Assembly: GCF_900129775.1 (NCBI RefSeq)
Contig: NZ_FQWV01000001.1
Coordinates: forward strand, 517,780 to 581,779
Reading direction: 5' to 3'
From: Halobaculum gomorrense
Lineage (GTDB): Archaea > Halobacteriota > Halobacteria > Halobacteriales > Haloferacaceae
DNA: 64,000 bases
Shown here one piece after another: positions 1 through 64,000 of the stretch. The position numbers and the translations under genes are program-made. The notes below the pieces were generated by a model that was not told the origin of the DNA, did not search any database, and saw nothing but the letters and a program-made list of their open reading frames with translations. Every line of letters starts with the position of its first letter. The first letter of the stretch is position 1.

Positions 1-1125
1 GACTTCGCGGGCGCGACGGCGCCCGAGGCGGAATTCGACGATCCCGTCGAGCCCGCGGCCGCGGGCACGGACGCCGCGGCGTCGACGGCGTCGACGGTCG
101 ACGAATCCAGCGCGGGCGAGACGGAGCGAGCCGGTGAACCGGCCGAGGCAGCGGACGCGACCGGCGACGATGTCGCGGTCGCGGAAGCAGATCCCGGTGC
201 GGGCGCCGAGCCCGAGCCCGTCGAGTCGGCGGACGCGACGCGAGCGGACGAGCCCGAAGACGACGATCCGATCGCGGGCGGCACCGCGGCGGCTGGATCG
301 ACCGAGTCGCTGACCGACGCCCCCGACGAATCGGGCGGCGACGGTGGCGAGGCCGCGGCGGCGGAACCCGCGGAAGCGGCCGGCGCTGACGACGACGCCG
401 CGGTCGCGGAGGCCGACCCCGGAGCGGACGCGGAACCGGAGCCCGTCGAGTCGGCCGGCGGTGGCGACCTCGGAGACTTCGAGGACCCGGACGACGGACC
501 GGGCGAGTTCGACGCGGGCGGAGCGGCCGACGCAAGCGGCGAGCCGGCGTCCGCCGACGCGGCCGACGAGGCGGGCGCGCCCGAGGAGGCGGACGACCTC
601 GGCGAGTTCGACGCCGACGCGGATGCCGATCCCGCCAACGCGGACGCCGACCCGGAGGACCTCGAGGACGCGCTCTCCGAGGAGGAGCGCCGCGAGGTCG
701 AGGCGGAACACGGCGTCGAGTTCTCCACGGGGAGTGAGGTTCCCGACGCCGGGGAGTCCGGGATCGAGACGCCGGACCCGGACACCGGGGCGGGCGACAC
801 CACGGGGAGCGACGAGTCGACGAGCGACCCGAGTTCCGAGCCGGCCGACGCCGAACGCGAGGAGCCCGCCGGTGGCGGCTCCGACGACGGGTCTGACGAC
901 GAGGCCGACGCGAGCGACGCCCCCGCAGATGTCGACCTCGAGAGCGCCGTGGTCGACGTGATGAGCGACCTCGACGACGGCGACGGCGTCGACCGCGAGG
1001 CCGTCGTCGCGGCCGCAGTCGATCGCCACGGCGCCGACCCCGGCGACGCGGAGGACGCCATCCAGGAGGCGCTCATGAGCGGGAAGTGCTACGAGCCGGC
1101 CGACGGGACGCTCAAGCCGATCTGA
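1..1125 (+). CDS. RPA-associated protein, C-terminal part (partial)
   Basis: The 5' end lies outside the window; 374 codons are visible in frame 1. The first ~310 residues are a low-complexity Ala/Glu/Asp/Gly-rich acidic linker. The last ~65 residues form a compact helical, winged-helix-like domain ending SGKCYEPADGTLKPI. The stop overlaps the start of a metallophosphoesterase gene (TGATG). In Haloferax the order rpa1-rpap1-rpe is known, with an RPA-associated OB-fold protein (COG3390) before a phosphoesterase, so this is probably Rpap, a partner of the single-strand DNA-binding protein RPA in replication and repair. The assignment rests on context and tail; the OB-fold is not in view. It could instead be an RPA subunit itself. 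Confidence 0.6.
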   Translation, partial: DFAGATAPEAEFDDPVEPAAAGTDAAASTASTVDESSAGETERAGEPAEAADATGDDVAVAEADPGAGAEPEPVESADATRADEPEDDDPIAGGTAAAGSTESLTDAPDESGGDGGEAAAAEPAEAAGADDDAAVAEADPGADAEPEPVESAGGGDLGDFEDPDDGPGEFDAGGAADASGEPASADAADEAGAPEEADDLGEFDADADADPANADADPEDLEDALSEEERREVEAEHGVEFSTGSEVPDAGESGIETPDPDTGAGDTTGSDESTSDPSSEPADAEREEPAGGGSDDGSDDEADASDAPADVDLESAVVDVMSDLDDGDGVDREAVVAAAVDRHGADPGDAEDAIQEALMSGKCYEPADGTLKPI

Positions 1126-1943
1126 TGGGTACGGGCACAGACCGCGGAACCGATCAGGGTCAGAGGGGCCCAGCGGATCGCCGGCCGCCGCTCGTCGAGC
1201 CGGTGCCCGACGCGCCCGCGGCGGTCGCCGATCTCGGCGACGAGACCGGCCTGCTCCTGGCCGATTACCACGCCGGCATCGAGGTCGGCCTCCGCTACGA
1301 GCGCGGCGTCGAACTCGACAGCGCCGCCGCCGAGCGCCGCGAGCGGGTGCTCGACCTGCTCGCGCGCACGGACGCCGACCGGCTCGTCGTCTTGGGCGAC
1401 GTGAGCCACCGCATCGGCGGCGTCGGCGACGCCGAGGCCGACGAACTGGAGACGCTGCTGTCGGCGGTCGACGTTCCCGTGACGCTCGCGCGCGGCAACC
1501 ACGACGCGGGGGTCGCCGAGGCGTTCGGCGACCGGATCGAGGTGACGCCGCCCGGAGGTGCCCGCATCGGCCACGTCGGCGTCTTCCACGGTCACACGCG
1601 GCCGGCGCCGGAGGTGCTCGGCGCCGACGTGGTCTGCATGGGACACGAGCACGTGGCGGTCAGGCTGGAGGACGCCGTCGGCGGCGCGCGCGCGGAGAAG
1701 GCGTGGCTGCGCGGACCGCTCTCGCGGGCGGCGTTCGAGGGCGAGGTGGACCTCGCGGACGCCGGTATCGAGTGGCGAGAGCCGGAACTCGTCGCGTTCC
1801 CGGCGTTCAACGACCGGTCGGGCGGCACGTGGGTGAACGTCGACGCGCAGGGGTTTCTCGCGCCGTTCCTCCCCGAGGCGCTGGCCGCGGGCGAAGCGTA
1901 CCTCCTCGACGGGACGCGGCTCGGGGACTACCGCGTCGTATGA
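1125..1943 (+). CDS. RPA-operon metallophosphoesterase (Rpe-like)
   Basis: 272 aa, calcineurin-like phosphoesterase fold. Metal-binding motifs run in order: LLADYHAG near residue 40, VLGDVSHR near 85, RGNHDAG near 125, FHGHTRP near 150 and MGHEHVAV near 170. The ATG overlaps the stop of the upstream RPA-associated gene, so the two are translationally coupled. That fits the third gene of the haloarchaeal rpa operon, whose cellular substrate is unknown to me. A start further upstream in the same frame (GTG 1086) would extend into the previous gene and was not chosen. Family is certain; the rpa link is inference from order. Confidence 0.82.
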   Translation: MGTGTDRGTDQGQRGPADRRPPLVEPVPDAPAAVADLGDETGLLLADYHAGIEVGLRYERGVELDSAAAERRERVLDLLARTDADRLVVLGDVSHRIGGVGDAEADELETLLSAVDVPVTLARGNHDAGVAEAFGDRIEVTPPGGARIGHVGVFHGHTRPAPEVLGADVVCMGHEHVAVRLEDAVGGARAEKAWLRGPLSRAAFEGEVDLADAGIEWREPELVAFPAFNDRSGGTWVNVDAQGFLAPFLPEALAAGEAYLLDGTRLGDYRVV

Positions 1944-2301
1944 GGCACGCGAGGATGGGCTCCGCGAGCGATCGACACGTCCAGGGGTCCGACCGCGACC
2001 CGACCGAGCGATCCGGACGAACGGTCGCGGCGGGCGTCCGATCTGACCGACCGTCGAAGCCACCGACCGCGTGTGAGCGGATCACACGTTTCCGGGGGCG
2101 TGAGGGTCCGTATCACGCGTTTTCGGCACGAAACAGCGAAGGAGTTATATACGAAACCCGTATATATGTAGCTACCAGAACGCCTTCGGGCGTGGTGGCA
2201 TCGATCGCTGAATGACACGGTGTTCTCACCTAATTGGCGGACGCACGCAGTCGCAGAGCGTCCGCTCAGTCCGAAGCAGTATGGTGTCGAGGTAACGAAC
2301 C
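1944..2301 (+). other. Intergenic region with promoter and structured leader
   Basis: 358 bases without a convincing gene. It holds an 8-bp inverted repeat of TATA-like sequence (TATATACG, 2146-2153, and CGTATATA, 2159-2166). Next comes a UUCG-type hairpin (about 2175-2198; ACGCC-ttcg-GGCGT core). Then an 8-bp stem-loop follows (GCGGACGC 2237-2244 with GCGTCCGC 2258-2265). If transcription starts ~26 bases after the TATA sequence, the downstream coiled-coil gene has a ~115-130 base structured 5' leader. A small RNA gene is an alternative reading. Confidence 0.5.
2146..2166. promoter_or_regulatory. Palindromic TATA-like element
   Basis: TATATACG and its reverse complement are separated by five bases (aaacc). 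Either half could act as box A. It is the most AT-rich point of the spacer and the only plausible promoter for the gene starting at 2302. The symmetry also allows a regulator site. Confidence 0.5.
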
Positions 2302-3225
2302 ATGGTAACGAAAGAGGAAGTTCTCGAAGAGTACGGTCTCGATCAGTTGGATGAATCACGAAACGTCTCCCTTTCCGAGGAGGAACTGGAGAACGATTCG
2401 AAGGGTCAGCTGATCAAGAAGGCCGGTCAGCTCCGTGACCGACGTAACGAGCTCAATCAGATGGCGTCCGAGCGCGCGTCCAAGCGCGACGACCTGAACG
2501 CGAAGACACGCGAGAAGGTCGACGAGGCGCAGGAACACCGCGAATCGCGGGACGAGCTCAACGAACAGGTCCAGGAGCACAAGGAGTCGCGAAACGAGCT
2601 GAACGCCCAGGCGAACGAGCTGTTCGACGAGGTCGAGGAGATGAAGCAGGACCTCGAACTCGGCTCGGGCAAGTCTATCGAGGAGCTCAAAGAGGAGATC
2701 GAAGACCTCGAGTTCAAGCAGCAGACCGAGGTTTTGGGCACCGAGGAGGAGCGCGAGCTCATCGAGAAGATCGAGAGCAAGCGCGAGAAGCTCGCGGAGA
2801 AGAAGGGGAAAGTCGACCAGAGCGACGAGCTCGAGGAGCTCATCGAGGAAGCCGAGGAGGTCCGCTCCGAGGCGTCGACCCACCACCAGAAGGTGACCGA
2901 GCTGGCCGACGAGGCCCAAGAGCACCACAACCAGATGATCGAGGCCTACCGCGAGGCCGACGAGATCCGCGACGAGGCCGACGCCATGCACGAGCTGTTC
3001 GTGGAGGCGCAGGAGGCCGCCGACCAGCACCACGAGGACTTCGTCCGTGTCCAGAAGCGCCTGCGCGAACTGGACAAGGAGGAGGAGGAAGAAAAGAAGG
3101 AGGAGCGCGAGGCCAAGATGGAAGAGGAGCGCGAGGAGGCCGAAGAGATCTACCAGAAGTTCAAGGAAGGCGAGACCCTCGACACCGAAGACCTGATGAA
3201 GCTCCAGAAGACGGGGCTTCTGTAA
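2302..3225 (+). CDS. Archaeal coiled-coil protein
   Basis: 307 aa, almost entirely charged helix. Residues ~35-300 are Glu/Lys/Arg-rich with heptad spacing, typical of a long coiled coil, in repeats such as RDELNEQVQEHKESRNELNA. There is no signal peptide, membrane segment or enzyme motif. It resembles the uncharacterised archaeal coiled-coil proteins of COG1340. The ATG at 2302 is chosen because an upstream ATG (2281) is in another frame with an early stop. Codons such as AAG and GAA are common here and overall GC is a little lower than in neighbours. The leader is long and structured. Function unknown; a structural or nucleoid-associated role is speculation. Confidence 0.8.
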   Translation: MVTKEEVLEEYGLDQLDESRNVSLSEEELENDSKGQLIKKAGQLRDRRNELNQMASERASKRDDLNAKTREKVDEAQEHRESRDELNEQVQEHKESRNELNAQANELFDEVEEMKQDLELGSGKSIEELKEEIEDLEFKQQTEVLGTEEERELIEKIESKREKLAEKKGKVDQSDELEELIEEAEEVRSEASTHHQKVTELADEAQEHHNQMIEAYREADEIRDEADAMHELFVEAQEAADQHHEDFVRVQKRLRELDKEEEEEKKEEREAKMEEEREEAEEIYQKFKEGETLDTEDLMKLQKTGLL

Positions 3226-3372
3226 CTCGGACGTTCGACGTTTCTACCGATCGAACCGCCGTTTGACACGCTTCCGTGTTCGACGCGCGACCGCGTTTCA
3301 CCGCCCGCGAGCGACGGCGCCGGCGACGGTTCCGGCCGCGGTCCTCGCGTCGTCTCGACGCACGTCACCGGA

Positions 3373-3380
3373 TCTTATTC
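3373..3380 (+). promoter_or_regulatory. TATA box of sppA-like gene
   Basis: TCTTATTC is centred ~27 bases before ATG 3403, consistent with a leaderless transcript. It supports the ATG at 3403 over the in-frame GTG at 3397. Confidence 0.5.
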
Positions 3381-3402
3381 CTCGCCCGGTCGAAGCGTGG
3401 CT

Positions 3403-4422
3403 ATGCCAGATACCACAGGCAGATCCCTCACCGGCGCGGTCGTCCTGCTCGCCGCCGGCGCGCTCGCGGCGGCCGTCGGCTACGCGCTGTTCGTGATCCT
3501 CCCCGGCGACCTGGCGGAGTTGCTCGGCGTGGTGTTGACGCTCGTCGTCGTCGCGGTCGCGCTCAAGATCGCCGCCGGGACGCTCGCCGCGCGCTTCGCC
3601 AACTACACGGTCGCGGAGGTCGCCGTCGAGGGCCCGATCACCCGCGATGGCGACTCGTCGTCGTTCCCGCCGTCGCCGGGGACCCCCGGCGCCGACGAGA
3701 TTGTCGACCAGATCGAGCGGGCGAACGAGGATCCGAACGCCGAGGCGCTGGTTGTCAAGCTGAACACGCCGGGCGGTGAGATCGTCCCCAGCGAGGACAT
3801 CCGGCTGGCGGCCGAGCGCTTCGACGGCCCGACCGTCGGGTACGCGACCGACACCTGCGCCAGCGGCGGCTACGCGATCGCCGCCGGCTGCGACGAGCTG
3901 TGGGCGCGCGAGGGGAGCGTCGTCGGCTCCATCGGCGTTATCGGCTCGCGGCCGAACGTCCACGAGCTGGCCGACCGCCTCGGGGTCAGCTACGAGCAGC
4001 TCACCGCCGGTGAGTACAAGGACGCCGGGCTGCCGCTGAAGGAGGTGACGCCCGACGAGCGCGCGTACCTCCAGGGAATCGTCGACGACTACTACGACCA
4101 GTTCGTCGCGCAGGTCGCCGAGGGGCGCGACATGGAGGAGGCGGCGATCCGCGAGACAGAGGCGCGGGTGTTCCTCGGTCGGGAGGCCCGCGAGCGCGGC
4201 CTCGTCGACGGCCTCGGCGACCGCGAGGCCGTCCTCGACCGCGTCGAGGAGTTGACCGGTGCCGAGGCGGTGGTCGAGGAGTTCACGCCCACGGGAGGGC
4301 TCATGGGACGGCTCCGCGGTGGCGCGACCGCGACCGCGTACGCCCTTGGCGCCGGCGTCGCCGCCGCCGTCGCCGGCGACGGGACGGCAGACGGCGCGAG
4401 CGACGTGCGGTTCAGGCGGTAG
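3403..4422 (+). CDS. sppA: Signal peptide peptidase SppA-like S49 serine protease
   Basis: 339 aa. Two hydrophobic segments near residues 5-30 and 35-60 anchor the protein, followed by an S49 (ClpP-fold) protease domain. The nucleophile region TCASGGYAIAAGCDEL (around residues 150-165) and GSVVGSIGVIGSRP match the SppA family, and the catalytic Lys is likely in GEYKDAGLP. It should cut remnant signal peptides or membrane protein fragments within the membrane. A short Ala/Gly-rich C-terminal hydrophobic stretch follows. It stands alone, not next to the NfeD/stomatin pair near 19 kb. The start is set by the TATA spacing. Confidence 0.88.
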   Translation: MPDTTGRSLTGAVVLLAAGALAAAVGYALFVILPGDLAELLGVVLTLVVVAVALKIAAGTLAARFANYTVAEVAVEGPITRDGDSSSFPPSPGTPGADEIVDQIERANEDPNAEALVVKLNTPGGEIVPSEDIRLAAERFDGPTVGYATDTCASGGYAIAAGCDELWAREGSVVGSIGVIGSRPNVHELADRLGVSYEQLTAGEYKDAGLPLKEVTPDERAYLQGIVDDYYDQFVAQVAEGRDMEEAAIRETEARVFLGREARERGLVDGLGDREAVLDRVEELTGAEAVVEEFTPTGGLMGRLRGGATATAYALGAGVAAAVAGDGTADGASDVRFRR

Positions 4423-4491
4423 GCGGCGGCTCCCAGACGCGCCGAGCACGACGGCGTCGCCGGCGACCCGCGTGAACCCCCGCCATGGTGG

Positions 4492-4500
4492 CCTTTTTTA
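4492..4500 (+). promoter_or_regulatory. TATA box of DUF373 gene
   Basis: CTTTTTTA lies ~27 bases before GTG 4524. It overlaps the longer reading of the ORF, so it argues for the internal GTG start. Confidence 0.5.
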
Positions 4501-4523
4501 CCCGGGGGGACATCCCACCGCAC

Positions 4524-5687
4524 GTGACGACGCTGGTCCTGTGCGTGGACCGCTCGAACGACGTGGGCCGGAAGGCCGGCGTCGACACTCCCGTCGTGGG
4601 GTGGGAAGCGGTCCGGTCGCTCGTGACGGACCTCGGCCTGGCCGACCCCGAAGACGCCGGCGTCAACTCCATGTTGGAATCGCTCCGAGTCGCGCGTGAC
4701 CTCTCTGACGAGGGCGAAGACGTCTCCGTCGCGGTCGTCTCCGGCGCGGGCGACTCCGCGGTCCGGGCCGACCGCGCGCTCGCGCGCCAACTTGACGACG
4801 TGCTCGCGACCGACGAGTTTGACTCGGCGGTCGTCGTCATCGACTCCTCGGCCGACGAGCGCGCGGTGCCGATGGTCGAGTCGCGGCTGCCCGTCGACGC
4901 CGTCGACCGCGTCGTCGTGCGGCAAGCGCGCGATCTGGAGTCGACGTACTACCTCCTCAAGCAGTTCATGGCCGACGAGGAGCTCCGGGAGACGGTGCTC
5001 GTGCCGATCGGTATCGGCCTGCTCATCCTGCCGGCGCTGCTGGTATACTTCTCGCCGGCGATCGCCGTCGCGGCTGTGGCGACGCTGCTGGGCGCGGCGC
5101 TGCTGTACTACGGGCTCGGAATTGACGAGGCGGTCGAGTCCGCACCCGAGCGCGCCCGCGAGGCGTTGTACTCCGGACAGGTGTCGGTCGTGACGTACGT
5201 CGCGGCGCTGGGGCTGTCCGTCGTCGGGGTCTTCCTCGGCGCGCTCGCGGCCTCGCCCACCGCCGGCGAGTTCGTCGCGACGATGCAGTTCACCTACGCC
5301 GCCGTCCCGTGGCTCGCGCTCGCCGCGTTGACGGCGTCGTTCGGTCGGCTGCTCGACGAGCTCATCCGCGACGAGGGCGTCAGAACTCCGTACCTGAACC
5401 TCCCGTTCGGCGTCCTCGCGGTCGGTCTGCTGTTGCGCGGGTTCGCCGGCTACTTTCTCGAGCGCGAGGCGAACTGGGACAACCTGGCGGTGCTGGGCTA
5501 CCGGCTGGCGCCGACCGAGCGGCTCGCGCTGTTCATCGTCGGCGGCATCGCACTCGCGCTCGTGGGCGTTCGCATCGCCGCGAGCGTCTCCCACGAGACG
5601 CTCGACGAGGTCATCGACGAGACCGGTTCGGGCTCGACCGGGGACGGGGGCGTCGGCGGAAACCGCGGCGACGGCGGTCGCCGATAA
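4524..5687 (+). CDS. DUF373 family membrane protein (paralogue 1)
   Basis: 387 aa. A cytosolic N-terminal domain of ~155 residues begins TTLVLCVDRSNDVGRKAGV and contains RVVVRQARDLESTYYLLKQF. About six membrane segments follow, and a Gly/Asp-rich tail. This is the archaeal DUF373 family (PF04123), whose function is not established. The GTG at 4524 matches the family's conserved beginning and the TATA spacing; the longer ORF from 4485 would include the promoter. A second copy sits at 12298-13479 on the other strand with the same domain order. A role at the membrane is inferred from topology only. Confidence 0.85.
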   Translation: MTTLVLCVDRSNDVGRKAGVDTPVVGWEAVRSLVTDLGLADPEDAGVNSMLESLRVARDLSDEGEDVSVAVVSGAGDSAVRADRALARQLDDVLATDEFDSAVVVIDSSADERAVPMVESRLPVDAVDRVVVRQARDLESTYYLLKQFMADEELRETVLVPIGIGLLILPALLVYFSPAIAVAAVATLLGAALLYYGLGIDEAVESAPERAREALYSGQVSVVTYVAALGLSVVGVFLGALAASPTAGEFVATMQFTYAAVPWLALAALTASFGRLLDELIRDEGVRTPYLNLPFGVLAVGLLLRGFAGYFLEREANWDNLAVLGYRLAPTERLALFIVGGIALALVGVRIAASVSHETLDEVIDETGSGSTGDGGVGGNRGDGGRR

Positions 5688-5723
5688 GCGGGTCAGCCGA
5701 TCGCCGGCCGCGAGGTCGACCGG

Positions 5724-6482
5724 TCAGATTCGCGCGCTCGTTCGGCTCTCCTGCTTCGGTCGAACCACGTCAGCGAGCGCGACGAGCAGGCCGAACAGCC
5801 ATCCCACCGGCACCGAGATGCCGATCCACATGAGCACGTAGGCGGTACCGCGGAGGTCGAGCCGCGCACGGATGACCTCGTTGAGGCCGCCGATCGCGAG
5901 CGGGCCGTCGAGGATCCACACCGCCAGCGACGTGGTGTTCGGGAAGACCACGTTCGCGAGCGCCGGCGAGTACAGCGCCGCGACTACGGGCGGCAACAGG
6001 AACGCGGTCACGGCGGCGGGGTACGCGATCAGGACGCTGGTCCCCCGTCCGCCGACGCGCGAGGCGCCGACGGCGACCGCCGCGGCGACGGTCGCGACCG
6101 CGCCGGCGGCGCCGACCGCGATGAGGCCGCCCGTGGAGAACTTCCGGACCCAGGCGGCGACGGTGAGTCCGCCCCACGCGACGATCGAGAGGAGTACGAC
6201 GCCGACGACGCCCAGGCGCGTGGCCGCGGAGTCGATCGTGGTGGCGTACAAGCGCGCCGCGAACCCGAACAGCAGCAGGGGGTAGCCGACGACGACGAGC
6301 GGCACGCCGACGGCGGCCCAGAGGTAGTACGCGATCACCTGCGGGGTCGTCTCCGGCGTCCACTTTCCGACGACTCGTCCGGGGTCGAGCTGGCGGGGGA
6401 ACGCCAGCTCCATCCACGTGGCGTGGAGCCTCGCGATGTCGATCCGAACGGCGTCCAACAGCCCCGCGGAACGTTGCTCCAT
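5724..6482 (-). CDS. Haloarchaeal polytopic membrane protein
   Basis: 252 aa with about six hydrophobic segments, starting near VIAYYLWAAVGVPLVVVGY and ending in GISVPVGWLFGLLVALADVV. There is no recognisable motif or family. ATG 6482 is chosen because the 40-residue hydrophilic N-terminus (MEQRSAGLLDAVRIDIARLH) reads naturally; the frame stays open upstream but becomes Arg-rich shadow sequence. It is followed closely by the convergent DUF373 gene. Transcription probably starts in the spacer 6483-6616. Confidence 0.7.
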   Translation of the reverse strand: MEQRSAGLLDAVRIDIARLHATWMELAFPRQLDPGRVVGKWTPETTPQVIAYYLWAAVGVPLVVVGYPLLLFGFAARLYATTIDSAATRLGVVGVVLLSIVAWGGLTVAAWVRKFSTGGLIAVGAAGAVATVAAAVAVGASRVGGRGTSVLIAYPAAVTAFLLPPVVAALYSPALANVVFPNTTSLAVWILDGPLAIGGLNEVIRARLDLRGTAYVLMWIGISVPVGWLFGLLVALADVVRPKQESRTSARI

Positions 6483-6616
6483 CGACCGAGGGATCCGCCG
6501 GCCGCCGATTGAAAGTTTCGCTCGCCCGTTCGTCGTATCAACGCTCCGATCCGTCGACGTGGACGAGCGGCCCCGCAGTCGCCAGCGTCGGCTGTTTTCA
6601 ACCGCCGTCGGTGCCG

Positions 6617-7453
6617 TCAGTTCCAGGGAGCGAACCCGGGGTCGACCCGGCGGTCCTCGCGGTCGATGGCGTCGATAGTCGCCACGTCCTCGTCGTCGAG
6701 CGTCACACCCAGCGACTCCCAGTTGTCGCGGATGTGGGCCTCGCCAGTCGCCTTCGGGATCGCGGTGACTCCCTTCTCGCGCAGCCACGCGAGGCTCACC
6801 TGCGCCTCGCTCGCGTCGTGTTTCTCGGCGATCTCGGTCAATTCGGGCACGTCGAACACGCCGCCGCGGGCAAGCGGCGAGTAGGCGACGACCTCTACGT
6901 CGTGTTCGGCACAGGCCTCGCGCAGCTCCTCCTGCTGGAGCAGCGGGTGCAGCTCGACTTGGTTCGCGAAGACCGGCGCGTCGCTGATCTCGACGGCCTC
7001 GGCGACCTGCCTGGGCTCGAAGTTGGAGATCCCGATGCGGTCGATCAGGCCGTCGTCGTACAGGTCGTTGAACGCTGCGAGCGTCTCCTCCGCGTCGTAC
7101 TCGCGCGCGGGCCAGTGGACGTACATGAGGTCGACGGCGTCGACGCCGAGGCGGTCGAGGCTCTCCTCGGTCGTCGCGCGAACATCCTCGGGCGCGAGGT
7201 TGTCGATCCACACCTTACTCGCGAGGAAGATGTCCTCGCGGTCCACGTCGGCGCGGGCGATGCCGTCGCCGACTTCCGCCTCGTTGCCGTAGATCTGGGC
7301 GGTGTCGACGTGGCGATAGCCCATCTCCAGCGCGGTCGCGACTGCGTTCCGGCACGCCTCGGGGTCGGTGTTCTCCCACGTGCCGAGCCCGGGCATGGGC
7401 ATGCCGTTGGCGGACGGGGCGTCGTCGTGACCGAACGACTGCTGGTCTGTCAT
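6617..7453 (-). CDS. Aldo/keto reductase
   Basis: 278 aa, TIM-barrel NADPH-dependent oxidoreductase. The catalytic tetrad is complete: Asp50 and Tyr55 in RHVDTAQIYGNEAEVGDG, Lys80 in LASKVW and His113 in MYVHWP. GISNFEPRQV and the C-terminal cofactor-binding region AIPKATGEAHIRDN are also present. It resembles 2,5-diketo-gluconate reductase/AKR5-type enzymes; the natural substrate cannot be told. It appears monocistronic. Confidence 0.9.
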   Translation of the reverse strand: MTDQQSFGHDDAPSANGMPMPGLGTWENTDPEACRNAVATALEMGYRHVDTAQIYGNEAEVGDGIARADVDREDIFLASKVWIDNLAPEDVRATTEESLDRLGVDAVDLMYVHWPAREYDAEETLAAFNDLYDDGLIDRIGISNFEPRQVAEAVEISDAPVFANQVELHPLLQQEELREACAEHDVEVVAYSPLARGGVFDVPELTEIAEKHDASEAQVSLAWLREKGVTAIPKATGEAHIRDNWESLGVTLDDEDVATIDAIDREDRRVDPGFAPWN

Positions 7454-7591
7454 CGATCAACCGAAGGCGGCTCGCGCGAAAAGGCGTTGTGGCAGGCGCG
7501 CGGGCTGCCGGTATGCGGGTGCGTCACGATGTCGCCGCGACGGCGCTCGACTCGGACGCGGCCAAGCCGTCCGCGGTCGAACCGAACGCCG

Positions 7592-8359
7592 TCAGCCGAT
7601 GTAGCGCAGCTCGTCCTCGCTGGGCATCCCGCCGTCACCGCCGCCCTGCATCTCCTGGATCTTACCGACGACCTCTTCCATCTCCTCGGCGCGCTCCTCC
7701 AGATCGGAGCAGTCGACCTCGATGTCGAGCAGGGTCTGAAGGACTTCGAGCACCGCCTGTGCGCTCTTGGGGTCGACGAGGTAGCCGGAGGTCTCGCCCA
7801 TCAGACACGCCGCGGGGAGCCCGCGCCGGGCGCCCAGCCCGAGCACCAGCCCGGAGACGCCGACGATGCCGCCGGCGGGCTCGTTCTCGCGGAACTCGAC
7901 GCCCGCATCCTCCAACGCCTCGCGGTCGGTGTCCGGGGAGCCGGCGCCGAGCACGTCGTACTCGTCGTCCTCGATGAGTTCGCCCGTGGGGACACCCCCG
8001 AGCGCGAACGCGCGTTCGCAGCCGAACGCCTCGGCGATGTTGAGAAACGCCGTCGTCAGGGTGTAGTGCCCCTCGTTGCTCGCGGCCTGGTGGTCACCGG
8101 TGAGCACCAGTAGGTCCTGCCCGTCGGCGTCGACGTGATGGAACTCCGCGTGCGTCAACTCGGCGACGCCGTCCTCGTCGACGGTCACCTGCGGGGGGAA
8201 GTCGGTCGTGTAGACGCGCCTGACGAGCTCGCCGTCGAACTCCTCGACGAGGTGCTCGGCGACGAGCTTGCCGACGTGGCCGACGCCGGGCAGCCCCTCG
8301 ATGAAGACGGGATTCGAGAGGTCGGGGTCGGCGACGGCCTCGATGTCGATGTCGTCCAT
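7592..8359 (-). CDS. PAC2 family proteasome-assembly-chaperone-like protein
   Basis: 255 aa. The N-terminal half has PVFIEGLPGVGHVGKLVAEH, typical of archaeal PAC2/COG2047 proteins (PF09754). The centre has ERAFALGGVPTGEL and GLGARRGLPAACLMGETSGY. The C-terminal ~60 residues form a charged helix ending GGMPSEDELRYIG. Archaeal members are homologous to eukaryotic Pba1/Pba2 and suspected 20S proteasome chaperones. It is the last gene of the conserved L44e-S27e-aIF2alpha-Nop10-PAC2 series, but 220 bases separate it from nop10 and a TATA-like TCTTTACC (about 8380) suggests its own promoter. ATG 8359 is chosen over the Arg-rich upstream extension. Confidence 0.88.
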   Translation of the reverse strand: MDDIDIEAVADPDLSNPVFIEGLPGVGHVGKLVAEHLVEEFDGELVRRVYTTDFPPQVTVDEDGVAELTHAEFHHVDADGQDLLVLTGDHQAASNEGHYTLTTAFLNIAEAFGCERAFALGGVPTGELIEDDEYDVLGAGSPDTDREALEDAGVEFRENEPAGGIVGVSGLVLGLGARRGLPAACLMGETSGYLVDPKSAQAVLEVLQTLLDIEVDCSDLEERAEEMEEVVGKIQEMQGGGDGGMPSEDELRYIG

Positions 8360-8579
8360 GTGCGTGGTGACGGGGCGGGGAAGGTAAAGACGCGTCGGCT
8401 CGATCCCTCGGTCTCCTGTGGGGGCCATCTCGGAGACTGAGTGGGACGGGACTGTTCGCGAGTAGACGACCGCGAAAGCCCCACCCGTGGTTTGAACGGG
8501 CGTCGTCGCACCCGTTCGCGCGGCACGCACGCCCGCGGCTGGTCTGGGTCGAAATCGGTGGAACCCGTGGCGTGGGTCG

Positions 8580-8780
8580 CTACTCGTCGTCGCTGTTGCC
8601 GTCGCGGTTCCGCACCCGGGCGCGTCGTCGGTACTCCCCGTGCGGTTCCTCGGGGTTGAACGGCGCGGGCGCGGAGTTGACCGCCGCTGCGCCGCACTCA
8701 GGGCAGGCGTCGCCGAGGGTGTAGACGGGGCGCTCGTGGGTCGCCTCCCAGTCGCCGCACACCCGGATGTCGGACTTCAC
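8580..8780 (-). CDS. nop10: H/ACA RNP protein Nop10
   Basis: 66 aa, starting with GTG at 8780 (VKSDIRVCGDW). The single zinc-ribbon-like Cys set, YTLGDACPECGAAAVNSAPAPF, is the Nop10 signature, and PEEPHGEYRRRAR completes the family core. Nop10 joins Cbf5, Gar1 and L7Ae to pseudouridylate rRNA under guide RNA control. The usual fourth Cys of eukaryotic forms is absent, as in many archaea. It lies 14 bases after the aIF2-alpha gene in the same direction, so it is co-transcribed. Confidence 0.92.
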   Translation of the reverse strand: MKSDIRVCGDWEATHERPVYTLGDACPECGAAAVNSAPAPFNPEEPHGEYRRRARVRNRDGNSDDE

Positions 8781-8794
8781 GTGTCGGTTGCGGG

Positions 8795-9595
8795 TTACTC
8801 GTCTTCGGTCTCGCGCTCGCGGTGGAAGCGGCCGGTGCCGCCGGCGGCCTCGATCGCCTCGCGAGCGCGCTCGGCCGACGCCTCCAGTTCGGTCTCGGCG
8901 GTCTTGTAGTCGGGTGCGCGGACGCGGATGCGGTACTCCGGCGAGCCGACGTACGACACGTCGAGTTCGATCTCCTCGGGCACCTCGCCGTTGCCCTCGG
9001 CGGCCTCCAGGGCGTCGCGCACGTCGTCGACGCCGTCGTGGCCGGGCGAGGAGAGGTCGACGTAGCCCGTGACGTTCACGTACGGGACGGAGACGTTCTC
9101 GCGGGCGGTCTCGACGATCGCCTCGGTTTCGCTCTCTGAGAGGTCGGTGTCTTCGAGCGCCTCCGCGCCGTGGATCGCGGCGGCCTCGAAGCCGTCGTAC
9201 ATCGAACCGAACTCGGCGTACAGCGCCTCGGCGACGGCGGTGTACTTGTCGTCGTCCACGTCCTCCCCGAAGGCGATACTCATCCAGTTGTCGGCCTTGC
9301 GCTCGTTTTTCCACTCTTGGATCTTGTCCGAGCGCTGGTGATCGTTGACGTCTTTGATCGACAGGTCGATCTGCTGGCTCGACTCGTCGACGTCGAGCAC
9401 TTTCGCGACGACGCGGTCGCCGACGTTCACGTGGTCGCGGATGTTCTTGATCCACCCGGAGGCGACCTCCGAGACGTGCGTCAGCCCGCGCTTGTCCTCG
9501 TACTCGTCCAAGTCGACGAACACGCCGAAGTCGGCGATCTCGTCGACCTCGCCTACGACGAGTTCGCCCTGCTCGGGCCAGCCGGTGAATTTCAT
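8795..9595 (-). CDS. eif2a: Translation initiation factor aIF2 subunit alpha
   Basis: 266 aa. Residues ~10-85 are an S1 RNA-binding domain ([20 protein letters not shown], then [12 protein letters not shown] and a DLSIKDV end). A helical middle domain and an alpha-beta C-terminal domain that binds the gamma subunit follow. With beta and gamma it delivers initiator tRNA to the small ribosomal subunit. It lies downstream of rps27e and upstream of nop10, but here a 512-base spacer with a minisatellite separates it from rps27e. It may therefore have its own promoter or be read through. Confidence 0.95.
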
Positions 9596-10107
9596 GCGCG
9601 AGTGTACCCGACCGAGCCTAATACCGTTTGCCAATCGACGGGGGATCGAGGTGGATCGTTCACCGTCGGCGATACTCCGACCGCGGTGGCGCGCGCCGCG
9701 CCCGCTGTGTCGGGCGCGGGAGCGTGCGAGGGGCGAACGACCGAGCGGAGCGAGGGAGTGAGCCGGCTGGGGAGGGTGAGGCTGCGGCGGGAGTGACTTT
9801 CGGCGGCACCCCCTCTCCGACACAACCGCAGACACCTCCCACACAACCACTAGTTCCCGTCACCCAACTCGAACAGCGAACCGACTCGAACAGCGAACCG
9901 ACTCGAACAGCGAACCGACTCGAACAGCGAACCGACTCGAACAGCGAACCGACTCGAACAGCGAACCGACTCGAACAGCGAACCGACTCGAACAGCGAAC
10001 CGACTCGAACAGCGAACCGACTCGAACAGCGAACCGACGAGATCAGGCCGTCGACGCGAAACAGCGCAACCGCTCACCACGTACAAACCGAAAGGGAGAA
10101 ACGCGAA
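9596..10107. other. 512-base spacer with extragenic repeats
   Basis: No gene seen. It contains a GC-rich hairpin (9696-9719; 9-bp arms CCGCGCCCG/CGGGCGCGG, six-base loop) and then a stretch of the type gaacgaccgagcggagcgag that I recall as common between genes in haloarchaea. Ten exact copies of a 17-bp unit (9868-10037) follow. The long ORFs that cross it arise from the repeat having no stop in two frames and are not credible genes. Confidence 0.7.
9868..10037. repeat. Minisatellite, 10 perfect copies of 17 bp
   Basis: The unit ctcgaacagcgaaccga repeats ten times without a mismatch or spacer. It is head to tail and not a CRISPR. Seventeen is not a multiple of three, so the repeat cycles through all frames and gives a false 17-residue peptide repeat. 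It sits between rps27e and the aIF2-alpha gene inside an otherwise tight translation operon. Perfect identity implies recent expansion by slippage or recombination. Copy number probably varies between strains. Confidence 0.95.
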
Positions 10108-10281
10108 TTACCGCGCTTCGACCGTCTCGACCACGCTGCCGGTGAACTCGGCGTCGCCGCCGGTGGGGCGCGCGATCGTCGTCCCGCAGACGGCGCAGTT
10201 GACCTCGCTGGCAGCCTTGCCGAAGACAACCTGTTCGTTCTCGCAGTCCTGACACGCGACGCGGAAGAAGCTCCCTGCCAT
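10108..10281 (-). CDS. rps27e: Ribosomal protein eS27
   Basis: 57 aa small zinc-ribbon protein of the 30S subunit. Both Cys pairs are present: VACQDCENEQ and VNCAVCGTTIA. It follows rpl44e with only two bases between stop and start, so the two are coupled. Length and order match archaeal eS27. Confidence 0.95.
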   Translation of the reverse strand: MAGSFFRVACQDCENEQVVFGKAASEVNCAVCGTTIARPTGGDAEFTGSVVETVEAR

Positions 10282-10283
10282 GC

Positions 10284-10565
10284 TTACTCCTGGAAGGTGA
10301 GCCGACCCGCGCGCCATCCCTCGCGCATGTGGGCCTTGCCGCAGTCGCCGCAGCGGTACTTGAGGTGGGTCTTCTTGGTGGGCTTGTCGCCGCCGGGCAC
10401 CTTCGAGAACTTGCCGGCGTTCCCGATGACGGACGTGCCGCGGGCCTGCTGGCGATCGGTCCACTTCATGCCGGTCTGTCGGCCGGTTCGGACCTTCTCG
10501 ACCTCGTGTTCGTGATGGGCGTTGCAGTGCGGACAGTACGTGTTCATCCGGCGTGGCATCTCCAT
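10284..10565 (-). CDS. rpl44e: Ribosomal protein eL42 (L44e)
   Basis: 93 aa, 50S subunit protein. Zinc ligands are in [15 protein letters not shown] and [15 protein letters not shown], and [18 protein letters not shown] is the conserved E-site loop region. The start [11 protein letters not shown] matches the usual archaeal N-terminus. Unusually for this window, a good Shine-Dalgarno (AGGAGAT) lies about eight bases upstream and a TATA-like element ~40 bases upstream, implying a short leader. Confidence 0.95.
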
Positions 10566-10568
10566 AGC

Positions 10569-10612
10569 GGAATCTCCTCTTGTAACACTGTTCAGCGTCG
10601 GCGCTTAAAACC
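10569..10612 (-). promoter_or_regulatory. Promoter and ribosome-binding site of rpl44e
   Basis: Reading leftward, GGTTTTAAGC (10603-10612) is a TATA-like box and AAGAGGAGAT (about 10572-10581) a Shine-Dalgarno before ATG 10565. This drives the translation gene series. Confidence 0.5.
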
Positions 10613-10769
10613 CATACGGTACGGAGTTGCCCGGCGTGCGAGCCAGTCGCACTCGCCTGGGGGTCGGTGACCGCGCGGCCGGCGCTTCGGCGGCGACGGA
10701 ACCGGGGAACTGGCCGAGGGCAGGCGACGAGAAGCGGGAACAGAACGGCGGGGAACGCGGGAAGGCGAC

Positions 10770-12146
10770 TCAGTACTTCGGGTCTGCGCCCGAGACCGCG
10801 TACAGGTCGTCCATGAGCGAGTCGCGCTGCTGTTTCCAGCCCGCGAAGGCGCCGGGACGCTCGGGGTAGCGATCGTAGTGGTCCTTCAGGTCGCCGGCGA
10901 TCCGGCGGACCTTGTACAGCTCCCACAGCGTGTCCCAGTGACCGTACGTGTCGAACAGCGTCTTCAGCTTCAGGCGCAGCCCCATCGAGGTCTCGCCTTT
11001 CGTCATGGCGTCGACGAGCTGCTGGCCGGGCAGGGCGGTGATGACGTCGGTCAGCTCGTCGACCTCGTGGGCCGTGCCCCAGATGTTGTACACGTCCATC
11101 GCGGCGAAGCGCTTGCCGAAGTCGGTCATCACGTCGTGGTTGTAGCGCCACAGGCGCTCCTCGGTCACGTCCCCCTCGACGACGGCGTCGACGGCGCGCT
11201 TGATCGCCCAGTGGGCGGACTTCGCGGCGCCGGGGATCCCGCCGCCGGTGGTGGGGTTGACGTGGCCCGCGGCGTCGCCCACGGCGACGAAGCCGTCGGC
11301 GACGGCCGAGTCGTACGGGCGGCGGGTGGGCAGCGCGGCGCCGAGCTTGTCTTTCACGGTCGCGCCCTCGAACTCCGGGCGCCGGCTCATGTCGCGCTTG
11401 AGCACCTCGACGAGCTTCATCGGCGGCTCGGTCATCTGGAAGCCGAGCCCGGCGTTGATCTCGGTTCCGGTGCGCGGGAAATACCAGAGGTACCCCAGCT
11501 CTTCGGTCGGCTTGAACACGATGGCGTCCTCGTAGTCGACCGGTTCGGGCACCTCGACGACCTCGCGGTAGGCCGAACAGAACTGCGAGTACGAGACATT
11601 CGTGTCGAAGCTGGCGTCGCCGAACTCGCCTTTGTCCTGGAGGATCGACAGGGCCCCGGCGGCGTCGACGGTGAGGTCGGCTTCGTAGGTGATCACGTCC
11701 CCGCCGCGCTTCGCGCGGACGCCGGTCACGGTGCCGTCGTCGTTCTGGAGCACGTCCTGAACGACGGTGTCGTAGTGGATGTCGGCGCCGACGCGTTCGG
11801 TCTCCTCGAGGATCACCTCGCCGTAGCGCTTCCGGTCGAGCACCGCTCCCGCCTGACCGAAGGGAACGTCGAGTTCCTCGCCGGTCTGGGGGTTCTCGAA
11901 CACCGCACGGCGGATGTTCTGGTTGGTGAACGACTCCTCGCGGAGGTAGTCGAGGTCGATGACATCCGGGAACGTCGACTTCCCTTTAATCGCGTCGCCG
12001 CAGGCGATGTGGCCGGCTTCCTCCTCGGGCTTCCGCTCGAGGATGACGGCGTCGAGCCCTTCGCTCGCGGCCGTCGACGCCGCGAAGGCGCCCGCCGTGC
12101 CCGCGCCGATGACGACGATATCGTACGAGTCCGATGCCGCAGACAT
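10770..12146 (-). CDS. Geranylgeranyl reductase family FAD enzyme
   Basis: 458 aa. An FAD-binding dinucleotide fold begins VVIGAGTAGAFAAST, and the second FAD contact is VAVGDAAGHVNPTTGGG. CGDAIKG, a substrate-site motif of archaeal geranylgeranyl reductases, and YLWYFPRTGTEINAGLGFQ are also present. The enzyme saturates double bonds in isoprenoid chains of archaeal lipids (digeranylgeranylglycerophospholipid reductase type) or of related quinones. It is peripheral to the membrane. Haloarchaea carry several paralogues, so the exact substrate is uncertain. ATG 12146 is preferred over the Arg-rich extension because of the T-rich box at 12171-12180. Confidence 0.9.
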   Translation of the reverse strand: MSAASDSYDIVVIGAGTAGAFAASTAASEGLDAVILERKPEEEAGHIACGDAIKGKSTFPDVIDLDYLREESFTNQNIRRAVFENPQTGEELDVPFGQAGAVLDRKRYGEVILEETERVGADIHYDTVVQDVLQNDDGTVTGVRAKRGGDVITYEADLTVDAAGALSILQDKGEFGDASFDTNVSYSQFCSAYREVVEVPEPVDYEDAIVFKPTEELGYLWYFPRTGTEINAGLGFQMTEPPMKLVEVLKRDMSRRPEFEGATVKDKLGAALPTRRPYDSAVADGFVAVGDAAGHVNPTTGGGIPGAAKSAHWAIKRAVDAVVEGDVTEERLWRYNHDVMTDFGKRFAAMDVYNIWGTAHEVDELTDVITALPGQQLVDAMTKGETSMGLRLKLKTLFDTYGHWDTLWELYKVRRIAGDLKDHYDRYPERPGAFAGWKQQRDSLMDDLYAVSGADPKY

Positions 12147-12170
12147 AGCCCTCTTTACCGAATCGTCCCT

Positions 12171-12180
12171 GAAAAAAGGC
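12171..12180 (-). promoter_or_regulatory. TATA-like box of geranylgeranyl reductase gene
   Basis: Read leftward, GCCTTTTTTC is centred ~29 bases before ATG 12146. It supports a leaderless transcript. Confidence 0.45.
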
Positions 12181-12297
12181 GCGTATCCGGCCGCGACGGA
12201 CGCGACCCGCCGTCGGCCCCCGCGTGGTACTGCCGTCGTCACCGGCGGCCGCACCCGCGAGTGCGCCGGCCCGGTGACCCGGGGCTACGGGCGTCTC

Positions 12298-13479
12298 TCA
12301 GACGGCGCCGGCCTCGCCCTCGCGGTCACCGTCGCCGTCGCCGCCCTGCGGGAACCGCGACTCCGCCACGGCGAACGTCAACGTCGAGAGCACGCCCAGG
12401 AGCGTTCCCGCGGTGAGTGCCAGCGCGAGCCTGGTGAGCGACAGCGGCGCCGTCCCGATCGGCGGGAGCCCCGGGAGGAAGTACCCCGACACTCCGTACA
12501 ACACGATCGCGATGGCAACGACGTAGAACGGGGCGTTGAGATACCGCCAGCGGAACCGACCGGCGAGGTACTCGTCAGTCACCTGCCCCAGCGAGGAGGT
12601 GATCCCCGCGGCGGCAGCCCACCGCACCGACGCGTGGACGAACACCGCGAGCCGCTGAGTAACCGAGAGGGCGGCATCCGCGCCCCCACCGGCACCCGCG
12701 GCGGCGGCGCGCTCGGCGGCCCCGAGCGTCTCGATCCCCTGGACCCCGCCGATGACAAGCAGGGTCGCCGCGACGAGGTACGTCACAATGGTCACGCGGC
12801 CGGCGTATAGGCTCGTGCGGGCGCGCTCGGCGACCTCGTCGACCGCCTCCTCGAGTCCGAGCCCGCGCCACAGCGAGTAGAGTCCCAGTAGCGTGGAGAT
12901 GGCGCCGACCACGACCGCGCCGGGGAGATTCATCATCCCCGCGATCACGGAGAAGGGGTACACGAGCAGGAGCACGCCCAGCGGGATGAGGATCGTGCCG
13001 CGGGTCTCCGGGTCCGACAGCACCTGCTTCATCGTGTAGTAGATCGACTCCAGGTCCTGCGCCTGCCGGACGACGACGCGGCGGACGCCGTCCAGCGGCA
13101 CCCGCGAGCGGATCACCGGGAGGACGGACTCGTCCTGTGCGCCGTCGGTGATCACGATTGCACGGACCTCCTCACCCGTCGAGAGGGCCGCGAGCACGGT
13201 GTCGATCTCCTCGCCCACCGCGCGGTTCGCCTTCACGTCGCTCTCGTTGACGCCGGTGACGGCCGCGACGGCGACCTCCTCGTCGAGCGTCGGGTCCGCG
13301 AGCAGGTCCTCGTAGGCGTTGATCGCCTGAAAGAGGACGTTCACGTCCGAGTCCTCCGGGTCGGCCGTCGCGAGCTTCACCGCTGCCTCCTCGACGGCGT
13401 CCCGACCGATGACCGGCGTGCGCACGCCGGTCTTGCGGCCGAGGTCGTCGTCGAGGTCGACGGGGAGGACGAGGATCAT
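12298..13479 (-). CDS. DUF373 family membrane protein (paralogue 2)
   Basis: 393 aa. The domain order matches the gene at 4524: a ~160-residue cytosolic domain beginning ILVLPVDLDDDLGRKTGV and containing RVVVRQAQDLESIYYTMKQV, then about six membrane helices. The frame is open for 65 more codons upstream, but that part is not family-like; ATG 13479 matches the paralogue's beginning, and a T/A-rich element (agatata) lies ~25 bases upstream. Its C-terminal tail is shorter. Function unknown. The two copies are about 7 kb apart in opposite orientation, and their divergence suggests an old duplication. Confidence 0.85.
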   Translation of the reverse strand: MILVLPVDLDDDLGRKTGVRTPVIGRDAVEEAAVKLATADPEDSDVNVLFQAINAYEDLLADPTLDEEVAVAAVTGVNESDVKANRAVGEEIDTVLAALSTGEEVRAIVITDGAQDESVLPVIRSRVPLDGVRRVVVRQAQDLESIYYTMKQVLSDPETRGTILIPLGVLLLVYPFSVIAGMMNLPGAVVVGAISTLLGLYSLWRGLGLEEAVDEVAERARTSLYAGRVTIVTYLVAATLLVIGGVQGIETLGAAERAAAAGAGGGADAALSVTQRLAVFVHASVRWAAAAGITSSLGQVTDEYLAGRFRWRYLNAPFYVVAIAIVLYGVSGYFLPGLPPIGTAPLSLTRLALALTAGTLLGVLSTLTFAVAESRFPQGGDGDGDREGEAGAV

Positions 13480-13958
13480 TGCCGTGCGGCGGATTAACTC
13501 TCCGGGTATATCTGCCTTCGGGCGATCACCGGGATCGGTTGACTGGACGGTGGTCGGAACGTGGACCGTGGCGGTGATTGTCACAACCGATCCCACGACG
13601 GCCTCGAAAGCCCCTGCCGGTCTCGTGGGCTGTGGCTCGCTGCGCTCCTCGGTTCGCTCCTTGCAGTCGCTCACCTGCGGTGCTTACTTCGCCTCGCCTC
13701 ACGAGGCCGGCAGCCCCTTTCAGTCCCACCCGACCGCAACGCCGGCGCGCGCCACCGCCAGGTGCGGTTCGTGCACACCGTGCGACGGGCTACGACGCTC
13801 GGCCCGTCCGATCCACGGGCGGGAATGAACGGGGCCGCGGGGGCTTTCGGGAACTGTGACGGGTCGATCCCGACCGGCTTTCCGACGATACTGCGGTCCG
13901 ATGATCACGGGAACCGACGCAGTCAACACGCCGCCCGCCGAAACACCGGGCACCGATC
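13480..13958. other. 479-base divergent spacer with candidate dispersed repeat
   Basis: Lies between divergent genes. About 13620-13760 contains pyrimidine-rich, CTCGCTGCGCTCCT-like sequence followed by cctttcagtcccacccgac. I recall this kind of block recurring between haloarchaeal genes, so it may be a dispersed extragenic element; this cannot be shown within the window. No convincing ORF is seen. The promoter of the mutase gene is not obvious. Confidence 0.45.
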
Positions 13959-15506
13959 ATGAGAGCGGCGCTCGTCATCCTCGACGGCTGGGGCCTCGGC
14001 GACCACGACCGACGCGACGCGGTGAAGGCCGCCGACGCTCCGAACTTCGACCGCCTCCGCGAGGCGGGCGCGTTCGGGACGCTCACCGCCTGGGGCCGCG
14101 AGGTGGGGTTGCCGGACGACCAGATGGGCAACTCCGAGGTCGGCCACATGAATATCGGCGCGGGTCGGACCGTCTACCAGGAGTACACCCGGATCAACGA
14201 CGCGATCGAGGCCGGCGAGTTCGTCGAGGGCACCGCGCTCGAACGCGCGTTCGACCACGCCGACGCGAGCGGCGGCCGCGTCCACCTCCTCGGCCTCGTC
14301 AGTGACGGCGGCGTCCACGCCGACCAGGCGCACCTCCACGCGCTGATCGACGCCGCGGCCGATCGCGGCGTCGAGGCCGTCACCCACGCGTTCACCGACG
14401 GCCGCGACACCGCCCCGAAGTCCGGCCGCGAGTTCCTCGCGCGGCTGGAAGCCCACGCCGCCGACCGCGGCACCGGCGGCGCCGCGACCGTCTGCGGGCG
14501 GTACTACGCGATGGACCGCGACCGGAACTGGGAGCGGACGAGGCGCGCCTACGACGCGATCGTGAACCGGAAGGCCGACCACACGGCCGCTTCCGCCGTC
14601 GACGCCGTCGAGGCGAGCTACGAGCGCGGGGACACCGACGAGTTCGTCGAGGCGACGACCGTCGACGGCGAGCCGGGAATCGAGGACGGCGACGGCGTCG
14701 TCTGCTTCAACTTCCGGTCGGACCGCGCGCGGCAGCTCACCCGCATGCTCGCCGACATCGACTCCGAGGACTGGGAGGCCGGGGGCATCGAGACCAGTCC
14801 GCCGGACGTGGAGTTCGTGACGATGACCGAGTACGACGCCGAGTTCGACCTCCCGGTCGCGTTCCCGCCGACACAGCCCGAGGACACGCTCGGGGAGGTG
14901 CTCTCCGAGGCCGGCCTCACGCAACTGCGGATGGCCGAGTCCGAGAAGTACGCCCACGTCACCTACTTCCTCAACGGCGGCCGCGAGGTGGAGTTCCCGG
15001 GCGAGCTGCGCCGGATCGTCGAGAGCCCGGAGGTGCCCACCTACGACGAGACCCCAGCGATGAGCGCCGTCGAGTTGACCGACACGGCGATCGACCTGAT
15101 CGGGACCGAGGACCCCGACGTGCTGGTGTGCAACTACGCGAACCCGGACATGGTGGGCCACACCGGCGATTTCGAGGCCGCCGTCGCGGCCGTCGAGGCC
15201 GTGGACGAACAGCTCGGTCGCCTCGCGGGGGCGGTCCGCGCCGCCGGCGGGCACCTGCTCGTCACCGCCGACCACGGAAACGCCGACGACATGGGGACGC
15301 CCGACGACCCGCACACCGCCCACACCTTCGCGCCCGTGCCGTTCGTCTCGGTCACGCCCGGCGGCGACGACGGGGGGATGGCGGTCCGCGACGGCGGATC
15401 GCTGATCGACATCGCGCCGACGCTGCTCGCGCTCGTCGGCGTCGAGAAACCGGCGGCGATGACGGGGGAGTCGCTGCTGGTCGAGGCGGCGAACGACGGG
15501 AAGTAG
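13959..15506 (+). CDS. gpmI: 2,3-bisphosphoglycerate-independent phosphoglycerate mutase
   Basis: 515 aa, the normal length for bacterial-type iPGM. Metal and catalytic features are visible: LVILDGWG with Asp9, the nucleophile Ser59 in DQMGNSEVGHMNIGAGR, the HAFTDGRDTAP and YYAMDRD substrate motifs, and metal ligands in NYANPDMVGHTG and VTADHGNADDM. It interconverts 3- and 2-phosphoglycerate in glycolysis and gluconeogenesis. Pyruvate kinase is 5 kb away but not in the same operon. Confidence 0.96.
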   Translation: MRAALVILDGWGLGDHDRRDAVKAADAPNFDRLREAGAFGTLTAWGREVGLPDDQMGNSEVGHMNIGAGRTVYQEYTRINDAIEAGEFVEGTALERAFDHADASGGRVHLLGLVSDGGVHADQAHLHALIDAAADRGVEAVTHAFTDGRDTAPKSGREFLARLEAHAADRGTGGAATVCGRYYAMDRDRNWERTRRAYDAIVNRKADHTAASAVDAVEASYERGDTDEFVEATTVDGEPGIEDGDGVVCFNFRSDRARQLTRMLADIDSEDWEAGGIETSPPDVEFVTMTEYDAEFDLPVAFPPTQPEDTLGEVLSEAGLTQLRMAESEKYAHVTYFLNGGREVEFPGELRRIVESPEVPTYDETPAMSAVELTDTAIDLIGTEDPDVLVCNYANPDMVGHTGDFEAAVAAVEAVDEQLGRLAGAVRAAGGHLLVTADHGNADDMGTPDDPHTAHTFAPVPFVSVTPGGDDGGMAVRDGGSLIDIAPTLLALVGVEKPAAMTGESLLVEAANDGK

Positions 15507-15541
15507 CCGCGCGGCGAACTCCGTCCAGCGGTCTCGACCGG

Positions 15542-16936
15542 CTACGCGGCCAGCATCCGGTCGGCGGTGACGACGCGGACGCTCGCGGGTCGCTTCACGT
15601 ACTCGCCCTCGGACTCGGCGACGATCTGGTCGACGCCGCGCTGTGCGGCCACGTCGAGCACGCGCTGGGAGAGCTCTCCGTCGAGCACGAGCGCCACCGG
15701 CACCCCGTCGGCGGCGGAGATGGCGTCGACCACGTCCGCCGCCGGTACCTCCTCGACGACGCCGCAGTCGGCGTCCAGCAGCCGCGCGCGGTTCGTTCCC
15801 TCGCTGACGACCGCCGCGACGTGGTCCCGCAGCGACCTCGGGCCGTCCGGTCCGCCGGCGGCCCCCTCGGCGTCGGCCGCCTCGCCGTCGCTCGCTTCGG
15901 AATCGCTCGCCGCGTCACCGGCCTCGTCGCCGACCGCCTCTGCGTCGCCGACCGTCCCCGCCTCGTCGTCCGCGCGGTCGCCGACCTCGTCGTCCGGTGT
16001 CGCAGGCGTCGTCGGAATCTCCGGCGATTCGCTCACGGCAGACGGGTCGGTGCCTGGCGCGGGCGAGGCGCTGCCGTCGGTGGCGGCGACTGCGCCGGCG
16101 GACGCGTCGGTGCGTCCGTCGGACGCCCCGTCGAGGTCGAGCGACTCGAACGGCACCTTCTCGCGCAGTGCGGCCATCAGCTCGTGCCGGGAGAGGTCCT
16201 CGACGGAGCGGCCCTCGGGCGCGAACGCGACGTAGTCCACGTCGCCGACCTGCGCGAGTTCCCGCAGGATGAGTTCGCCGCCGCGGTCGCCGTCCAGAAA
16301 CGCCGTGACCGTGCGCTCGGCGGTGAGGCCAGCCACCGCGTCGGGGACGTTCGTTCCCTCGACGGCGATCCCGTTCTTGATGCCGCAGTTCAACAGCGTG
16401 AGCACGTCCGCGCGCCCCTCGACGACGACGATGGCGTCGGAGTCGTGGACCCGCGGGCCCGCGGGGAGCCCCTCGTACTCGTCGATGCGCTCGACCCGAT
16501 TGGACTCGCGCACCTCCGAGAGGATCTCGGTGGAGTCCATCACCGACTCGTCGAAGGAGTCAGCGAGCAGTTCTTTCGCGCGCTCGACGACCTCGCGGCG
16601 CTTGGCCGAGCGCATGTCCTCGATCTCGGTCACCTCGACCCGGGCCTCGCAGGGGCCGACGCGGGTGATCGCTTCGAGGCTGGCCGCGAGGATCGACGTC
16701 TCGACCTTGTCGAGTCCGGAGGCGATGGTGATCTCCCCGAAACTCTGACCGTTCTCGCTGTCGATTTGCACGTCGATGCGCCCGATCTTCGACGACTGTT
16801 GGAGGTCGCGGAGGTCCAACTCGTCGCCGAGCAGGCCTTCCGTCTGTCCGAACACGGCGCCGACCACGTCGCTCCGTTCGACGACGCCGTCGGCCGTGAT
16901 TCTGGCGTGGATGAGGTATTTGGCTGAATCGTCCAT
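15542..16936 (-). CDS. dnaG: Archaeal DnaG primase-like protein
   Basis: 464 aa. The N-terminal domain begins DDSAKYLIHARITADGVVER. A Toprim domain follows at ~165-265 with its glutamate in AIVVVEGRADVLTL and its acidic pair in TAFLDGDRGGEL. A long Ala/Asp/Glu/Ser-rich linker (~270-370) leads to a C-terminal domain ending VRVVTADRMLAA. Archaeal DnaG can prime DNA in vitro and is also a poly(A)-binding part of the RNA exosome. The acidic linker is much longer than in non-halophiles. It has its own strong promoter. Confidence 0.93.
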   Translation of the reverse strand: MDDSAKYLIHARITADGVVERSDVVGAVFGQTEGLLGDELDLRDLQQSSKIGRIDVQIDSENGQSFGEITIASGLDKVETSILAASLEAITRVGPCEARVEVTEIEDMRSAKRREVVERAKELLADSFDESVMDSTEILSEVRESNRVERIDEYEGLPAGPRVHDSDAIVVVEGRADVLTLLNCGIKNGIAVEGTNVPDAVAGLTAERTVTAFLDGDRGGELILRELAQVGDVDYVAFAPEGRSVEDLSRHELMAALREKVPFESLDLDGASDGRTDASAGAVAATDGSASPAPGTDPSAVSESPEIPTTPATPDDEVGDRADDEAGTVGDAEAVGDEAGDAASDSEASDGEAADAEGAAGGPDGPRSLRDHVAAVVSEGTNRARLLDADCGVVEEVPAADVVDAISAADGVPVALVLDGELSQRVLDVAAQRGVDQIVAESEGEYVKRPASVRVVTADRMLAA

Positions 16937-16972
16937 GTGATGTCCCTTCCGTGGGGTGTGATGGTGATGTCA

Positions 16973-17000
16973 CGGCGGCGCTCCGCCGACGCATATATAA
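16973..17000 (-). promoter_or_regulatory. dnaG promoter with adjacent palindrome
   Basis: Read leftward, CTTATATATGC (about 16991-17001) is a strong TATA box. A perfect six-base inverted repeat (CGGCGG 16973-16978, CCGCCG 16983-16988, four-base loop) lies between it and the expected transcription start near 16970. This is a possible operator, or a leader hairpin if initiation is earlier. Confidence 0.55.
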
Positions 17001-17309
17001 GCACTGCACGGCAGAAATACCTGTCGTCAGACGGCCGGTTCCGCCGCGAAAGAACCGTCGTCGTTCCCCGACGAAATGAACTGACCACGAGTCCGGGGCG
17101 ACGCGGGGGTTCGGCTCTCCTCCGCTCACACCGCTCCACTCCCACAAACGAAGCCCACCCACAGGCGCTGTGCGACGAAGCGACGATAGCCGAGCGCGCG
17201 CCGACCGCGAGTGGCGCCAGTCTCTCTTCCCGGCTCACGAGTCGCAGTTCCTCACGAGTCGCTGGCGTCGCTGGAGGCGTTGGGATCGGCGCGCTCGGTC
17301 GACCGGCGG
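17001..17309. other. Intergenic sequence without a gene
   Basis: About 310 bases between dnaG's promoter and the end of the winged-helix gene. The only structure seen is a direct repeat of ctcacgagtcgc, two copies about 18 bases apart near 17235-17265. No ORF with haloarchaeal character is present. Confidence 0.5.
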
Positions 17310-17927
17310 TTATCCGTCGTAGCTGATGTAGCTCGCGGCGTCATCAGCGAAGGCGACCGCGTCGGCACCGAACGAATCCGCATAGCGGACGACGAGCGCG
17401 ATGACCGCCTCCGGGCGGGCGACGCGGTAGCCGTCGTCGGTGTCGAGCAGCCCTGCGTCGGCGAGCTCACCCGCGTACGCCGAGATGGTCGGCGGCGTCA
17501 CGTCGAGCGCGCGGGCCAGGTCGGCGCCCGAGGCGTCGGGGTTGCGAAGCAGTTCGAGGACCATCCCCCGCGGGGTGTTGCGCCGGAGGTAGCCGAGCGC
17601 GCGGCGCTCGAACGGGGTGAACCGCCCCGCGGGGAAGTACCGACGGTAGTCGCCGTCTTTCTGGGAGACCACCTCGCCCGCCGACTCCAGCCGCTTGAGG
17701 TGGTGCTGGGTCTCGCCGGTCGCCAGCGAGAGGTCGTCGCGCAGCTTCGAGAAGTGGGCGCCGGGCGTCGTCGCGAGGTAGCCGCGGATGGCGTCGCGGG
17801 CGGCCGACTCGTCCGCGTCGCCGCCGGCGGCGCGTGTGCGACCCCCGGCGGCCAAGGGCGTCGCCGCCCCCAGCGCTGCGAACCGCCGGAGCGTGGCGCG
17901 CTTGTCCGCGTCGACCTCGCGTGTCAC
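17310..17927 (-). CDS. Winged-helix protein with Tat-like N-terminus
   Basis: 205 aa from GTG 17927. Residues ~45-110 and ~110-180 are two winged-helix units (HFSKLRDDLSLATGETQHHLKRLE, then FERRALGYLRRNTPRGMVLEL and DVTPPTISAYAGEL), as in ArsR/MarR-type haloarchaeal regulators. The first ~30 residues (KRATLRRFAALGAATPLAAG) look like a twin-arginine signal with an Ala-rich core, which is odd for a DNA-binding protein. A TATA-like CCCTTTTGT about 28 bases upstream supports GTG 17927. A longer start at TTG 17954 is possible. Target unknown. Confidence 0.7.
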   Translation of the reverse strand: MTREVDADKRATLRRFAALGAATPLAAGGRTRAAGGDADESAARDAIRGYLATTPGAHFSKLRDDLSLATGETQHHLKRLESAGEVVSQKDGDYRRYFPAGRFTPFERRALGYLRRNTPRGMVLELLRNPDASGADLARALDVTPPTISAYAGELADAGLLDTDDGYRVARPEAVIALVVRYADSFGADAVAFADDAASYISYDG

Positions 17928-18071
17928 ACCCCATCGTAGCGAAGTTGCGAACAAAAGGGTGTCGTTGTGTCAGCCGGTGACAAGCGGACAGACGGCCGGT
18001 AGCGACTCTGTAACAAGCGGATCAGCGATCGAGGCGTACCGCGGAGCGGAGCGCCACCGCCGACTGCGCCG

Positions 18072-19271
18072 TCACTCGGTCTCGGGCTCAGTCTCGGGTT
18101 CGGCGGTGTCGCCGTCCTCGCCGCCGGCACCGTCGTCGGTGACGACCTCGTCCGCGGGGTCGACCGGCTCTCCCTCCTCGTCCGCTTCGGCGACGACTTC
18201 ATCGGCCGACTTGATCGAGCCGCCGATGTCCCCTTCTTTCACCGCTGCGGCCTCCTGTTCGAGTGCCTCGGTGTCCATCTGGGCGGCCTCGTCGATCTCG
18301 CCGAGGATGTCCTCGATGTCGTCGAGGCCGAGCATCTCGCGGGTCTCGGCGTCGAACTCCAGCGAGTCGAGCCCCTCACTGTCCTGCACGTCGGAGCCGG
18401 TTAGCTGCTTGCCGTAGCGGCCGACGAGGCTGGTGAGCTCCTGCGGGAGGACGAACGTGGTCGACTCGCCCTGACCGATCTGTTCGAGCGTCTCCATCCC
18501 CTTGTCGATGATCGCGCGCTCGCCCATCGACTCGGCGGACTTCGCGCGGAGGACGGTGGAGATGGCGTCACCCTGCGCCTCCAGGATCTGGCTCTGCTTT
18601 TCACCCTGCGCGCGGATGATGTTCGACTGCTTTTCACCCTCGGCGGACTCGACGGCGGAGCGGCGCTCCCCCTGCGCCTCGAGGATCATCGCGCGGCGAC
18701 GGCGCTCGGCGGAGGTCTGCTGCTCCATGGCCTGCTGAACGTCCTTCGAGGGGTTGACTTCGCGCACCTCGACGGATTCGACGCGGATTCCCCACTCGTC
18801 GGTGGGCTCGTCGAGCTCCTTGCGGATGCGCGCGTTGATCTCTTGGCGTTTGTTCAGCGTGTCGTCAAGTTCCATGTCGCCCAGCACCGCGCGGAGGGTC
18901 GTCTGCGCGAGGTTGGAGACGGCGACCTTGTAGTCTTCGACCTCCAGGAACGCCTTCTTCGCGTCCATCACCTTGATGTAGACGACGGCGTCGGCGGTCA
19001 CGGGGGAGTTGTCGCGGGTGATCGCCTCCTGACGCGGCACGTCGAGGGTCTGCGTGCGCATGTCGAAGGTGTACGTCCGGGAGACGAACGGCGGGACGAC
19101 GTTGATGCCCGGTTCGAGGAGCTTCCGGTACTCGCCGAACACGGTGAGGGCCTTCTTTTCGTATGCGTCGACGATGACGATCGCCTGATAGACGGCGACG
19201 ATCGCGACCACCAGGAACAGCAGCCCGATCACCGCGGGGCCGATCCCGGCGATCTGCAGTGGGAGGACCAT
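18072..19271 (-). CDS. SPFH/stomatin-like membrane protein
   Basis: 399 aa. One N-terminal membrane helix (AVIGLLFLVVAIVAVYQAIV) is followed by an SPFH/band 7 domain (~30-200; GINVVPPFVSRTYTFDMRTQ, TADAVVYIKVMD, VREVNPSKDVQQAMEQQ). An Ala/Glu/Gln-rich coiled coil with repeated EGEKQS/AQGEKQ units (~200-270) and a long acidic tail complete it. Such proteins oligomerise in membranes and organise microdomains or control membrane proteases. The NfeD gene lies 68 bases downstream, the usual pairing. Confidence 0.92.
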   Translation of the reverse strand: MVLPLQIAGIGPAVIGLLFLVVAIVAVYQAIVIVDAYEKKALTVFGEYRKLLEPGINVVPPFVSRTYTFDMRTQTLDVPRQEAITRDNSPVTADAVVYIKVMDAKKAFLEVEDYKVAVSNLAQTTLRAVLGDMELDDTLNKRQEINARIRKELDEPTDEWGIRVESVEVREVNPSKDVQQAMEQQTSAERRRRAMILEAQGERRSAVESAEGEKQSNIIRAQGEKQSQILEAQGDAISTVLRAKSAESMGERAIIDKGMETLEQIGQGESTTFVLPQELTSLVGRYGKQLTGSDVQDSEGLDSLEFDAETREMLGLDDIEDILGEIDEAAQMDTEALEQEAAAVKEGDIGGSIKSADEVVAEADEEGEPVDPADEVVTDDGAGGEDGDTAEPETEPETE

Positions 19272-19339
19272 GGCTAACGCTTCGCCCGTCGGTGCTTAAG
19301 GGTTCTCCCGCTGTCACTCCACGAGTCGCCGACGGCGGC

Positions 19340-19966
19340 TCATTCCCGCTCGGGTTCCGTCTCCCGACCGTCGGCGTCGTTCGCCTCGCCGTCCCTGTCG
19401 TTCGCCTCGCCGTCTCCGTTCGCGTCCGCGCTCGCGAACTCCTCGCGGGAGCGCCCCTTCGCCAACTCCCGGTCGATGGCGTCGAGGCCCCCCTCAAGCG
19501 ACTCGACGGTGAGGACGTTGCCGCCGCCGGGGTCGACGACCAGCACCACCGCGCCGACAGGGATCTCGCCGTCGACCGACCGGGCCGAGTAGTAGGGGTT
19601 GAAGCCGCCCTCGTCGAGTTTCACCTCGCCCCCGGTCGGGGTGACGGCCTCGGTGACGCGCGCGCTGGCGCCCCGGAGCGAGTCCGAGTCGGAGGTCTGC
19701 GCCTGCCCCTTCCCGCCGTACAGGTCGAGCTCTCGGTAGCCGTAGAACGCCAGCGCGCCGAACACGAGCACGAGCAACCCGAGCACGAACGGACCGGCAA
19801 GCGGCCCGAGCGCGAGTCCGACGAGTCCGGCCGAAAGCAGCGCGACCCCGATCACGACGAAGTGCGCACCGGGGGCCAGCGCTTCGGCGATGGAGAGCAC
19901 GAGTCCGGCCGCGATCAACAGCAGCGGGAGTGTCTCGGGACCGACCAGCCCCGACTGGAGCAGCAT
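19340..19966 (-). CDS. NfeD family protein
   Basis: 208 aa. Three to four N-terminal membrane helices (LPLLLIAAGLVLSIAEALAPG onward) precede a small OB-fold domain (~95-165; SLRGASARVTEAVTPTGGEV, PVGAVVLVVDPGG). It ends in an acidic Asp/Glu/Gly-rich tail. It is the short NfeD form without the serine protease domain. NfeD partners SPFH proteins, and the stomatin-like gene is immediately downstream on the same strand, so a joint membrane-quality role is likely. Confidence 0.88.
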   Translation of the reverse strand: MLLQSGLVGPETLPLLLIAAGLVLSIAEALAPGAHFVVIGVALLSAGLVGLALGPLAGPFVLGLLVLVFGALAFYGYRELDLYGGKGQAQTSDSDSLRGASARVTEAVTPTGGEVKLDEGGFNPYYSARSVDGEIPVGAVVLVVDPGGGNVLTVESLEGGLDAIDRELAKGRSREEFASADANGDGEANDRDGEANDADGRETEPERE

Positions 19967-19990
19967 GAGCGGATGGTGGGGACGCCAGGA

Positions 19991-20215
19991 TTAAAGCGTC
20001 ACCGAGAACACCAACAGGAGCGTCCCGAGAACGCCCGCGGCGACGAACAGCGCGTTCTCGGCGTCGATCGATTCCGGTTCGATCGGCGGGTTGCGCGCTG
20101 CCTCGCGCGCAGCCTCCGCTTCGGGGCCGACCTCGTCGATCGCGAAGCGCCACTCCTCGCCGTCCGAGTCGACATCTGAGTCGGCGGCGGCGCCGGCGCG
20201 GGGGTCGTCCGACAT
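19991..20215 (-). CDS. Small single-helix membrane protein
   Basis: 74 aa. The acidic N-terminal ~50 residues (DDPRAGAAADSDVDSDGEEW) lead to one C-terminal helix (NALFVAAGVLGTLLLVFSVTL), so it is tail-anchored. It lies 24 bases upstream of the NfeD gene on the same strand, so it is probably the first gene of the NfeD-SPFH unit. I recall a haloarchaeal family labelled DUF7312 with this layout (unverified). Function unknown. Confidence 0.75.
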   Translation of the reverse strand: MSDDPRAGAAADSDVDSDGEEWRFAIDEVGPEAEAAREAARNPPIEPESIDAENALFVAAGVLGTLLLVFSVTL

Positions 20216-20298
20216 GGACCAGAGTAGCCGTCGGCGTGGTAAAGAGGTGTCGGGGGTGACGGCGACCCCTAGCCGCGGGTGACCGCGACGCCGGGCGC

Positions 20299-22056
20299 TC
20301 AGCGCCGCCGCGCGTGGCCGATCACGTCGCCTTCGTAGACGACGCCGCGCTCGGCGTCGACCGTCACGGTCGTGTCGTCGGCGACGGCGTCCGCCAGGGG
20401 CGCGCCCGACACCATCGGGACGCCGAGCTCGCGGGCGACGAGCGCCGGGTAGCCCGTCATGCCCGGACGGGCGTCGATGATCCCCCCGAGCTTCCCCGTG
20501 TCGCCAGTGAACTCGGCGTCGAAGTCGGCCGGGAGGTACGCGATCGTCCCCTCGGGCACGCCCGTGAGGTCGCCGTCGGGGAGCCGGCGGAGCGGGCCCG
20601 AGACGCGTCCGCCGACGACGTGGCGGCCGGTGGCGATGGTCTCGGCGGCGACGTGGAGCTTCAGGGTGTTCGTCGTGTTCGTGCCCTCCAGCTCCGTCAT
20701 CATGCCCGAGAGCACGACGAGCGTGTCGCCGGACTCGGCGGCGCCGGCGTCCAGGGCGGCCGAGACCGCCGAGTCCATCACCTCCTCGACGCTGGAGTGG
20801 TAGTCGGCTGACATGGGGCGTACCCCCCACGAGAGCGCGAGCTGGCGGCGGACGCGGTCGTTCGGCGTCGTCGCGACGACGGGGACCGCCGGCCGGAACT
20901 TGGCCGTCTTGCGGGCGGTGTAGCCGGACTCCGAGGCGGCGACGACGGCGGCGGCGTCGGTGTCGCGCGCGAGGAATCGCGCCGAGCGCGCCAGCGGCTC
21001 CGTCCGCGACTCCGTCTGCGCCAGCGGGACGCGGTCCTCGCGCGTCTCGGCGTACTCGTCGCTGGTCTCGACCTTGCGGACGATCCGGCCCATCGTCTCG
21101 ACGACACGGACCGGGTGGTCGCCGACAGCCGTCTCCCCCGACAGCATCACAGCGTCGGTGCCGTCGAGCACCGCGTTCGCCACGTCGGAGGCCTCCGCGC
21201 GTGTCGGGCGCCGCGAGCGGACCATCGAGTCGAGCATCTCGGTGGCCGTGATGACCGGCGTGCCGGTCTCCATGCACGTGCGGATGATGCGCTTTTGCAC
21301 CATCGGCACGTCCTCCAGCGGGCACTCGACGCCGAGGTCGCCTCGGGCGACCATCACGCCGTACGCGGCGTCGACGATCCCATCGAGGTTCTCGACGGCG
21401 TCGGCGCGCTCGATCTTCGCGACGACCGGCACGTCGCTCGCGCCGCGCTCCTCCAGCGCGTCCGAGACGGCGTACACGTCGCCCGCGTCGCCGATGAACG
21501 ACGCGGCGACGAAGTCCACGTCGTGGTCGGTGACGAGGTCGAGTTCGCGCTCGTCGGCCGCGGTGATCGTGGGCAACTCGAGGTCGACGCCGGGGACGTT
21601 GACCCCCTTGCGCGAGCCGAGCTCGCCGCCGGAGTCGACGCGCGCGAGCACGCCCTCGTCGCTCACTTCGACCACGGTCGTCTCGATCCGGCCGTCGTCC
21701 AAGAGCACGCGGTCGCCCGGTTCGGTCTCCCTGGGGGCGTGCGTCACGCCGATCCGGTCGGGCGTCGCCGCGTCGTCCTCGACGAACAGCACCTGGGTGT
21801 CGGTCGCGACCTCGATCGGCTCGTCGATCTCGGCGGTCCGGATCTCCGGGCCCTGCAGGTCGAGCATCGCCGCGAGCGGTTCGTTGGTCGCGTCGTCGAC
21901 CGCGCGAATGCGGTCGATGACCTCGCCGCGGTGGTCGGTGTCGCCGTGGCTCGCGTTGAGCCGGGCGACGGACATCCCGGCGTCGGCGAGCGCCCGTATC
22001 GTCGGTCGGTCGTCGGAGGCGGGACCGAGCGTACAGACGATCTTGGCTCGTCGCAT
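20299..22056 (-). CDS. pyk: Pyruvate kinase
   Basis: 585 aa. It starts RRAKIVCTLGPASDDRPTI. Active-site motifs are KIERADAVENLDGIVDAAYG, VARGDLGVECPLEDVPMVQK and TATEMLDSMVRSRRPTRAEASDVANAVLDG. The last ~100 residues (GKLGGIIDARPGMTGYPALV, ARELGVPMVSG) are an extra PEP-utiliser-like swivelling domain, as in Bacillus-type enzymes, and account for the length. It makes pyruvate and ATP from PEP at the end of glycolysis. ATG 22056 is the natural start. Confidence 0.96.
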   Translation of the reverse strand: MRRAKIVCTLGPASDDRPTIRALADAGMSVARLNASHGDTDHRGEVIDRIRAVDDATNEPLAAMLDLQGPEIRTAEIDEPIEVATDTQVLFVEDDAATPDRIGVTHAPRETEPGDRVLLDDGRIETTVVEVSDEGVLARVDSGGELGSRKGVNVPGVDLELPTITAADERELDLVTDHDVDFVAASFIGDAGDVYAVSDALEERGASDVPVVAKIERADAVENLDGIVDAAYGVMVARGDLGVECPLEDVPMVQKRIIRTCMETGTPVITATEMLDSMVRSRRPTRAEASDVANAVLDGTDAVMLSGETAVGDHPVRVVETMGRIVRKVETSDEYAETREDRVPLAQTESRTEPLARSARFLARDTDAAAVVAASESGYTARKTAKFRPAVPVVATTPNDRVRRQLALSWGVRPMSADYHSSVEEVMDSAVSAALDAGAAESGDTLVVLSGMMTELEGTNTTNTLKLHVAAETIATGRHVVGGRVSGPLRRLPDGDLTGVPEGTIAYLPADFDAEFTGDTGKLGGIIDARPGMTGYPALVARELGVPMVSGAPLADAVADDTTVTVDAERGVVYEGDVIGHARRR

Positions 22057-22142
22057 AGTCTTACCCGGAGATCACGCGCGCCAGTATAAAGGCCTGCGGA
22101 GAAAACTCGGTCCCGAGTGAACGATCGCTCGCCGTCGCCCCC

Positions 22143-22421
22143 CTACCGCGTGACCATCCAGGTCGTCCCCGAGGAGTAGCCCCACTTCTCCACGTCGATG
22201 TCGACGGCGGCGTCGACGACAGCTGACATGTTCGCGCCGACTTCCTTGGCCGACAGGCCGAGTTCCTCGGCGATGAGCCGGGACTTGAAGTACGTCTGCT
22301 CGGCGGCGTGCTCGCGGAGGTACGCCAGGATCCGGTGCTGCTTGTCGCTGAGGTCAGCGTTCGTCCCGACGGTCGCGGTCTCCTCGGTCTGGATCGACTC
22401 GACGGTGCTCGTCGCGCTCAT
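22143..22421 (-). CDS. Small winged-helix-like protein (haloarchaeal)
   Basis: 92 aa. After a ~30-residue Thr/Glu-rich start, the rest resembles one winged helix: LSDKQHRILAYLREHAAEQT, YFKSRLIAEELGLSAKEVGA, then a hairpin ending YSSGTTWMVTR. ATG 22421 is preferred to GTG 22433 because a TATA-like CCCTTTGAT sits ~28 bases before it. I recall a family called DUF7123 (unverified). It lies beside pyruvate kinase; whether it regulates that gene is unknown. Confidence 0.72.
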   Translation of the reverse strand: MSATSTVESIQTEETATVGTNADLSDKQHRILAYLREHAAEQTYFKSRLIAEELGLSAKEVGANMSAVVDAAVDIDVEKWGYSSGTTWMVTR

Positions 22422-22580
22422 AGCCTTGCACACATGCGCTCACATCAAAGGGGGTTTGGTACGTGGGATTAACACGCCGCAGTATGGCGATCGTGCTCCC
22501 GTCTCGACCGGCATCGCCGCCCCGGACTGGCCGCGTCGGTACGGTCGCCTAACACGGCCGCGCCGCTGGAATGACAGAAG

Positions 22581-22589
22581 GTTCTTACC
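22581..22589 (+). promoter_or_regulatory. TATA box of AglD-like gene
   Basis: GTTCTTACC is ~29 bases before ATG 22614, consistent with leaderless transcription. Confidence 0.45.
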
Positions 22590-22613
22590 CGGGCGCCGGC
22601 CACCAAGCGGGTA

Positions 22614-24521
22614 ATGAGCAGTCCGAGCGAGCGCCCCGGGTCCGCCTCCGGCTCCGCCGTCGGCGACGGCGACGGCGATCGGATCCGCGTCAGCGTCGTC
22701 CTCCCCGCGTACAACGAGGCGGCGACCATCGAGGGGACCGTTCGGACGACCGTCGAGACGCTGGCGGCGTTCCTCCCGGCCGACGCCTTCGAGGTGATCG
22801 TCGCCGAGGACGGCTGCGAGGACCGGACGCCCGAGATCGCCGACCGCCTCACGCGGGAGGACGACCGGGTGCGACACCTCCACAGCGACCGCCGGCTGGG
22901 CCGAGGCGGCGCCCTGGAGTTCGCGTTCGACCGCGCGGTCGGCGACACGCTCGTCTACTTCGACACCGATCTCGCGACGGACATGCGCCACCTCGAAGAG
23001 CTGGTGACGAAGGTCGACCGGGAGGGGTACGACGTGGCCACCGGGTCGCGCTGGATGCCCGGTGACGAGGCGGACCGACCGGCCAAGCGCGGCGTCCCCT
23101 CACGGGGGTTCAACCTCCTCGTGCGGACCGTCCTCCGGTCGAGCGTCCGGGACCACCAGTGCGGATTCAAGGCGCTCTCCCGGGCGGCGTTCGAGGAGCT
23201 CCGCGACGCCGTCGAGGACGAGCACTGGTTCTGGGACACGGAGCTGCTGGTGCGCGCCCAGCGCAGGGGGCTGCGGGTCGCGGAGTTCCCCGTCGACTGG
23301 GAGCCGAAGGGCGACTCGAAGGTCGACCTCGTGCGCGATGTGTTCGGCATGGGGAGTCAGATCGTCCGGCTGTGGTGGCAGCTGTCGGTGTCGCCGCGGA
23401 TCACCCGCACGAGGACGGTCGCCGCCGGCATCGTCCTCACTGTCGCCGCGCTCGCGCTGATGACGGTGTATCTCGACCCGTCGGCGGTGGTGTCGGCGTT
23501 CGAGGGCGCCGACCCCGCGCCCGTCGCGGCAGCGACGCTCGTGTACCTCGTCTCGTGGCCGCTCCGGGGGCTTCGCTACCGCGACATCCTCACGGAACTC
23601 GGCTATCGCGAGACGCTCGGGTTCCTCACGGGCGCGGTGTTCATCAGCCAGACGGGGAACCTCGTCTTCCCGGCGCGCGCCGGCGACGCCGTGCGCGCGT
23701 ACGTTGTGAAGGCTCGCCGCGGGATTCCGTACCCGACGGGATTCGCCTCGCTGGCGGCCGAGCGCGTGTTCGACCTGCTCACGATCACCGCAATGGCGGG
23801 CGCGGTGCTGGCGGGGCTGCTCGCCACCGACGGCGCCGGCGCGGTCGCGACGGCGGTGTCGGCGAACGTCCCGGGGGTTCCGCCGGCCGCCGTCTCGCGT
23901 GCGATCCAGGTCGCCGCCGCCATCGGGGTGGTCGCGGTCGCCAGCCTCCTGTTCATCGTCGCGACCGCACGGAGCAACCGTAACTACGTGCGGAAGGTGG
24001 TCTCGCGGTTCTCCTCGGACTCGTACGTCGACTACGTCGCCGGCGTCGTCGAGGAGTTCGCCGCCGGCGTCCAGACGGTCGCCGGCACGCGCGGCTCGTT
24101 CGCCCGCGTCGGCGGCGTTTCCGTGCTCGTGTGGACGCTCGACGTGGTGACCGCGCTGCTCGTGCTGTCGGCGTTCCCGACCGCGACGGCCTCGATGACG
24201 TTCGCGCAGCTCGTCGTCGTCGGCTTCTTCGCCGTCTCCGTCGGCAACCTCGCGAAGGTGCTCCCGCTGTCGCCCGGCGGCATCGGGCTGTACGAGGCCG
24301 CCTTCACCGCGCTCGTGGTCGGCCTCGGCGGGGTCCCCGCGGCGGTCGCGTTCGCGGCGGCGGTGCTGGACCACGCGGTGAAGAACGCCGTCACCGTCGC
24401 CGGCGGCGTCGCGTCGATGATCGGGTTCAACGTCTCGCTCACCGACGCCGTCGACGAGACGGCCGATCTGGACGAGGACGCCGAGCGCGAGGGCTCGGAG
24501 TTCGCGACGGACGACGACTGA
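22614..24521 (+). CDS. AglD-like glycosyltransferase/flippase fusion
   Basis: 635 aa. Residues ~25-245 are a GT2 glycosyltransferase: VSVVLPAYNEAATIEGTVR, VIVAEDGCEDRT, the metal-binding FDTDLATDMRH and DHQCGFKALSRAAFEEL. About eight membrane helices of the lysylphosphatidylglycerol-synthase/flippase type then follow (~270-600; FISQTGNLVFPARAGDAVRA, LPLSPGGIGLYEAAFTALVV). This is the architecture of Haloferax AglD, which charges dolichol phosphate with a hexose used in S-layer N-glycosylation. No other agl genes are nearby, so the exact sugar and pathway are inference. Confidence 0.85.
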   Translation: MSSPSERPGSASGSAVGDGDGDRIRVSVVLPAYNEAATIEGTVRTTVETLAAFLPADAFEVIVAEDGCEDRTPEIADRLTREDDRVRHLHSDRRLGRGGALEFAFDRAVGDTLVYFDTDLATDMRHLEELVTKVDREGYDVATGSRWMPGDEADRPAKRGVPSRGFNLLVRTVLRSSVRDHQCGFKALSRAAFEELRDAVEDEHWFWDTELLVRAQRRGLRVAEFPVDWEPKGDSKVDLVRDVFGMGSQIVRLWWQLSVSPRITRTRTVAAGIVLTVAALALMTVYLDPSAVVSAFEGADPAPVAAATLVYLVSWPLRGLRYRDILTELGYRETLGFLTGAVFISQTGNLVFPARAGDAVRAYVVKARRGIPYPTGFASLAAERVFDLLTITAMAGAVLAGLLATDGAGAVATAVSANVPGVPPAAVSRAIQVAAAIGVVAVASLLFIVATARSNRNYVRKVVSRFSSDSYVDYVAGVVEEFAAGVQTVAGTRGSFARVGGVSVLVWTLDVVTALLVLSAFPTATASMTFAQLVVVGFFAVSVGNLAKVLPLSPGGIGLYEAAFTALVVGLGGVPAAVAFAAAVLDHAVKNAVTVAGGVASMIGFNVSLTDAVDETADLDEDAEREGSEFATDDD

Positions 24522-24551
24522 ACGCGCCCGCCGAGGTGTCGCTGCCGGGCT

Positions 24552-25076
24552 TCAGTATAGATCCGTCACGAACGGCCCGAGCGCACCCGCCACGGCGGTT
24601 CGCAGCGCGTCGGTCCGGTCGACGCGGCCGCCGGTGAGCGCGCCCGCCGCGCCCTGGTTGCTCGCCACGTCGGACTCCCCGAGCACGTCGTCCATCACCG
24701 GGCCGAGCTCCTCGCCGTCGCGGACGCGTCCGGCGATGGACGGCGGGAGCGCGAGGCTCGGCCCGCCGGCGACCCCGACGCGCTCGCCGTCGGCGACCGC
24801 CGCCCACATCACGAGGAAGAGGTCGTCGCGCTCTGTGAACTCCGCGACTCCGCCCTCGATCCCGACGCCGAGGCCGTACCCCTCATCGAGCACCGCGTTC
24901 GCCCGGTTTCGGGCCCCAGATCGGGTCTCGTCGTGCCCGTGCGGCTGCTCGGGCACGCCCGACGGGACGGGACACGCCTCGACGAACGTACCGTCGCCGA
25001 AGCCGTCCGCGCCCGCAACCGCTCGTTCGGTCGCTTCGCGCTTCACCGGATTGCCTGAGCCGACGCCGATCCGCAT
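24552..25076 (-). CDS. DUF84 inosine/xanthosine triphosphatase
   Basis: 174 aa. It begins RIGVGSGNPVKREATERAV, the nucleotide-binding start of the YjjX/DUF84 family. RSGARNRANAVLDEGYGLGV, GIEGGVAEF and VMDDVLGESDVASNQGAAG also match. These enzymes hydrolyse ITP and XTP, keeping deaminated purines out of nucleic acids. It converges on the AglD-like gene with 30 bases between. ATG 25076 is the family start. Confidence 0.87.
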   Translation of the reverse strand: MRIGVGSGNPVKREATERAVAGADGFGDGTFVEACPVPSGVPEQPHGHDETRSGARNRANAVLDEGYGLGVGIEGGVAEFTERDDLFLVMWAAVADGERVGVAGGPSLALPPSIAGRVRDGEELGPVMDDVLGESDVASNQGAAGALTGGRVDRTDALRTAVAGALGPFVTDLY

Positions 25077-25171
25077 GGCCGGGAGTTCGCGCGACCGCAA
25101 GAGTGTCTTGCCTTCCGCGGCGGCGACCCGTGGCGAGAGTTCATACCGGATGCCGGGGCCATTCACCGCCG

Positions 25172-25540
25172 ATGCACGGACAGTCCACCTCCGCCGACCA
25201 GATCCGCGAGGCGCTTCGAGCGCTCGCGGTCGCCCCGCCCCGCCGCGACGGCGACAGCGACGGTCCGAGGTCGACCTCGCGGGTGACGCCCGCACAGCGC
25301 GATCTCGTCGCTGAGGCCGAGGAGGCGCTGACGACCGTCGAGGGGGCGGCGGCGTTCGCGGCCGACGGTGGCTTCCGGCGGACGCGGACGGTCGCCGAGG
25401 CGGCCGCCGATCTGACGCTCGCCCGCCGCGCCCGAGCGGTCGTCGAGACGATCGAGCGGTACCGCGCGGCGTACCGAGCGAGCACGGGACGTACCGGGCG
25501 AAGTGAGGCCTCGATACGAACGGGGAGGGACGACCCGTGA
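25172..25540 (+). CDS. Small helical haloarchaeal protein
   Basis: 122 aa, Ala/Arg/Glu-rich and mainly helical (DQIREALRALAVAPPRRD, AEAEEALTTVEGAAAFAADG, ARRARAVVETIERYRAAYRA). No cysteines, signal or membrane segment. It lies upstream of mre11-rad50 in the same orientation with ~100 bases between and may be co-transcribed. I do not recognise a function. The start is the first ATG followed by family-like sequence; GTG 25103 would only add Arg-rich residues. Confidence 0.6.
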   Translation: MHGQSTSADQIREALRALAVAPPRRDGDSDGPRSTSRVTPAQRDLVAEAEEALTTVEGAAAFAADGGFRRTRTVAEAAADLTLARRARAVVETIERYRAAYRASTGRTGRSEASIRTGRDDP

Positions 25541-25637
25541 GCGAACGCGGCGCGGGACTCGACTGGTACGCCGCGGACCACGTTCGCTCCGCTCGCGATA
25601 GGCATATGCCGACGGCGGAACAACCGGACGACAACTG

Positions 25638-26918
25638 ATGACGCGGGTTATCCACACCGGCGACACCCACATCGGGTATCGCCAGTACCACTCGCCAGAG
25701 CGGCGAGCGGACTTCCTCGACGCCTTCGAGCAGGTCGTCGCCGACGCGGTCGACGATGGCGTGGACGCCGTCGTCCACGCCGGCGACCTGTTTCACGACC
25801 GCCGGCCGGACCTCCCCGACCTGCTCGGCGTGCTCTCGGCCCTCCGGACGCTGGACGGCGCCGACATCCCGTTCCTCGCGGTCGTCGGCAACCACGAGTC
25901 CACGCGCGGCGGGCAGTGGCTTGACCTGTTCGAGTCGCTGGGGCTGGCGACCCGGCTGGACGACGAGCCGACCGTGATCGGCGACACGGCGTTCTACGGG
26001 CTCGATCACGTCCCAGAGAGCCGGCGTGACGCCCTGGAGTATGAGTTTGCCTCCCACGACGCCGACGCCGCGGTGCTGGTGAGCCACGGGCTGTTCGAGC
26101 CGTTCGCGTACGCCGACTGGGACACCGAGACGGTGCTGGCGGAGTCGACGGTCGCGTTCGACGCGGTGCTGCTCGGCGATAACCACACGCCGGACACCGC
26201 GCAGGTGTCGGGCGCCTGGGTGACGTACTGTGGATCGACGGAGCGCGCCTCAGCCAGCGAACGCGACCCCCGCGGCTACAACCTCGTCCGCCTCGGCGCG
26301 GACGCCGAGGCCGGCGACGATGCGGTCGACATCCGCCGTCGCGCGCTGGAGACGCGCCCGTTCGTCTTCGTCGACGTGGAGCTCGCCGAGGGAGAGGGAC
26401 TCGACCGCGTGCGCGACCGCGTCCGAGAGCGCGACGTGGCGGACGCGGTCGTCATCGTGCGGGTCACGGGCGACGGCGAGCCGATCGCGCCCGCGGCCGT
26501 CGAGGAGTTCGCCGCCGACCGCGGCGCGCTCGTTGCCCGCGTCACAGACCGCCGCGAGGTGGAGGCGGAGACGGAGCTGTCGGTGAGCTTCGCCGACCCC
26601 GACGAGGCGGTCCGCGAGCGCATCGGCGACCTCGGGCTCTCCGAGGCCGCCCGCGACGTGGACGACGTGGTCCGCGGCGACCTCCCCGACTCGAACGTCC
26701 GCGAGGAGGTGAAACGCCGGATCGAGGACCGGCTGGACGGCGCCGACGGGGTCGGCCCCGCGGACGGCGACGGTGAACCGGGCGACGCCCCTGACGACGG
26801 GAACGTCGGCGGCGACGATGGCGTCGCGGCGAACGCGCCCGATACCGGCCCGGAGGAGGACTCCCCCGCGACCGACCAGGACGGCGACGGGCAGCTCACG
26901 CTGGGTGATTCACGGTGA
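25638..26918 (+). CDS. mre11: DNA double-strand break repair nuclease Mre11
   Basis: 426 aa. The phosphoesterase motifs are complete: HTGDTHIGY (Asp9, His11), VHAGDLFHD (Asp50), VVGNHES (Asn85, His86), VSHGLF (His150) and LLGDNHTPD (His183). The usual GHxH appears as GDNH, a substitution I believe is normal in haloarchaea. A capping domain follows, then a long acidic tail ending GQLTLGDSR. With Rad50 it processes DNA ends; in Haloferax the complex also moderates homologous repair. The stop overlaps the rad50 GTG by four bases. Confidence 0.96.
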
Positions 26919-29623
26919 TATTCGACCGCTTGCGCCTGCGGAACTTCAAGCCGTACGCCGACACCGACCTGCGGCTGTCAGACGGCGTGACCGTCATCCA
27001 CGGGCTCAACGGCAGCGGGAAGTCCTCGCTGTTGGAGGCGTGCTTCTTCGCGCTGTACGGGTCGAAGGCGCTCGACGGCACGCTGGAGGACGTGGTGACC
27101 AACGGCGCCGAGGAGAGCGAGGTCGAGTTGTGGTTCTCTCACGACGGTCGGTCCTACCGCGTGCGCCGGGAGCTGAAGCGCTACGGCGACCAGATCCAGA
27201 CGACGACCTGCACGCTCGAATCCGACGACGAGGCCGTCCACCGCGACGGCGCGACGGACGTACGATCGTTCGTCGCCGACCTGCTCCGGATGGACGCGGA
27301 GGCGTTCGTCAACTGCGCGTACGTCCGCCAGGGCGAGGTGAACAAGCTCATCAACGCCACGCCGACCGAGCGGCAGGACATGATCGACGACCTCCTCCAA
27401 CTCGGCACGCTGGAGGAGTACCGCGAGCGCGCCGGCGACGCGCGCCTCGGCGTCGAGGACGTTCGCTCGGCCACGCGGGGCGCGCTGGAGAGCGTCGAAC
27501 AGCAGGTGACCGAGAAGGAGGAGCGAGACCTGCACGACCGGCTCAATTCCCTGGAATCAACGCTCGCGGATGTCGACGAGCAGATCGAGAACTACGAGCA
27601 GCAGCGCGAGAAGGCGGCGTCCACGCGCGATGAGGCCCGCGACGTGCTCGACGAGTACGAGCAGCGCCGCGAGGAACTGGCCGGTTTGGAGTCGGACATC
27701 GAGGACCTGGAGGCGACGATCCGCGAGGACGAGGCAGAGCGCGAGCGGCTCGGCGACCGGATCGCCGACCTCCGCGACCGCGTCGACGACGCCGAGGTCA
27801 CGCTCGACGCGCGGCTCTCGACCGTCGACGTCGACGGCGCCGACCCGGAGACGCTCGACGCGCGCCGCGAGGACCTCGACGACCGCGAGGACGAGGTGCG
27901 CGAGGAGCTCCGCGAGACGCGCTCGCGGGTGAACGCCCTGACGAACCAGTCGGAGAACCTCGCGGAGACGGCCGAGGAGGCCGCCGATCGCGCAGACGAG
28001 AAGCGTGCCCGCGCCGCGGAGCTCGACGACGAGGCCGAGGCGGCGGCGGAGACGCTCGCCGAGCGCGAGGAGTCGCTCACGGAGCTGAAAACGGAGCGCG
28101 AGGAACTACGGGCGACGTTCGAGGACGCTCCCGTCTCGGTTGGCGACGCGACGGCGCACCGCGAGTCGGTCCGCGAGGACCTGGAGGCGGTGCGCGCGGA
28201 GATCCGCGAGATGAGTAGCAAGGCGAGTGCCGCGCGCTCGCGCGTGGAGGAGGCCGAGCGGCTGCTGGAGGAGGGGAAGTGTCCGGAGTGCGGTCAGCCG
28301 GTCGACGGCTCTCCGCACGTCGACGGGCTCGACGGCGAGCGCGAGCGCGTCGCGGAGTTGGAAGCGGACCTCGCCGACCTCACCGAGCGCGAGACCGAGT
28401 TGGAGGAGGCGCTCGACCGGGCGGCGGAGCTCGTCGAGGCGGAAAACCGACTCGGCCAGATCGCTGACACCCGCGGGCTGGTCGAGGACGGCATCGCCGA
28501 GAAAGAGGCGGAGATCGAACAGGCGAGCAAGCGCGCGACCGACCTGCGCGAGGAGGCCGAGGATCTGGAGTCGCAGGCCGAGGAGAAACGCGAGGTCGGC
28601 GATCAAAAGGCAGAGGAAGCCGAGGAGGCGAGCGCGGACGCCGAGGCGCTCGAATCGGACCTCGACGCGATCGAAACCGCCCGCGACCGGCTGGACGCCG
28701 TCGAGCGTGCGCGCGAGGAGATCGTAGACGCGGAAGCCGAGATCGAACGGCTGACCGAGAAGCGCGCCGACATTGCAGACCGCAACGACGAGCGACGGGA
28801 GTTCCTCGCGACGAAGCGCGAGCGCCGCGACGACCTCCGGGACGCGTTCGACGACGAGCGAGTGGAGTCAGCTCGCGAGCGCCTCGACAACGCCGAGGAG
28901 TACATCGAACAGGTGGACGAGGCGTTGGCTGACCTGCGCGCGCGCCGCGACGACCTCACGAGCCGGATCGGCGCGGTCGAGAACGAACTGGACGAGCTGG
29001 AGGCGCTGCGCGAGCGCCGAGACGCGCTGGCCGACCGGGTCGCCGAGTTGGACGCGCTCCACGACGAGACCGAGGACCTGGAGGCGATGTACGGCGACCT
29101 CCGGGCGGAGCTCCGCCGGGCGAACGTCGAGAGCCTCGAACGGATGCTCAACGAGACGTTCGAGCTCGTGTACGGCAACGACGCCTACTCCCACATCGAG
29201 CTGGACGGCGAGTACGAGCTGACGGTCTACCAGAAGGACGGCGAACCGCTGGACCCCGAGCAGCTCTCCGGCGGCGAGCGGGCGCTGTTCAACCTATCGC
29301 TGCGGTGTGCTATCTACCGCCTGCTCGCGGAGGGAATCGAAGGCGCGTCGCCGACGCCGCCGCTCATCCTCGACGAGCCGACGGTGTTCCTCGACTCGGG
29401 GCACGTCTCCCGACTGGCCGACCTGATCGAGGAGATGCGCGGGTTCGGCGTCCGGCAGATCCTGATCGTCAGCCACGACGACGAACTCGTCGGCGCCGCG
29501 GACGAACTCATCCGCGTGGAGAAGAACCCCACCTCGAACCGATCGACGGTCGAACGGGTCGCTGACCCGTCGCTCTCGGCGGTCGATATCCCGACGGGCG
29601 ACGCCGAGCACACCGACGACTGA
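26915..29623 (+). CDS. rad50: DNA repair ATPase Rad50
   Basis: 902 aa starting at GTG 26915, overlapping the mre11 stop. Walker A is GLNGSGKS (30-38). Long coiled coils flank the zinc hook CPECGQP (Cys456, Cys459). The signature [12 protein letters not shown] lies near 783 and Walker [12 protein letters not shown] near 817, with the switch His in LIVSHDDEL. It is an SMC-like ATPase that tethers DNA ends and gates Mre11. Coiled-coil arms of about 300 residues each are normal for archaea. Confidence 0.97.
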
Positions 29624-29670
29624 CTCCTCGGGGAACCGCCGACCGCGACGGGTCCGGCCGGGCCGGCCGG

Positions 29671-30090
29671 TCAGCCGCGAAGGCGCTCGACGACCGCCGT
29701 CGTCGCGTCTGTCGGCTCGTAGCCGCGCTCGCCGGCGACGGTCGTCTCGTCGATCAGCCCCGCGGCGCGGAACTCCGCGAGCAGGCCGTGGAGATCGGAC
29801 TCGCACAGGTCGTAAGAGTCCAGCAGCGACCGCACCGACAGCGCCCCGCGGTCGGCGAACTCGACGAGCAAGCCGAGCGCGCGCTCGTCGCGACACGCCA
29901 ACACCGCCCGACGGAGGTCGGTCGGCAGACCACCGGATGCGGCCGACAGCGGCGACTCCCCGTCCGCTTCGAGGTCGGCGTTCGGGAGGAAGCGCTCCTC
30001 GCCAGTCGCCGGGTCGCGCACGAGACTCGACTCCGACGACCGCTTCACGAGCAGGTACCGCGTGCCGTCAGCGTCCCGAACCGACTGCAT
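29671..30090 (-). CDS. Winged-helix haloarchaeal protein downstream of rad50
   Basis: 139 aa. A beta-rich start (GTRYLLVKRSSESSLVRDPA, EERFLPNADLE) precedes a winged-helix unit (~60-138; LRRAVLACRDERALGLLVEF, LLDSYDLCESDLHGLLAEFR, AAGLIDETTV). It converges on rad50 with 47 bases between. I recall a family labelled DUF7346 at this position in relatives (unverified). A DNA-binding role is suggested by the fold only. Confidence 0.7.
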   Translation of the reverse strand: MQSVRDADGTRYLLVKRSSESSLVRDPATGEERFLPNADLEADGESPLSAASGGLPTDLRRAVLACRDERALGLLVEFADRGALSVRSLLDSYDLCESDLHGLLAEFRAAGLIDETTVAGERGYEPTDATTAVVERLRG

Positions 30091-30178
30091 GGTCGGTGAG
30101 AGCGGACGAGCGCGAAAAGGCGTGTCGATGCCGGCGGTCGCGGCGACCCGGCGGCCTCCCCCACGGTTGGGGTCGGGG

Positions 30179-30583
30179 TCAGCTCCCGTCGGGGTCGGAA
30201 TCGGGTCCGGCGGGGTCGTCCCCGGCGTCCGAACCGTCCGTGTCGTCCTCGTCGTGATCCCGCCGTTTGAACGCGCGGACCGTCTGATACACGCGGACGC
30301 CCGCGAGCAGGCCGATCGCGATCGACGCCCCGCCCAGCCGCCAGTCGCCGCGGAACCCGACGAGCATCAGACCGAGCGATACCCCCAATAGCGCGACGTT
30401 GGCGTACACGACCGCGGCGACGAACGCCCGCTGGACGGCCGGGTCGACCGTCGACGGGTCCGGCAGCGACGCCGACGGGTCGTCTACCGACGGAATATCG
30501 ACGCGGGGGCCGTGCTCCTCGGCCTCGCCGGCCTGCCGTTCGAGGTCGAACAGCTCCCCGTCTTCGTCGTCCTCGCCGAACAC
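30179..30583 (-). CDS. Two-helix haloarchaeal membrane protein
   Basis: 134 aa from GTG 30583 (VFGEDDEDGELFDLERQAGE). An acidic cytosolic start is followed by two membrane helices (RAFVAAVVYANVALLGVSLG and LGGASIAIGLLAGVRVYQTV) and a very acidic tail. No known motif. Possibly the family I recall as DUF7322 (unverified). Together with the genes on either side it forms a small leftward group before polB. Confidence 0.68.
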   Translation of the reverse strand: MFGEDDEDGELFDLERQAGEAEEHGPRVDIPSVDDPSASLPDPSTVDPAVQRAFVAAVVYANVALLGVSLGLMLVGFRGDWRLGGASIAIGLLAGVRVYQTVRAFKRRDHDEDDTDGSDAGDDPAGPDSDPDGS

Positions 30584-30659
30584 GTGCGGTGCTTGGCCGA
30601 CGACCGGCAAAAGGGTTGGTAGACCGGCGGCCACCGGCCGTCGGTCGACGGACGCGCGT

Positions 30660-30830
30660 CTACGCGAGGTCGGCGAGCGTCACCGCGGTGCTCGCCTCCA
30701 CCCACGCGAGGGGATTCTCGGCGTCGTAGAGCACCGTTCGCCCGTCGTCCTCGTACGCCTCGACCGTCTCGACGGCCTCGTCCGGGCTCGCGCCCGAGCG
30801 ATCCAACGGGGAATCGGATGCGTGGGTCAT
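30660..30830 (-). CDS. 56-residue haloarchaeal protein
   Basis: 56 aa from ATG 30830 to TAG 30660. It has an acidic helical start (SPDEAVETVEAYEDDGRT) and the striking core VLYDAENPLAWVEAS, then a short tail TLADLA. I recall this core from many small haloarchaeal proteins grouped as DUF7331 (unverified). It has no cysteines or membrane helix. It is divergent from polB, and an AT-rich element (ggtatgtaatggcacggtatatg, 30841-30863) upstream could serve as its promoter. Function unknown. Confidence 0.75.
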   Translation of the reverse strand: MTHASDSPLDRSGASPDEAVETVEAYEDDGRTVLYDAENPLAWVEASTAVTLADLA

Positions 30831-31030
30831 CGCTGAACCGTGGTATGTAATGGCACGGTATATGCCTTTCCGTGGCGGTTGTCCTCGCCATCGTCGCCTC
30901 GGCGGGCGATCTGCTCGCGGTATTCGAACGCCCCCTGGATCGGAGTACGTCGGGGATACCGCGGCGAACGGACATCCTACCCGCCGGTGTCCGTTGCGTT
31001 CGAACGCCTGACGGCGCCTCCGAAAGGGAG

Positions 31031-31039
31031 GTTTTTACC
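31031..31039 (+). promoter_or_regulatory. TATA box of polB
   Basis: GTTTTTACC is ~27 bases before ATG 31062. It sets the polB start and rules out the 74-codon upstream extension. Confidence 0.6.
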
Positions 31040-31061
31040 GGCGACCGGCAAAGAACCGCCA

Positions 31062-34000
31062 ATGAGCGATTCGCAGGCGGGCCTCGACCAGTTCGCCGGC
31101 GGCGGGGACGCCGACGCCGGGGACGGCCACGGGGACCGCCCCGACGCCGAGGCGGCACACGTCGCCGGCGCGGGGCAGGGGCGAGTGAGCGCGGTCGTCG
31201 ACCGCGAGGACATCGTCGTGCCGGACTCGACGGGTACTGTCGAGTTCATGGTCACCGCCGTCGACTACACCGTCGAGGGAACTGGCGCCGAGGAGTACCC
31301 CGTCGTCCACGTGTTCGGGCGGACCGCCGACAACGAGCCCGAGCACGTCCGCGTCCTCGGTATCGAGCCGTACTTCTACGTCGCGACGGCTGACATCGAG
31401 GATCGGACTCTCGTCGAGGAGTACGACGTGATCCTCGACACGCGTGAGGAGGGGCCGAACGGCGGGCGGTTCGAGTCGATCCGAGGGGAGCCGGTGACGA
31501 AGGTCGTCGCCCGAACGCCCCGCGACGTGGGCCAGATCCGCGACGACTTCGAGCGGACGTACGAGGCGGACATCCTGTTCCCGAACCGGTTCCTCATCGA
31601 CCACGGCGTGACCTCGGGGCTGCGCGTCGAGGAGCGACGACTCGACGCGCGCGACGGCGAGAATCTCGGCCGGCTGCAGGTCACGCCAGACCACCTCGAA
31701 CCGACTGACGTGGACGCGGACATCCGCGTGAACACCTTCGACATCGAGGTCGACGACCGCAACGGGTTCCCGGAGGATGGCGAGGAGCCGGTCGTGTGTC
31801 TCACCTCTCACGACTCCTACCGCGACGAGTACGTCGCCTGGCTGTACGACGCGCCCGTCGGCGGCGTCGACGCCCCCGCGGCACTCGACGACTACGAGCA
31901 GATCGGCGACCGCGACGGCGACCTGCGGGTCGAGACGTTCGCCGAGGAGGACGCCATGCTCGACGCGTTTCTCGAATATATCTCTAACACCGATCCAGAT
32001 ATTTTAACTGGTTGGAATTTCGAAGATTTCGACGCGCCGTACTTCCTCGACCGCTGTGAGGAACTCGACCCGAGGAGCGACTACGACCTCTCCCCGGACC
32101 GGCTCTCGCGCGTGAACGAGACGTGGCGCTCGGGCTGGGGCGGCCCCGACGTGAAGGGCCGGGTCGTGTTCGACCTGCTGTACGCCTACCAGCGCACCCA
32201 GTTCTCTGAGCTGGAGTCGTACAGGCTCGACGCGGTCGGCGAGCTCGAACTCAACGTGGGCAAGGAGCGCTACACCGGCGATATCGGCGACCTCTGGGAG
32301 AGGGACCCTGAGCGGCTGTTGGAGTACAACGTCCGCGACGTGGAGCTGTGCGTCGAGATCGACCGGAAGCAGAACATCGTGGCGTTCTGGGACGACGCGC
32401 GGAAGTTCGTCGGCTGTCAACTGGAGGACGCCCCCACCCCCGGCGACGCCGTCGACATGTACGTCCTCCACAACGCCTTCGGCGACTTCGTCCTGCCGAC
32501 GAAGGGCCAACAGGAGGGCGAGGACTTCGAGGGCGGGGCTGTCTTCGAGCCCATCTCCGGGGTCGAGGAGATGGTGTCGGTGCTGGACTTGAAGAGCCTG
32601 TACCCGATGTGCATGGTGACGATCAACGCCAGTCCCGAGACCATCGTCGAGGACCCCGACTCCTTCGACGGGGAGACGTACCGCGCGCCCAACGGGACCC
32701 GGTTCCGGAAGGAGCCCGACGGCATGATGCGCGAGATGGTCGACGAACTGCTCACCGAGCGCGAGCGCCTGAAGGGCGAACGCAACGAGCACGACCCCGG
32801 GTCGGACGCCTACGAGCAGTACGACCGGCAGCAGGCCGCGACGAAGGTGATCATGAACTGCTTCACGCCGGATACGGAGGTCGTCACGACGGACGGCGTC
32901 AAAGCGATCACGGACCTCGACGTGGGCGACGAGGTGTACTCGCTCGACCCGGAGACGATGGAGATGGAGACGAAGCCGGTCACCGAGACGCACGCGTATC
33001 CCGACTACCGCGGGGACCTGATCGACATCGAGACGAGCAAGATGGACTTCCGCGTCACGCCGAACCACCGCATGCTCGTCCGGAAGGACGAGACGAACGG
33101 GGTCTCGAGAGAGGAGGACGACTACCGGTTCGTCGAGGCCGGCGGCCTTGACCGGGCGACGAACTACCAACTCCCACACGACTGGTCCGGCCCGGACGGG
33201 GACCGGATCAATGAGGTCGACCTCACCCGGCTGCTCGACGACGGCTACGAGGTCTGGGCGAACAACGACGTGCACGGCCACACGTTGGCCGCGGAACTTG
33301 GGTACTACCCGAAGAAGGTCGTCAAAAACGACATCGGGACGACTGGCTACGTCTTCTCGGCCGAGGAGTTCGAGGAGCACCGCGACTATCTGGACTCGGT
33401 CTGCTCTGAGTTCTACGTCCACAGCGAGCCGAACCGGAAGTGGGTCCCGCGAACGTACGACGGCGACGATTTCCTCGACCTCCTGGCGTGGTACGTCACG
33501 GAGGGGAACGTGTACACGTCCGAGGAGAAGCGGTTCGGCGATCAGCTCCGGGGGTCCGCCACGACGGTCAAGATCGCACAGAACGCCGTCGCGGATGGCG
33601 GGATGTCCCACCACGCCGCCATCGGCGACCTCCTTGACCGGATGGGGTTCGACACGTACGTCGACGACCGGGCGTACCAGTTCACGTCCAAACTCCTCGG
33701 CGAAGCGTTCAGGGAACTCTGTGGCGCGAACAGCTTCGAGAAACGAATTCCGGACCTCGTGTTCGACGCAAGTCAGGAACAGAAACGGCGGTTCCTCGAC
33801 ACGCTCATCGCCGGGGACGGGGACCGACAGTCGGGAAACTCGTGGCGCTACACTACGTCGAGCGACCGACTCCGCGACGACGTACTCCGGCTCTGTGCGC
33901 ACATCGGACGCACCGCGAACTACAACCACGACAGCGGGTCGTGGCGCATCTACTGCACGGAGGACTCGAAGAACACCCTTCGGACGCACCGGAGCGGCGG

Positions 34001-35144
34001 CCGGTCCACCGCCGAGGAGGGGGTGTACTGTGTCACGGTCGCGGACAACCACACACTCCTCGCCGGCCGGAACGGCAAGTTCCAGTTCGTCGGCCAGTCG
34101 CTGTACGGCGTCTCCGGCTGGGAACGATTCCGACTGTACGACAAGGAGAACGCTGCCGCGATCACCGCGATGGGTCGTCGGGTCATCGAGTTCACCGAGC
34201 AGGCAGTCGACGAACTCGGCCGTGACGTGACATACGGTGACACGGATTCGGTTATGTTGAGTTTATCTGATATTTCCGAGGAGGAGATCGAGGACGCGAC
34301 TGTCTCCGAGGAGATGGCCGAGGTCCACCCCGAGATGTCCGATCAGGATCTCCTCAGGCTCGCGGCGGTAATCCGGCTCTCACAGGAGATAGAAGAGCAC
34401 ATCAACGGCCGCTACGACGACTTCGCGCGCGAGGAACTCGATGCGGAGGAACACCGCTTCGAGATCGAGTTCGAGAAACTCTACCGTCGGTTCTTCCAGG
34501 CCGGCAAAAAGAAGCGCTACGCCGGCCACATCGTCTGGAAGGAGGGGAAGGATGTCGACGACATCGACATCACCGGCTTCGAGTACAAGCGCTCGGACAT
34601 CGCCCCCGTCACGAAGCGCGTCCAGAAGCGGGTCATCGAAATGATCGTCCACGGGGAGGACACCGAAGACATCGCCGACTACTTGCACGAGGAGATCCAG
34701 CGCTTCCTCGACGGCGACGCCGACCTCGACGAGGTTGGGATCCCCGGCGGAATCGGCAAGCGGCTGGAGAGCTACGAAACCGACACCGCTCAGGTCCGCG
34801 GCGCCAAGTATGCGAACCTCATGCTGGGCACCAACTTCCAACGCGGGTCGAAGCCGAAGCGCCTGTACCTGGAGAAGGTCCACCCGGACTTCTTCCGCCG
34901 GATGGAGGACGAGGAGGGGTTCGACCCGCAGCGTGACCCGCTGTACGGCGAGTTCAAGCGCGACCCAGACGTGATCTGCTTCGAGTACGCCGACGAGGTG
35001 CCCGACGAGTTCGAGGTCGACTGGGACAAGATGCTCGACAAGACGCTTGAAGGACCGATCGCGCGGATCATCGAGGCGCTGGGGATGTCGTGGGAGGAGG
35101 TCAAAAGCGGGCAAGAACAGACGGGACTCGGGAGCTTCATGTAG
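31062..35144 (+). CDS. polB: Family B DNA polymerase precursor with intein
   Basis: 1360 codons, giving a 947-residue polymerase after removal of a 413-residue intein (precursor residues 600-1012). Exonuclease motifs are FDIEV (Exo I), GWNFEDFD (Exo II) and YNVRDVELCV (Exo III). Polymerase motifs are DLKSLYP (A), KVIMN-SLYG (B, split by the intein) and YGDTDS (C), with KKRYAG downstream. It is the replicative or repair B-type enzyme of haloarchaea. The N-terminal ~40 residues are Gly/Asp-rich. Two short AT-rich patches (31968-32030 and 34230-34277) fall on Exo II and motif C. Transcription is from its own TATA box. Confidence 0.97.
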   Translation: MSDSQAGLDQFAGGGDADAGDGHGDRPDAEAAHVAGAGQGRVSAVVDREDIVVPDSTGTVEFMVTAVDYTVEGTGAEEYPVVHVFGRTADNEPEHVRVLGIEPYFYVATADIEDRTLVEEYDVILDTREEGPNGGRFESIRGEPVTKVVARTPRDVGQIRDDFERTYEADILFPNRFLIDHGVTSGLRVEERRLDARDGENLGRLQVTPDHLEPTDVDADIRVNTFDIEVDDRNGFPEDGEEPVVCLTSHDSYRDEYVAWLYDAPVGGVDAPAALDDYEQIGDRDGDLRVETFAEEDAMLDAFLEYISNTDPDILTGWNFEDFDAPYFLDRCEELDPRSDYDLSPDRLSRVNETWRSGWGGPDVKGRVVFDLLYAYQRTQFSELESYRLDAVGELELNVGKERYTGDIGDLWERDPERLLEYNVRDVELCVEIDRKQNIVAFWDDARKFVGCQLEDAPTPGDAVDMYVLHNAFGDFVLPTKGQQEGEDFEGGAVFEPISGVEEMVSVLDLKSLYPMCMVTINASPETIVEDPDSFDGETYRAPNGTRFRKEPDGMMREMVDELLTERERLKGERNEHDPGSDAYEQYDRQQAATKVIMNCFTPDTEVVTTDGVKAITDLDVGDEVYSLDPETMEMETKPVTETHAYPDYRGDLIDIETSKMDFRVTPNHRMLVRKDETNGVSREEDDYRFVEAGGLDRATNYQLPHDWSGPDGDRINEVDLTRLLDDGYEVWANNDVHGHTLAAELGYYPKKVVKNDIGTTGYVFSAEEFEEHRDYLDSVCSEFYVHSEPNRKWVPRTYDGDDFLDLLAWYVTEGNVYTSEEKRFGDQLRGSATTVKIAQNAVADGGMSHHAAIGDLLDRMGFDTYVDDRAYQFTSKLLGEAFRELCGANSFEKRIPDLVFDASQEQKRRFLDTLIAGDGDRQSGNSWRYTTSSDRLRDDVLRLCAHIGRTANYNHDSGSWRIYCTEDSKNTLRTHRSGGRSTAEEGVYCVTVADNHTLLAGRNGKFQFVGQSLYGVSGWERFRLYDKENAAAITAMGRRVIEFTEQAVDELGRDVTYGDTDSVMLSLSDISEEEIEDATVSEEMAEVHPEMSDQDLLRLAAVIRLSQEIEEHINGRYDDFAREELDAEEHRFEIEFEKLYRRFFQAGKKKRYAGHIVWKEGKDVDDIDITGFEYKRSDIAPVTKRVQKRVIEMIVHGEDTEDIADYLHEEIQRFLDGDADLDEVGIPGGIGKRLESYETDTAQVRGAKYANLMLGTNFQRGSKPKRLYLEKVHPDFFRRMEDEEGFDPQRDPLYGEFKRDPDVICFEYADEVPDEFEVDWDKMLDKTLEGPIARIIEALGMSWEEVKSGQEQTGLGSFM
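31968..32030 (+). other. Low-GC synonymous patch over PolB Exo II
   Basis: 63 bases encoding residues 303-323 (ending GWNFEDF) contain 21 G/C, about 33 percent, in a gene that is otherwise strongly GC-rich. Rare codons include TTA, ATT, ACT, GGT and AAT. The protein is fully conserved in sense, so the deviation is synonymous. Confidence 0.85.
32859..34097 (+). mobile_element. PolB intein with LAGLIDADG homing endonuclease
   Basis: 413 residues between the motif B halves KVIMN and SLYGVSG. Splice block A begins CFTPDTEVVTTDG, block B is FRVTPNHRMLV and block F is VYCVTVADNHTLLAG. The endonuclease has both dodecapeptide motifs, LLAWYVTEGN and LDTLIAGDGD, each with its acidic residue, so it may be active. 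The first residue is Cys, the +1 residue is Ser, but the intein ends Phe-Val-Gly-Gln instead of the usual His-Asn. It is in frame with no stop. Haloarchaeal polB inteins at this site are well known. Confidence 0.93.
34230..34277 (+). other. Low-GC synonymous patch over PolB motif C
   Basis: 48 bases encoding the TYGDTDS catalytic motif and SVMLSLSDIS contain 19 G/C; the last 27 bases have only 8. Codons TTA, TTG, AGT, GTT, TCT and ATT are unlike the rest of the gene. It begins 132 bases after the intein, and the DNA between is GC-rich, so it is a separate patch. Confidence 0.8.
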
Positions 35145-35177
35145 GCGCTTCGACGACTTTCTCGCCCGAGATTTCAT

Positions 35178-35195
35178 ATCCTGAAAAGGATTTTT
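35178..35195 (+). terminator. Hairpin and T-run after polB
   Basis: ATCCT-gaaa-AGGAT is a perfect five-base stem with a four-base loop, followed directly by TTTTT. It lies 33 bases after the polB stop and probably ends that transcript before the suf genes. Confidence 0.55.
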
Positions 35196-35279
35196 CTCCA
35201 TCGAAAAGCGCACTCGTGTGGATGCGAAACCTTCATGCGTCGAACGACCCCATTCATCTCTAGAGGCGTATACACGAAT

Positions 35280-36194
35280 ATGGCGACACTCGAACTCAAA
35301 AATCTCCAGGCGCAGGTCGCAGAGACGGGCGAAGAGATCCTCCGGGGCGTCGACCTCGAAGTGAACAACGGCGAGATCCACGCTCTGATGGGTCCGAACG
35401 GTTCCGGGAAATCGACGACTGCGAAGGTCATCGCGGGCCACCCGGCCTACGAGGTCACCGGCGGCTCGGTGAGGCTGACGCTCTCGGAGGCCGACGTCGC
35501 GGATATCGACGTGGACATCGACGAGGCGGATCTCACGTGGGACCTGCTCGATCTGGAGCCGAACGAGCGCGCCGCCCTCGGCATCTTCCTCGCGTTCCAG
35601 TACCCCGCAGAGATCGAGGGCGTGACCATGGTGAACTTCCTCCGGCAGGCGCTCAACGCGAAGCTCGACGAGCGCGAGGAGCTCTTCGAGGACGAGGACG
35701 AGGAGGGGGCCGACGCCGAGGACGACTCGGGGTACGACACGTCCCCGATGGAGGGCCCCGCCGACGACGGCGACGTGGGCGTCGCCGAGTTCCAGCAGCT
35801 CCTGAAAGAGAAGATGGAGCTGCTCGACATGGACGAGAAGTTCGCCGAGCGCTACCTCAACGCCGGCTTCTCCGGCGGCGAGAAGAAGCAGAACGAGGTG
35901 CTGCAGGCAGCGATCTTGGAGCCGTCGATCGCCGTGCTCGACGAGATCGACTCCGGGCTCGACATCGACCGCCTGCAGGACGTCTCGGAGGGCATCAACG
36001 CCCTCCGTGACGAGCAGGGAACCGGCATCCTCCAGATCACCCACTACCAGCGCATCCTCGACTACGTCGAACCGGACCACGTCCACGTGATGCTCGACGG
36101 GAAGATCGCCAAGTCCGGCGGCGCCGAGCTCGCCGAGGAGCTCGAGGACGAGGGGTACGACTGGGTCCGCGAGGAAGTCTACGAGGCGGCGTAA
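35280..36194 (+). CDS. sufC: Fe-S cluster assembly ATPase SufC
   Basis: 304 aa ABC-type ATPase. Walker A is MGPNGSGKSTT (~39-49), the signature FSGGEKKQNE (~200) and Walker B SIAVLDEIDSGLD (~220), with the SufC-specific HYQRILDYV. An acidic insertion of ~40 residues (LFEDEDEEGADAEDDSGYDT onward) in the middle explains the extra length over ~250 aa bacterial SufC and is a halophile trait. It powers the SufBCD scaffold. ATG 35280 matches the family beginning MATLELKNL. First gene of sufCBD. Confidence 0.96.
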   Translation: MATLELKNLQAQVAETGEEILRGVDLEVNNGEIHALMGPNGSGKSTTAKVIAGHPAYEVTGGSVRLTLSEADVADIDVDIDEADLTWDLLDLEPNERAALGIFLAFQYPAEIEGVTMVNFLRQALNAKLDEREELFEDEDEEGADAEDDSGYDTSPMEGPADDGDVGVAEFQQLLKEKMELLDMDEKFAERYLNAGFSGGEKKQNEVLQAAILEPSIAVLDEIDSGLDIDRLQDVSEGINALRDEQGTGILQITHYQRILDYVEPDHVHVMLDGKIAKSGGAELAEELEDEGYDWVREEVYEAA

Positions 36195-36250
36195 TCGATA
36201 ATGGTTACTGAACAGCCTAATGCGTACACACCCGTAAACACGATCAACAC

Positions 36251-37681
36251 ATGAGTTCGGACCAAGACCACCTGCAGAAGACCGACACCGAGGAGCGCTT
36301 CGACTTCAAGAAGGAGTCGAAGGCGGCGTTCGCGGCCGAGAAGGGGCTCACCGAGGAGACCGTTCACGCGATTTCCGAGGACAAAGACGAGCCCGAGTGG
36401 ATGTTGGAGCGGCGCCTCCGCGCCCTCGAGCAGTTCCAGGAGATGCCGATGCCGACCGACTGGCCCGGCCAGCCGGACCTGAGCGAGGTCGACATCGACG
36501 AGATCGTCCCGTACATCCGCCCCGACGTGGACGTCCGCGCGGGCGTCGACGACTGGACGGAGCTCCCCGACGAGATCAAGGACACCTTCGACAAGCTGGG
36601 CATCCCGGAGGCCGAGAAGAACGCCCTCTCGGGCGTCGGCGCCCAGTACGAGTCGGAGGTCGTCTACCAGAACATGCAAGAGCGCTGGGAGGAGAAGGGC
36701 GTGATCTTCTGCAACATGGACGAGGCCGTCCAGGAGCACGAGGAGATCGTCCGCGAGCACTTCATGACGACGTGCGTTCCCCCGAGCGACAACAAGTTCG
36801 CCGCGCTTCACGGGGCCGTCTGGTCGGGCGGCTCGTTCGTGTACGTTCCCGAGGACGTGACCGTGGAGATGCCCGTGCAGGCGTACTTCCGGATGAACTC
36901 CGAGGGGATGGGCCAGTTCGAGCACACGCTCATCGTCGCCGAGGAGGGCTCGGAGGTCCACTACATCGAGGGCTGCTCGGCCCCGAAGTACTCGGCGATC
37001 AACCTCCACTCCGGCGGCGTCGAGGTGTTCGTCGGCGAGGACGCCCACGTCCAGTACTCGACCGTCCAGAACTGGTCGAAGAACACGTACAACCTCAACA
37101 CCAAGCGCGCGCTCGTCGAGAAGAACGGCCGGATGGAGTGGATATCCGGGTCCATGGGGTCGAAGGCGACGATGCTGTACCCCAGCTCCATCCTCAAGGG
37201 CCGCGGCGCCTCGGACAACCACATCACCATCGCCTTCGCCGGCGAGGGCCAGAACATCGACACCGGAGCGAAGGTGTACCACAACGCGCCGAACACGAAG
37301 TCGACCATCGAGTCGAAGTCGATATCGAAGGACGGCGGTCGCACGAACTACCGTGGCCTCGTCCACATCGCCGACGGCGCCGAGAACTCCTCGACGGCCG
37401 TCGAGTGTGACGCGCTGATGTTCGACAACGAGTCGACCTCCGACACGATGCCGTACATGGAGATCAACGAGTCGAAAGTCGACGTGGCTCACGAGGCCAC
37501 CGTCGGGAAGATCGGCGACGAGGACGTGTTCTACCTGCAGTCGCGCGGCCTCGACGACGACGACGCCAAGCAGATGATCGTCTCGGGCTTCATCGAGCCG
37601 ATCACGGAGGAACTGCCCATCGAGTATGCCGTCGAGCTCAACCGGCTCGTCGAACTGGAGATGGAGGGCTCGCTCGGGTAA
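36251..37681 (+). CDS. sufB: Fe-S cluster assembly scaffold SufB
   Basis: 476 aa, full length. Right-handed beta-helix core with VYQNMQERWEEKGVIFCNMD, THE conserved FVYVPEDVTVEMPVQAYFRM, GAKVYHNAPNTKSTIESKSI and SRGLDDDDAKQMIVSGFIEP. Candidate cluster ligands include the Cys in CSAPKY and in VECDAL. It assembles Fe-S clusters with SufC and SufD in the cytoplasm. It is 56 bases after sufC, in an AT-richer spacer that may hold a weak promoter. Confidence 0.96.
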   Translation: MSSDQDHLQKTDTEERFDFKKESKAAFAAEKGLTEETVHAISEDKDEPEWMLERRLRALEQFQEMPMPTDWPGQPDLSEVDIDEIVPYIRPDVDVRAGVDDWTELPDEIKDTFDKLGIPEAEKNALSGVGAQYESEVVYQNMQERWEEKGVIFCNMDEAVQEHEEIVREHFMTTCVPPSDNKFAALHGAVWSGGSFVYVPEDVTVEMPVQAYFRMNSEGMGQFEHTLIVAEEGSEVHYIEGCSAPKYSAINLHSGGVEVFVGEDAHVQYSTVQNWSKNTYNLNTKRALVEKNGRMEWISGSMGSKATMLYPSSILKGRGASDNHITIAFAGEGQNIDTGAKVYHNAPNTKSTIESKSISKDGGRTNYRGLVHIADGAENSSTAVECDALMFDNESTSDTMPYMEINESKVDVAHEATVGKIGDEDVFYLQSRGLDDDDAKQMIVSGFIEPITEELPIEYAVELNRLVELEMEGSLG

Positions 37682-37718
37682 CTCCCGGCGCTCCGTCACC
37701 ATCCACTCACCACACACA

Positions 37719-38927
37719 ATGAGCACACAGCTACCCGCAAGCATCTCCGAGGAGACCGTCAACGAGATCTCCGCGGAGCGCGACGAACCGGACTGGCTCC
37801 TTCAGACGCGCCTCGAGGCGCTGTCGGCGCTCGAGGAGTTGGAGATGCCGAGCGTCATCGAGACGCCCGGTCGCCGCTGGACGAACCTTGAGGACCTCGA
37901 CTACGAGTCGATCGTCGATCCCCTCGACCAGCGCGACGAGACCGAACGCGTCTCCGCCGAGGGCGCGAAGGTCCTCGACTTCGAGACCGCTCTCGAGGAG
38001 CACCCCGAGCTCGTCGAGGAGCACTTCGGCTCGGTCACCGACCCGCAGACCAACTACCTCACCGCGCTGTCGACGGCGCTGTTCACGACGGGGACGGTCA
38101 TCTACGTTCCCGAGGGCGTCGACGCCGAGGACGTGAAGGTGCGCGCCGAGATGAACAGCACCTCGCTGTTCAGCCACACGCTCGTGGTCGCCGAGGACAA
38201 CTCTTCGGCGACGATCCTCGAGCGAATCTCCAACGGCTCCGCGGTCGACGGCGATCGCTACTTCAGCAACCTCGTGGAGATCGTCACGGGCGAGAACGCG
38301 TACGTCCAGTACGGCTCGCTGCAGAACCTCGACGAGGACGTGTACGACTTCACGCTGAAGCGCGGCGACGCGGACCGCTACGCCACGATCGACTGGATCG
38401 AGGGGAACATCGGCTCCCGGCTCACCCGCTCGGACATCGAGACGGAACTGAACGGCGACTCCTCGGAGACGAAGATCGTCGGCGCGTTCTTCGGCCACGA
38501 CGACCAGCACTTCGACATCAACGCCCGTGTGTGGCACAACGGCGAGCACACCACCGCCGACCTGGTCACGCGCGGCGTCCTCGACGACGAGGCGCGCTCG
38601 GTGTACGAGGGCGTGCAGGACGTCGGCCGCGAGGCGTGGGACACCAGCTCCTACCAGCGCGAGAACACGCTGATGTTGAGCGACGACTCCGAGGCCGACG
38701 CCTCGCCGAAGCTCATCATCCACAACCACGACACCGAGGCCTCGCACTCGGCGACCGTCGGGCAGGTGGACGCGGAGGATCTGTTCTACATGACCTCTCG
38801 CGCCATCTCGCCGAACACCGCCCGCAACATGCTCGTGGAGGGCTTCTTCGTCCCCGTCCTCGAGGAGGTCGAGGTCGACGAGCTCCGCGACGACATCGAC
38901 GACCTGATCGTCGCGCGCCTCGACTGA
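37719..38927 (+). CDS. sufD: Fe-S cluster assembly protein SufD
   Basis: 402 aa, paralogous to SufB. An N-terminal helical part (ISEETVNEISAERDEPDWLL) is followed by the beta-helix core (LFTTGTVIYVPEGVDAEDVK, RYATIDWIEGNIGSR, FFGHDDQHFDINARVWHNGE) and HNHDTEASHSATVGQVDAED near the end. It forms the SufBC2D complex and supports iron entry. ATG 37719 follows sufB by 37 bases. The upstream extension overlaps sufB and is rejected. Confidence 0.95.
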   Translation: MSTQLPASISEETVNEISAERDEPDWLLQTRLEALSALEELEMPSVIETPGRRWTNLEDLDYESIVDPLDQRDETERVSAEGAKVLDFETALEEHPELVEEHFGSVTDPQTNYLTALSTALFTTGTVIYVPEGVDAEDVKVRAEMNSTSLFSHTLVVAEDNSSATILERISNGSAVDGDRYFSNLVEIVTGENAYVQYGSLQNLDEDVYDFTLKRGDADRYATIDWIEGNIGSRLTRSDIETELNGDSSETKIVGAFFGHDDQHFDINARVWHNGEHTTADLVTRGVLDDEARSVYEGVQDVGREAWDTSSYQRENTLMLSDDSEADASPKLIIHNHDTEASHSATVGQVDAEDLFYMTSRAISPNTARNMLVEGFFVPVLEEVEVDELRDDIDDLIVARLD

Positions 38928-38966
38928 GGCGTTCGCGGCACCCGCGTTCGGAACTCACTGTCGCGG

Positions 38967-38980
38967 TTTTTGCCATTTTT
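38967..38980 (+). terminator. T-tract terminator of the suf operon
   Basis: Two runs of five T (38967-38971 and 38976-38980) lie ~40 bases after sufD. No stem is needed for archaeal T-tract termination. The spacer also separates the convergent gene at 39020. Confidence 0.5.
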
Positions 38981-39019
38981 CGGCGTCAGCCTCGAACGTC
39001 CAGCGACTGCGCCGTCGAG

Positions 39020-40345
39020 TCAGTCGCCGCCCTCGACCGTCTCCACCTCGAACGACACGCCGGTTCCCTCCAGCCGGTCGAGCAGCGGCAGCCCGATCCC
39101 CGAGGCCGGCGTCAACACGCCGCCGTCGTGGGGCGACTCGATCTCTCCCCTCGCGAGACACACCGCCGATTCCCCGAGCATCCGGCATGTCGAGCCGTAT
39201 CCGGGATCGCGGTCGCCGCGGACGGTCGCTTCGACGGCGAAACCGCCGGGGTGTCCGTCGGAGGCGCCCGTTCCCCGGAGACGGACCTCGAAGGAACTCC
39301 CCTCGATCGTCCCCTCGTCGGGCCCCTCGCCGGGGTCGGGGAGGACGTAGCGGTCGAGCGTCTCGCGGAGGGGGCCGATCGAGAGCGCGCCCGCGAGCAG
39401 TCTCTGGCCGGCGGTGAGCGCGCCGGCGCGGGCGAGGCCGCCGACGCCGTCGCCGGTCCGGAGCGCCTCGCTGTAGCGGAAGGTGTGGCCCCACGGATAA
39501 CCGAGGAGCGCGTTCGAGCGGCTGACGACCGGCTCATTGATCCGCGCCATGACGAACGGGGCGGTCCACGTGTCGGCGTCGCGGTCGTAGCCCGGCCCGC
39601 GCTGGGGACGCTCGGCCGGCGCGCCGCGGCTCTCGGGCGGGTCGAGCGCCCGCGGGTCGGCGAGGAGCCGACGGACCTCGCGGTCCTCAGCCGCGGTCTC
39701 GTACAGCTCGAGCATGCTCGCGACCGTCCCGCCGCTGAAGGCGCCGCCGCGGATCGAGACGTGTCCGCGCACCTCGTCGCACGGTGTCTCGAACTCCTCG
39801 TCCGCGTGCGTCTGGAGCAGCAGCGTGCCGAGGTCGCTCGGCACGGAGTCGAAGCCACAGCCGTGGACGATCCGTGCGCCGGTCTCGCGGGCTCGCTCGT
39901 GGTGCTCGTCGATCGTTCGGCGCATCCAGTGGACCTCGCCCGAGAGGTCGCAGTAGTCCGTCCCGTGTTCGACGCAGGCGGCGACGAGATCGGAGCCGTA
40001 CCTCGCGTAGGGACCGACGGTCGTGCAGACCACGGCCGTGCGGGCCGCGACCCGATCGAGACTCTCCCGGTCGAACGCGTCGCCCGTGAGGACATCGAGG
40101 GAGGCGAGCGCGTCGTCGCCAGTGTCGTTCCCGCCGTCGCTGTCGTTCTCGCCGCCGTCGTTCGTGTCGTGGTCGGCGATCAACTCGTCGCGAACGGCGG
40201 CGAGTCGCTCCTCGTCGCGGCCGGCGATCGCCCACTCGAGGTCGCCCGCGCCGTACCGCTCCGCCAGGTGTTCAGCGACGAGCCGCCCGGTGAAGCCGGT
40301 GGCTCCCCAGAGGACGACGTCGTGCGCCCGGTCGTCGTCAGTCAT
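39020..40345 (-). CDS. Saccharopine dehydrogenase-like oxidoreductase
   Basis: 441 aa. A Rossmann fold starts DVVLWGATGFTGRLVAEHLA. VVCTTVGPYARYGSDLVAAC, YCDLSGEVHWMRRTIDEHH, VHGCGFDSVPSDLG and RGGAFSGGTVASMLELY are hallmarks of the trans-acting enoyl reductase/saccharopine-dehydrogenase-like family (COG3268). An Asp/Asn/Gly-rich loop (~60-75) is halophile-specific. Substrate unknown; lipid or polyketide reduction is suggested in other organisms. It converges on sufD. Confidence 0.85.
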   Translation of the reverse strand: MTDDDRAHDVVLWGATGFTGRLVAEHLAERYGAGDLEWAIAGRDEERLAAVRDELIADHDTNDGGENDSDGGNDTGDDALASLDVLTGDAFDRESLDRVAARTAVVCTTVGPYARYGSDLVAACVEHGTDYCDLSGEVHWMRRTIDEHHERARETGARIVHGCGFDSVPSDLGTLLLQTHADEEFETPCDEVRGHVSIRGGAFSGGTVASMLELYETAAEDREVRRLLADPRALDPPESRGAPAERPQRGPGYDRDADTWTAPFVMARINEPVVSRSNALLGYPWGHTFRYSEALRTGDGVGGLARAGALTAGQRLLAGALSIGPLRETLDRYVLPDPGEGPDEGTIEGSSFEVRLRGTGASDGHPGGFAVEATVRGDRDPGYGSTCRMLGESAVCLARGEIESPHDGGVLTPASGIGLPLLDRLEGTGVSFEVETVEGGD

Positions 40346-40435
40346 CGGACGAACAGCTCACGGGCTCGGTTGTGCGCCGAACCGCTTCAGGGTTCCTTCG
40401 AGTCGACCCTTCACGGCGGACCGCTCAACAGCGGG

Positions 40436-40789
40436 CTACTCCACCGTCAGGTCGGCCGGCGGCGACGAGGCGCTGCGGTTCTCGTTCCACTCCGCCAGGA
40501 TCAACAGCAGCACGGCGCCGAACAGCATCGCGACGAACGCCGCGCTGCCGGCCGGGCCGTCGGTGACCGCGTGCGAGTCGAGCGTGTGGTGGAACCAGAA
40601 GAAATCCGTGAACGGCGAGTGATCGGCGTCCTCGAACGCCGACAGAATGATGTCGAGGTCCGGGAGCATCGCCCACATCCCGCTGAGGATGGCGTTTGCG
40701 CCGTTCTGGGTTGTCCGCCGGTAGAGACCGGTGGCGAGTAAGAGCACGATGGCTCCCGTCGCCCCGACAGCGAAGTGACCGATACCCAA
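40436..40789 (-). CDS. Membrane-bound metal-dependent hydrolase-like protein
   Basis: 117 aa. The order GIGHFAVGATGAIVLLLATG, WAMLPDLDIILSAFEDADHS and FFWFHHTLDSHAVTD matches the DUF457/YdjM family of small membrane proteins with a conserved His-Asp set. Two or three membrane helices. No ATG or GTG exists near the start; TTG 40789 is taken as start because a TATA-like ACATACAAG lies ~30 bases upstream. Catalysis has not been shown for the family to my knowledge. Confidence 0.65.
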   Translation of the reverse strand: MGIGHFAVGATGAIVLLLATGLYRRTTQNGANAILSGMWAMLPDLDIILSAFEDADHSPFTDFFWFHHTLDSHAVTDGPAGSAAFVAMLFGAVLLLILAEWNENRSASSPPADLTVE

Positions 40790-40973
40790 GGATACGCACG
40801 GATTTGGGTACTTGACGCTTGTATGTCTCTCGGCGGTCCCAGGGGTCGAGAAATCCGGACCGCTCGATCGTGGTCGTCGAGCGCCCCTGACCGTCGCCGC
40901 TCGATCGCCGCCCGGCCGCCGATTCCCGTCGGCCCGCCGATGCTCTCCCTTCCGCCGACGCCGGCCTCCCCCC

Positions 40974-42281
40974 TCAGTCTCCGCCGCTGAACACCGCCGT
41001 CCGCCCGCTCCGTCGACCGAGCCGCACCAGCGCCGGCAGCGTCGCGACCGCCAACAGGAACTCGCTGCCGCCAGCGACGACGAACGCGGCCGTGTAGCCA
41101 AACGTCGCGGCGACGGCGCCGCCTACGAGCGAGCCGGCAAGGAAGCCGAGACTCCCGGCGGCGTTGAAGCCGGCGACGGCCGCGCCGCGTTCGCCGTCGC
41201 CCGCGAGATCGACCACAAGCGCGAGCGTCGCCGGCGCCATCAGCGCGCCGAGGACGCCCACGAGGACCATCGTCGCGGCGACTGCCGGCACCGACGGCGC
41301 GAAGCCGACCGCGATCACGACGAGGCCGAAGACGGCCGACCCGGCGGCGACCGGGATTACCCGGCCGATCCGGTCCGAGAGGAGGCCGAACGGGTACTGC
41401 AGCAGCGCGAACGGCGCGAAGAAGGCCGCCAGCATCAGGCCCGTCGCGCCCGGACCGAGCCCGAACGCCTCGCGGAAGTACAGCGTCCCGACGAGCGCGA
41501 AAAAGCCCGCGACGAGGCGGTCGGCGAACGCGAACGCGTACGGGATCGCGAGCTCGCGGCGGTCTCGGAGTCCGGCGACCAGGGTCGCGAGCCCCCCGTG
41601 GCGGCGACCGGCTGTCGCGTCGGTCTCGGTCGCCCCGTCGGCGGCTCCTCCGCCGCCTGCTCCTGGCGGACGATCTGGAACGCTTAGCGAGCCGACGGCG
41701 GCGACGGCGAGCAGTCCGGCTGCGGCGTACAGGGGGACGGTCGCGCCGACCTCGAACAGCTGCCCGCCCAGCGGCGCGCCCGTGGCGGTCCCGAGGCCGA
41801 TAGCGATGCCCGCGACGCCCATGTTGCGCCCGTTTCCGCCGGCGCGATCGGCCAGCGCGGAGATCGCCAGCGAGAGCGCGCCGACGGTCATCGCGCCCTG
41901 CAGCGCCCGCAGCCCGAGCACCGCCCAGAAGGGGAGACCGACCCCGGCGACGCTCCCGAGCGCGAGGTAGCCGACCGCGCCGCCCCCGGCCGCGAGCGCG
42001 ACGAGGCGGCGGCGCTCTCCGAGTCGATCCGAGAGCGTCCCCCACGGTCCGGCGAACAGCGCGAACGCGGCGAACTCGACGGCGAGAAACAGCGTCGGTC
42101 CGGCGACACCGTCGCCGCCGAACGCGGCCGTGAGCAGGTCGATACCGGGGTACACGAGCGTCTGCGCCAGTAACACGGCGTACACGACGAGCGCGAGCGC
42201 AGCCCGGTCCCGGCGGGTGCTTCCGGGGAACTCGCCGCCTCCCGCCGCGGCCGTCGTCTCCGCATCGCTCGCTCCGGTCAT
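40974..42281 (-). CDS. Major facilitator superfamily transporter
   Basis: 435 aa with about twelve membrane helices. MFS loop motifs are visible after helix 2 (GPWGTLSDRLGERRRLVALA) and after helix 8 (FGLLSDRIGRVIPVAAG). A Gly/Ala-rich central loop (~205-235) separates the halves. It resembles drug/proton antiporter-type exporters; the substrate cannot be told. ATG 42281 is chosen because the upstream codons are Arg-rich. Confidence 0.88.
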   Translation of the reverse strand: MTGASDAETTAAAGGGEFPGSTRRDRAALALVVYAVLLAQTLVYPGIDLLTAAFGGDGVAGPTLFLAVEFAAFALFAGPWGTLSDRLGERRRLVALAAGGGAVGYLALGSVAGVGLPFWAVLGLRALQGAMTVGALSLAISALADRAGGNGRNMGVAGIAIGLGTATGAPLGGQLFEVGATVPLYAAAGLLAVAAVGSLSVPDRPPGAGGGGAADGATETDATAGRRHGGLATLVAGLRDRRELAIPYAFAFADRLVAGFFALVGTLYFREAFGLGPGATGLMLAAFFAPFALLQYPFGLLSDRIGRVIPVAAGSAVFGLVVIAVGFAPSVPAVAATMVLVGVLGALMAPATLALVVDLAGDGERGAAVAGFNAAGSLGFLAGSLVGGAVAATFGYTAAFVVAGGSEFLLAVATLPALVRLGRRSGRTAVFSGGD

Positions 42282-42386
42282 CGACGGTCGTTGGACGCGG
42301 GACTGCTTGAGCGTTCGGCGTCGCGGTCGGACGGGCCAGCGGATCACAACGCGGGCCCGCGCCGATCGAGTCGGCGCGAGGGGAAG

Positions 42387-42394
42387 GCTTACGG
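42387..42394 (+). promoter_or_regulatory. TATA-like box before ferritin/SirR operon
   Basis: GCTTACGG lies ~29 bases before ATG 42419, placing the expected start of transcription at the 20-codon ORF rather than at GTG 42478. Confidence 0.4.
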
Positions 42395-42418
42395 TTGCCG
42401 TCGCCCGACGCTGGATCA

Positions 42419-42481
42419 ATGAACGTGGAATCGGTTGCCGAGCGATCAGCCGCCGTCGAGCCGACGGGTGATCGTCCGTGA
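42419..42481 (+). CDS. 20-residue ORF coupled to ferritin-like gene
   Basis: ATG-started ORF MNVESVAERSAAVEPTGDRP. Its TGA overlaps the GTG of the ferritin-like gene (GTGA), and its ATG sits where a leaderless transcript should begin. It may be a leader peptide that feeds ribosomes to the next gene. It could also be chance; no homology can be claimed. Confidence 0.35.
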   Translation: MNVESVAERSAAVEPTGDRP

Positions 42482-42963
42482 GCGTCGGTCAACGGGTCAC
42501 CTCCGACCACCAGCTCGCGCGGCTGCTACAGATCGGCGTGGTGCTCGAAGAGGTCGTCGAAGCGCGGTCGACCCAGCACCACCAGGAGATGGACGGCGAT
42601 TTCGACGACGAGATCGCGGACCTCTTGGAGCATGCGGCCGAGGAGTCGGCCGGCCACCGCGAGCGGCTCGAGACGCTCATCGCGGAACTCGACGCGGAGT
42701 CCGTGTCGTACGACGAGATCGAGACGCTCGTCGAGGCGCAGTACGGGAGGACGAAGCCCGAGGATTTCGACGGCGTGCTGTACGATCAGCTGTGCAACGA
42801 GGAGACAGCGTACAAGTTCTACGACGACCTCATCGAGGCGATCGAGGAAAGCGACTCGTCGTTCTCCCTCGACCGCAAGCAGGTGCTCGACACGCTCCGT
42901 GACATCCGTGCGGAGGAGGCCGAGGGCGTCGAGGAGGTCACGGCGATCATGGAGCGACGATAA
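42478..42963 (+). CDS. Ferritin-like/helical-bundle protein
   Basis: 161 aa, four-helix-bundle character. A possible metal-ligand pattern is seen in LEEVVEARSTQHHQ, AAEESAGHRERLETLIAEL, NEETAYKFYDDLIEAIEES and RAEEAEGVEEVTAIMERR, with Glu and His spaced as in rubrerythrin/ferritin-like proteins. It is two bases upstream of a DtxR/SirR-type metal regulator and surely co-transcribed, which suggests iron or manganese handling. Start GTG 42478 is overlapped by the stop of a 20-codon ORF. Confidence 0.72.
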   Translation: MSVGQRVTSDHQLARLLQIGVVLEEVVEARSTQHHQEMDGDFDDEIADLLEHAAEESAGHRERLETLIAELDAESVSYDEIETLVEAQYGRTKPEDFDGVLYDQLCNEETAYKFYDDLIEAIEESDSSFSLDRKQVLDTLRDIRAEEAEGVEEVTAIMERR

Positions 42964-42965
42964 CG

Positions 42966-43403
42966 ATGAACACGGCAGACCAGTACCTGAAAGCGATCTA
43001 CCTCGTACAGGAGATGGAAGACGGGCCGGCGTCGACGGGCGCGGTCGCGGACGCGCTCGACGTGAGCCCCGCCTCGGCCAACGAGATGATCGGCAAGCTC
43101 GAAGCGCGCGGCCTCGCCGAACACGAGAAGTACAAGGGCGTCTCGCTCACCGACGAGGGGATCGTCGACGCGCGCGAGGCGCTGTCGAACTACTGCATCA
43201 TCGAGCGGTTCCTCGCGAACGTCCTCGAGGTCGAGGAGTTCCGTGCGGAGGCACGGTCGCTCGAAGCGGTCATCGACGACACCGTCGCCGAGCGCCTGGA
43301 CACGATCATCGATCGCGCCTCGGAGTGTCCCGACTGCTTCGACGCCGAGACGGACGCCTGTAAGTACCTCGCGGAGGTCGAATCCGAGAGTCCCGCCGAC
43401 TGA
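42966..43403 (+). CDS. sirR: DtxR/SirR family metal-dependent regulator
   Basis: 145 aa. An N-terminal winged helix (NTADQYLKAIYLVQEMEDGP, VADALDVSPASANEMIGKLE, GLAEHEKYKGVSLTDEG) is followed by a metal-sensing dimerisation domain (LSNYCIIERFLANVLEVEEF, ARSLEAVIDDTVAERLDTII) and a Cys cluster (CPDCFDAETDAC). It represses metal uptake when iron or manganese is bound. It forms a tight pair with the ferritin-like gene. No SH3-like C-terminal domain is present, as usual in archaea. Confidence 0.88.
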   Translation: MNTADQYLKAIYLVQEMEDGPASTGAVADALDVSPASANEMIGKLEARGLAEHEKYKGVSLTDEGIVDAREALSNYCIIERFLANVLEVEEFRAEARSLEAVIDDTVAERLDTIIDRASECPDCFDAETDACKYLAEVESESPAD

Positions 43404-43473
43404 CTCGCAGGGTCGCCGTCGGACCGTCGACCACCCCATCGGCGGCGAGCCGTCGATAGGAACTGAACGCCCC

Positions 43474-43480
43474 GGTATAC
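43474..43480 (+). promoter_or_regulatory. TATA box of small zinc-finger gene
   Basis: GGTATAC ends ~23 bases before GTG 43503, fitting a leaderless transcript. Confidence 0.4.
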
Positions 43481-43502
43481 GATCGCCCACGTGGGTGTTG
43501 GT

Positions 43503-43637
43503 GTGGCCAGTCGGATCAAGTCGCTCGTTGGGGCGGGCGACGACCACGACTTCGAGTTCGCCGGCCGTGAGCGGGAGTTCGGGGCGAACAACCAGCAGTG
43601 TGCCGAGTGCGACGGCTCCGACATCCGACGGATCTGA
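43503..43637 (+). CDS. 44-residue CxxC protein
   Basis: 44 aa from GTG 43503: SRIKSLVGAGDDHDFEFAGR, then REFGANNQQCAECDGSDIRRI. One Cys-x2-Cys pair near the C-terminus suggests a small zinc-finger-type protein; with only two Cys it may bind metal as a dimer. It resembles the short CPxCG-related proteins known in haloarchaea. The start is set by the TATA spacing. Function unknown. Confidence 0.6.
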   Translation: MASRIKSLVGAGDDHDFEFAGREREFGANNQQCAECDGSDIRRI

Positions 43638-43717
43638 CCGGGCGGGAGTGATGCGGTCCGACTGACGACCGCGGAAGGTAACCCTATTGTACGTCGGTGC
43701 GATAGTGCCGAGCACGC

Positions 43718-43790
43718 AGTCCCGTGGTGTAGTGGCCAATCATGAGGGCCTTTGGAGCCTTCGACGGCGGTTCGAATCCGCCCGGGACTA
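43718..43790 (+). tRNA. tRNA-Gln (anticodon TTG)
   Basis: 73 bases fold well. Acceptor AGTCCCG pairs with CGGGACT, discriminator A at 43790. The anticodon stem is AGGGC/GCCTT around loop CTTTGGA, reading CAA codons. The T-stem GGCGG/CCGCC encloses TTCGAAT. The D-arm is short (GTG/CAT) as in archaeal tRNA-Gln. No intron and no encoded CCA. The last 24 bases recur at 43867-43890. Confidence 0.96.
43767..43790 (+). repeat. 24-bp direct repeat, copy 1 (tRNA-Gln 3' end)
   Basis: Identical to 43867-43890. It covers the T-arm and the 3' acceptor strand of the tRNA, the segment most used as an attachment site by archaeal integrative elements. Confidence 0.9.
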
Positions 43791-43866
43791 TTTCTCGCGA
43801 ACAAAGGTGAGCGAGAGATATCCTCCGGTGGATTCGAGCCCAGAGGACGAGCGAATTCGAGTCCTC

Positions 43867-43890
43867 GCGGTTCGAATCCGCCCGGGACTA
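43867..43890 (+). repeat. 24-bp direct repeat, copy 2 (att-like)
   Basis: Exact second copy of the tRNA-Gln 3' end, starting 100 bases after copy 1. There is no 5' tRNA half before it, so it is not a tRNA gene. The 76 bases between the copies encode nothing recognisable and hold a small inverted repeat (GAGGAC 43843-43848, GTCCTC 43861-43866). Confidence 0.85.
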
Positions 43891-43992
43891 CTTTCGACCG
43901 ACGATAACAGAATTACTGGATGTGGGGGCCCTGTGATCCTCGCCGACGCCCCCGCCGGAGGCGTTTTGAACGCCCGCGCTTCAGAGCCAACC

Positions 43993-44295
43993 GTGACGAT
44001 CACCGTTCACGACATCCGGAACGGCATCCGCGGGGGTGTCGGCCGCTTCAAACGCGAGACGACCGCGACGTTCACCAAAGAGGAGCTGGCGGCGCTCGCG
44101 GACGCGCTCGGGGTTCTCGAACGGGACCGGTCGACGAACGAATCGATCCGCGCGGCGGTGCGGGTGGCCGTCGGGGTGACCGAGGCGGCCGACGAGGCGG
44201 ACACGGGGCCGTTCTCGAAGCCGGAACTGCTCGCGATCGCCGACGCGCTCGGCGTCGACCCCGTCGAGGGCGACGAGCCGGAGCCGCTGTACTGA
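43993..44295 (+). CDS. 100-residue haloarchaeal protein
   Basis: 100 aa from GTG 43993. Two similar helical parts are seen: FTKEELAALADALGVLERDR and FSKPELLAIADALGVDPVEG, an internal duplication of a ~25-residue F(T/S)KxEL.AIADALGV unit. No cysteines or membrane helix. A TATA-like GTTTTGAA is ~27 bases upstream and supports the GTG. It lies just after the tRNA repeat but shows normal haloarchaeal composition. Function unknown. Confidence 0.62.
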   Translation: MTITVHDIRNGIRGGVGRFKRETTATFTKEELAALADALGVLERDRSTNESIRAAVRVAVGVTEAADEADTGPFSKPELLAIADALGVDPVEGDEPEPLY

Positions 44296-44301
44296 GCTGT
44301 C

Positions 44302-44385
44302 TCAAAGGAACGACACGGCGTACGCGAACGACGAGAACACCAGCAAGCCGACGAGAAGCACCGCGAGTACCTGTTGACGGTTCAT
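44302..44385 (-). CDS. 27-residue single-helix membrane peptide
   Basis: Reading leftward from ATG 44385: NRQQVLAVLLVGLLVFSSFA then YAVSFL and TGA. It is one hydrophobic helix with a polar, positively charged start. I recall near-identical tiny ORFs in other haloarchaea, but cannot verify it here. It converges on the 100-residue gene with six bases between and lies next to another tiny membrane protein. Confidence 0.5.
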   Translation of the reverse strand: MNRQQVLAVLLVGLLVFSSFAYAVSFL

Positions 44386-44421
44386 ATCGATGGCTCAAGC
44401 GAGGATCATAAAACGGCGTCG

Positions 44422-44556
44422 CTACAGGCTGAACAGGAGATAGGGAACGCCGAACAGCAGCAACGTCATGACGGCGACGATCGCGCCGTACCCGGCGGCG
44501 GTGCCGATGGCCGCGCGGAACGACTCGTGATCGAGGTAGCCGAGACTGAGGGTCAT
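44422..44556 (-). CDS. 44-residue membrane protein
   Basis: 44 aa from ATG 44556. A polar start (TLSLGYLDHESFRAAIGTAA) precedes one strong helix (GAIVAVMTLLLFGVPYLLFSL). It lies 36 bases upstream of the 27-residue peptide on the same strand; the two may form a small operon. Function unknown. The 19-codon upstream extension is polar and less likely. Confidence 0.6.
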   Translation of the reverse strand: MTLSLGYLDHESFRAAIGTAAGYGAIVAVMTLLLFGVPYLLFSL

Positions 44557-44684
44557 AGCCGTCGGTTCGGGCGCTGCGACTAAGTCGTTGCGCCCACGGT
44601 GGCGGGCGCTCACGGCGATCGACGGGTCCCGAACTCCGGCCCGTGGTCCGAACGGTTGAAGCCGGCTGCAACGGAGTGACGGGT

Positions 44685-45368
44685 ATGGGAACGCCGCTGG
44701 ACTCGCGCGAGGCGCAGGCGGTTGAGGTGCTCGACCGGCTCTACGAGGAGTACCCCGACACGGACATCTCGCTGAACTTCTCGACGAAGCTGGAGCTGCT
44801 CGTCGCCGTCGTCCTCTCGGCGCAGTGCACCGACGAGCGGGTCAACGATATCTGCGAGGACCTCTTCGAGACGTACCGTTCGCCGGAGGACTACGCCGCG
44901 GCGAGCGAGGAGGAACTCGCAGACGACATCTACGGGATCACCTTCCACAACAATAAGGCCGGCTACCTGAAGGGGATCGGCGAGATCCTCGTCGACGAGC
45001 ACGACGGCGAGGTGCCGGACACGATGAGCGAGCTGACCGACCTCCCCGGCGTCGGGAGAAAGACCGCGAACGTCGTCCTTCAGCACGCCCACGACGTGAC
45101 CGAGGGAATCGTCGTCGACACCCACGTCCAGCGCATCTCCCGGCGGCTCGGCCTCACCGAGGAAGAGCGCCCCGAGGCGATCGAGGAGGACCTGATGGAC
45201 GTCGTCCCGGAGGATGACTGGCGGATGTTCACCCACCTGTTCATCAGCCACGGCCGAGCGACGTGTACCGCCAGATCCCCCGACTGTGCCGACTGCGTGC
45301 TCGCGGACATCTGCCCCTCCGAGCGCGGCGACTCGTCGGCCGATCTCGCCAGCGGGGCGGAGTGGTAG
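44685..45368 (+). CDS. nth: Endonuclease III
   Basis: 227 aa DNA glycosylase/AP lyase of base excision repair. The HhH-GPD motif is LTDLPGVGRKTANVVLQHA, with the lyase Lys in it; the catalytic Asp is in IVVDTHVQRISRRLGL. LLVAVVLSAQCTDERVND is the conserved helical start. The 4Fe-4S loop is complete with Cys-x6-Cys-x2-Cys-x5-Cys (CTARSPDCADCVLADIC). It removes oxidised pyrimidines. ATG 44685 fits the family start. Confidence 0.95.
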   Translation: MGTPLDSREAQAVEVLDRLYEEYPDTDISLNFSTKLELLVAVVLSAQCTDERVNDICEDLFETYRSPEDYAAASEEELADDIYGITFHNNKAGYLKGIGEILVDEHDGEVPDTMSELTDLPGVGRKTANVVLQHAHDVTEGIVVDTHVQRISRRLGLTEEERPEAIEEDLMDVVPEDDWRMFTHLFISHGRATCTARSPDCADCVLADICPSERGDSSADLASGAEW

Positions 45369-45437
45369 ATCGACGGAGACGACCGCAGGGGTCGTTCGGC
45401 CACCGGACTTACCCGTCCGAGCGGTCAATCCAAACCC

Positions 45438-45653
45438 ATGTCCGATGACGGACACGGCACCGATGTCGAAGCGGACACCGACCTCGAAACCGCCGAGGAC
45501 GCGACGGCCTCGAAGGACGACGAGGATTCCCCGGAGGAGGCGATGCCGGATCAGGAGCCGGGACGCGACGACACGGACGGGGAGGCGCGCGAGGAGGAGG
45601 CCGCCGAACAGGAGAACCCCGACGCCCACCGCGACGAGGAGCCGTACCAGTAG
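45438..45653 (+). CDS. Acidic low-complexity protein
   Basis: 71 aa, about half Asp, Glu and Ala, with no hydrophobic core (GTDVEADTDLETAEDATASK, EDSPEEAMPDQEPGRDD). Probably intrinsically disordered. A TATA-like ACTTACCC precedes ATG 45438 by ~28 bases, so it may be expressed. No function can be assigned. Confidence 0.5.
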   Translation: MSDDGHGTDVEADTDLETAEDATASKDDEDSPEEAMPDQEPGRDDTDGEAREEEAAEQENPDAHRDEEPYQ

Positions 45654-45687
45654 GGGCCGAGGGTTCCGCCGGACACGTCGTTGCCGG

Positions 45688-46173
45688 TCACGCGACGTAC
45701 AGCCCGTAGTAGCGGTACAGTCCGACCACGTAGGCGAACCCCCAGAACAGCACGTACCCGAACACGCCGATCCGGAGGCGACCCCGCCACGCGGCCATGT
45801 TCTCGTGGAGGTCGTTGAGGTTCGTGTCGGGGTCCTCGAGCTCGTAGATGTCGGCGTCGCGCTTCACCTGGAAGATGCGGACGATGCCGGTGAGGCCGAA
45901 CGCCAGCAGCGCGTACGCCTGCAGTCCGAGGAAGGCGTGGAGCGCGGCGACCCCGCCGAACTGGTCGAGCAGCCGCGGGGCCATCCAGAACGCGACGGGG
46001 ACCGTGTTGAGCACCAGTCCCGGGAGGATGACGCGCAGGTGTCGCACGAGCCGGTCCCAGGTGACGTGGTCTTGGTCGCGCCCGACCATGATCCACGCCC
46101 CGTACAGGTAGAACGGGAGGCTCGCCGTCACCATCGCCGCGGCCACCGTCGCCGTCGTCCCCTCGGAGACCAT
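45688..46173 (-). CDS. Four-helix membrane protein beside bc cluster
   Basis: 161 aa with four membrane helices (VAAAMVTASLPFYLYGAWIM; LRVILPGLVLNTVPVAFW; AFLGLQAYALLAFGLTGIVR; GVFGYVLFWGFAYVVGLYRY). His residues inside or near helices (HVTW, LHAFLG) could bind haem but this is untested. It is divergent from the bc cluster, sharing its promoter region 46174-46279. I recall the label DUF7321 for this position (unverified). Confidence 0.7.
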   Translation of the reverse strand: MVSEGTTATVAAAMVTASLPFYLYGAWIMVGRDQDHVTWDRLVRHLRVILPGLVLNTVPVAFWMAPRLLDQFGGVAALHAFLGLQAYALLAFGLTGIVRIFQVKRDADIYELEDPDTNLNDLHENMAAWRGRLRIGVFGYVLFWGFAYVVGLYRYYGLYVA

Positions 46174-46248
46174 CCGTTCCCCCCTCCGGGTGGGGGACGC
46201 CTAAGCCCTCCGGAGCCCGGACGGCAGACGCCGTCACACGTCGCGGCG

Positions 46249-46256
46249 CTTATGCG
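46249..46256 (+). promoter_or_regulatory. TATA box of bc cluster first gene
   Basis: GCTTATGC lies ~27 bases before ATG 46280. It is the likely promoter of the cytochrome bc cluster's first gene. Confidence 0.45.
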
Positions 46257-46279
46257 CCTACGGCTCCGACATCGAAGAG

Positions 46280-47164
46280 ATGACCGACGCCTCGGACGAG
46301 GCTGACGGCGCGCAGGCGGCCGACGCGTCGGCCGGCGTCGACGCGCCCGACGATGACGAGTCCATCGAGGCGCTGCGCGCCGAAGTCGAGGAGAAGTACG
46401 ACTTCGACGACTTCGGCCCGGCGGACATGGCCGAGATGACCGCCGCTGAGTGGGACGCGGCGTTCGACCCGGACACGTGGATCACCGGCGGGGACCTGCT
46501 CGATCGCGTCGAAGACGATCTGCGCACACAGATCGCCGCTCGGGAGGTGTTCGCGGTGCTCGAACGCCGGACCGACCCGCCGTCCGTCGTTGCCTACTCC
46601 GATGAGGGCTGGGCCGTCGTCTACGAGGACGGGAGCGTCGAGGGGGAGGGGACCGTGCTCAGGGACGTGAAGCCGACCGTCGCCCTGTGCTCCATGGACT
46701 CCTACGAGGCTCGCGAGCCGCCCGAGGAGTACGAGCTACCGACACCCGACGAGGTCGAGGGGGGAACGGGGGAGTTCGGAAACCTGATGATTCAGGTGGT
46801 CGCGGGGATGCAGATCCTCGGCGGGTTGGGGCTGTTTGTGGCGTGGCTGTTCTTGGGCGTCGAGACGATCGTCGCACCGGTCATGGGCGGGTTCTTTCTC
46901 GCGGCGGGCGTGCTCCTGTTCGGACTGGTCGCGAACGCCAGGCTGTCGGACCGGTTCCGCGCCGAGGAGTATCGCGACCGGCTCCGCGCGGCCGGGGTCA
47001 CCGACCGCGGCGAGCACGCGGAGTTCGTGCCGTTCGAGGAGGTCGCCGAGGAGGCGCTCGCGGCCGCCCGCGGGGAGGAACCGGAGCCACCGGAGCCCAC
47101 CGTCGCGACCGGCGAAGACGGCGGCGAGTCCGCCGACGCGGCGGCGGACGAAACCGACGGATAG
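46280..47164 (+). CDS. Haloarchaeal bc-cluster membrane protein
   Basis: 294 aa. A soluble acidic N-terminal domain (~1-165; VEEKYDFDDFGPADMAEMTA, EWDAAFDPDTWITGGDLL) precedes two membrane helices (IQVVAGMQILGGLGLFVAWL and PVMGGFFLAAGVLLFGLVAN) and an acidic tail. No redox motif. It precedes the cupredoxin gene by 77 bases. It may be the protein I recall as DUF7319 (unverified); a candidate accessory or assembly subunit. Confidence 0.72.
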   Translation: MTDASDEADGAQAADASAGVDAPDDDESIEALRAEVEEKYDFDDFGPADMAEMTAAEWDAAFDPDTWITGGDLLDRVEDDLRTQIAAREVFAVLERRTDPPSVVAYSDEGWAVVYEDGSVEGEGTVLRDVKPTVALCSMDSYEAREPPEEYELPTPDEVEGGTGEFGNLMIQVVAGMQILGGLGLFVAWLFLGVETIVAPVMGGFFLAAGVLLFGLVANARLSDRFRAEEYRDRLRAAGVTDRGEHAEFVPFEEVAEEALAAARGEEPEPPEPTVATGEDGGESADAAADETDG

Positions 47165-47206
47165 CGGGCCGTTCTGCGGGCTCTGTGCCGGGCCAAAGGT
47201 CGGTGG

Positions 47207-47215
47207 GTTTATGCG
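47207..47215 (+). promoter_or_regulatory. TATA box of cupredoxin gene
   Basis: GTTTATGCG is ~30 bases before ATG 47242, giving the bc core genes their own promoter. Confidence 0.5.
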
Positions 47216-47241
47216 CGCCCAACCCCGAGCTGTACGTACCC

Positions 47242-47880
47242 ATGAAGAGGCGGGACTTTATGCGACAGGCCGGCGGCGCGACGGCCGCCCTCGGGGCCGG
47301 CGCCACCGCGGCGTCCGGCACCGCCACGGCCCAGGAGGGCGGTGGCGGCGGGAAAAAGCCCGACTTCGGCGGGTACACCGAGGGCGCCAAGGGTGGCACG
47401 TATCAGGACGCCCGCGGCAGCTCCGAGGTGACCGTCGAAGTCGGCGGCGGCGGGGGCCTCGCGTTCCTGCCGACGGAACTGTGGATCGACACCGGAACGA
47501 CCGTCACGTTCGAGTGGGTCTCCGGCGGCCACAACGTGCTGTTCGAGGAGACACCGTCCGACGCCGGCGTGTCCGGTCACCAGTCCATCGAGAGCGAGGG
47601 GTTCACCTTCTCCATCACGTTCGAGACGGGTGGGATCTACAAGTACTACTGCGAACCCCACAAGTCCCTGGGGATGCTCGGGGCTATCGCGGTCGGCAGC
47701 GGCGTGCCGACCGTGTCCACCGGCGGCGGCGGCGGACCGAAGGAGCTCCACGAGCTCGGCGTCGCGATCCAGGCCCACTGGGTCGGCGCCGCGACCATCC
47801 TCGGTATCATCATGAGCGTGATATTCACGTTCTACCTGGTGAAGTACGGGGAATCCGCACACACGGGGACAGGGAGGTAA
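47242..47880 (+). CDS. Membrane-anchored halocyanin-like cupredoxin
   Basis: 212 aa. A Tat signal (KRRDFMRQAGGATAALGAG) is followed by a Gly-rich linker and a type I copper domain (~65-155). Ligands are His in VSGGHNVLF, then Cys, His and Met in YYCEPHKSLGML (Cys-x2-His-x4-Met, plastocyanin spacing). Unusually it also has a C-terminal membrane helix (GAATILGIIMSVIFTFYLV), so it stays bound outside the membrane by its tail. It begins the run cupredoxin-DUF7318-like-cyt b-subunit IV, where other bacteria have the Rieske protein. A ribosome-binding GGGAGGTAA at its end serves the next gene. Confidence 0.88.
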   Translation: MKRRDFMRQAGGATAALGAGATAASGTATAQEGGGGGKKPDFGGYTEGAKGGTYQDARGSSEVTVEVGGGGGLAFLPTELWIDTGTTVTFEWVSGGHNVLFEETPSDAGVSGHQSIESEGFTFSITFETGGIYKYYCEPHKSLGMLGAIAVGSGVPTVSTGGGGGPKELHELGVAIQAHWVGAATILGIIMSVIFTFYLVKYGESAHTGTGR

Positions 47881-47883
47881 CCC

Positions 47884-48270
47884 ATGTCCAGTACCGGATC
47901 CACCTACGGCGACATCCACCGCTACGAACCGGCTCGCGAGAGCACCGCAGCGGCCATCGCGATCGTCCTCCTGACGGTCATCGAGGTCGTGTTCGTGTTC
48001 ATGTTCACCTACGGCCTCGTCAGCGGCTGGGGGCTGTCTGACACGGGGAACATGTTCCTCGGCGGCATCCTCGCGGTAGTCTTCATCGACCTCGCGTTCA
48101 TCCTGGCGCTGTACCGCAAGGAGTTCCTCCCGGACGTCGTGATCGTCAAGAAGCGGCGTCGCAAGTGGGAAGACCTCTACATCCGCGAGGACGACGTGGA
48201 CGGAACCGAACTCGGCGGCGACGCGTGGGAACAGGTGAAACGCGCCGTCTACCCCTACTACAAACGGTGA
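47884..48270 (+). CDS. Two-helix haloarchaeal bc-complex accessory protein
   Basis: 128 aa. Two membrane helices (AAIAIVLLTVIEVVFVFMFT and FLGGILAVVFIDLAFILALY) then a basic/acidic C-terminal part (VKKRRRKWEDLYIREDDVDG, EQVKRAVYPYYKR). It is three bases from the cupredoxin stop and four from cytochrome b, so it is translationally linked to the complex. I recall DUF7318 for it (unverified). No redox ligands; a structural subunit is likely. Confidence 0.78.
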   Translation: MSSTGSTYGDIHRYEPARESTAAAIAIVLLTVIEVVFVFMFTYGLVSGWGLSDTGNMFLGGILAVVFIDLAFILALYRKEFLPDVVIVKKRRRKWEDLYIREDDVDGTELGGDAWEQVKRAVYPYYKR

Positions 48271-48274
48271 GACG

Positions 48275-49081
48275 ATGAGTCTGGAAAAGAAAGACGAGTA
48301 CGACCACAAGAACTGGCTGGAAAGCAAGGACCTCACGCCGGTGGAGGCGACGTTCCTCACCGCGCTCATCTGGGTCGACAAGCGCCTCCGCATCGTCGAC
48401 TACCTCGAACTGCTGGAGTCGCTGTACTACCGGTCGAACCTCCAGATGCCGAAGTCCCACACGGAGCAGTACGACCTCGACAACAAGTTCTGGTACTGGT
48501 ACGCGCTGTACACGCTGGGCTTCTTCAGTACCCTCGCATACGTCGTGGCGGCGATATCCGGCGCCTTACTGGGCTTCTACTACGTTCCCGCGGTCGGCTC
48601 TGCGGGACCGGGTGAGGCGTCGATCGCCTACAGCCAGATCGCGTTCATCATGCAGGACCTCCAGTTCGGCTTCATGCTGCGCTCGATCCACCGCTGGTCC
48701 GCGCAGGTGATGACCGCCGCGGTGTTCCTGCACATGCTGCGCGTGTACTTCACCGGCGCGTACAAGGAACCACGCGAGCTGAACTGGCTGCTCGGCATCG
48801 TGCTCATCTCGCTGACGATGGTGTTCGGGTACTCCGGGTACCTCCTGCCGTGGGACCAACTGGCCTTCTGGGCCGGCCAGATCGGCGTCGAGATGAGCCT
48901 CTCGATCCCGCTCATCGGCGAGTGGGTCGCTCAGCTCCTGTTCGGCGGGTTCTCGCTGAGTCAGGCGACGCTACAGCGCATGTACATCCTGCACGTGTTC
49001 CTGCTCCCGTTCGTGGTGACGACGCTCATCGCGATTCACATCGGCATCGTGTGGGTGCAGGGCATCGCGGAGCCGCACTAA
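48275..49081 (+). CDS. petB: Cytochrome b6-type subunit of bc complex
   Basis: 268 aa, four core membrane helices. The b-haem ligands are clear: first pair SIHRWSAQVMTAAVFLHMLR (His-x13-His), second pair LHVFLLPFVVTTLIAIHIG (His-x14-His). The 14-residue gap is the b6 type, not mitochondrial b. GYSGYLLPWDQLAFWA is the quinol-site helix. A Cys for a covalent haem c (as in b6f) is not seen. It oxidises menaquinol with the subunit encoded next. Confidence 0.93.
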   Translation: MSLEKKDEYDHKNWLESKDLTPVEATFLTALIWVDKRLRIVDYLELLESLYYRSNLQMPKSHTEQYDLDNKFWYWYALYTLGFFSTLAYVVAAISGALLGFYYVPAVGSAGPGEASIAYSQIAFIMQDLQFGFMLRSIHRWSAQVMTAAVFLHMLRVYFTGAYKEPRELNWLLGIVLISLTMVFGYSGYLLPWDQLAFWAGQIGVEMSLSIPLIGEWVAQLLFGGFSLSQATLQRMYILHVFLLPFVVTTLIAIHIGIVWVQGIAEPH

Positions 49082-49090
49082 GACAAGACC

Positions 49091-49912
49091 ATGACCGACG
49101 ACACCACCAACACGGACGGCGAACCGCAGACGGACGGCGGTTCCGGGCCCGACGGCTCGGAAGCAGATCAGACCGTCAGGTCTGATGGAGGAACGGGCAT
49201 CGTCGCGCCGGACGACGAGACCCCGACGTGGCGCGAGCGGAAGGAGCGAACCGAGGGGCTCTCCCGGCTAACGTACGAGTACTTCGAGCGCGCGCGCAGC
49301 GAGGACGAGTCGCTGCGCCGGGAGTCCGACTACGTCGAGCGGGACGTGCTCGCGTTCCCGACGTGGCCCCACGAGACGGTGCGCAACCTCGCGCTCACCA
49401 GTTTCTTCGTCGGGATGATCATCTTCCTGTCGGCGACACTGCCACCGCACATCGGTGCCCCGGCGAACCCGAACTCGACGCCGGCGATCATCCTGCCCGA
49501 CTGGTACCTCTACTGGTCGTTTGGCCTGCTCAAGCTCGGCCCGCTCAACCCCGAACTCGCCATCCTCGGCGGGCAGAAGCTGATGGCCGACCGCACGTAC
49601 GGCGTGCTCGCGAACGGCGTCATCGTCGGCGCGATCACCGTCGTCCCCTTCATCAACAAGGGGAGCGCGCGCCGGCCCGTCGAGCAGCCGTTCTGGGCGG
49701 CCGTCGGCATGTTCGGCGTGACGCTGGCGTTCACGCTGTCGATGCTGTCGGTGAAGAACCTCATGCCCATGAACGTTCACCTGCTGTTCGACCTGACGTT
49801 CCTCGCCCCGCCGGTCGTCGGCGCGATCACCTACGCGGTGCTGAAGACGATGCGCGAGGGGTACATGTACGACCTCAACCGCCGGTATTACCGGCTCAGA
49901 CCGCCGAAATAA
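49091..49912 (+). CDS. petD: Cytochrome b subunit IV-type protein
   Basis: 273 aa. A ~90-residue acidic extension precedes the subunit IV core. The Qo-site motif PEWY appears as PDWY (AIILPDWYLYWSFGLLK), as in many Gram-positive and haloarchaeal complexes. Three further helices follow (VLANGVIVGAITVVPF; FWAAVGMFGVTLAFTLSMLS; LTFLAPPVVGAITYAVLK). With PetB it makes a split cytochrome b. Nine bases separate it from petB. Confidence 0.92.
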   Translation: MTDDTTNTDGEPQTDGGSGPDGSEADQTVRSDGGTGIVAPDDETPTWRERKERTEGLSRLTYEYFERARSEDESLRRESDYVERDVLAFPTWPHETVRNLALTSFFVGMIIFLSATLPPHIGAPANPNSTPAIILPDWYLYWSFGLLKLGPLNPELAILGGQKLMADRTYGVLANGVIVGAITVVPFINKGSARRPVEQPFWAAVGMFGVTLAFTLSMLSVKNLMPMNVHLLFDLTFLAPPVVGAITYAVLKTMREGYMYDLNRRYYRLRPPK

Positions 49913-50093
49913 CGGCGTCCGTCGCAGGCGCCGATCCCTCGATGGTCGCCTCTTTGCTGTCCTCTGACTCGCCTCCTCGGTCGGCCGTCCAGCCTCTCAC
50001 ACGCCACCGTTTTCTCGCCGCGTTCGGTTTCTCACGGAGGCGCTGTCTCCCCCTCGCTCCCACACCGGCCTCCGGCGGGCGGACCCGCAGGAC

Positions 50094-50101
50094 ATAGTAT
50101 C
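50094..50101 (+). promoter_or_regulatory. TATA box of downstream bc-cluster genes
   Basis: ATAGTATC lies ~25 bases before ATG 50122. It follows a 209-base gap after petD, so the last two membrane genes may be transcribed separately. Confidence 0.4.
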
Positions 50102-50121
50102 GTTCGGACCCTCTCGGACGT

Positions 50122-50592
50122 ATGAGCGACACGGCGACCAATGGCTCCGACCCCTCGGCCGGCAGGGACAGCACGGTGGACGGCGGTTCGGGGTCAACTG
50201 CGGGCGACGACGGAGCCGAGGACGACGGCCCGGCGGGACCGGACGGACACGCCATCAGCGACGGCGGCGCTCGCGACGTGGTCGTCCCGATCGCGTTGTA
50301 CAAGCGGGTCACCGCGTACTCGACGCTCGCGGCCGTGGCGGCGGTCGTGTTCGGCTTCATCATGCTGGATGCGGCGACGCTACAGGTGTCGCTCGTGCGG
50401 CGCCTCGTCACCGGCACGTTGGGCGCTTTCGGCGTCGTTCTGCCGGAGACGGCACTCACTGCGTTGTTCTCGGTGATCGGGCTCGGGCTGATCGCGTTCG
50501 GTGCAGGCGTGTACGTACTCGGATCGCGGTTTCGCGCGGCCGGAATGGGCGCGGAGAACGAAAACGCTCAAGACGGCGACGCCAAAGAGTAG
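50122..50592 (+). CDS. Two-helix membrane protein of bc cluster
   Basis: 156 aa. An acidic, Gly/Ser-rich ~50-residue start, then two helices (RVTAYSTLAAVAAVVFGFIM and TALFSVIGLGLIAFGAGVYV). Possibly the family recalled as DUF7315 (unverified). It is four bases before the next gene. No redox motif. Confidence 0.68.
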   Translation: MSDTATNGSDPSAGRDSTVDGGSGSTAGDDGAEDDGPAGPDGHAISDGGARDVVVPIALYKRVTAYSTLAAVAAVVFGFIMLDAATLQVSLVRRLVTGTLGAFGVVLPETALTALFSVIGLGLIAFGAGVYVLGSRFRAAGMGAENENAQDGDAKE

Positions 50593-50596
50593 GACA

Positions 50597-50857
50597 ATGG
50601 CAGACGAGTTCATCAAGGGCCTCGGGTTGTTCGCCGGCGCAGGGCTCGCGTGGATGGTGCTCGCGGGGTGGTACCGGACGCCGTCGTTCGAGAGCCCCAA
50701 GCAGCTGATCGCGGCACCGCCCGAGCCGAACACCGTCTTCGACGCCGTCGGCATCTTCCTCAACGACGTGTTCTTTTGGACGGCCATCCTGGGAGCGCTG
50801 ACGTTCTGGGTGCTTATCCCCGCGCTCAACCAGGTGCGCGAATCGTCGACGGCGTAG
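50597..50857 (+). CDS. Small two-helix membrane protein of bc cluster
   Basis: 86 aa. Helices FIKGLGLFAGAGLAWMVLAG and FLNDVFFWTAILGALTFWVL flank a short loop (SPKQLIAAPPEPN). It follows the previous gene by four bases. Possibly the family recalled as DUF7314 (unverified). Likely a supernumerary subunit or assembly factor of the bc complex. Confidence 0.7.
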   Translation: MADEFIKGLGLFAGAGLAWMVLAGWYRTPSFESPKQLIAAPPEPNTVFDAVGIFLNDVFFWTAILGALTFWVLIPALNQVRESSTA

Positions 50858-50958
50858 TCGATCTGACGGCCCGCCAGTGAGTCCCCCGTTCGAACCCCTC
50901 GCTTCGAGATCCCCCGAGTGCGGAGCGCTTTTCATCGCCGCCGCACCCAGTTGACGGT

Positions 50959-51924
50959 ATGGACCGCAGGGCGACCGTCCGTCGCGTCGGTGCGGTCATC
51001 CTCGTCGCGAACCTGCTGCTGGCGGCTGCGAAGGCGGCCGTCTGGTACGCGACGGGGAGTCTCGCGGTGGGTTCGGAGGCGGTGAACTCGATCGCCGACG
51101 TGGCTTACTCCGCGGTCGTCGTTGCGGGATTGTATCTCACGACGCAGCCGCCGGACTTCGAACACCCCCACGGCCACGAGCGCATCGAGCCGTTCGTCTC
51201 GCTGTTCGTCGCCGCGGGGGTGTTCATCGCCGGCATCGGCGTCGCGTACTCGGGGGCGTCCGCGCTGCTCGCGCCCGGACCGGCGCGCGCCGTCGTCGGG
51301 AGTCCCCTCGCCGTCGGCGTGCTCGTGGGATCAGGGGCCGTGAAGTTGCTCCTGTACCGCTACTGCCTCCGCGTCGGTCGGCGACTGGACTCCCCGGCGC
51401 TGGTCGCGACCGCGCTCGATAACCGCAACGACACGCTCACCGCGTCCGCGGCGCTGATAGGGGTGATCGGAGCGGCGGTCGGCTATTCGGCGCTGGACGC
51501 GATGGCGGCGGTGGCCGTCTCTCTCGGCATCCTCTACACCGGCTATGAGATCGTCCGCGACAACGTCGGCTACCTCGTCGGTGCGGCACCTCCCGAGGAC
51601 CTGCGCGAAGAGATCCTCGATCGGGCGCTCTCGCACCCGGAGGTCCGGGGCGCACACGACGTGGTCGCCCACTACGTCGGCCCCGAGGTGGACGTGAGCC
51701 TCCACATCGAGGTCGAGGGGGCACGCTCGCTGTTCGAGGCCCACGACATCGAGACCGAGGTGGTCGAGTCGATCCGGGCGATCCCCGCCGTCGACGACGT
51801 GTTCGTCCACGTCGACCCGAAGGAACTCGGCGAGTGGAAGGAGGCCGACGACGCACGCATCGCCGCCGACGAGGGGGTCGCCGGCGACGAGCCCGTCCGC
51901 CCGCCGAACACGAGCGACCGGTAA
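50959..51924 (+). CDS. Cation diffusion facilitator (CDF) transporter
   Basis: 321 aa. Six membrane helices with metal sites on helix 2 (GSEAVNSIADVAYSAVVV) and helix 5 (ATALDNRNDTLTASAALIG). The usual first helix 2 ligand (His/Asp) is Asn here. A cytosolic ferredoxin-like domain (~215-300; DVVAHYVGPEVDVSLHIEVE) ends in an acidic tail. It exports Zn, Mn or Fe ions by antiport; metal choice is unclear because of the Asn. Starts MDRRATVRRVGAVILVANLL. Confidence 0.87.
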   Translation: MDRRATVRRVGAVILVANLLLAAAKAAVWYATGSLAVGSEAVNSIADVAYSAVVVAGLYLTTQPPDFEHPHGHERIEPFVSLFVAAGVFIAGIGVAYSGASALLAPGPARAVVGSPLAVGVLVGSGAVKLLLYRYCLRVGRRLDSPALVATALDNRNDTLTASAALIGVIGAAVGYSALDAMAAVAVSLGILYTGYEIVRDNVGYLVGAAPPEDLREEILDRALSHPEVRGAHDVVAHYVGPEVDVSLHIEVEGARSLFEAHDIETEVVESIRAIPAVDDVFVHVDPKELGEWKEADDARIAADEGVAGDEPVRPPNTSDR

Positions 51925-51961
51925 GCACGGCCAGCGGTGTCGCTATCGGGATTTCCGCCGA

Positions 51962-52426
51962 TCAGTAGAAATGCAGCCGGCGGTCGTCGTCTCCGGTCGA
52001 CAGCGACGCCGTCGGGTCCGCGTCGTCGACCGTCGCTCCGCGAGCCTCGCCGGTTTCGATGCGAGCGGCCGCGCGGGCGGCCGCTCGGAGCGCGGCCTCC
52101 ACGGTCGCGCGGTCGTCGTCACTCGCCGGCACGCCCGCGACCGTGGTTCGACGGCCAGCGACGCGGTCGCGCTCGTGGACGGCGAGCGCTTCGGCGTCCC
52201 CCGTCCCCGCCGAGGTGATCACGAGGTCCCGCGGGTACTCCGGGTGGCGGAGGGTGACGCCGTCGGCCGGGAGGCGGTCCTCGAACTGGAGCACCTCGGT
52301 GCCGACGCGCCAGCCCGCGGGGACGAGTGCGTCGACCGGCAGCTCGTGGAGTACGTCGCGCAGCGTCCGCTCAGTCCGCGCGGCGCTCAAGCCGTTCGGC
52401 CGGTCCTCGCCGCGGGTCGGAGGCAT
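51962..52426 (-). CDS. Conserved haloarchaeal protein
   Basis: 154 aa from ATG 52426. An alpha/beta protein with LRDVLHELPVDALVPAGWRV, FEDRLPADGVTLRHPEYPRD and ALAVHERDRVAGRRTTVAGV. No membrane helix, cysteine cluster or catalytic motif. It converges on the CDF gene with ~37 bases between. An alternative ATG 52456 adds ten residues. Function unknown. Confidence 0.62.
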   Translation of the reverse strand: MPPTRGEDRPNGLSAARTERTLRDVLHELPVDALVPAGWRVGTEVLQFEDRLPADGVTLRHPEYPRDLVITSAGTGDAEALAVHERDRVAGRRTTVAGVPASDDDRATVEAALRAAARAAARIETGEARGATVDDADPTASLSTGDDDRRLHFY

Positions 52427-52534
52427 GCGTGTCAATAGGTTGCCACCGGGCATCAATCCGACGGCCGTCCGAACGAACGCCCGTCGCTTCCGCCGCGCGG
52501 CCGGCGTCGGCTCGCCCCGGGCCGGGTCGGCGCC

Positions 52535-53113
52535 TCAGGCGCCGGTCAGCGCGAGCCGAATGTGACCCAACAGCGGGATCGCGACGCGCGCCTCCGACCG
52601 GATCCGGTCGGGGGCGACGATCGGCGAGTTGCCGTTCACCTGATCGTACCGGTCGTTCGCGTCGCCTTTCGTGATGAACCCCGCGTACGGGGCCGGACAG
52701 TCGGTCAGCTCCGCACACGAGTCGACGCCCGACGGGAGATACGCGGGGTTCGCCTCGCCGTACCAGTTCTCGCCGTCCTCGACGTAGAAGTGCGCTCGGT
52801 GGATGATCGGCGTCCCCGGGAGCGCCGGCGAGGAGAACACGATCACGTCGCCGCGGGCGCCGAGCGTCCGGCTGTCCGCCGGCGCCCCGTGGACCGGTCG
52901 GACACCCGCGGCGACGCCGTCGGCGCCGAAGCGCGCGGGCTCGGAGACGACGACGAGGTCGCCGCGCTCCATGTGCGGCTCCATGCTGCCGGACTCGACG
53001 GCTACCATCGGCGGCCAGACGCCGGTGACGGCGAACAGCAGCGCTGCGACGACCGCGACCGCGACTGCCGTGCTCGCGGCGTCGCGAACGACCTGTCGGA
53101 GGGCGTGGATCAC
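52535..53113 (-). CDS. Signal peptidase I
   Basis: 192 aa. An N-terminal membrane helix (STAVAVAVVAALLFAVTGVW) leads to the nucleophile Ser in VAVESGSMEPHMERGDLVVV. The archaeal/ER-type catalytic His appears in PGTPIIHRAHF and the Asp in FITKGDANDRYDQ, so this is a Ser-His-Asp enzyme rather than Ser-Lys. It removes Sec signal peptides outside the membrane. Full length. Confidence 0.9.
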   Translation of the reverse strand: MIHALRQVVRDAASTAVAVAVVAALLFAVTGVWPPMVAVESGSMEPHMERGDLVVVSEPARFGADGVAAGVRPVHGAPADSRTLGARGDVIVFSSPALPGTPIIHRAHFYVEDGENWYGEANPAYLPSGVDSCAELTDCPAPYAGFITKGDANDRYDQVNGNSPIVAPDRIRSEARVAIPLLGHIRLALTGA

Positions 53114-53176
53114 GGCGAACGATGCGACTCCGATAGAATCAGTGTTCGGGTCGCGTCCGCTCGGCCACCAGTCCCC

Positions 53177-54427
53177 TCAGATCGGCTCGCCGAACGCGTA
53201 CATCGTGTTCTGTCCGATGACCGTCACGTCGAGGAAGTCGCCGAGCTCGACGCCGTGTTCGTCCGCGTGCTGGACGATCACCTGCCGGTAGGCGCCGTCG
53301 CGGCACTTGACGGAGTCGCCGGTGCCCTCCTCGACGGCGAGGACGCGTCGTTCGCTGCCGACCATCGACTCGTACGCCTCGCCGACGATCTCGCGCTTGA
53401 CGGCGCTCATCTCCTTCGAGCGGTCCTTCTTCGTCTGCCCGCCCAAGCCCTTCATCTCTGCGGCCTCCGTGCCCGGGCGCTTGGAGAAGCGCGTGACGTT
53501 CACCTTCTCGGGGCGGACCTCCCGCAACAGCGCCATCGACTGCTCGTGGTCGTGGTCGGTCTCGGTGGGGAAGCCGGCAATGAAGTCCGTCGAGAGGGTC
53601 CACTCGTCGAGACGCTCGTCGAACGTCTCGACGATCTCCAAGAACTCGTCGACGCGGTGCTGGCGCCGCATGTCCTCCAGGATCGTATCGCTGCCGGACT
53701 GCACCGGGAGGTGAATGAAGTCGTACAGTTTCTCGTTGCGCGCGAACACGTCGGCCAGCTCCTCGCGGATGCCGTGGATACCGCCGGGATTCGCCATCCC
53801 GACGCGAACGCGGAACTCGCCGTCGATGTCGCAGATGCAGTCGAGCAGTTCGGGCAGCTTCCGCTCGCCCTCGTCCCAGCCGTAGACGCCGGTGTCCTGT
53901 CCGGTGACCCGGATCTCTCTCGCGCCGGCGTGCACGAGCGCGCGGGCCTTCTCGACGTTCTCGGCGACGGGCGGCGAGTCGATCCGGCCGGTGGCGAACT
54001 TCGTGATACAGTACGAGCAGTTGCTCATGCAGCCCCGGGCGATGGGGAGGATGCCGACCTGGCCGTCGATGACCGGCGCGGTCCCCTCCGTCGGCGTCGG
54101 ACACTCGCCGTTCATCACGGCGGTCGGCACGTCTTCCCAGTGGAGCACCCGCGCGTCCACGTCCGCCTCGGCGAACCGCTCGCCCTGCGCCAAGGCCATG
54201 CAGCCCGTGACGATGAGGTCGGCCGTCTCCTCGGAGAGTTCTTCCGCCCGGCGGAGCATGTTGCGCTCGGTCTTCTCGACGACCGTGCAGGTGTTGAGGA
54301 TGGCCACGTCCGCCTCGGCCGGTCCGTCGACGGGGCGGTGACCGCCGTCTCGGAGCCGACGTTCGATCTCCCGGCTCTCACCCCGATTGGACGTGCAGCC
54401 GTAGGTCTCGATGTGGTACGTCGCCAT
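53177..54427 (-). CDS. tRNA t6A37 methylthiotransferase (CDKAL1/MtaB type)
   Basis: 416 aa radical-SAM enzyme. The N-terminal cluster cysteines are in ETYGCTSNRGE, LNTCTVVE and VTGCMALAQG. The radical-SAM motif is ARGCMSNCSYCITKFATG (Cys-x3-Cys-x2-Cys). A C-terminal TRAM domain begins near EAYESMVGSERRVLAVEEGT. It adds a methylthio group to t6A37 in tRNAs reading ANN codons. The archaeal/eukaryotic e-MtaB subgroup is the best fit. Confidence 0.93.
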   Translation of the reverse strand: MATYHIETYGCTSNRGESREIERRLRDGGHRPVDGPAEADVAILNTCTVVEKTERNMLRRAEELSEETADLIVTGCMALAQGERFAEADVDARVLHWEDVPTAVMNGECPTPTEGTAPVIDGQVGILPIARGCMSNCSYCITKFATGRIDSPPVAENVEKARALVHAGAREIRVTGQDTGVYGWDEGERKLPELLDCICDIDGEFRVRVGMANPGGIHGIREELADVFARNEKLYDFIHLPVQSGSDTILEDMRRQHRVDEFLEIVETFDERLDEWTLSTDFIAGFPTETDHDHEQSMALLREVRPEKVNVTRFSKRPGTEAAEMKGLGGQTKKDRSKEMSAVKREIVGEAYESMVGSERRVLAVEEGTGDSVKCRDGAYRQVIVQHADEHGVELGDFLDVTVIGQNTMYAFGEPI

Positions 54428-54570
54428 TCGCGTGTCTCGATCCTACCCGCGAGCGAGGTTAAGAGGTACGGTCCGGGGTGACGGCCCCCGGGAGGTCGAC
54501 GCGGCCCCGAGCGGCGATCGACCGCGGCCGCGCGGTCGGGTCAGTCGGGTCGACCCCGCGGATGGGAAAC

Positions 54571-54579
54571 GGATATACG
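54571..54579 (+). promoter_or_regulatory. TATA box of Tat-lipoprotein gene
   Basis: GGATATACG is ~31 bases before ATG 54607, and marks that ATG, not GTG 54478, as the start. Confidence 0.5.
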
Positions 54580-54606
54580 CCGCCCGTCGAAGGATCCGGC
54601 GAACGG

Positions 54607-55794
54607 ATGGTCTCGCGCCGCCGCCTGCTCTCGGGGTTCGCCGCCGCCGGAGCCGCGGGGTTTGCCGGCTGCTTGGGGAACGGACCGGGCGCGACGAGTT
54701 TCTCGCCCGGCCGCGACTCGACGACGGAGTGGCCGCTCCCGGGGCGCGGCCCGCGGGCGACGAACTACGCGCCCGACGCCGTCGCGCCGCGAACGCCGCC
54801 GACCGAGCGCTGGCGAGCCGAGGTGGGCCGAGCGGTCGGCCGGGTCGTGGTCGCCGGCGACACCGTGTTCGTCCCCGCTGAGGACGCCCTCCACGCGCTG
54901 CGGCTCCGCGACGGTGAGGAGCGCTGGCGGGCGCCGATCCGCCCGTACGGGGTCGCCGTCGCCGACGGCGTCGCGTACGCCGTCAGTCGCGACGAGCCGC
55001 TGGTGTACGCCTTCGAGGCCGGGACGGGCGAGGAGCGCTGGCGCGCCGAAGCGGCCGCCGACTTCGCGGCCGCGCCGCTGCCGGTGTCCGCCGGCGACGC
55101 GGTCGTCGTCGGCGACACTGACGGCCGGGTCGCGGCGCTCGCTCCCCGAACGGGCGAGCCGCGCTGGGCGTTCCGGACGTTCACCGGCGTCTACTCGCTC
55201 GCGGCCCGCGGCGACCGCGTCTACGTGGGCACGACCGGCGGCGAGGCGTACGAACTCCACGTCGTCGAGGGCGACGACGGGAGTCCGCGCGGCGTTCCCC
55301 TGTGGCGCCGGAAGCTCCCCGGGACCGTCCGCGCCCTGACAGCCGCCCGCGAGGCGGTGTACGCGGCGACGTTCGGCGGCGGCGTCCTCCGCCTCGCGAT
55401 CGGGGCCGCCGCCGGACGAACCGAGTGGCATGCCGCCGGGGCGCCCACCGTGACCGACGCGCTCGTTCACGCCGGGGGCCTCCTTGCGGGCGCGGGCCCG
55501 ACGGGAGTCTCGGCGTTCGGCGACGGCGACGGCGGGCGGCGGTGGCGCGTCGGCGTCGACCGCGTCGCCCCGGTGTCGCCGGCGGTCGCCGCGGGCGACA
55601 CGCTGTACGTTGGCATCGGCGGCGCGCTCCGGGCGTACGCGCTCGGCGGCGGGATCGGCGTCGGCCCCTACCGCGTCGATATCGAGCGGTGGCGGCGGGA
55701 ACTCTCCGTCAGGAACGTCGTCGTCGCCGACGGCGCGCTCGTTGTCGCCTCCGACGACCTCGCCGGCTCGCCGGGCGTCGTCGTGCTGGAGTGA
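54607..55794 (+). CDS. Tat-exported lipoprotein with PQQ-type beta-propeller
   Basis: 395 aa. The signal VSRRRLLSGFAAAGAAGFAGC has twin Arg and a lipobox Cys (FAGC), so it should be lipid-anchored outside the cell. The rest is repeated ~40-residue blades of GEERW/GEPRWAF type (LRLRDGEERWRAPIRPYGVA, EAGTGEERWRAEAAADFAAA, APRTGEPRWAFRTFTGVYSL), typical of PQQ/BamB-like eight-blade propellers. True PQQ dehydrogenase ligands are not evident, so a structural or binding role is more likely. Confidence 0.82.
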   Translation: MVSRRRLLSGFAAAGAAGFAGCLGNGPGATSFSPGRDSTTEWPLPGRGPRATNYAPDAVAPRTPPTERWRAEVGRAVGRVVVAGDTVFVPAEDALHALRLRDGEERWRAPIRPYGVAVADGVAYAVSRDEPLVYAFEAGTGEERWRAEAAADFAAAPLPVSAGDAVVVGDTDGRVAALAPRTGEPRWAFRTFTGVYSLAARGDRVYVGTTGGEAYELHVVEGDDGSPRGVPLWRRKLPGTVRALTAAREAVYAATFGGGVLRLAIGAAAGRTEWHAAGAPTVTDALVHAGGLLAGAGPTGVSAFGDGDGGRRWRVGVDRVAPVSPAVAAGDTLYVGIGGALRAYALGGGIGVGPYRVDIERWRRELSVRNVVVADGALVVASDDLAGSPGVVVLE

Positions 55795-55892
55795 GCCGGC
55801 AGTCAGACCCGTTGGCTCGCCGCCGACTCCGGCGTCGCACGGGGCGTCGGCTCAGGTGCCGGGGTGTTCGCCTCAGGTGCCGGGGTATCGAC

Positions 55893-56606
55893 TCAGGCGT
55901 CCGGGTGGCCGACGACGATGTCGACGCCCGAGGACGCGCCGATGCGAACCGCGCCCGCCTCGAGCATCGCGACCGCCTCGTCGTAGCTGCCGACGCCGCC
56001 GCTGGCTTTCACCGGCAGGTACTCGCTCATCAGCTCCACGTCGGCGACGGTGGCGCCGCGGCTCGCGAACCCGGTGGACGTCTTCACCATCGCGGCGTCG
56101 GCGTCGCGTGCGGCCGCACACGCTCGGCGCTTCTCCTCGTCGGACAGCAGCGCCGTCTCGATGATCACCTTCACCGGGACTGGGACGGCGGCGACGACCT
56201 CGGCGATCTCCTCGCGGACGGCCTCGTCGTCGCCGGCTCGCAGCCGGCCGACGTTGATCACGAGGTCGAGTTCATCCGCACCGTCGTCCCACGCGTCCTC
56301 GGCCTCGACGCGCTTGACGGTGGGCGCGTGCTGGCCGTGCGGGAAGCCGACCACCGTCGCCAGCGTCACGTCGGGCGCGTACTCGGCCGCCTCGGCGACG
56401 TAGCACGGTGGAATGCAGGCGTTCATCCCGTGTTCGGCCGCTTCGTCGAGGAGCGCCTCCATGTCGGCGAGCGTCGTCTCGGGGCCGAGCACGGTGTGGT
56501 CGATCGTCGCCGCGAACGCCGCGAGCGACAGCGAGGCGGGGTCGTCGATCGCGCGGGCGTCGACGGCGTCGTGCGCGCCGCGTCCATCCCGGGCGTCGTC
56601 GGTCAT
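55893..56606 (-). CDS. deoC: Deoxyribose-phosphate aldolase
   Basis: 237 aa TIM barrel. The Schiff-base Lys is in [20 protein letters not shown], with [17 protein letters not shown] and [15 protein letters not shown] as substrate residues. It cleaves 2-deoxyribose-5-phosphate to glyceraldehyde-3-phosphate and acetaldehyde in nucleoside salvage. ATG 56606 follows from the family start; the ORF continues ~25 codons further but with no support. The spacer after it (55795-55892) carries three imperfect copies of ctcaggtgccggggt. Confidence 0.93.
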
Positions 56607-56696
56607 GCTCGCCACTCCGACGCGCTGCCCGGAAAAGCTACCGAGTGGGAGCGGCAGCGAGCGGGAGTCGGCCACCAGCATCGACAGCCCGCGTTC

Positions 56697-56740
56697 GCTG
56701 GCGGATCCCTACCCGTTCACCAAGAAGATGGCGGATCCCT
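56697..56740. repeat. 12-bp direct repeat before DUF63 gene
   Basis: TGGCGGATCCCT occurs at 56699-56710 and again at 56729-56740, 30 bases apart, near two GCGTTCGCT copies. Possible remnant of a small duplication; significance unknown. Confidence 0.5.
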
Positions 56741-56769
56741 CCGCGCGTTCGCTCAGGGGATTCCCCAAC

Positions 56770-56778
56770 GCTTTCATC
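56770..56778 (+). promoter_or_regulatory. TATA-like box of DUF63 gene
   Basis: GCTTTCATC is ~26 bases before ATG 56800 and supports that start over the much longer open frame. Confidence 0.4.
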
Positions 56779-56799
56779 CGGCGGACCGCCCGAACGAGC

Positions 56800-57645
56800 A
56801 TGGATTCGTATCCGACCGTCGCCCCGCTCCCGGGGCAACTGCTTCCGACCGGGTTCGGGCTGCCGCCGCTGCCGTACCTCGCGGGTCTCGCGCTCGCGCT
56901 GGCGGGCGTCGCGCTCGCGGTGCGCCGGCGCGACCCCGAGTTCGGCGGCCGTCACGTCCTCGCGCTGGTGCCGTGGATGTGCGTCGGCGCCGCCGGACAC
57001 GTCCTCTCGGTCGTCGGCGCGCTGCCCGCCGCGGTCGCCCCGCTTTTCGGCACCCCCAGCGCCTACTTCACGACCGCGGCCGCCGCGGGGACCGCGTGGG
57101 TCGTCGCGCTCGCGGCCGGCCGCGACGACGCCCGTGCGCTCGGCCTCGCCGGCGCGGTCACGCTCCTCCCGGCGGTGGCCGGCGTCGTCGCGTACGGGAT
57201 CGCGAACGGGACGCTCTCGCCGGTGCTCCCGGCGGCCGGCCTCGTCGTCGGCGCCGCGCTCGGCGTCGGTGTCGGTGCGCTCCTGTACCGCCTGCGCGAG
57301 GGCGCCGCGGTCGCGGGACGGGCGGGGCTGCTCGCGGTCGCCGCCCACGGCGTCGACGGCGTGACGACCGCCGTCGGGATTGATCTGCTCGGGTTCGGCG
57401 AGCGCACGCCCGCCTCGCGGGTGATCATCGAGTTCGCGGCCGGCCTCCCGACGGCCGACGCGCTGGGTGCCGGCTGGCTGTTCGTGCTCGTGAAGCTCGC
57501 GGTTGCGTGTCTCGTCGTCGTCGCGGTCGCGCCGACGGTGCGCGAGGAACCGCGCTACGGGTACGGGCTGTTGGCGCTCGTGACGGCCGTCGGGCTGGGC
57601 CCCGGCGTCCACAACGCGCTGCTGTTCGCGGTCGAGGTCGCGTAG
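56800..57645 (+). CDS. DUF63 family membrane protein
   Basis: 281 aa with about eight helices. It starts MDSYPTVAPLPGQLLPTGFG. AHGVDGVTTAVGIDLLGFG and the end YGLLALVTAVGLGPGVHNAL match the archaeal DUF63 family (PF01889), whose function is unknown. Conserved His and Asp in the membrane region (AAHGVDGVTT; VHNALL) hint at a catalytic or transport role. ATG 56800 fits the promoter. Confidence 0.83.
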   Translation: MDSYPTVAPLPGQLLPTGFGLPPLPYLAGLALALAGVALAVRRRDPEFGGRHVLALVPWMCVGAAGHVLSVVGALPAAVAPLFGTPSAYFTTAAAAGTAWVVALAAGRDDARALGLAGAVTLLPAVAGVVAYGIANGTLSPVLPAAGLVVGAALGVGVGALLYRLREGAAVAGRAGLLAVAAHGVDGVTTAVGIDLLGFGERTPASRVIIEFAAGLPTADALGAGWLFVLVKLAVACLVVVAVAPTVREEPRYGYGLLALVTAVGLGPGVHNALLFAVEVA

Positions 57646-57725
57646 GACCGCCCCGACGCCGCCTCGCCCTGCCTCGCCCCGCTCCGCCGGCCCGCCGCCC
57701 CAGCCCACGACCGCCGGTCCCCCAG

Positions 57726-58667
57726 TTACTCCGACGTGGCGACGCTCGTTTGCATCCCTTCGGAGTTGTACGCCGACCCGGCGCCCGCCTCGTCGAGGAC
57801 GATGACGCCGGCCGAGGAGCCGGTGAGCTCGCCGAACTCGTCGATCGCGCGATCGGCCGCCGCCTGCGCGTCGAGGCCGTTCTCCAGGTGTCGCACCGCT
57901 CGCCGTGTGAGCGTCGCCTTCGCGATGTCCTCGCCGGCGCCGGTGGCGCTGGCGCCGCCCGCGGGCGCACAAAAGAAACCCGACCCGATCTGGGGAACGT
58001 CGCCGACGCGCCCAGCCAGCGCGAACGTCCGTCCGCCCGTGGAGGTGCAGGCGGCGAAGGTGTCCGTCTCGGGGTCGTGCGCGACTGCACCCACCGTGTC
58101 GTGGTCTCGCGGGTGGTCCCCGCTCGACTGCTCCGCGTCGCTGCGCGATGCGCCCCCGCCGAACGTCCCCTCCAGCCACGCGAGGTGGTTTCTCGGGCCG
58201 GCGTCCGGTTCGGGCGGGTCGGCGCCCTCGTAGGCGTCGCGGCCGTCGTCGGTCACCAACTCGCGTTCGACCTCGACCCCGAAATCGTCGGCCAGATCGA
58301 CCGCGTGGACGCCCGAGACGAACACGTGGGGCGTCTCCTCCATGACGACGCGCGCGACCGCCGCGGCATTGGCCACGCCCGGCATCGAGGCGACGGCGCC
58401 GGCCTCGCGCTCGTCGGTCATGATCCCCGCGTCGGTGCGGACGACGCCGTCGGACTGGACAGCGCCGCCGTAGCCGGCGTTGAAGCGCGGGGACTCCTCC
58501 AGGTCCTCCATGGCGGAGACGACCGCGTCGACGACGCCGGTCGCGTCCGCACCGGTATCGGCCGCCTCGTCGAGGATCGCCTGTCTGGGCTCCGGTTCGT
58601 CGGGGACGCCGCCCGCGCCGCCGTGACAGATAACTCGCACGGCTCCTTCCGGGGCGGCACCGGGCAT
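57726..58667 (-). CDS. Isoaspartyl peptidase/L-asparaginase
   Basis: 313 aa N-terminal nucleophile hydrolase. It starts with VRVICHGGAGGVPDEPEPRQ. FNAGYGGAVQSDGVVRTDAG is conserved, and the self-cleavage site and Thr nucleophile are in HDTVGAVAHDPETDTFAACT, with STGGRTFALAGRVGDVPQIG and GSGFFCAPAGGASATGAGED after. It splits isoaspartyl peptides or asparagine. The linker before the Thr (RSDAEQSSGDHPRDHD) is charged. ATG 58667 or GTG 58640 could be the start. Confidence 0.9.
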   Translation of the reverse strand: MPGAAPEGAVRVICHGGAGGVPDEPEPRQAILDEAADTGADATGVVDAVVSAMEDLEESPRFNAGYGGAVQSDGVVRTDAGIMTDEREAGAVASMPGVANAAAVARVVMEETPHVFVSGVHAVDLADDFGVEVERELVTDDGRDAYEGADPPEPDAGPRNHLAWLEGTFGGGASRSDAEQSSGDHPRDHDTVGAVAHDPETDTFAACTSTGGRTFALAGRVGDVPQIGSGFFCAPAGGASATGAGEDIAKATLTRRAVRHLENGLDAQAAADRAIDEFGELTGSSAGVIVLDEAGAGSAYNSEGMQTSVATSE

Positions 58668-58786
58668 CAATCCACGGGAACCGGCCGACGGTTCGCCGCC
58701 GCGGCCGCCGGGTCGCCAGCGTCGAACGGGGACGCGCGGGGCCGGTTCGCACGGGCGTTTCGTCGCCCCGAGACGGATAACGGCAG

Positions 58787-58794
58787 GCTTTTTC
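58787..58794 (+). promoter_or_regulatory. TATA box of icd
   Basis: GCTTTTTC lies ~30 bases before ATG 58821. It fits leaderless transcription. Confidence 0.45.
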
Positions 58795-58820
58795 GCCCGC
58801 CGTCGGAAGGCGAACGTGCT

Positions 58821-60083
58821 ATGAGCTACGACATTGCCGAGCGTCCCGAAGACGGGGAGACCATCACGCTCGTCGACGAGGAGACCGGCGAACTCGACGT
58901 GCCCGAGAACCCGATTATCCCGATTATCCACGGCGACGGGATCGGCACTGACGTCGGCCCCGCGGCCCAGAAGGTGCTCGACGCCGCCGCAGAGGCGACC
59001 GGCCGCTCCATCGCCTGGATGCGCGTATTCGCCGGCGAGTCCGCCCGCGAGAAGTACGACGAGAACCTCCCCGACGAGACGGTCGAGGCGTTCCGCGAGT
59101 TCCGCGTCGGCATCAAGGGTCCGCTGACGACGCCCGTCGGATCGGGCTTCCGCTCGCTCAACGTCGCGCTGCGAAAGACGCTCGACCTGTACGCGAACGT
59201 CCGTCCCACCTACCACCTCGACGGCGTTCCCTCCCCCGTCAAGAACCCCGAGGAGATGGACATGATCACGTTCCGCGAGAACACCGAGGACGTGTACGCC
59301 GGCATCGAGTGGGAGGCCGGCACCGACGATGTCGAGCGGGTTCGCGAGTTCGTCGAAGATGAGATGGGCTTCGATTCGACCATCCACGACGGCCCGGTCG
59401 GCATCGGCGTCAAACCGGTCACGGAGTTCGGCTCCAAGCGCCTCATCCGCGAGGCCATCGACTACGCGATCAACAACGACCGCGACTCGGTCACGCTCGT
59501 CCACAAGGGGAACATCATGAAGTTCACCGAGGCCGCCTTCCGCGACTGGGGCTACGAGGTTGCCGAGGAGGAGTACGGTGAGGACGTGATCACCGAGGAC
59601 GAACTGTGGGACGAGCACGACGGCGAGCAGCCCGAGGGCACAGTGGTCGTCAACGACCGCATCGCCGACAACATGCTCCAGCAGCTGCTGACGCGGACCG
59701 ACGAGTACAACGTCATCGCGACGATGAACCTCAACGGCGACTACATGTCCGACGCCGCCGGCGCCCAGATCGGCGGGCTCGGCATCGCCCCCGGCGTCAA
59801 CTACGGCGAAGGCAAGGCGCTCGCGGAACCCGTCCACGGCTCCGCGCCCAAGTACGCCGGTCAAGATAAGGTCAACCCGACCGCGATGATCCTCTCGGGC
59901 CGCGAGATGCTCGATTACCTCGGCTGGGACGACGCCGCAGACCTCGTGCGCGACGCCGTCGAACAGCAGATCTCCGAGGGTCGCGTCACCTACGACCTGG
60001 AGCGGCAGCGCGAGGGCGCCACGAAGCTCGCCACCTCCGAGTTCGCCGAGGAGGTCGTCGAGCGGATCCACGACCTCGCGTAA
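58821..60083 (+). CDS. icd: Isocitrate dehydrogenase (NADP-type)
   Basis: 420 aa. IIPIIHGDGIGTDVGPAAQK opens the fold. Substrate residues are in TTPVGSGFRSLNVALRKTLD and LYANVRPTYHL; DMITFRENTEDVYAGIEWEA and LVHKGNIMKFTE are conserved. The metal Asp residues are in MNLNGDYMSDAAGAQIGGLG, and EPVHGSAPKYAGQDKVNPT is the cofactor region. It converts isocitrate to 2-oxoglutarate in the TCA cycle; haloarchaeal enzymes use NADP. Start MSYDIAERPEDGETITLVDE is family-like. Confidence 0.96.
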   Translation: MSYDIAERPEDGETITLVDEETGELDVPENPIIPIIHGDGIGTDVGPAAQKVLDAAAEATGRSIAWMRVFAGESAREKYDENLPDETVEAFREFRVGIKGPLTTPVGSGFRSLNVALRKTLDLYANVRPTYHLDGVPSPVKNPEEMDMITFRENTEDVYAGIEWEAGTDDVERVREFVEDEMGFDSTIHDGPVGIGVKPVTEFGSKRLIREAIDYAINNDRDSVTLVHKGNIMKFTEAAFRDWGYEVAEEEYGEDVITEDELWDEHDGEQPEGTVVVNDRIADNMLQQLLTRTDEYNVIATMNLNGDYMSDAAGAQIGGLGIAPGVNYGEGKALAEPVHGSAPKYAGQDKVNPTAMILSGREMLDYLGWDDAADLVRDAVEQQISEGRVTYDLERQREGATKLATSEFAEEVVERIHDLA

Positions 60084-60116
60084 GCCGGTCGCCCATACGC
60101 CACACCGACACTCCCG

Positions 60117-60125
60117 CTTTTTATT
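60117..60125 (+). promoter_or_regulatory. TATA box of aIF1 gene
   Basis: CTTTTTATT is centred ~25 bases before GTG 60146, giving a leaderless message. Confidence 0.55.
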
Positions 60126-60145
60126 TCACGCCACGTACGAGTAGC

Positions 60146-60439
60146 GTGGGAGATACCACTGAGGATCCCTTCGACGGGATCCCGGACGACCTGACCGCTG
60201 ATTTGGACCGCTCCGAGCAGACCCTCTCGGTTCGCATCGAGCGGCGCACGTACAACAAGCCCGTCACCGTGATCGAAGGGTTCGACCCCGACGCGACCGA
60301 TCTCAAGGAGTTGGCCTCGGAACTGAAGCGCGCCGTCGGCGCGGGCGGCACCGTCGACGACGGGGCTATCGAGGTGCAGGGCGACCACGAGGAGCGCGTC
60401 GGCGACCTCCTCGCGGACCGCGGCTTCAGGCTCGTGTAA
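60146..60439 (+). CDS. sui1: Translation initiation factor aIF1 (SUI1 family)
   Basis: 97 aa from GTG 60146. SUI1 core: VRIERRTYNKPVTVIEGFDP, LKELASELKRAVGAGGTVDD, AIEVQGDHEERVGDLLADRG. It promotes accurate start-codon choice on the 30S subunit. The N-terminal ~25 residues are acidic (TTEDPFDGIPDDLTADLDRS). Length is standard for archaea. Confidence 0.94.
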   Translation: MGDTTEDPFDGIPDDLTADLDRSEQTLSVRIERRTYNKPVTVIEGFDPDATDLKELASELKRAVGAGGTVDDGAIEVQGDHEERVGDLLADRGFRLV

Positions 60440-60540
60440 CTCCCGGTTTCGGACACGGCCGTCGAACCCTGTCCGGCCGGCCCGTACTCACGAACCGGAC
60501 CCGTAGCGACGCCGCGCCGACGTTCACGCCGGGGAGGATG

Positions 60541-61857
60541 TCATTTCCCGAGGATCCGGTCGGCGCACTCGTAGCCGGCGACGACGCCCCCGTTCAGGCT
60601 CCGTTCGGGGTACTGCGCCTCGCTGGCCATTCCCGCGTAGTACAGGCCGTCGGCGACCTCCTCAGCGAGGTCGTAGGGGACGACCAGATCGAGATAGCCG
60701 CGCTCGTAGACGGGCGCCGCTCGCGGCGCGCGCGCGAGGCGGAACCGCGAGACCGAGTCGCGCGAGAACTCGGGGAACATCTCCGCGACGTGATCGAGCC
60801 ACCGGTCTTCGATCGCTGTGTCGCTCGCGGTCGCGAGCCACTCGTCCTCGCGTTGCACGTAGCTGGCGACGTACAGCAGGTGGTCGCCGCCGTAGCGCTC
60901 GGGCGGGACGAAGTTCGTATGCTCGATGAGCGCGCCGAAGGGTGCGTCGTGGCCGATGTTGAGCCAGTAGGTGTCCGTCAGCGGCTCGTCCATCGTGACC
61001 ACCGCACAGACGGCGCCCTGGAAGTCGATGTCGCATGCGTAGCCCGTGAGGTCCTCCAGGACGTTCGGCATCGTCGCGACGACGACGCCGTCGACGGTCT
61101 CGGTGCGCTCCTCGCCGTCCTGTCGGACGACGATCTCGGAGACGCCCCCGTCGCGGGTGTCGAGGTCGGTCACGCGGGCGTTCGTCTCGATGTGCTCGCG
61201 GCCCACGTCGTCGACGAGGGCGTCGATGACGGGCGCGAAGCCGCCGTCGAAGTAGCCGAGGATCTCCCCGCGCAAGAGATCACGCTCGCCGCGGAACTTC
61301 ACCCGGCCCAGCAGCCAGGCCGCGCTAACGTCGTCTTTGCGGGAGCCGAACTTCGCGTCGAGCAGCGGCTCGAAGAAGTTCTCGTAGACGCCGCGGGAGG
61401 TGTGCTCCAGGAGGAACTCCCTGATCGGCACGTCCTCGAACTCCGCGAGGTCGTCGTACGTGTCGAACGAGGGGACTCCGCCGCGCACGTCGATCTCGAG
61501 GGTGAGCATCCCCAGCCGGAACTTGTCGTACACGCTCATGTGCGGGTACGCGAGGATCTCCCACGGGGTGTCCAGCGGGTGGACCACGCCGTCGACGTAG
61601 TAGGCGTTCTTCCCGACGAGCCACTCCAACCGGTCGCCGACCCCCAACTCCTCGGCCAACTCGACGATCGTCTCCTCGGACTTCGAGAGGTGGTGATAGA
61701 ACTGCTCGATGTCGTCGCCCCCGGTCTCGTAGGTTCGCGCGAGCCCCCCCAGCGCGTCCTCGCCGCCGGCCTCGTACACCGTCACCTCGCGCCCGTTCGC
61801 GCGCAGGCGACGCGCGGCGGCCAGGCCCGCGATGCCGCCGCCGACGATAGCGATCAT
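60541..61857 (-). CDS. FAD-dependent amine-oxidase-like oxidoreductase
   Basis: 438 aa. An FAD-binding fold begins IAIVGGGIAGLAAARRLRAN. The conserved GGLARTYETGGDDIEQFYHH and the C-terminal FAD contact GLYYAGMASEAQYPERSLNG place it among protoporphyrinogen oxidase/phytoene desaturase-like flavoproteins (COG1232). The substrate is uncertain; protoporphyrinogen, carotenoids or sugar nucleotides are all possible. No haem or carotenoid genes are next to it. ATG 61857 is the family start. Confidence 0.85.
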   Translation of the reverse strand: MIAIVGGGIAGLAAARRLRANGREVTVYEAGGEDALGGLARTYETGGDDIEQFYHHLSKSEETIVELAEELGVGDRLEWLVGKNAYYVDGVVHPLDTPWEILAYPHMSVYDKFRLGMLTLEIDVRGGVPSFDTYDDLAEFEDVPIREFLLEHTSRGVYENFFEPLLDAKFGSRKDDVSAAWLLGRVKFRGERDLLRGEILGYFDGGFAPVIDALVDDVGREHIETNARVTDLDTRDGGVSEIVVRQDGEERTETVDGVVVATMPNVLEDLTGYACDIDFQGAVCAVVTMDEPLTDTYWLNIGHDAPFGALIEHTNFVPPERYGGDHLLYVASYVQREDEWLATASDTAIEDRWLDHVAEMFPEFSRDSVSRFRLARAPRAAPVYERGYLDLVVPYDLAEEVADGLYYAGMASEAQYPERSLNGGVVAGYECADRILGK

Positions 61858-61971
61858 GTCGGTGCGTGCGCGACGGCGTGGCAAGTCGCTTGTGGATGGT
61901 CGCCGCGAGCGCCGCGGAGGGTCGTCGGCCCGGCGGGAACGCTGAAGCCGCTGGCGACCGAACGAGGTCGT

Positions 61972-62211
61972 ATGACGGACGACGACATCGAGGTGGAGGT
62001 CGAGGTGGAGGTCGAGGTCGACAGCGACGAGCTGGAGGTCGAGGTCGACGACGCGACCGAGTACGAGGCGGAGTTGGAGACCGACGGGCTGGAGATCGAA
62101 GTCGAGGTCGAGGTCGAACGCTACGGCGGCGACGCCGAGGAACGCGATCACGAGAGCCACGGGAAGCCGGACCCCGACGTGGGGGGACCGACACACGAGC
62201 ACGACGAGTGA
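61972..62211 (+). CDS. Glu-Val repeat acidic protein
   Basis: 79 aa. Residues ~5-55 are almost pure alternating Glu-Val and Asp/Glu-rich sequence (DDIEVEVEVEVEVDSDELEV; LETDGLEIEVEVEVERYGG), followed by a His/Asp/Gly-rich tail (SHGKPDPDVGGPTHEHDE). Alternation of charged and beta-branched residues favours a beta strand or beta-sheet assembly. The codons are mainly GAGGTC/GAGGTG, so slippage could change its length. Function unknown. Confidence 0.65.
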   Translation: MTDDDIEVEVEVEVEVDSDELEVEVDDATEYEAELETDGLEIEVEVEVERYGGDAEERDHESHGKPDPDVGGPTHEHDE

Positions 62212-62302
62212 CGGCGGGCGACGGCGTCGGGATCGAGGGCGACGGCCGGACACGACCCCCGACCGGCAGTCCCGCGACCGCACCGCCGCCGGCGACGAAC
62301 GC

Positions 62303-62311
62303 GCTTTTTAA
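62303..62311 (+). promoter_or_regulatory. TATA box of 62336 gene
   Basis: GCTTTTTAA lies ~29 bases before ATG 62336. Confidence 0.5.
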
Positions 62312-62335
62312 CCCACGCGGCCGCCAACGGCGGGT

Positions 62336-62869
62336 ATGAGCGAACCACGCGTCCCCGGCGGCGGGGACGACGACGTGGAGCTACCCTGCGGCGAGACGCG
62401 GCCGCTGTCGGTGTTCGACCTGGGCATGCGCGAGTACGACTGCGCGTGCGGGGCGACCCACGGCGTCGTCACCGACGTGAACCCGCCCGAGCGCTTCCTC
62501 CCGGAGTTCCTCGTGGCGACGCTGCGGGAGGCCGTCGAGACGACCAGCGAGGAGATGCCCGAGTTCGGCACGCCGCACCTGATGGGCATCGTGTTGGAGG
62601 AGTTTCCCGAACGGGTGACGGCCGTCGACGCCAGCGAGAACCCCGACATGGGCTACTCGATGCTGTGGGTCACGGAGTTCGATTCGCGGCGCCTCCACGA
62701 GATCATCGTCGAACTCGTGATCGAGTTGATGGAGCACGCGATCAGCCACGCTGACGACACCGCGGCGATGACGAACTTCGAGGAGCAGATGCTCGAGTTC
62801 GACGTGGACGAGTTCGTCGAGCAGTACCGCGCCGAGCGGGACCTGGACGCCGACGACGTGTACATCTGA
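62336..62869 (+). CDS. Conserved haloarchaeal protein with CxC motif
   Basis: 177 aa. ELPCGETRPLSVFDLGMREY and DCACGATHGVVTDVNPPERF give three Cys and a His that could bind a metal. The rest is helical (FLVATLREAVETTSEEMPEF; LHEIIVELVIELMEHAISHA; FVEQYRAERDLDADDVYI). I recall a haloarchaeal family labelled DUF5815 with this layout (unverified). No membrane helix. Function unknown. Confidence 0.72.
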   Translation: MSEPRVPGGGDDDVELPCGETRPLSVFDLGMREYDCACGATHGVVTDVNPPERFLPEFLVATLREAVETTSEEMPEFGTPHLMGIVLEEFPERVTAVDASENPDMGYSMLWVTEFDSRRLHEIIVELVIELMEHAISHADDTAAMTNFEEQMLEFDVDEFVEQYRAERDLDADDVYI

Positions 62870-62983
62870 CCGCGCGGAGCGGTTTCCCCCGCGATTCCGA
62901 TCGCACATCCGCCAGCCATAGCGACGGCAGCGCCGACGGCGACCGGCGCCGCGTCCCGGAGCGCAGTGTGGGACACCGTGCCA

Positions 62984-62998
62984 TTACGAATTTCGTAA
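62984..62998. promoter_or_regulatory. Perfect inverted repeat upstream of carB
   Basis: TTACGAA-T-TTCGTAA (seven-base arms). A third TACGAAAA half-site follows at about 63006. It lies ~40 bases before the carB TATA box (CTTATTACG, 63031-63039), in an AT-rich patch. A likely operator; the regulator is unknown. Confidence 0.5.
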
Positions 62999-63030
62999 AG
63001 TAGCTACGAAAATCGGCACAAGTCGTCGGC

Positions 63031-63039
63031 CTTATTACG
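63031..63039 (+). promoter_or_regulatory. TATA box of carB
   Basis: CTTATTACG is ~27 bases before ATG 63062, indicating a leaderless carB transcript. Confidence 0.5.
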
Positions 63040-63061
63040 ATGAGCGCACTCGGAGACGGTA

Positions 63062-64000
63062 ATGAGTCAGGACACCGACGAGGAGGCCCGTACTATCCTC
63101 CTCATCGGCAGCGGGCCCATCCAGATCGGACAGGCGGCAGAGTTCGACTACTCCGGCGCGCAAGCGTGTCGCGCGCTGCAGGAGGAGGGCGCGCGAGTCG
63201 TCCTCGTCAACTCGAACCCGGCGACGATCATGACGGACCCGGAGATGGCGGATAAGGTGTACATCGAGCCGATCACGACCGAGGCGATCTCGGAGGTCAT
63301 CGCCACGGAGAACCCCGACGGCGTCATCGCCGGACTCGGTGGTCAGACGGGTCTCAACGTCACCGCCGAACTGGCCGAAGAGGGCGTGCTGGAGGAGCAC
63401 GACGTGGAGATCATGGGGACGCCGCTCGACACGATCTACGCGACCGAGGACCGCGACCTGTTCCGCCAGCGCATGGAGGAGTTGGGCCAGCCGGTCCCCG
63501 CCTCGATCACCATCTCGCTGGACGAGGGCGAGGAGGTGGCCCAGCTGACCGAGGCCGACCTGCGCGAACGCGTCGAGGACGCCGTCGACGCCGTCGGCGG
63601 CCTCCCGGTCATCGCGCGCACCACCTACACCCTCGGCGGGAGCGGGTCGGGCGTCGTCGACGAGATGGAAGAGCTGATCGACCGCGTGCGAAAGGGCCTG
63701 CGCCTCTCGCGTAACTCGGAGGTGCTCATCACCGAGTCCATCTCCGGGTGGGTCGAACTCGAGTACGAGGTGATGCGCGACGCGGACAACTCCTGTGTCA
63801 TCATCTGCAACATGGAGAACCTCGACCCGATGGGCATCCACACGGGCGAGTCCACCGTCGTCACGCCCTCGCAGGTCATCCCCGACGACGGCCACCAGGA
63901 GATGCGCGACGCGGCGCTCGAGGTGATCCGCGACCTCGGTATTCAGGGCGGCTGTAACATCCAGTTCGCGTGGCGCGACGACGGCACTCCCGGCGGCGAG
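63062..64000 (+). CDS. carB: Carbamoyl-phosphate synthase large subunit, N-terminal part (partial)
   Basis: 313 codons visible; the gene runs off the window (the family is ~1070 aa). It begins TILLIGSGPIQIGQAAEFDY, then GLGGQTGLNVTAELAEEGVL and the ATP-grasp region VIARTTYTLGGSGSGVVDEM, ELEYEVMRDADNSCVIICNM, GIHTGESTVVTPSQVIPDDG. The large subunit makes carbamoyl phosphate from bicarbonate and ammonia for pyrimidines and arginine. carA is not upstream. Regulation by a palindrome at 62984-62998 is inferred. Confidence 0.96.
   Translation, partial: MSQDTDEEARTILLIGSGPIQIGQAAEFDYSGAQACRALQEEGARVVLVNSNPATIMTDPEMADKVYIEPITTEAISEVIATENPDGVIAGLGGQTGLNVTAELAEEGVLEEHDVEIMGTPLDTIYATEDRDLFRQRMEELGQPVPASITISLDEGEEVAQLTEADLRERVEDAVDAVGGLPVIARTTYTLGGSGSGVVDEMEELIDRVRKGLRLSRNSEVLITESISGWVELEYEVMRDADNSCVIICNMENLDPMGIHTGESTVVTPSQVIPDDGHQEMRDAALEVIRDLGIQGGCNIQFAWRDDGTPGGE

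Follow-up and report, generated by a model that had tools for sequence, protein, structure and literature searches.

The 64-kb window, the whole stretch of DNA analysed here, comes from a haloarchaeon that is probably a Halobaculum, judged by its nearest named relatives. Gene polB (31062-35144, + strand, start codon ATG at 31062) encodes a family B DNA polymerase with one intein, as assigned from its open reading frame and its Pfam matches PF03104 and PF00136 (DNA_pol_B_exo1 and DNA_pol_B). The resident polB-a intein, inserted at KVIMN/S (slashes mark insertion points), occupies 32859-34097 (+) and gives Hint/intein-splicing and LAGLIDADG_3 matches. The polB-b site (LDLK/SLYP; 32592-32597, +), placed from the b inteins of loci L091 and L092, is empty and has no low-GC island (GC3 0.96). 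Elsewhere in the window, an 858-aa ORF (57507-60083, +) matches isocitrate/isopropylmalate dehydrogenase over its C-terminal 380 residues; low-GC3 stretches (57588, 57717 and 58008) fall in its N-terminal 470 residues, which lack a Pfam match and are perhaps non-coding, or perhaps the start is wrong.

Two low-GC islands in polB

A sequence-only reading of the window had described a low-GC patch at 31968-32030, and the patch is real: 21 of its 63 bases are G or C, and in the polB frame it encodes FLEYISNTDPDILTGWNFEDF. Equally AT-rich 63-bp windows make up only 3e-5 of all those in the 64 kb. The island in codon terms covers extein residues 303-322 (31968-32027, +), where GC3 over 20 codons is 0.30 compared with 0.89 for the whole of polB (binomial P = 5e-10), the minimum among 15,781 windows of this length drawn from 49 genes in the 64 kb. 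The patch was said to lie exactly on the Exo II motif; it does cross Exo II, but its centre is off the catalytic motif, the island reaching from 16 codons upstream of the intein insertion (between 32018 and 32019, described below) to 3 codons downstream. The further claim that only synonymous positions had changed did not hold, as about six residues within 304-314 are unlike most of the genus. The window allele and that of a congener (L004) have the motif LEYIS[NK] and several codons in common, and among the nearest relatives the upstream part of the island, amino acid changes included, is common only to L004. Since the island carries amino acid changes, part of it may be imported. On the opposite strand, a 682-aa antisense ORF (32004-34052, -) takes a TTA of the Exo II island as its stop codon; it is a by-product of GC-rich coding, and no gene is claimed.

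A second island (34230-34274, +; YGDTDSVMLSLSDI), weaker than that at Exo II, is the second-lowest GC3 window of the extein. It spans YGDTDS and lies across the empty polB-c site, with the insertion point between 34241 and 34242; the c inteins of relatives insert at YGD/T. Both islands of the window polB are thus empty intein targets.

The polB-d intein and its empty target at Exo II

That an intein might lie inside Exo II had been predicted from the window alone, and such an intein exists. In a search of relatives, about 1.3 kb interrupted the match at polB residues 317-325 in three genomes, whose genes read ...TGWN/CLP...VHN/C.DFD, which is the polB-d intein, with matches to intein-splicing and LAGLIDADG domains. 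When 392 genomes of the order were searched with this intein, 20 genomes from 13 of 95 genera had it, at GWN/C, the same family included; none was found in the window's own genus. The empty target in the window, AAT (N319)/TTC (F320) at 32016-32021 (+), is at the same codon position as the insertions of relatives (L111-L113 and L149-L168). An intein named polB-d is listed in six Halobacteria by Soucy et al. (2014; PMC4071816), and we infer that its site is the Exo II site seen here; the gene is the same, whereas the site in the window is empty. By a term search, that paper makes no mention of GC content, co-conversion or flanking sequence. One relative of the polB-d intein (L167, G139:C1:2938964-2940016) matches query residues 5-367 only and contains a TAG stop, and is possibly a decaying intein.

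The same low-GC codons in all relatives, which the sequence-only reading had named as grounds for refuting its own proposals, were not found: most relatives are GC-rich at polB-d. The converse expectation, that the patch would match intein-bearing flanks, failed as well, the 51 bp upstream having a mean identity of 63% to occupied alleles and 62% to empty ones. Residue +1 is Cys in all 19 readable occupied alleles and Phe in the window; the codon before the insertion is AAC in 18 of these 19 and AAT (N319) in the window. Since AAC also occurs in 88 of 101 empty alleles (AAT in the other 13), N319 gives no occupied/empty contrast at polB-d as a class. Cys at +1, the residue that precise intein loss would leave, occurs in none of the 101 empty alleles, and precise loss at polB-d was rejected for want of this scar. 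With flanks unmatched, Phe at +1 and AAT at N319, the proposal of co-conversion around a lost intein, in its simple form of a lost-intein scar, is not supported.

Nor is a Haloquadratum-like donor supported. The low-GC host L112/L168 (GC3 0.3-0.4), which we take to resemble Haloquadratum, is GC-rich in its polB-d flank, and genera for the most part differ in which AT codons they use; a single low-GC donor was therefore rejected. In the same genome (G014), GC-rich codons stand beside both the polB-d and the DP2 inteins (L168 and L286; gene GC3 about 0.3-0.4), the opposite of what the window shows, and a GC-rich donor may have supplied these codons by co-conversion. The exact island tract has no match in IMG/VR, and a viral source of that tract was likewise rejected.

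Occupied polB-d alleles have low-GC flanks out to 16 codons on either side (corrected GC3 -0.14 vs -0.01 in empty alleles, p = 7e-4), and their junction codons are normal inside this halo. Empty alleles as a class lack the halo, and the window allele is one of a minority of them with a low-GC patch; family-wide recoding at polB-d is absent, only the 13 empty alleles noted above, of the 101, having AAT at N319. Of the origins that the sequence-only reading had offered, recoding against a homing endonuclease (HEN) is the candidate that fits best.

Third-position troughs at intein sites across haloarchaea

GC3 was corrected for amino acid and host composition and, for polB, followed in 15-codon windows over 104 non-redundant genes. 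The two deepest polB troughs are at polB-c (-0.22) and polB-a (-0.14; window sd 0.04), and the other conserved polB motifs are at or above zero. In MCM, intein insertion at 333 and 360 coincides with the deepest troughs, site 398 ranking lower, and the deepest trough of DP2 is at intein site 914. Over ten sites in polB, MCM and DP2, the coincidence of troughs with intein sites has p = 8e-5 by shift permutation, and the excess of within-genus synonymous divergence at the same sites has p = 3e-4; these p-values are approximate, since some relatives are close, and neither related species nor the sites of a single gene count as fully independent. Away from intein sites, windows of equal conservation, of which there are hundreds, have no trough and no divergence excess, and conservation alone was rejected as a cause.

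Trough depth in empty alleles follows site occupancy, as inferred from alignment gaps (Spearman -0.81 over 10 sites; rho = -0.78, p = 0.001 over 14 sites with RNR added). Within RNR the most-invaded site has the deepest internal trough, although the start of the gene dips lower still; the RNR pattern is weak, with a shallow trough and no contrast between empty and occupied alleles. EF-2, which is without inteins, has mild troughs (21-codon minimum -0.06). Several choices of site and window were made after inspection of polB, so that the independent sets are MCM, DP2 and RNR. Taken together, the islands are very probably linked to intein target sites.

Four MCM loci were left out as misassigned from the comparison of empty and occupied cores and from later analyses. 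At the junction codons (four on either side), the AT shift of empty alleles exceeds that of occupied ones over six sites together (Fisher p = 2e-4; p = 0.003 when compared within genus), which suggests that inteins invade alleles with an intact core while those with a recoded core stay empty. At polB-a there is no such contrast, at RNR 430 it runs the other way without reaching significance, and the outer flanks show no consistent difference in AT shift. Occupied DP2 alleles have a common GC-rich core, even where host GC3 is 0.39. Silent transitions and GC-AT transversions in polB are both raised, about 2.3-fold, and silent C-G exchanges are not significantly raised; with transitions equal to GC-AT transversions and C-G flat, simple cytosine deamination was rejected for lack of a transition bias. 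The substitution pattern fits either an AT-biased mutation supply under selection or some other, unknown AT-directed process.

Sharing between lineages was assessed with a corrected analysis; the raw cross-genus score was set aside, because two-fold codons leave one AT choice and its enrichment is partly forced. AT choices at 4- and 6-fold codons are mostly unmatched between genera, and alleles with similar inteins do not have correspondingly similar flanks at polB-a, polB-c or DP2, with a weak relation at MCM-a; this indicates that most islands are not one donor tract, and it speaks against a single travelling tract as their general origin. Rare-codon sharing is in excess at polB-a and DP2 914, with no excess at polB-c or MCM. 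Exactly at polB-d, the window allele and Haloferax larsenii (L041) have rare codons in common (4 of 5 informative choices); for L146, the identity of the island tract is 0.78, compared with 0.72 for the rest. Two alleles from different genera (L044 and L010), both empty at polB-b, have a common rare-codon run exactly at that site (polB codons 505-521), and their pair score of 29 is the highest in the polB set. The RNR gene of the window genome (L323, G000:C8:282800-287200) resembles polB in having an AT-rich island, at codons 420-432, where an intein site is empty. Intein-free at 430, it has ENPEH and the rare codons ATT CTT GCA ACA AAT in common with the intein-bearing L348 of another genus.

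Origin and meaning of the islands

We propose, with confidence and doubt about evenly balanced, that the Exo II island is the footprint of conflict with the HEN of the polB-d intein; escape recoding would be the likeliest mechanism, and the best reading adds some lateral exchange of tracts. HENs would cut and convert intein-free alleles; alleles with altered third positions near the cut would escape cutting, or escape repair from the intein-bearing template, and would be retained because inteins are costly. Some island tracts may later move between species by gene conversion, and the window allele would be an empty escape-type allele at both polB-d and polB-c. With gene GC3 near 0.9, most new silent changes are to A or T, so that an escape allele looks low-GC. 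Several points count against escape. The islands reach about 16 codons, and a typical HEN site is narrower; escape acting on all silent changes predicts raised C-G exchanges, of which there is no significant rise; and the low-GC halo on occupied polB-d flanks points to flanks that travelled with the intein, or to past exposure. HENs are also reported to tolerate many silent changes (PMC3024317, PMC10643990). The missing core contrast at polB-a, its non-significant reversal at RNR 430, the lack of any polB-d intein found in the genus and the amino acid changes in the window island weigh on the same side. In favour of escape stand the relation of trough depth to occupancy and the core contrast over six sites; HENs are, moreover, active in vivo, escapers with point-mutant targets have been recovered, and a cost of 7% is reported for the polB-c intein (PMC10643990).

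A rather unlikely account, though the strongest of the alternatives, is co-conversion, in which the island DNA came from another lineage with an intein or by abortive homing, the intein was then lost through recombination with an empty allele, and part of the donor flank was left behind. It draws support from the halo of occupied polB-d flanks, the GC-rich flank beside the d intein of a low-GC host, the resemblance of the window genome's RNR at 430 to L348, the match to Haloferax larsenii at polB-d, the excess sharing at polB-a and DP2 914, and the upstream tract common to the window and L004 and missing from closer relatives. Against this, the window core is Phe/AAT where occupied alleles have Cys/AAC, Cys is kept in no empty allele, occupied cores overall are less AT-shifted than empty ones, flank similarity is not predicted by intein similarity at polB-a, polB-c or DP2, and polB-c and MCM lack excess sharing. 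Quite improbable is mutagenic repair, by which HEN cuts would be mended from intein-free sister chromosomes through error-prone, AT-biased synthesis and silent AT changes would pile up without selection: the islands do flank the cut, are wider than a HEN site, are AT-directed and occur in empty and occupied alleles alike, but there is no transition excess, hence no cytosine deamination, and this process alone leaves the normal junction codons of occupied alleles unexplained. That active-site motifs are under selection at the level of mRNA or DNA (translation pausing or an internal promoter), with inteins merely co-located, is the least probable of all, for although functional motifs host both inteins and islands and the intein-free EF-2 has mild troughs, islands are lacking at Exo I, Exo III and KKRY as well as in hundreds of windows of equal conservation, depth follows invasion frequency, and no family-wide trough exists at the Exo II and motif A sites.

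The footprint of HEN attack that we favour has partial parallels in known systems. Co-conversion tracts beside homing introns and inteins, of which an MCM-d Pro to Ser change is an example (PMC10643990), resemble the islands as short exchanged tracts by an insertion site; unlike them, the islands, silent and AT-shifted, are also present where no intein resides, and most are unmatched to intein-bearing flanks. HEN-resistant targets and gene-drive resistance alleles likewise alter the target with protein function kept, whereas the islands, as candidates for such resistance, are silent, multi-codon, order-wide and spread over several genes. The literature searched, largely outside subscription journals, yielded no account of silent low-GC islands where inteins insert, and their novelty is provisional.

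Homing elements are thought to choose conserved sites because the host cannot alter them. A silent footprint over several genes would suggest that the host does respond, at third positions, and would let sequence alone tell which empty sites had been attacked before. The islands also caution against reading every low-GC patch in a conserved motif as a foreign gene. Pairs of naturally recoded and normal alleles would make natural resistance to homing directly testable. More tentatively, the essential replication genes of haloarchaea may be in a silent arms race with inteins, in which third positions turn over around every frequently attacked HEN target. If this is true, AT-rich islands record attacked sites and could serve to predict intein sites that are extinct or not yet known, as well as the positions that HENs contact.
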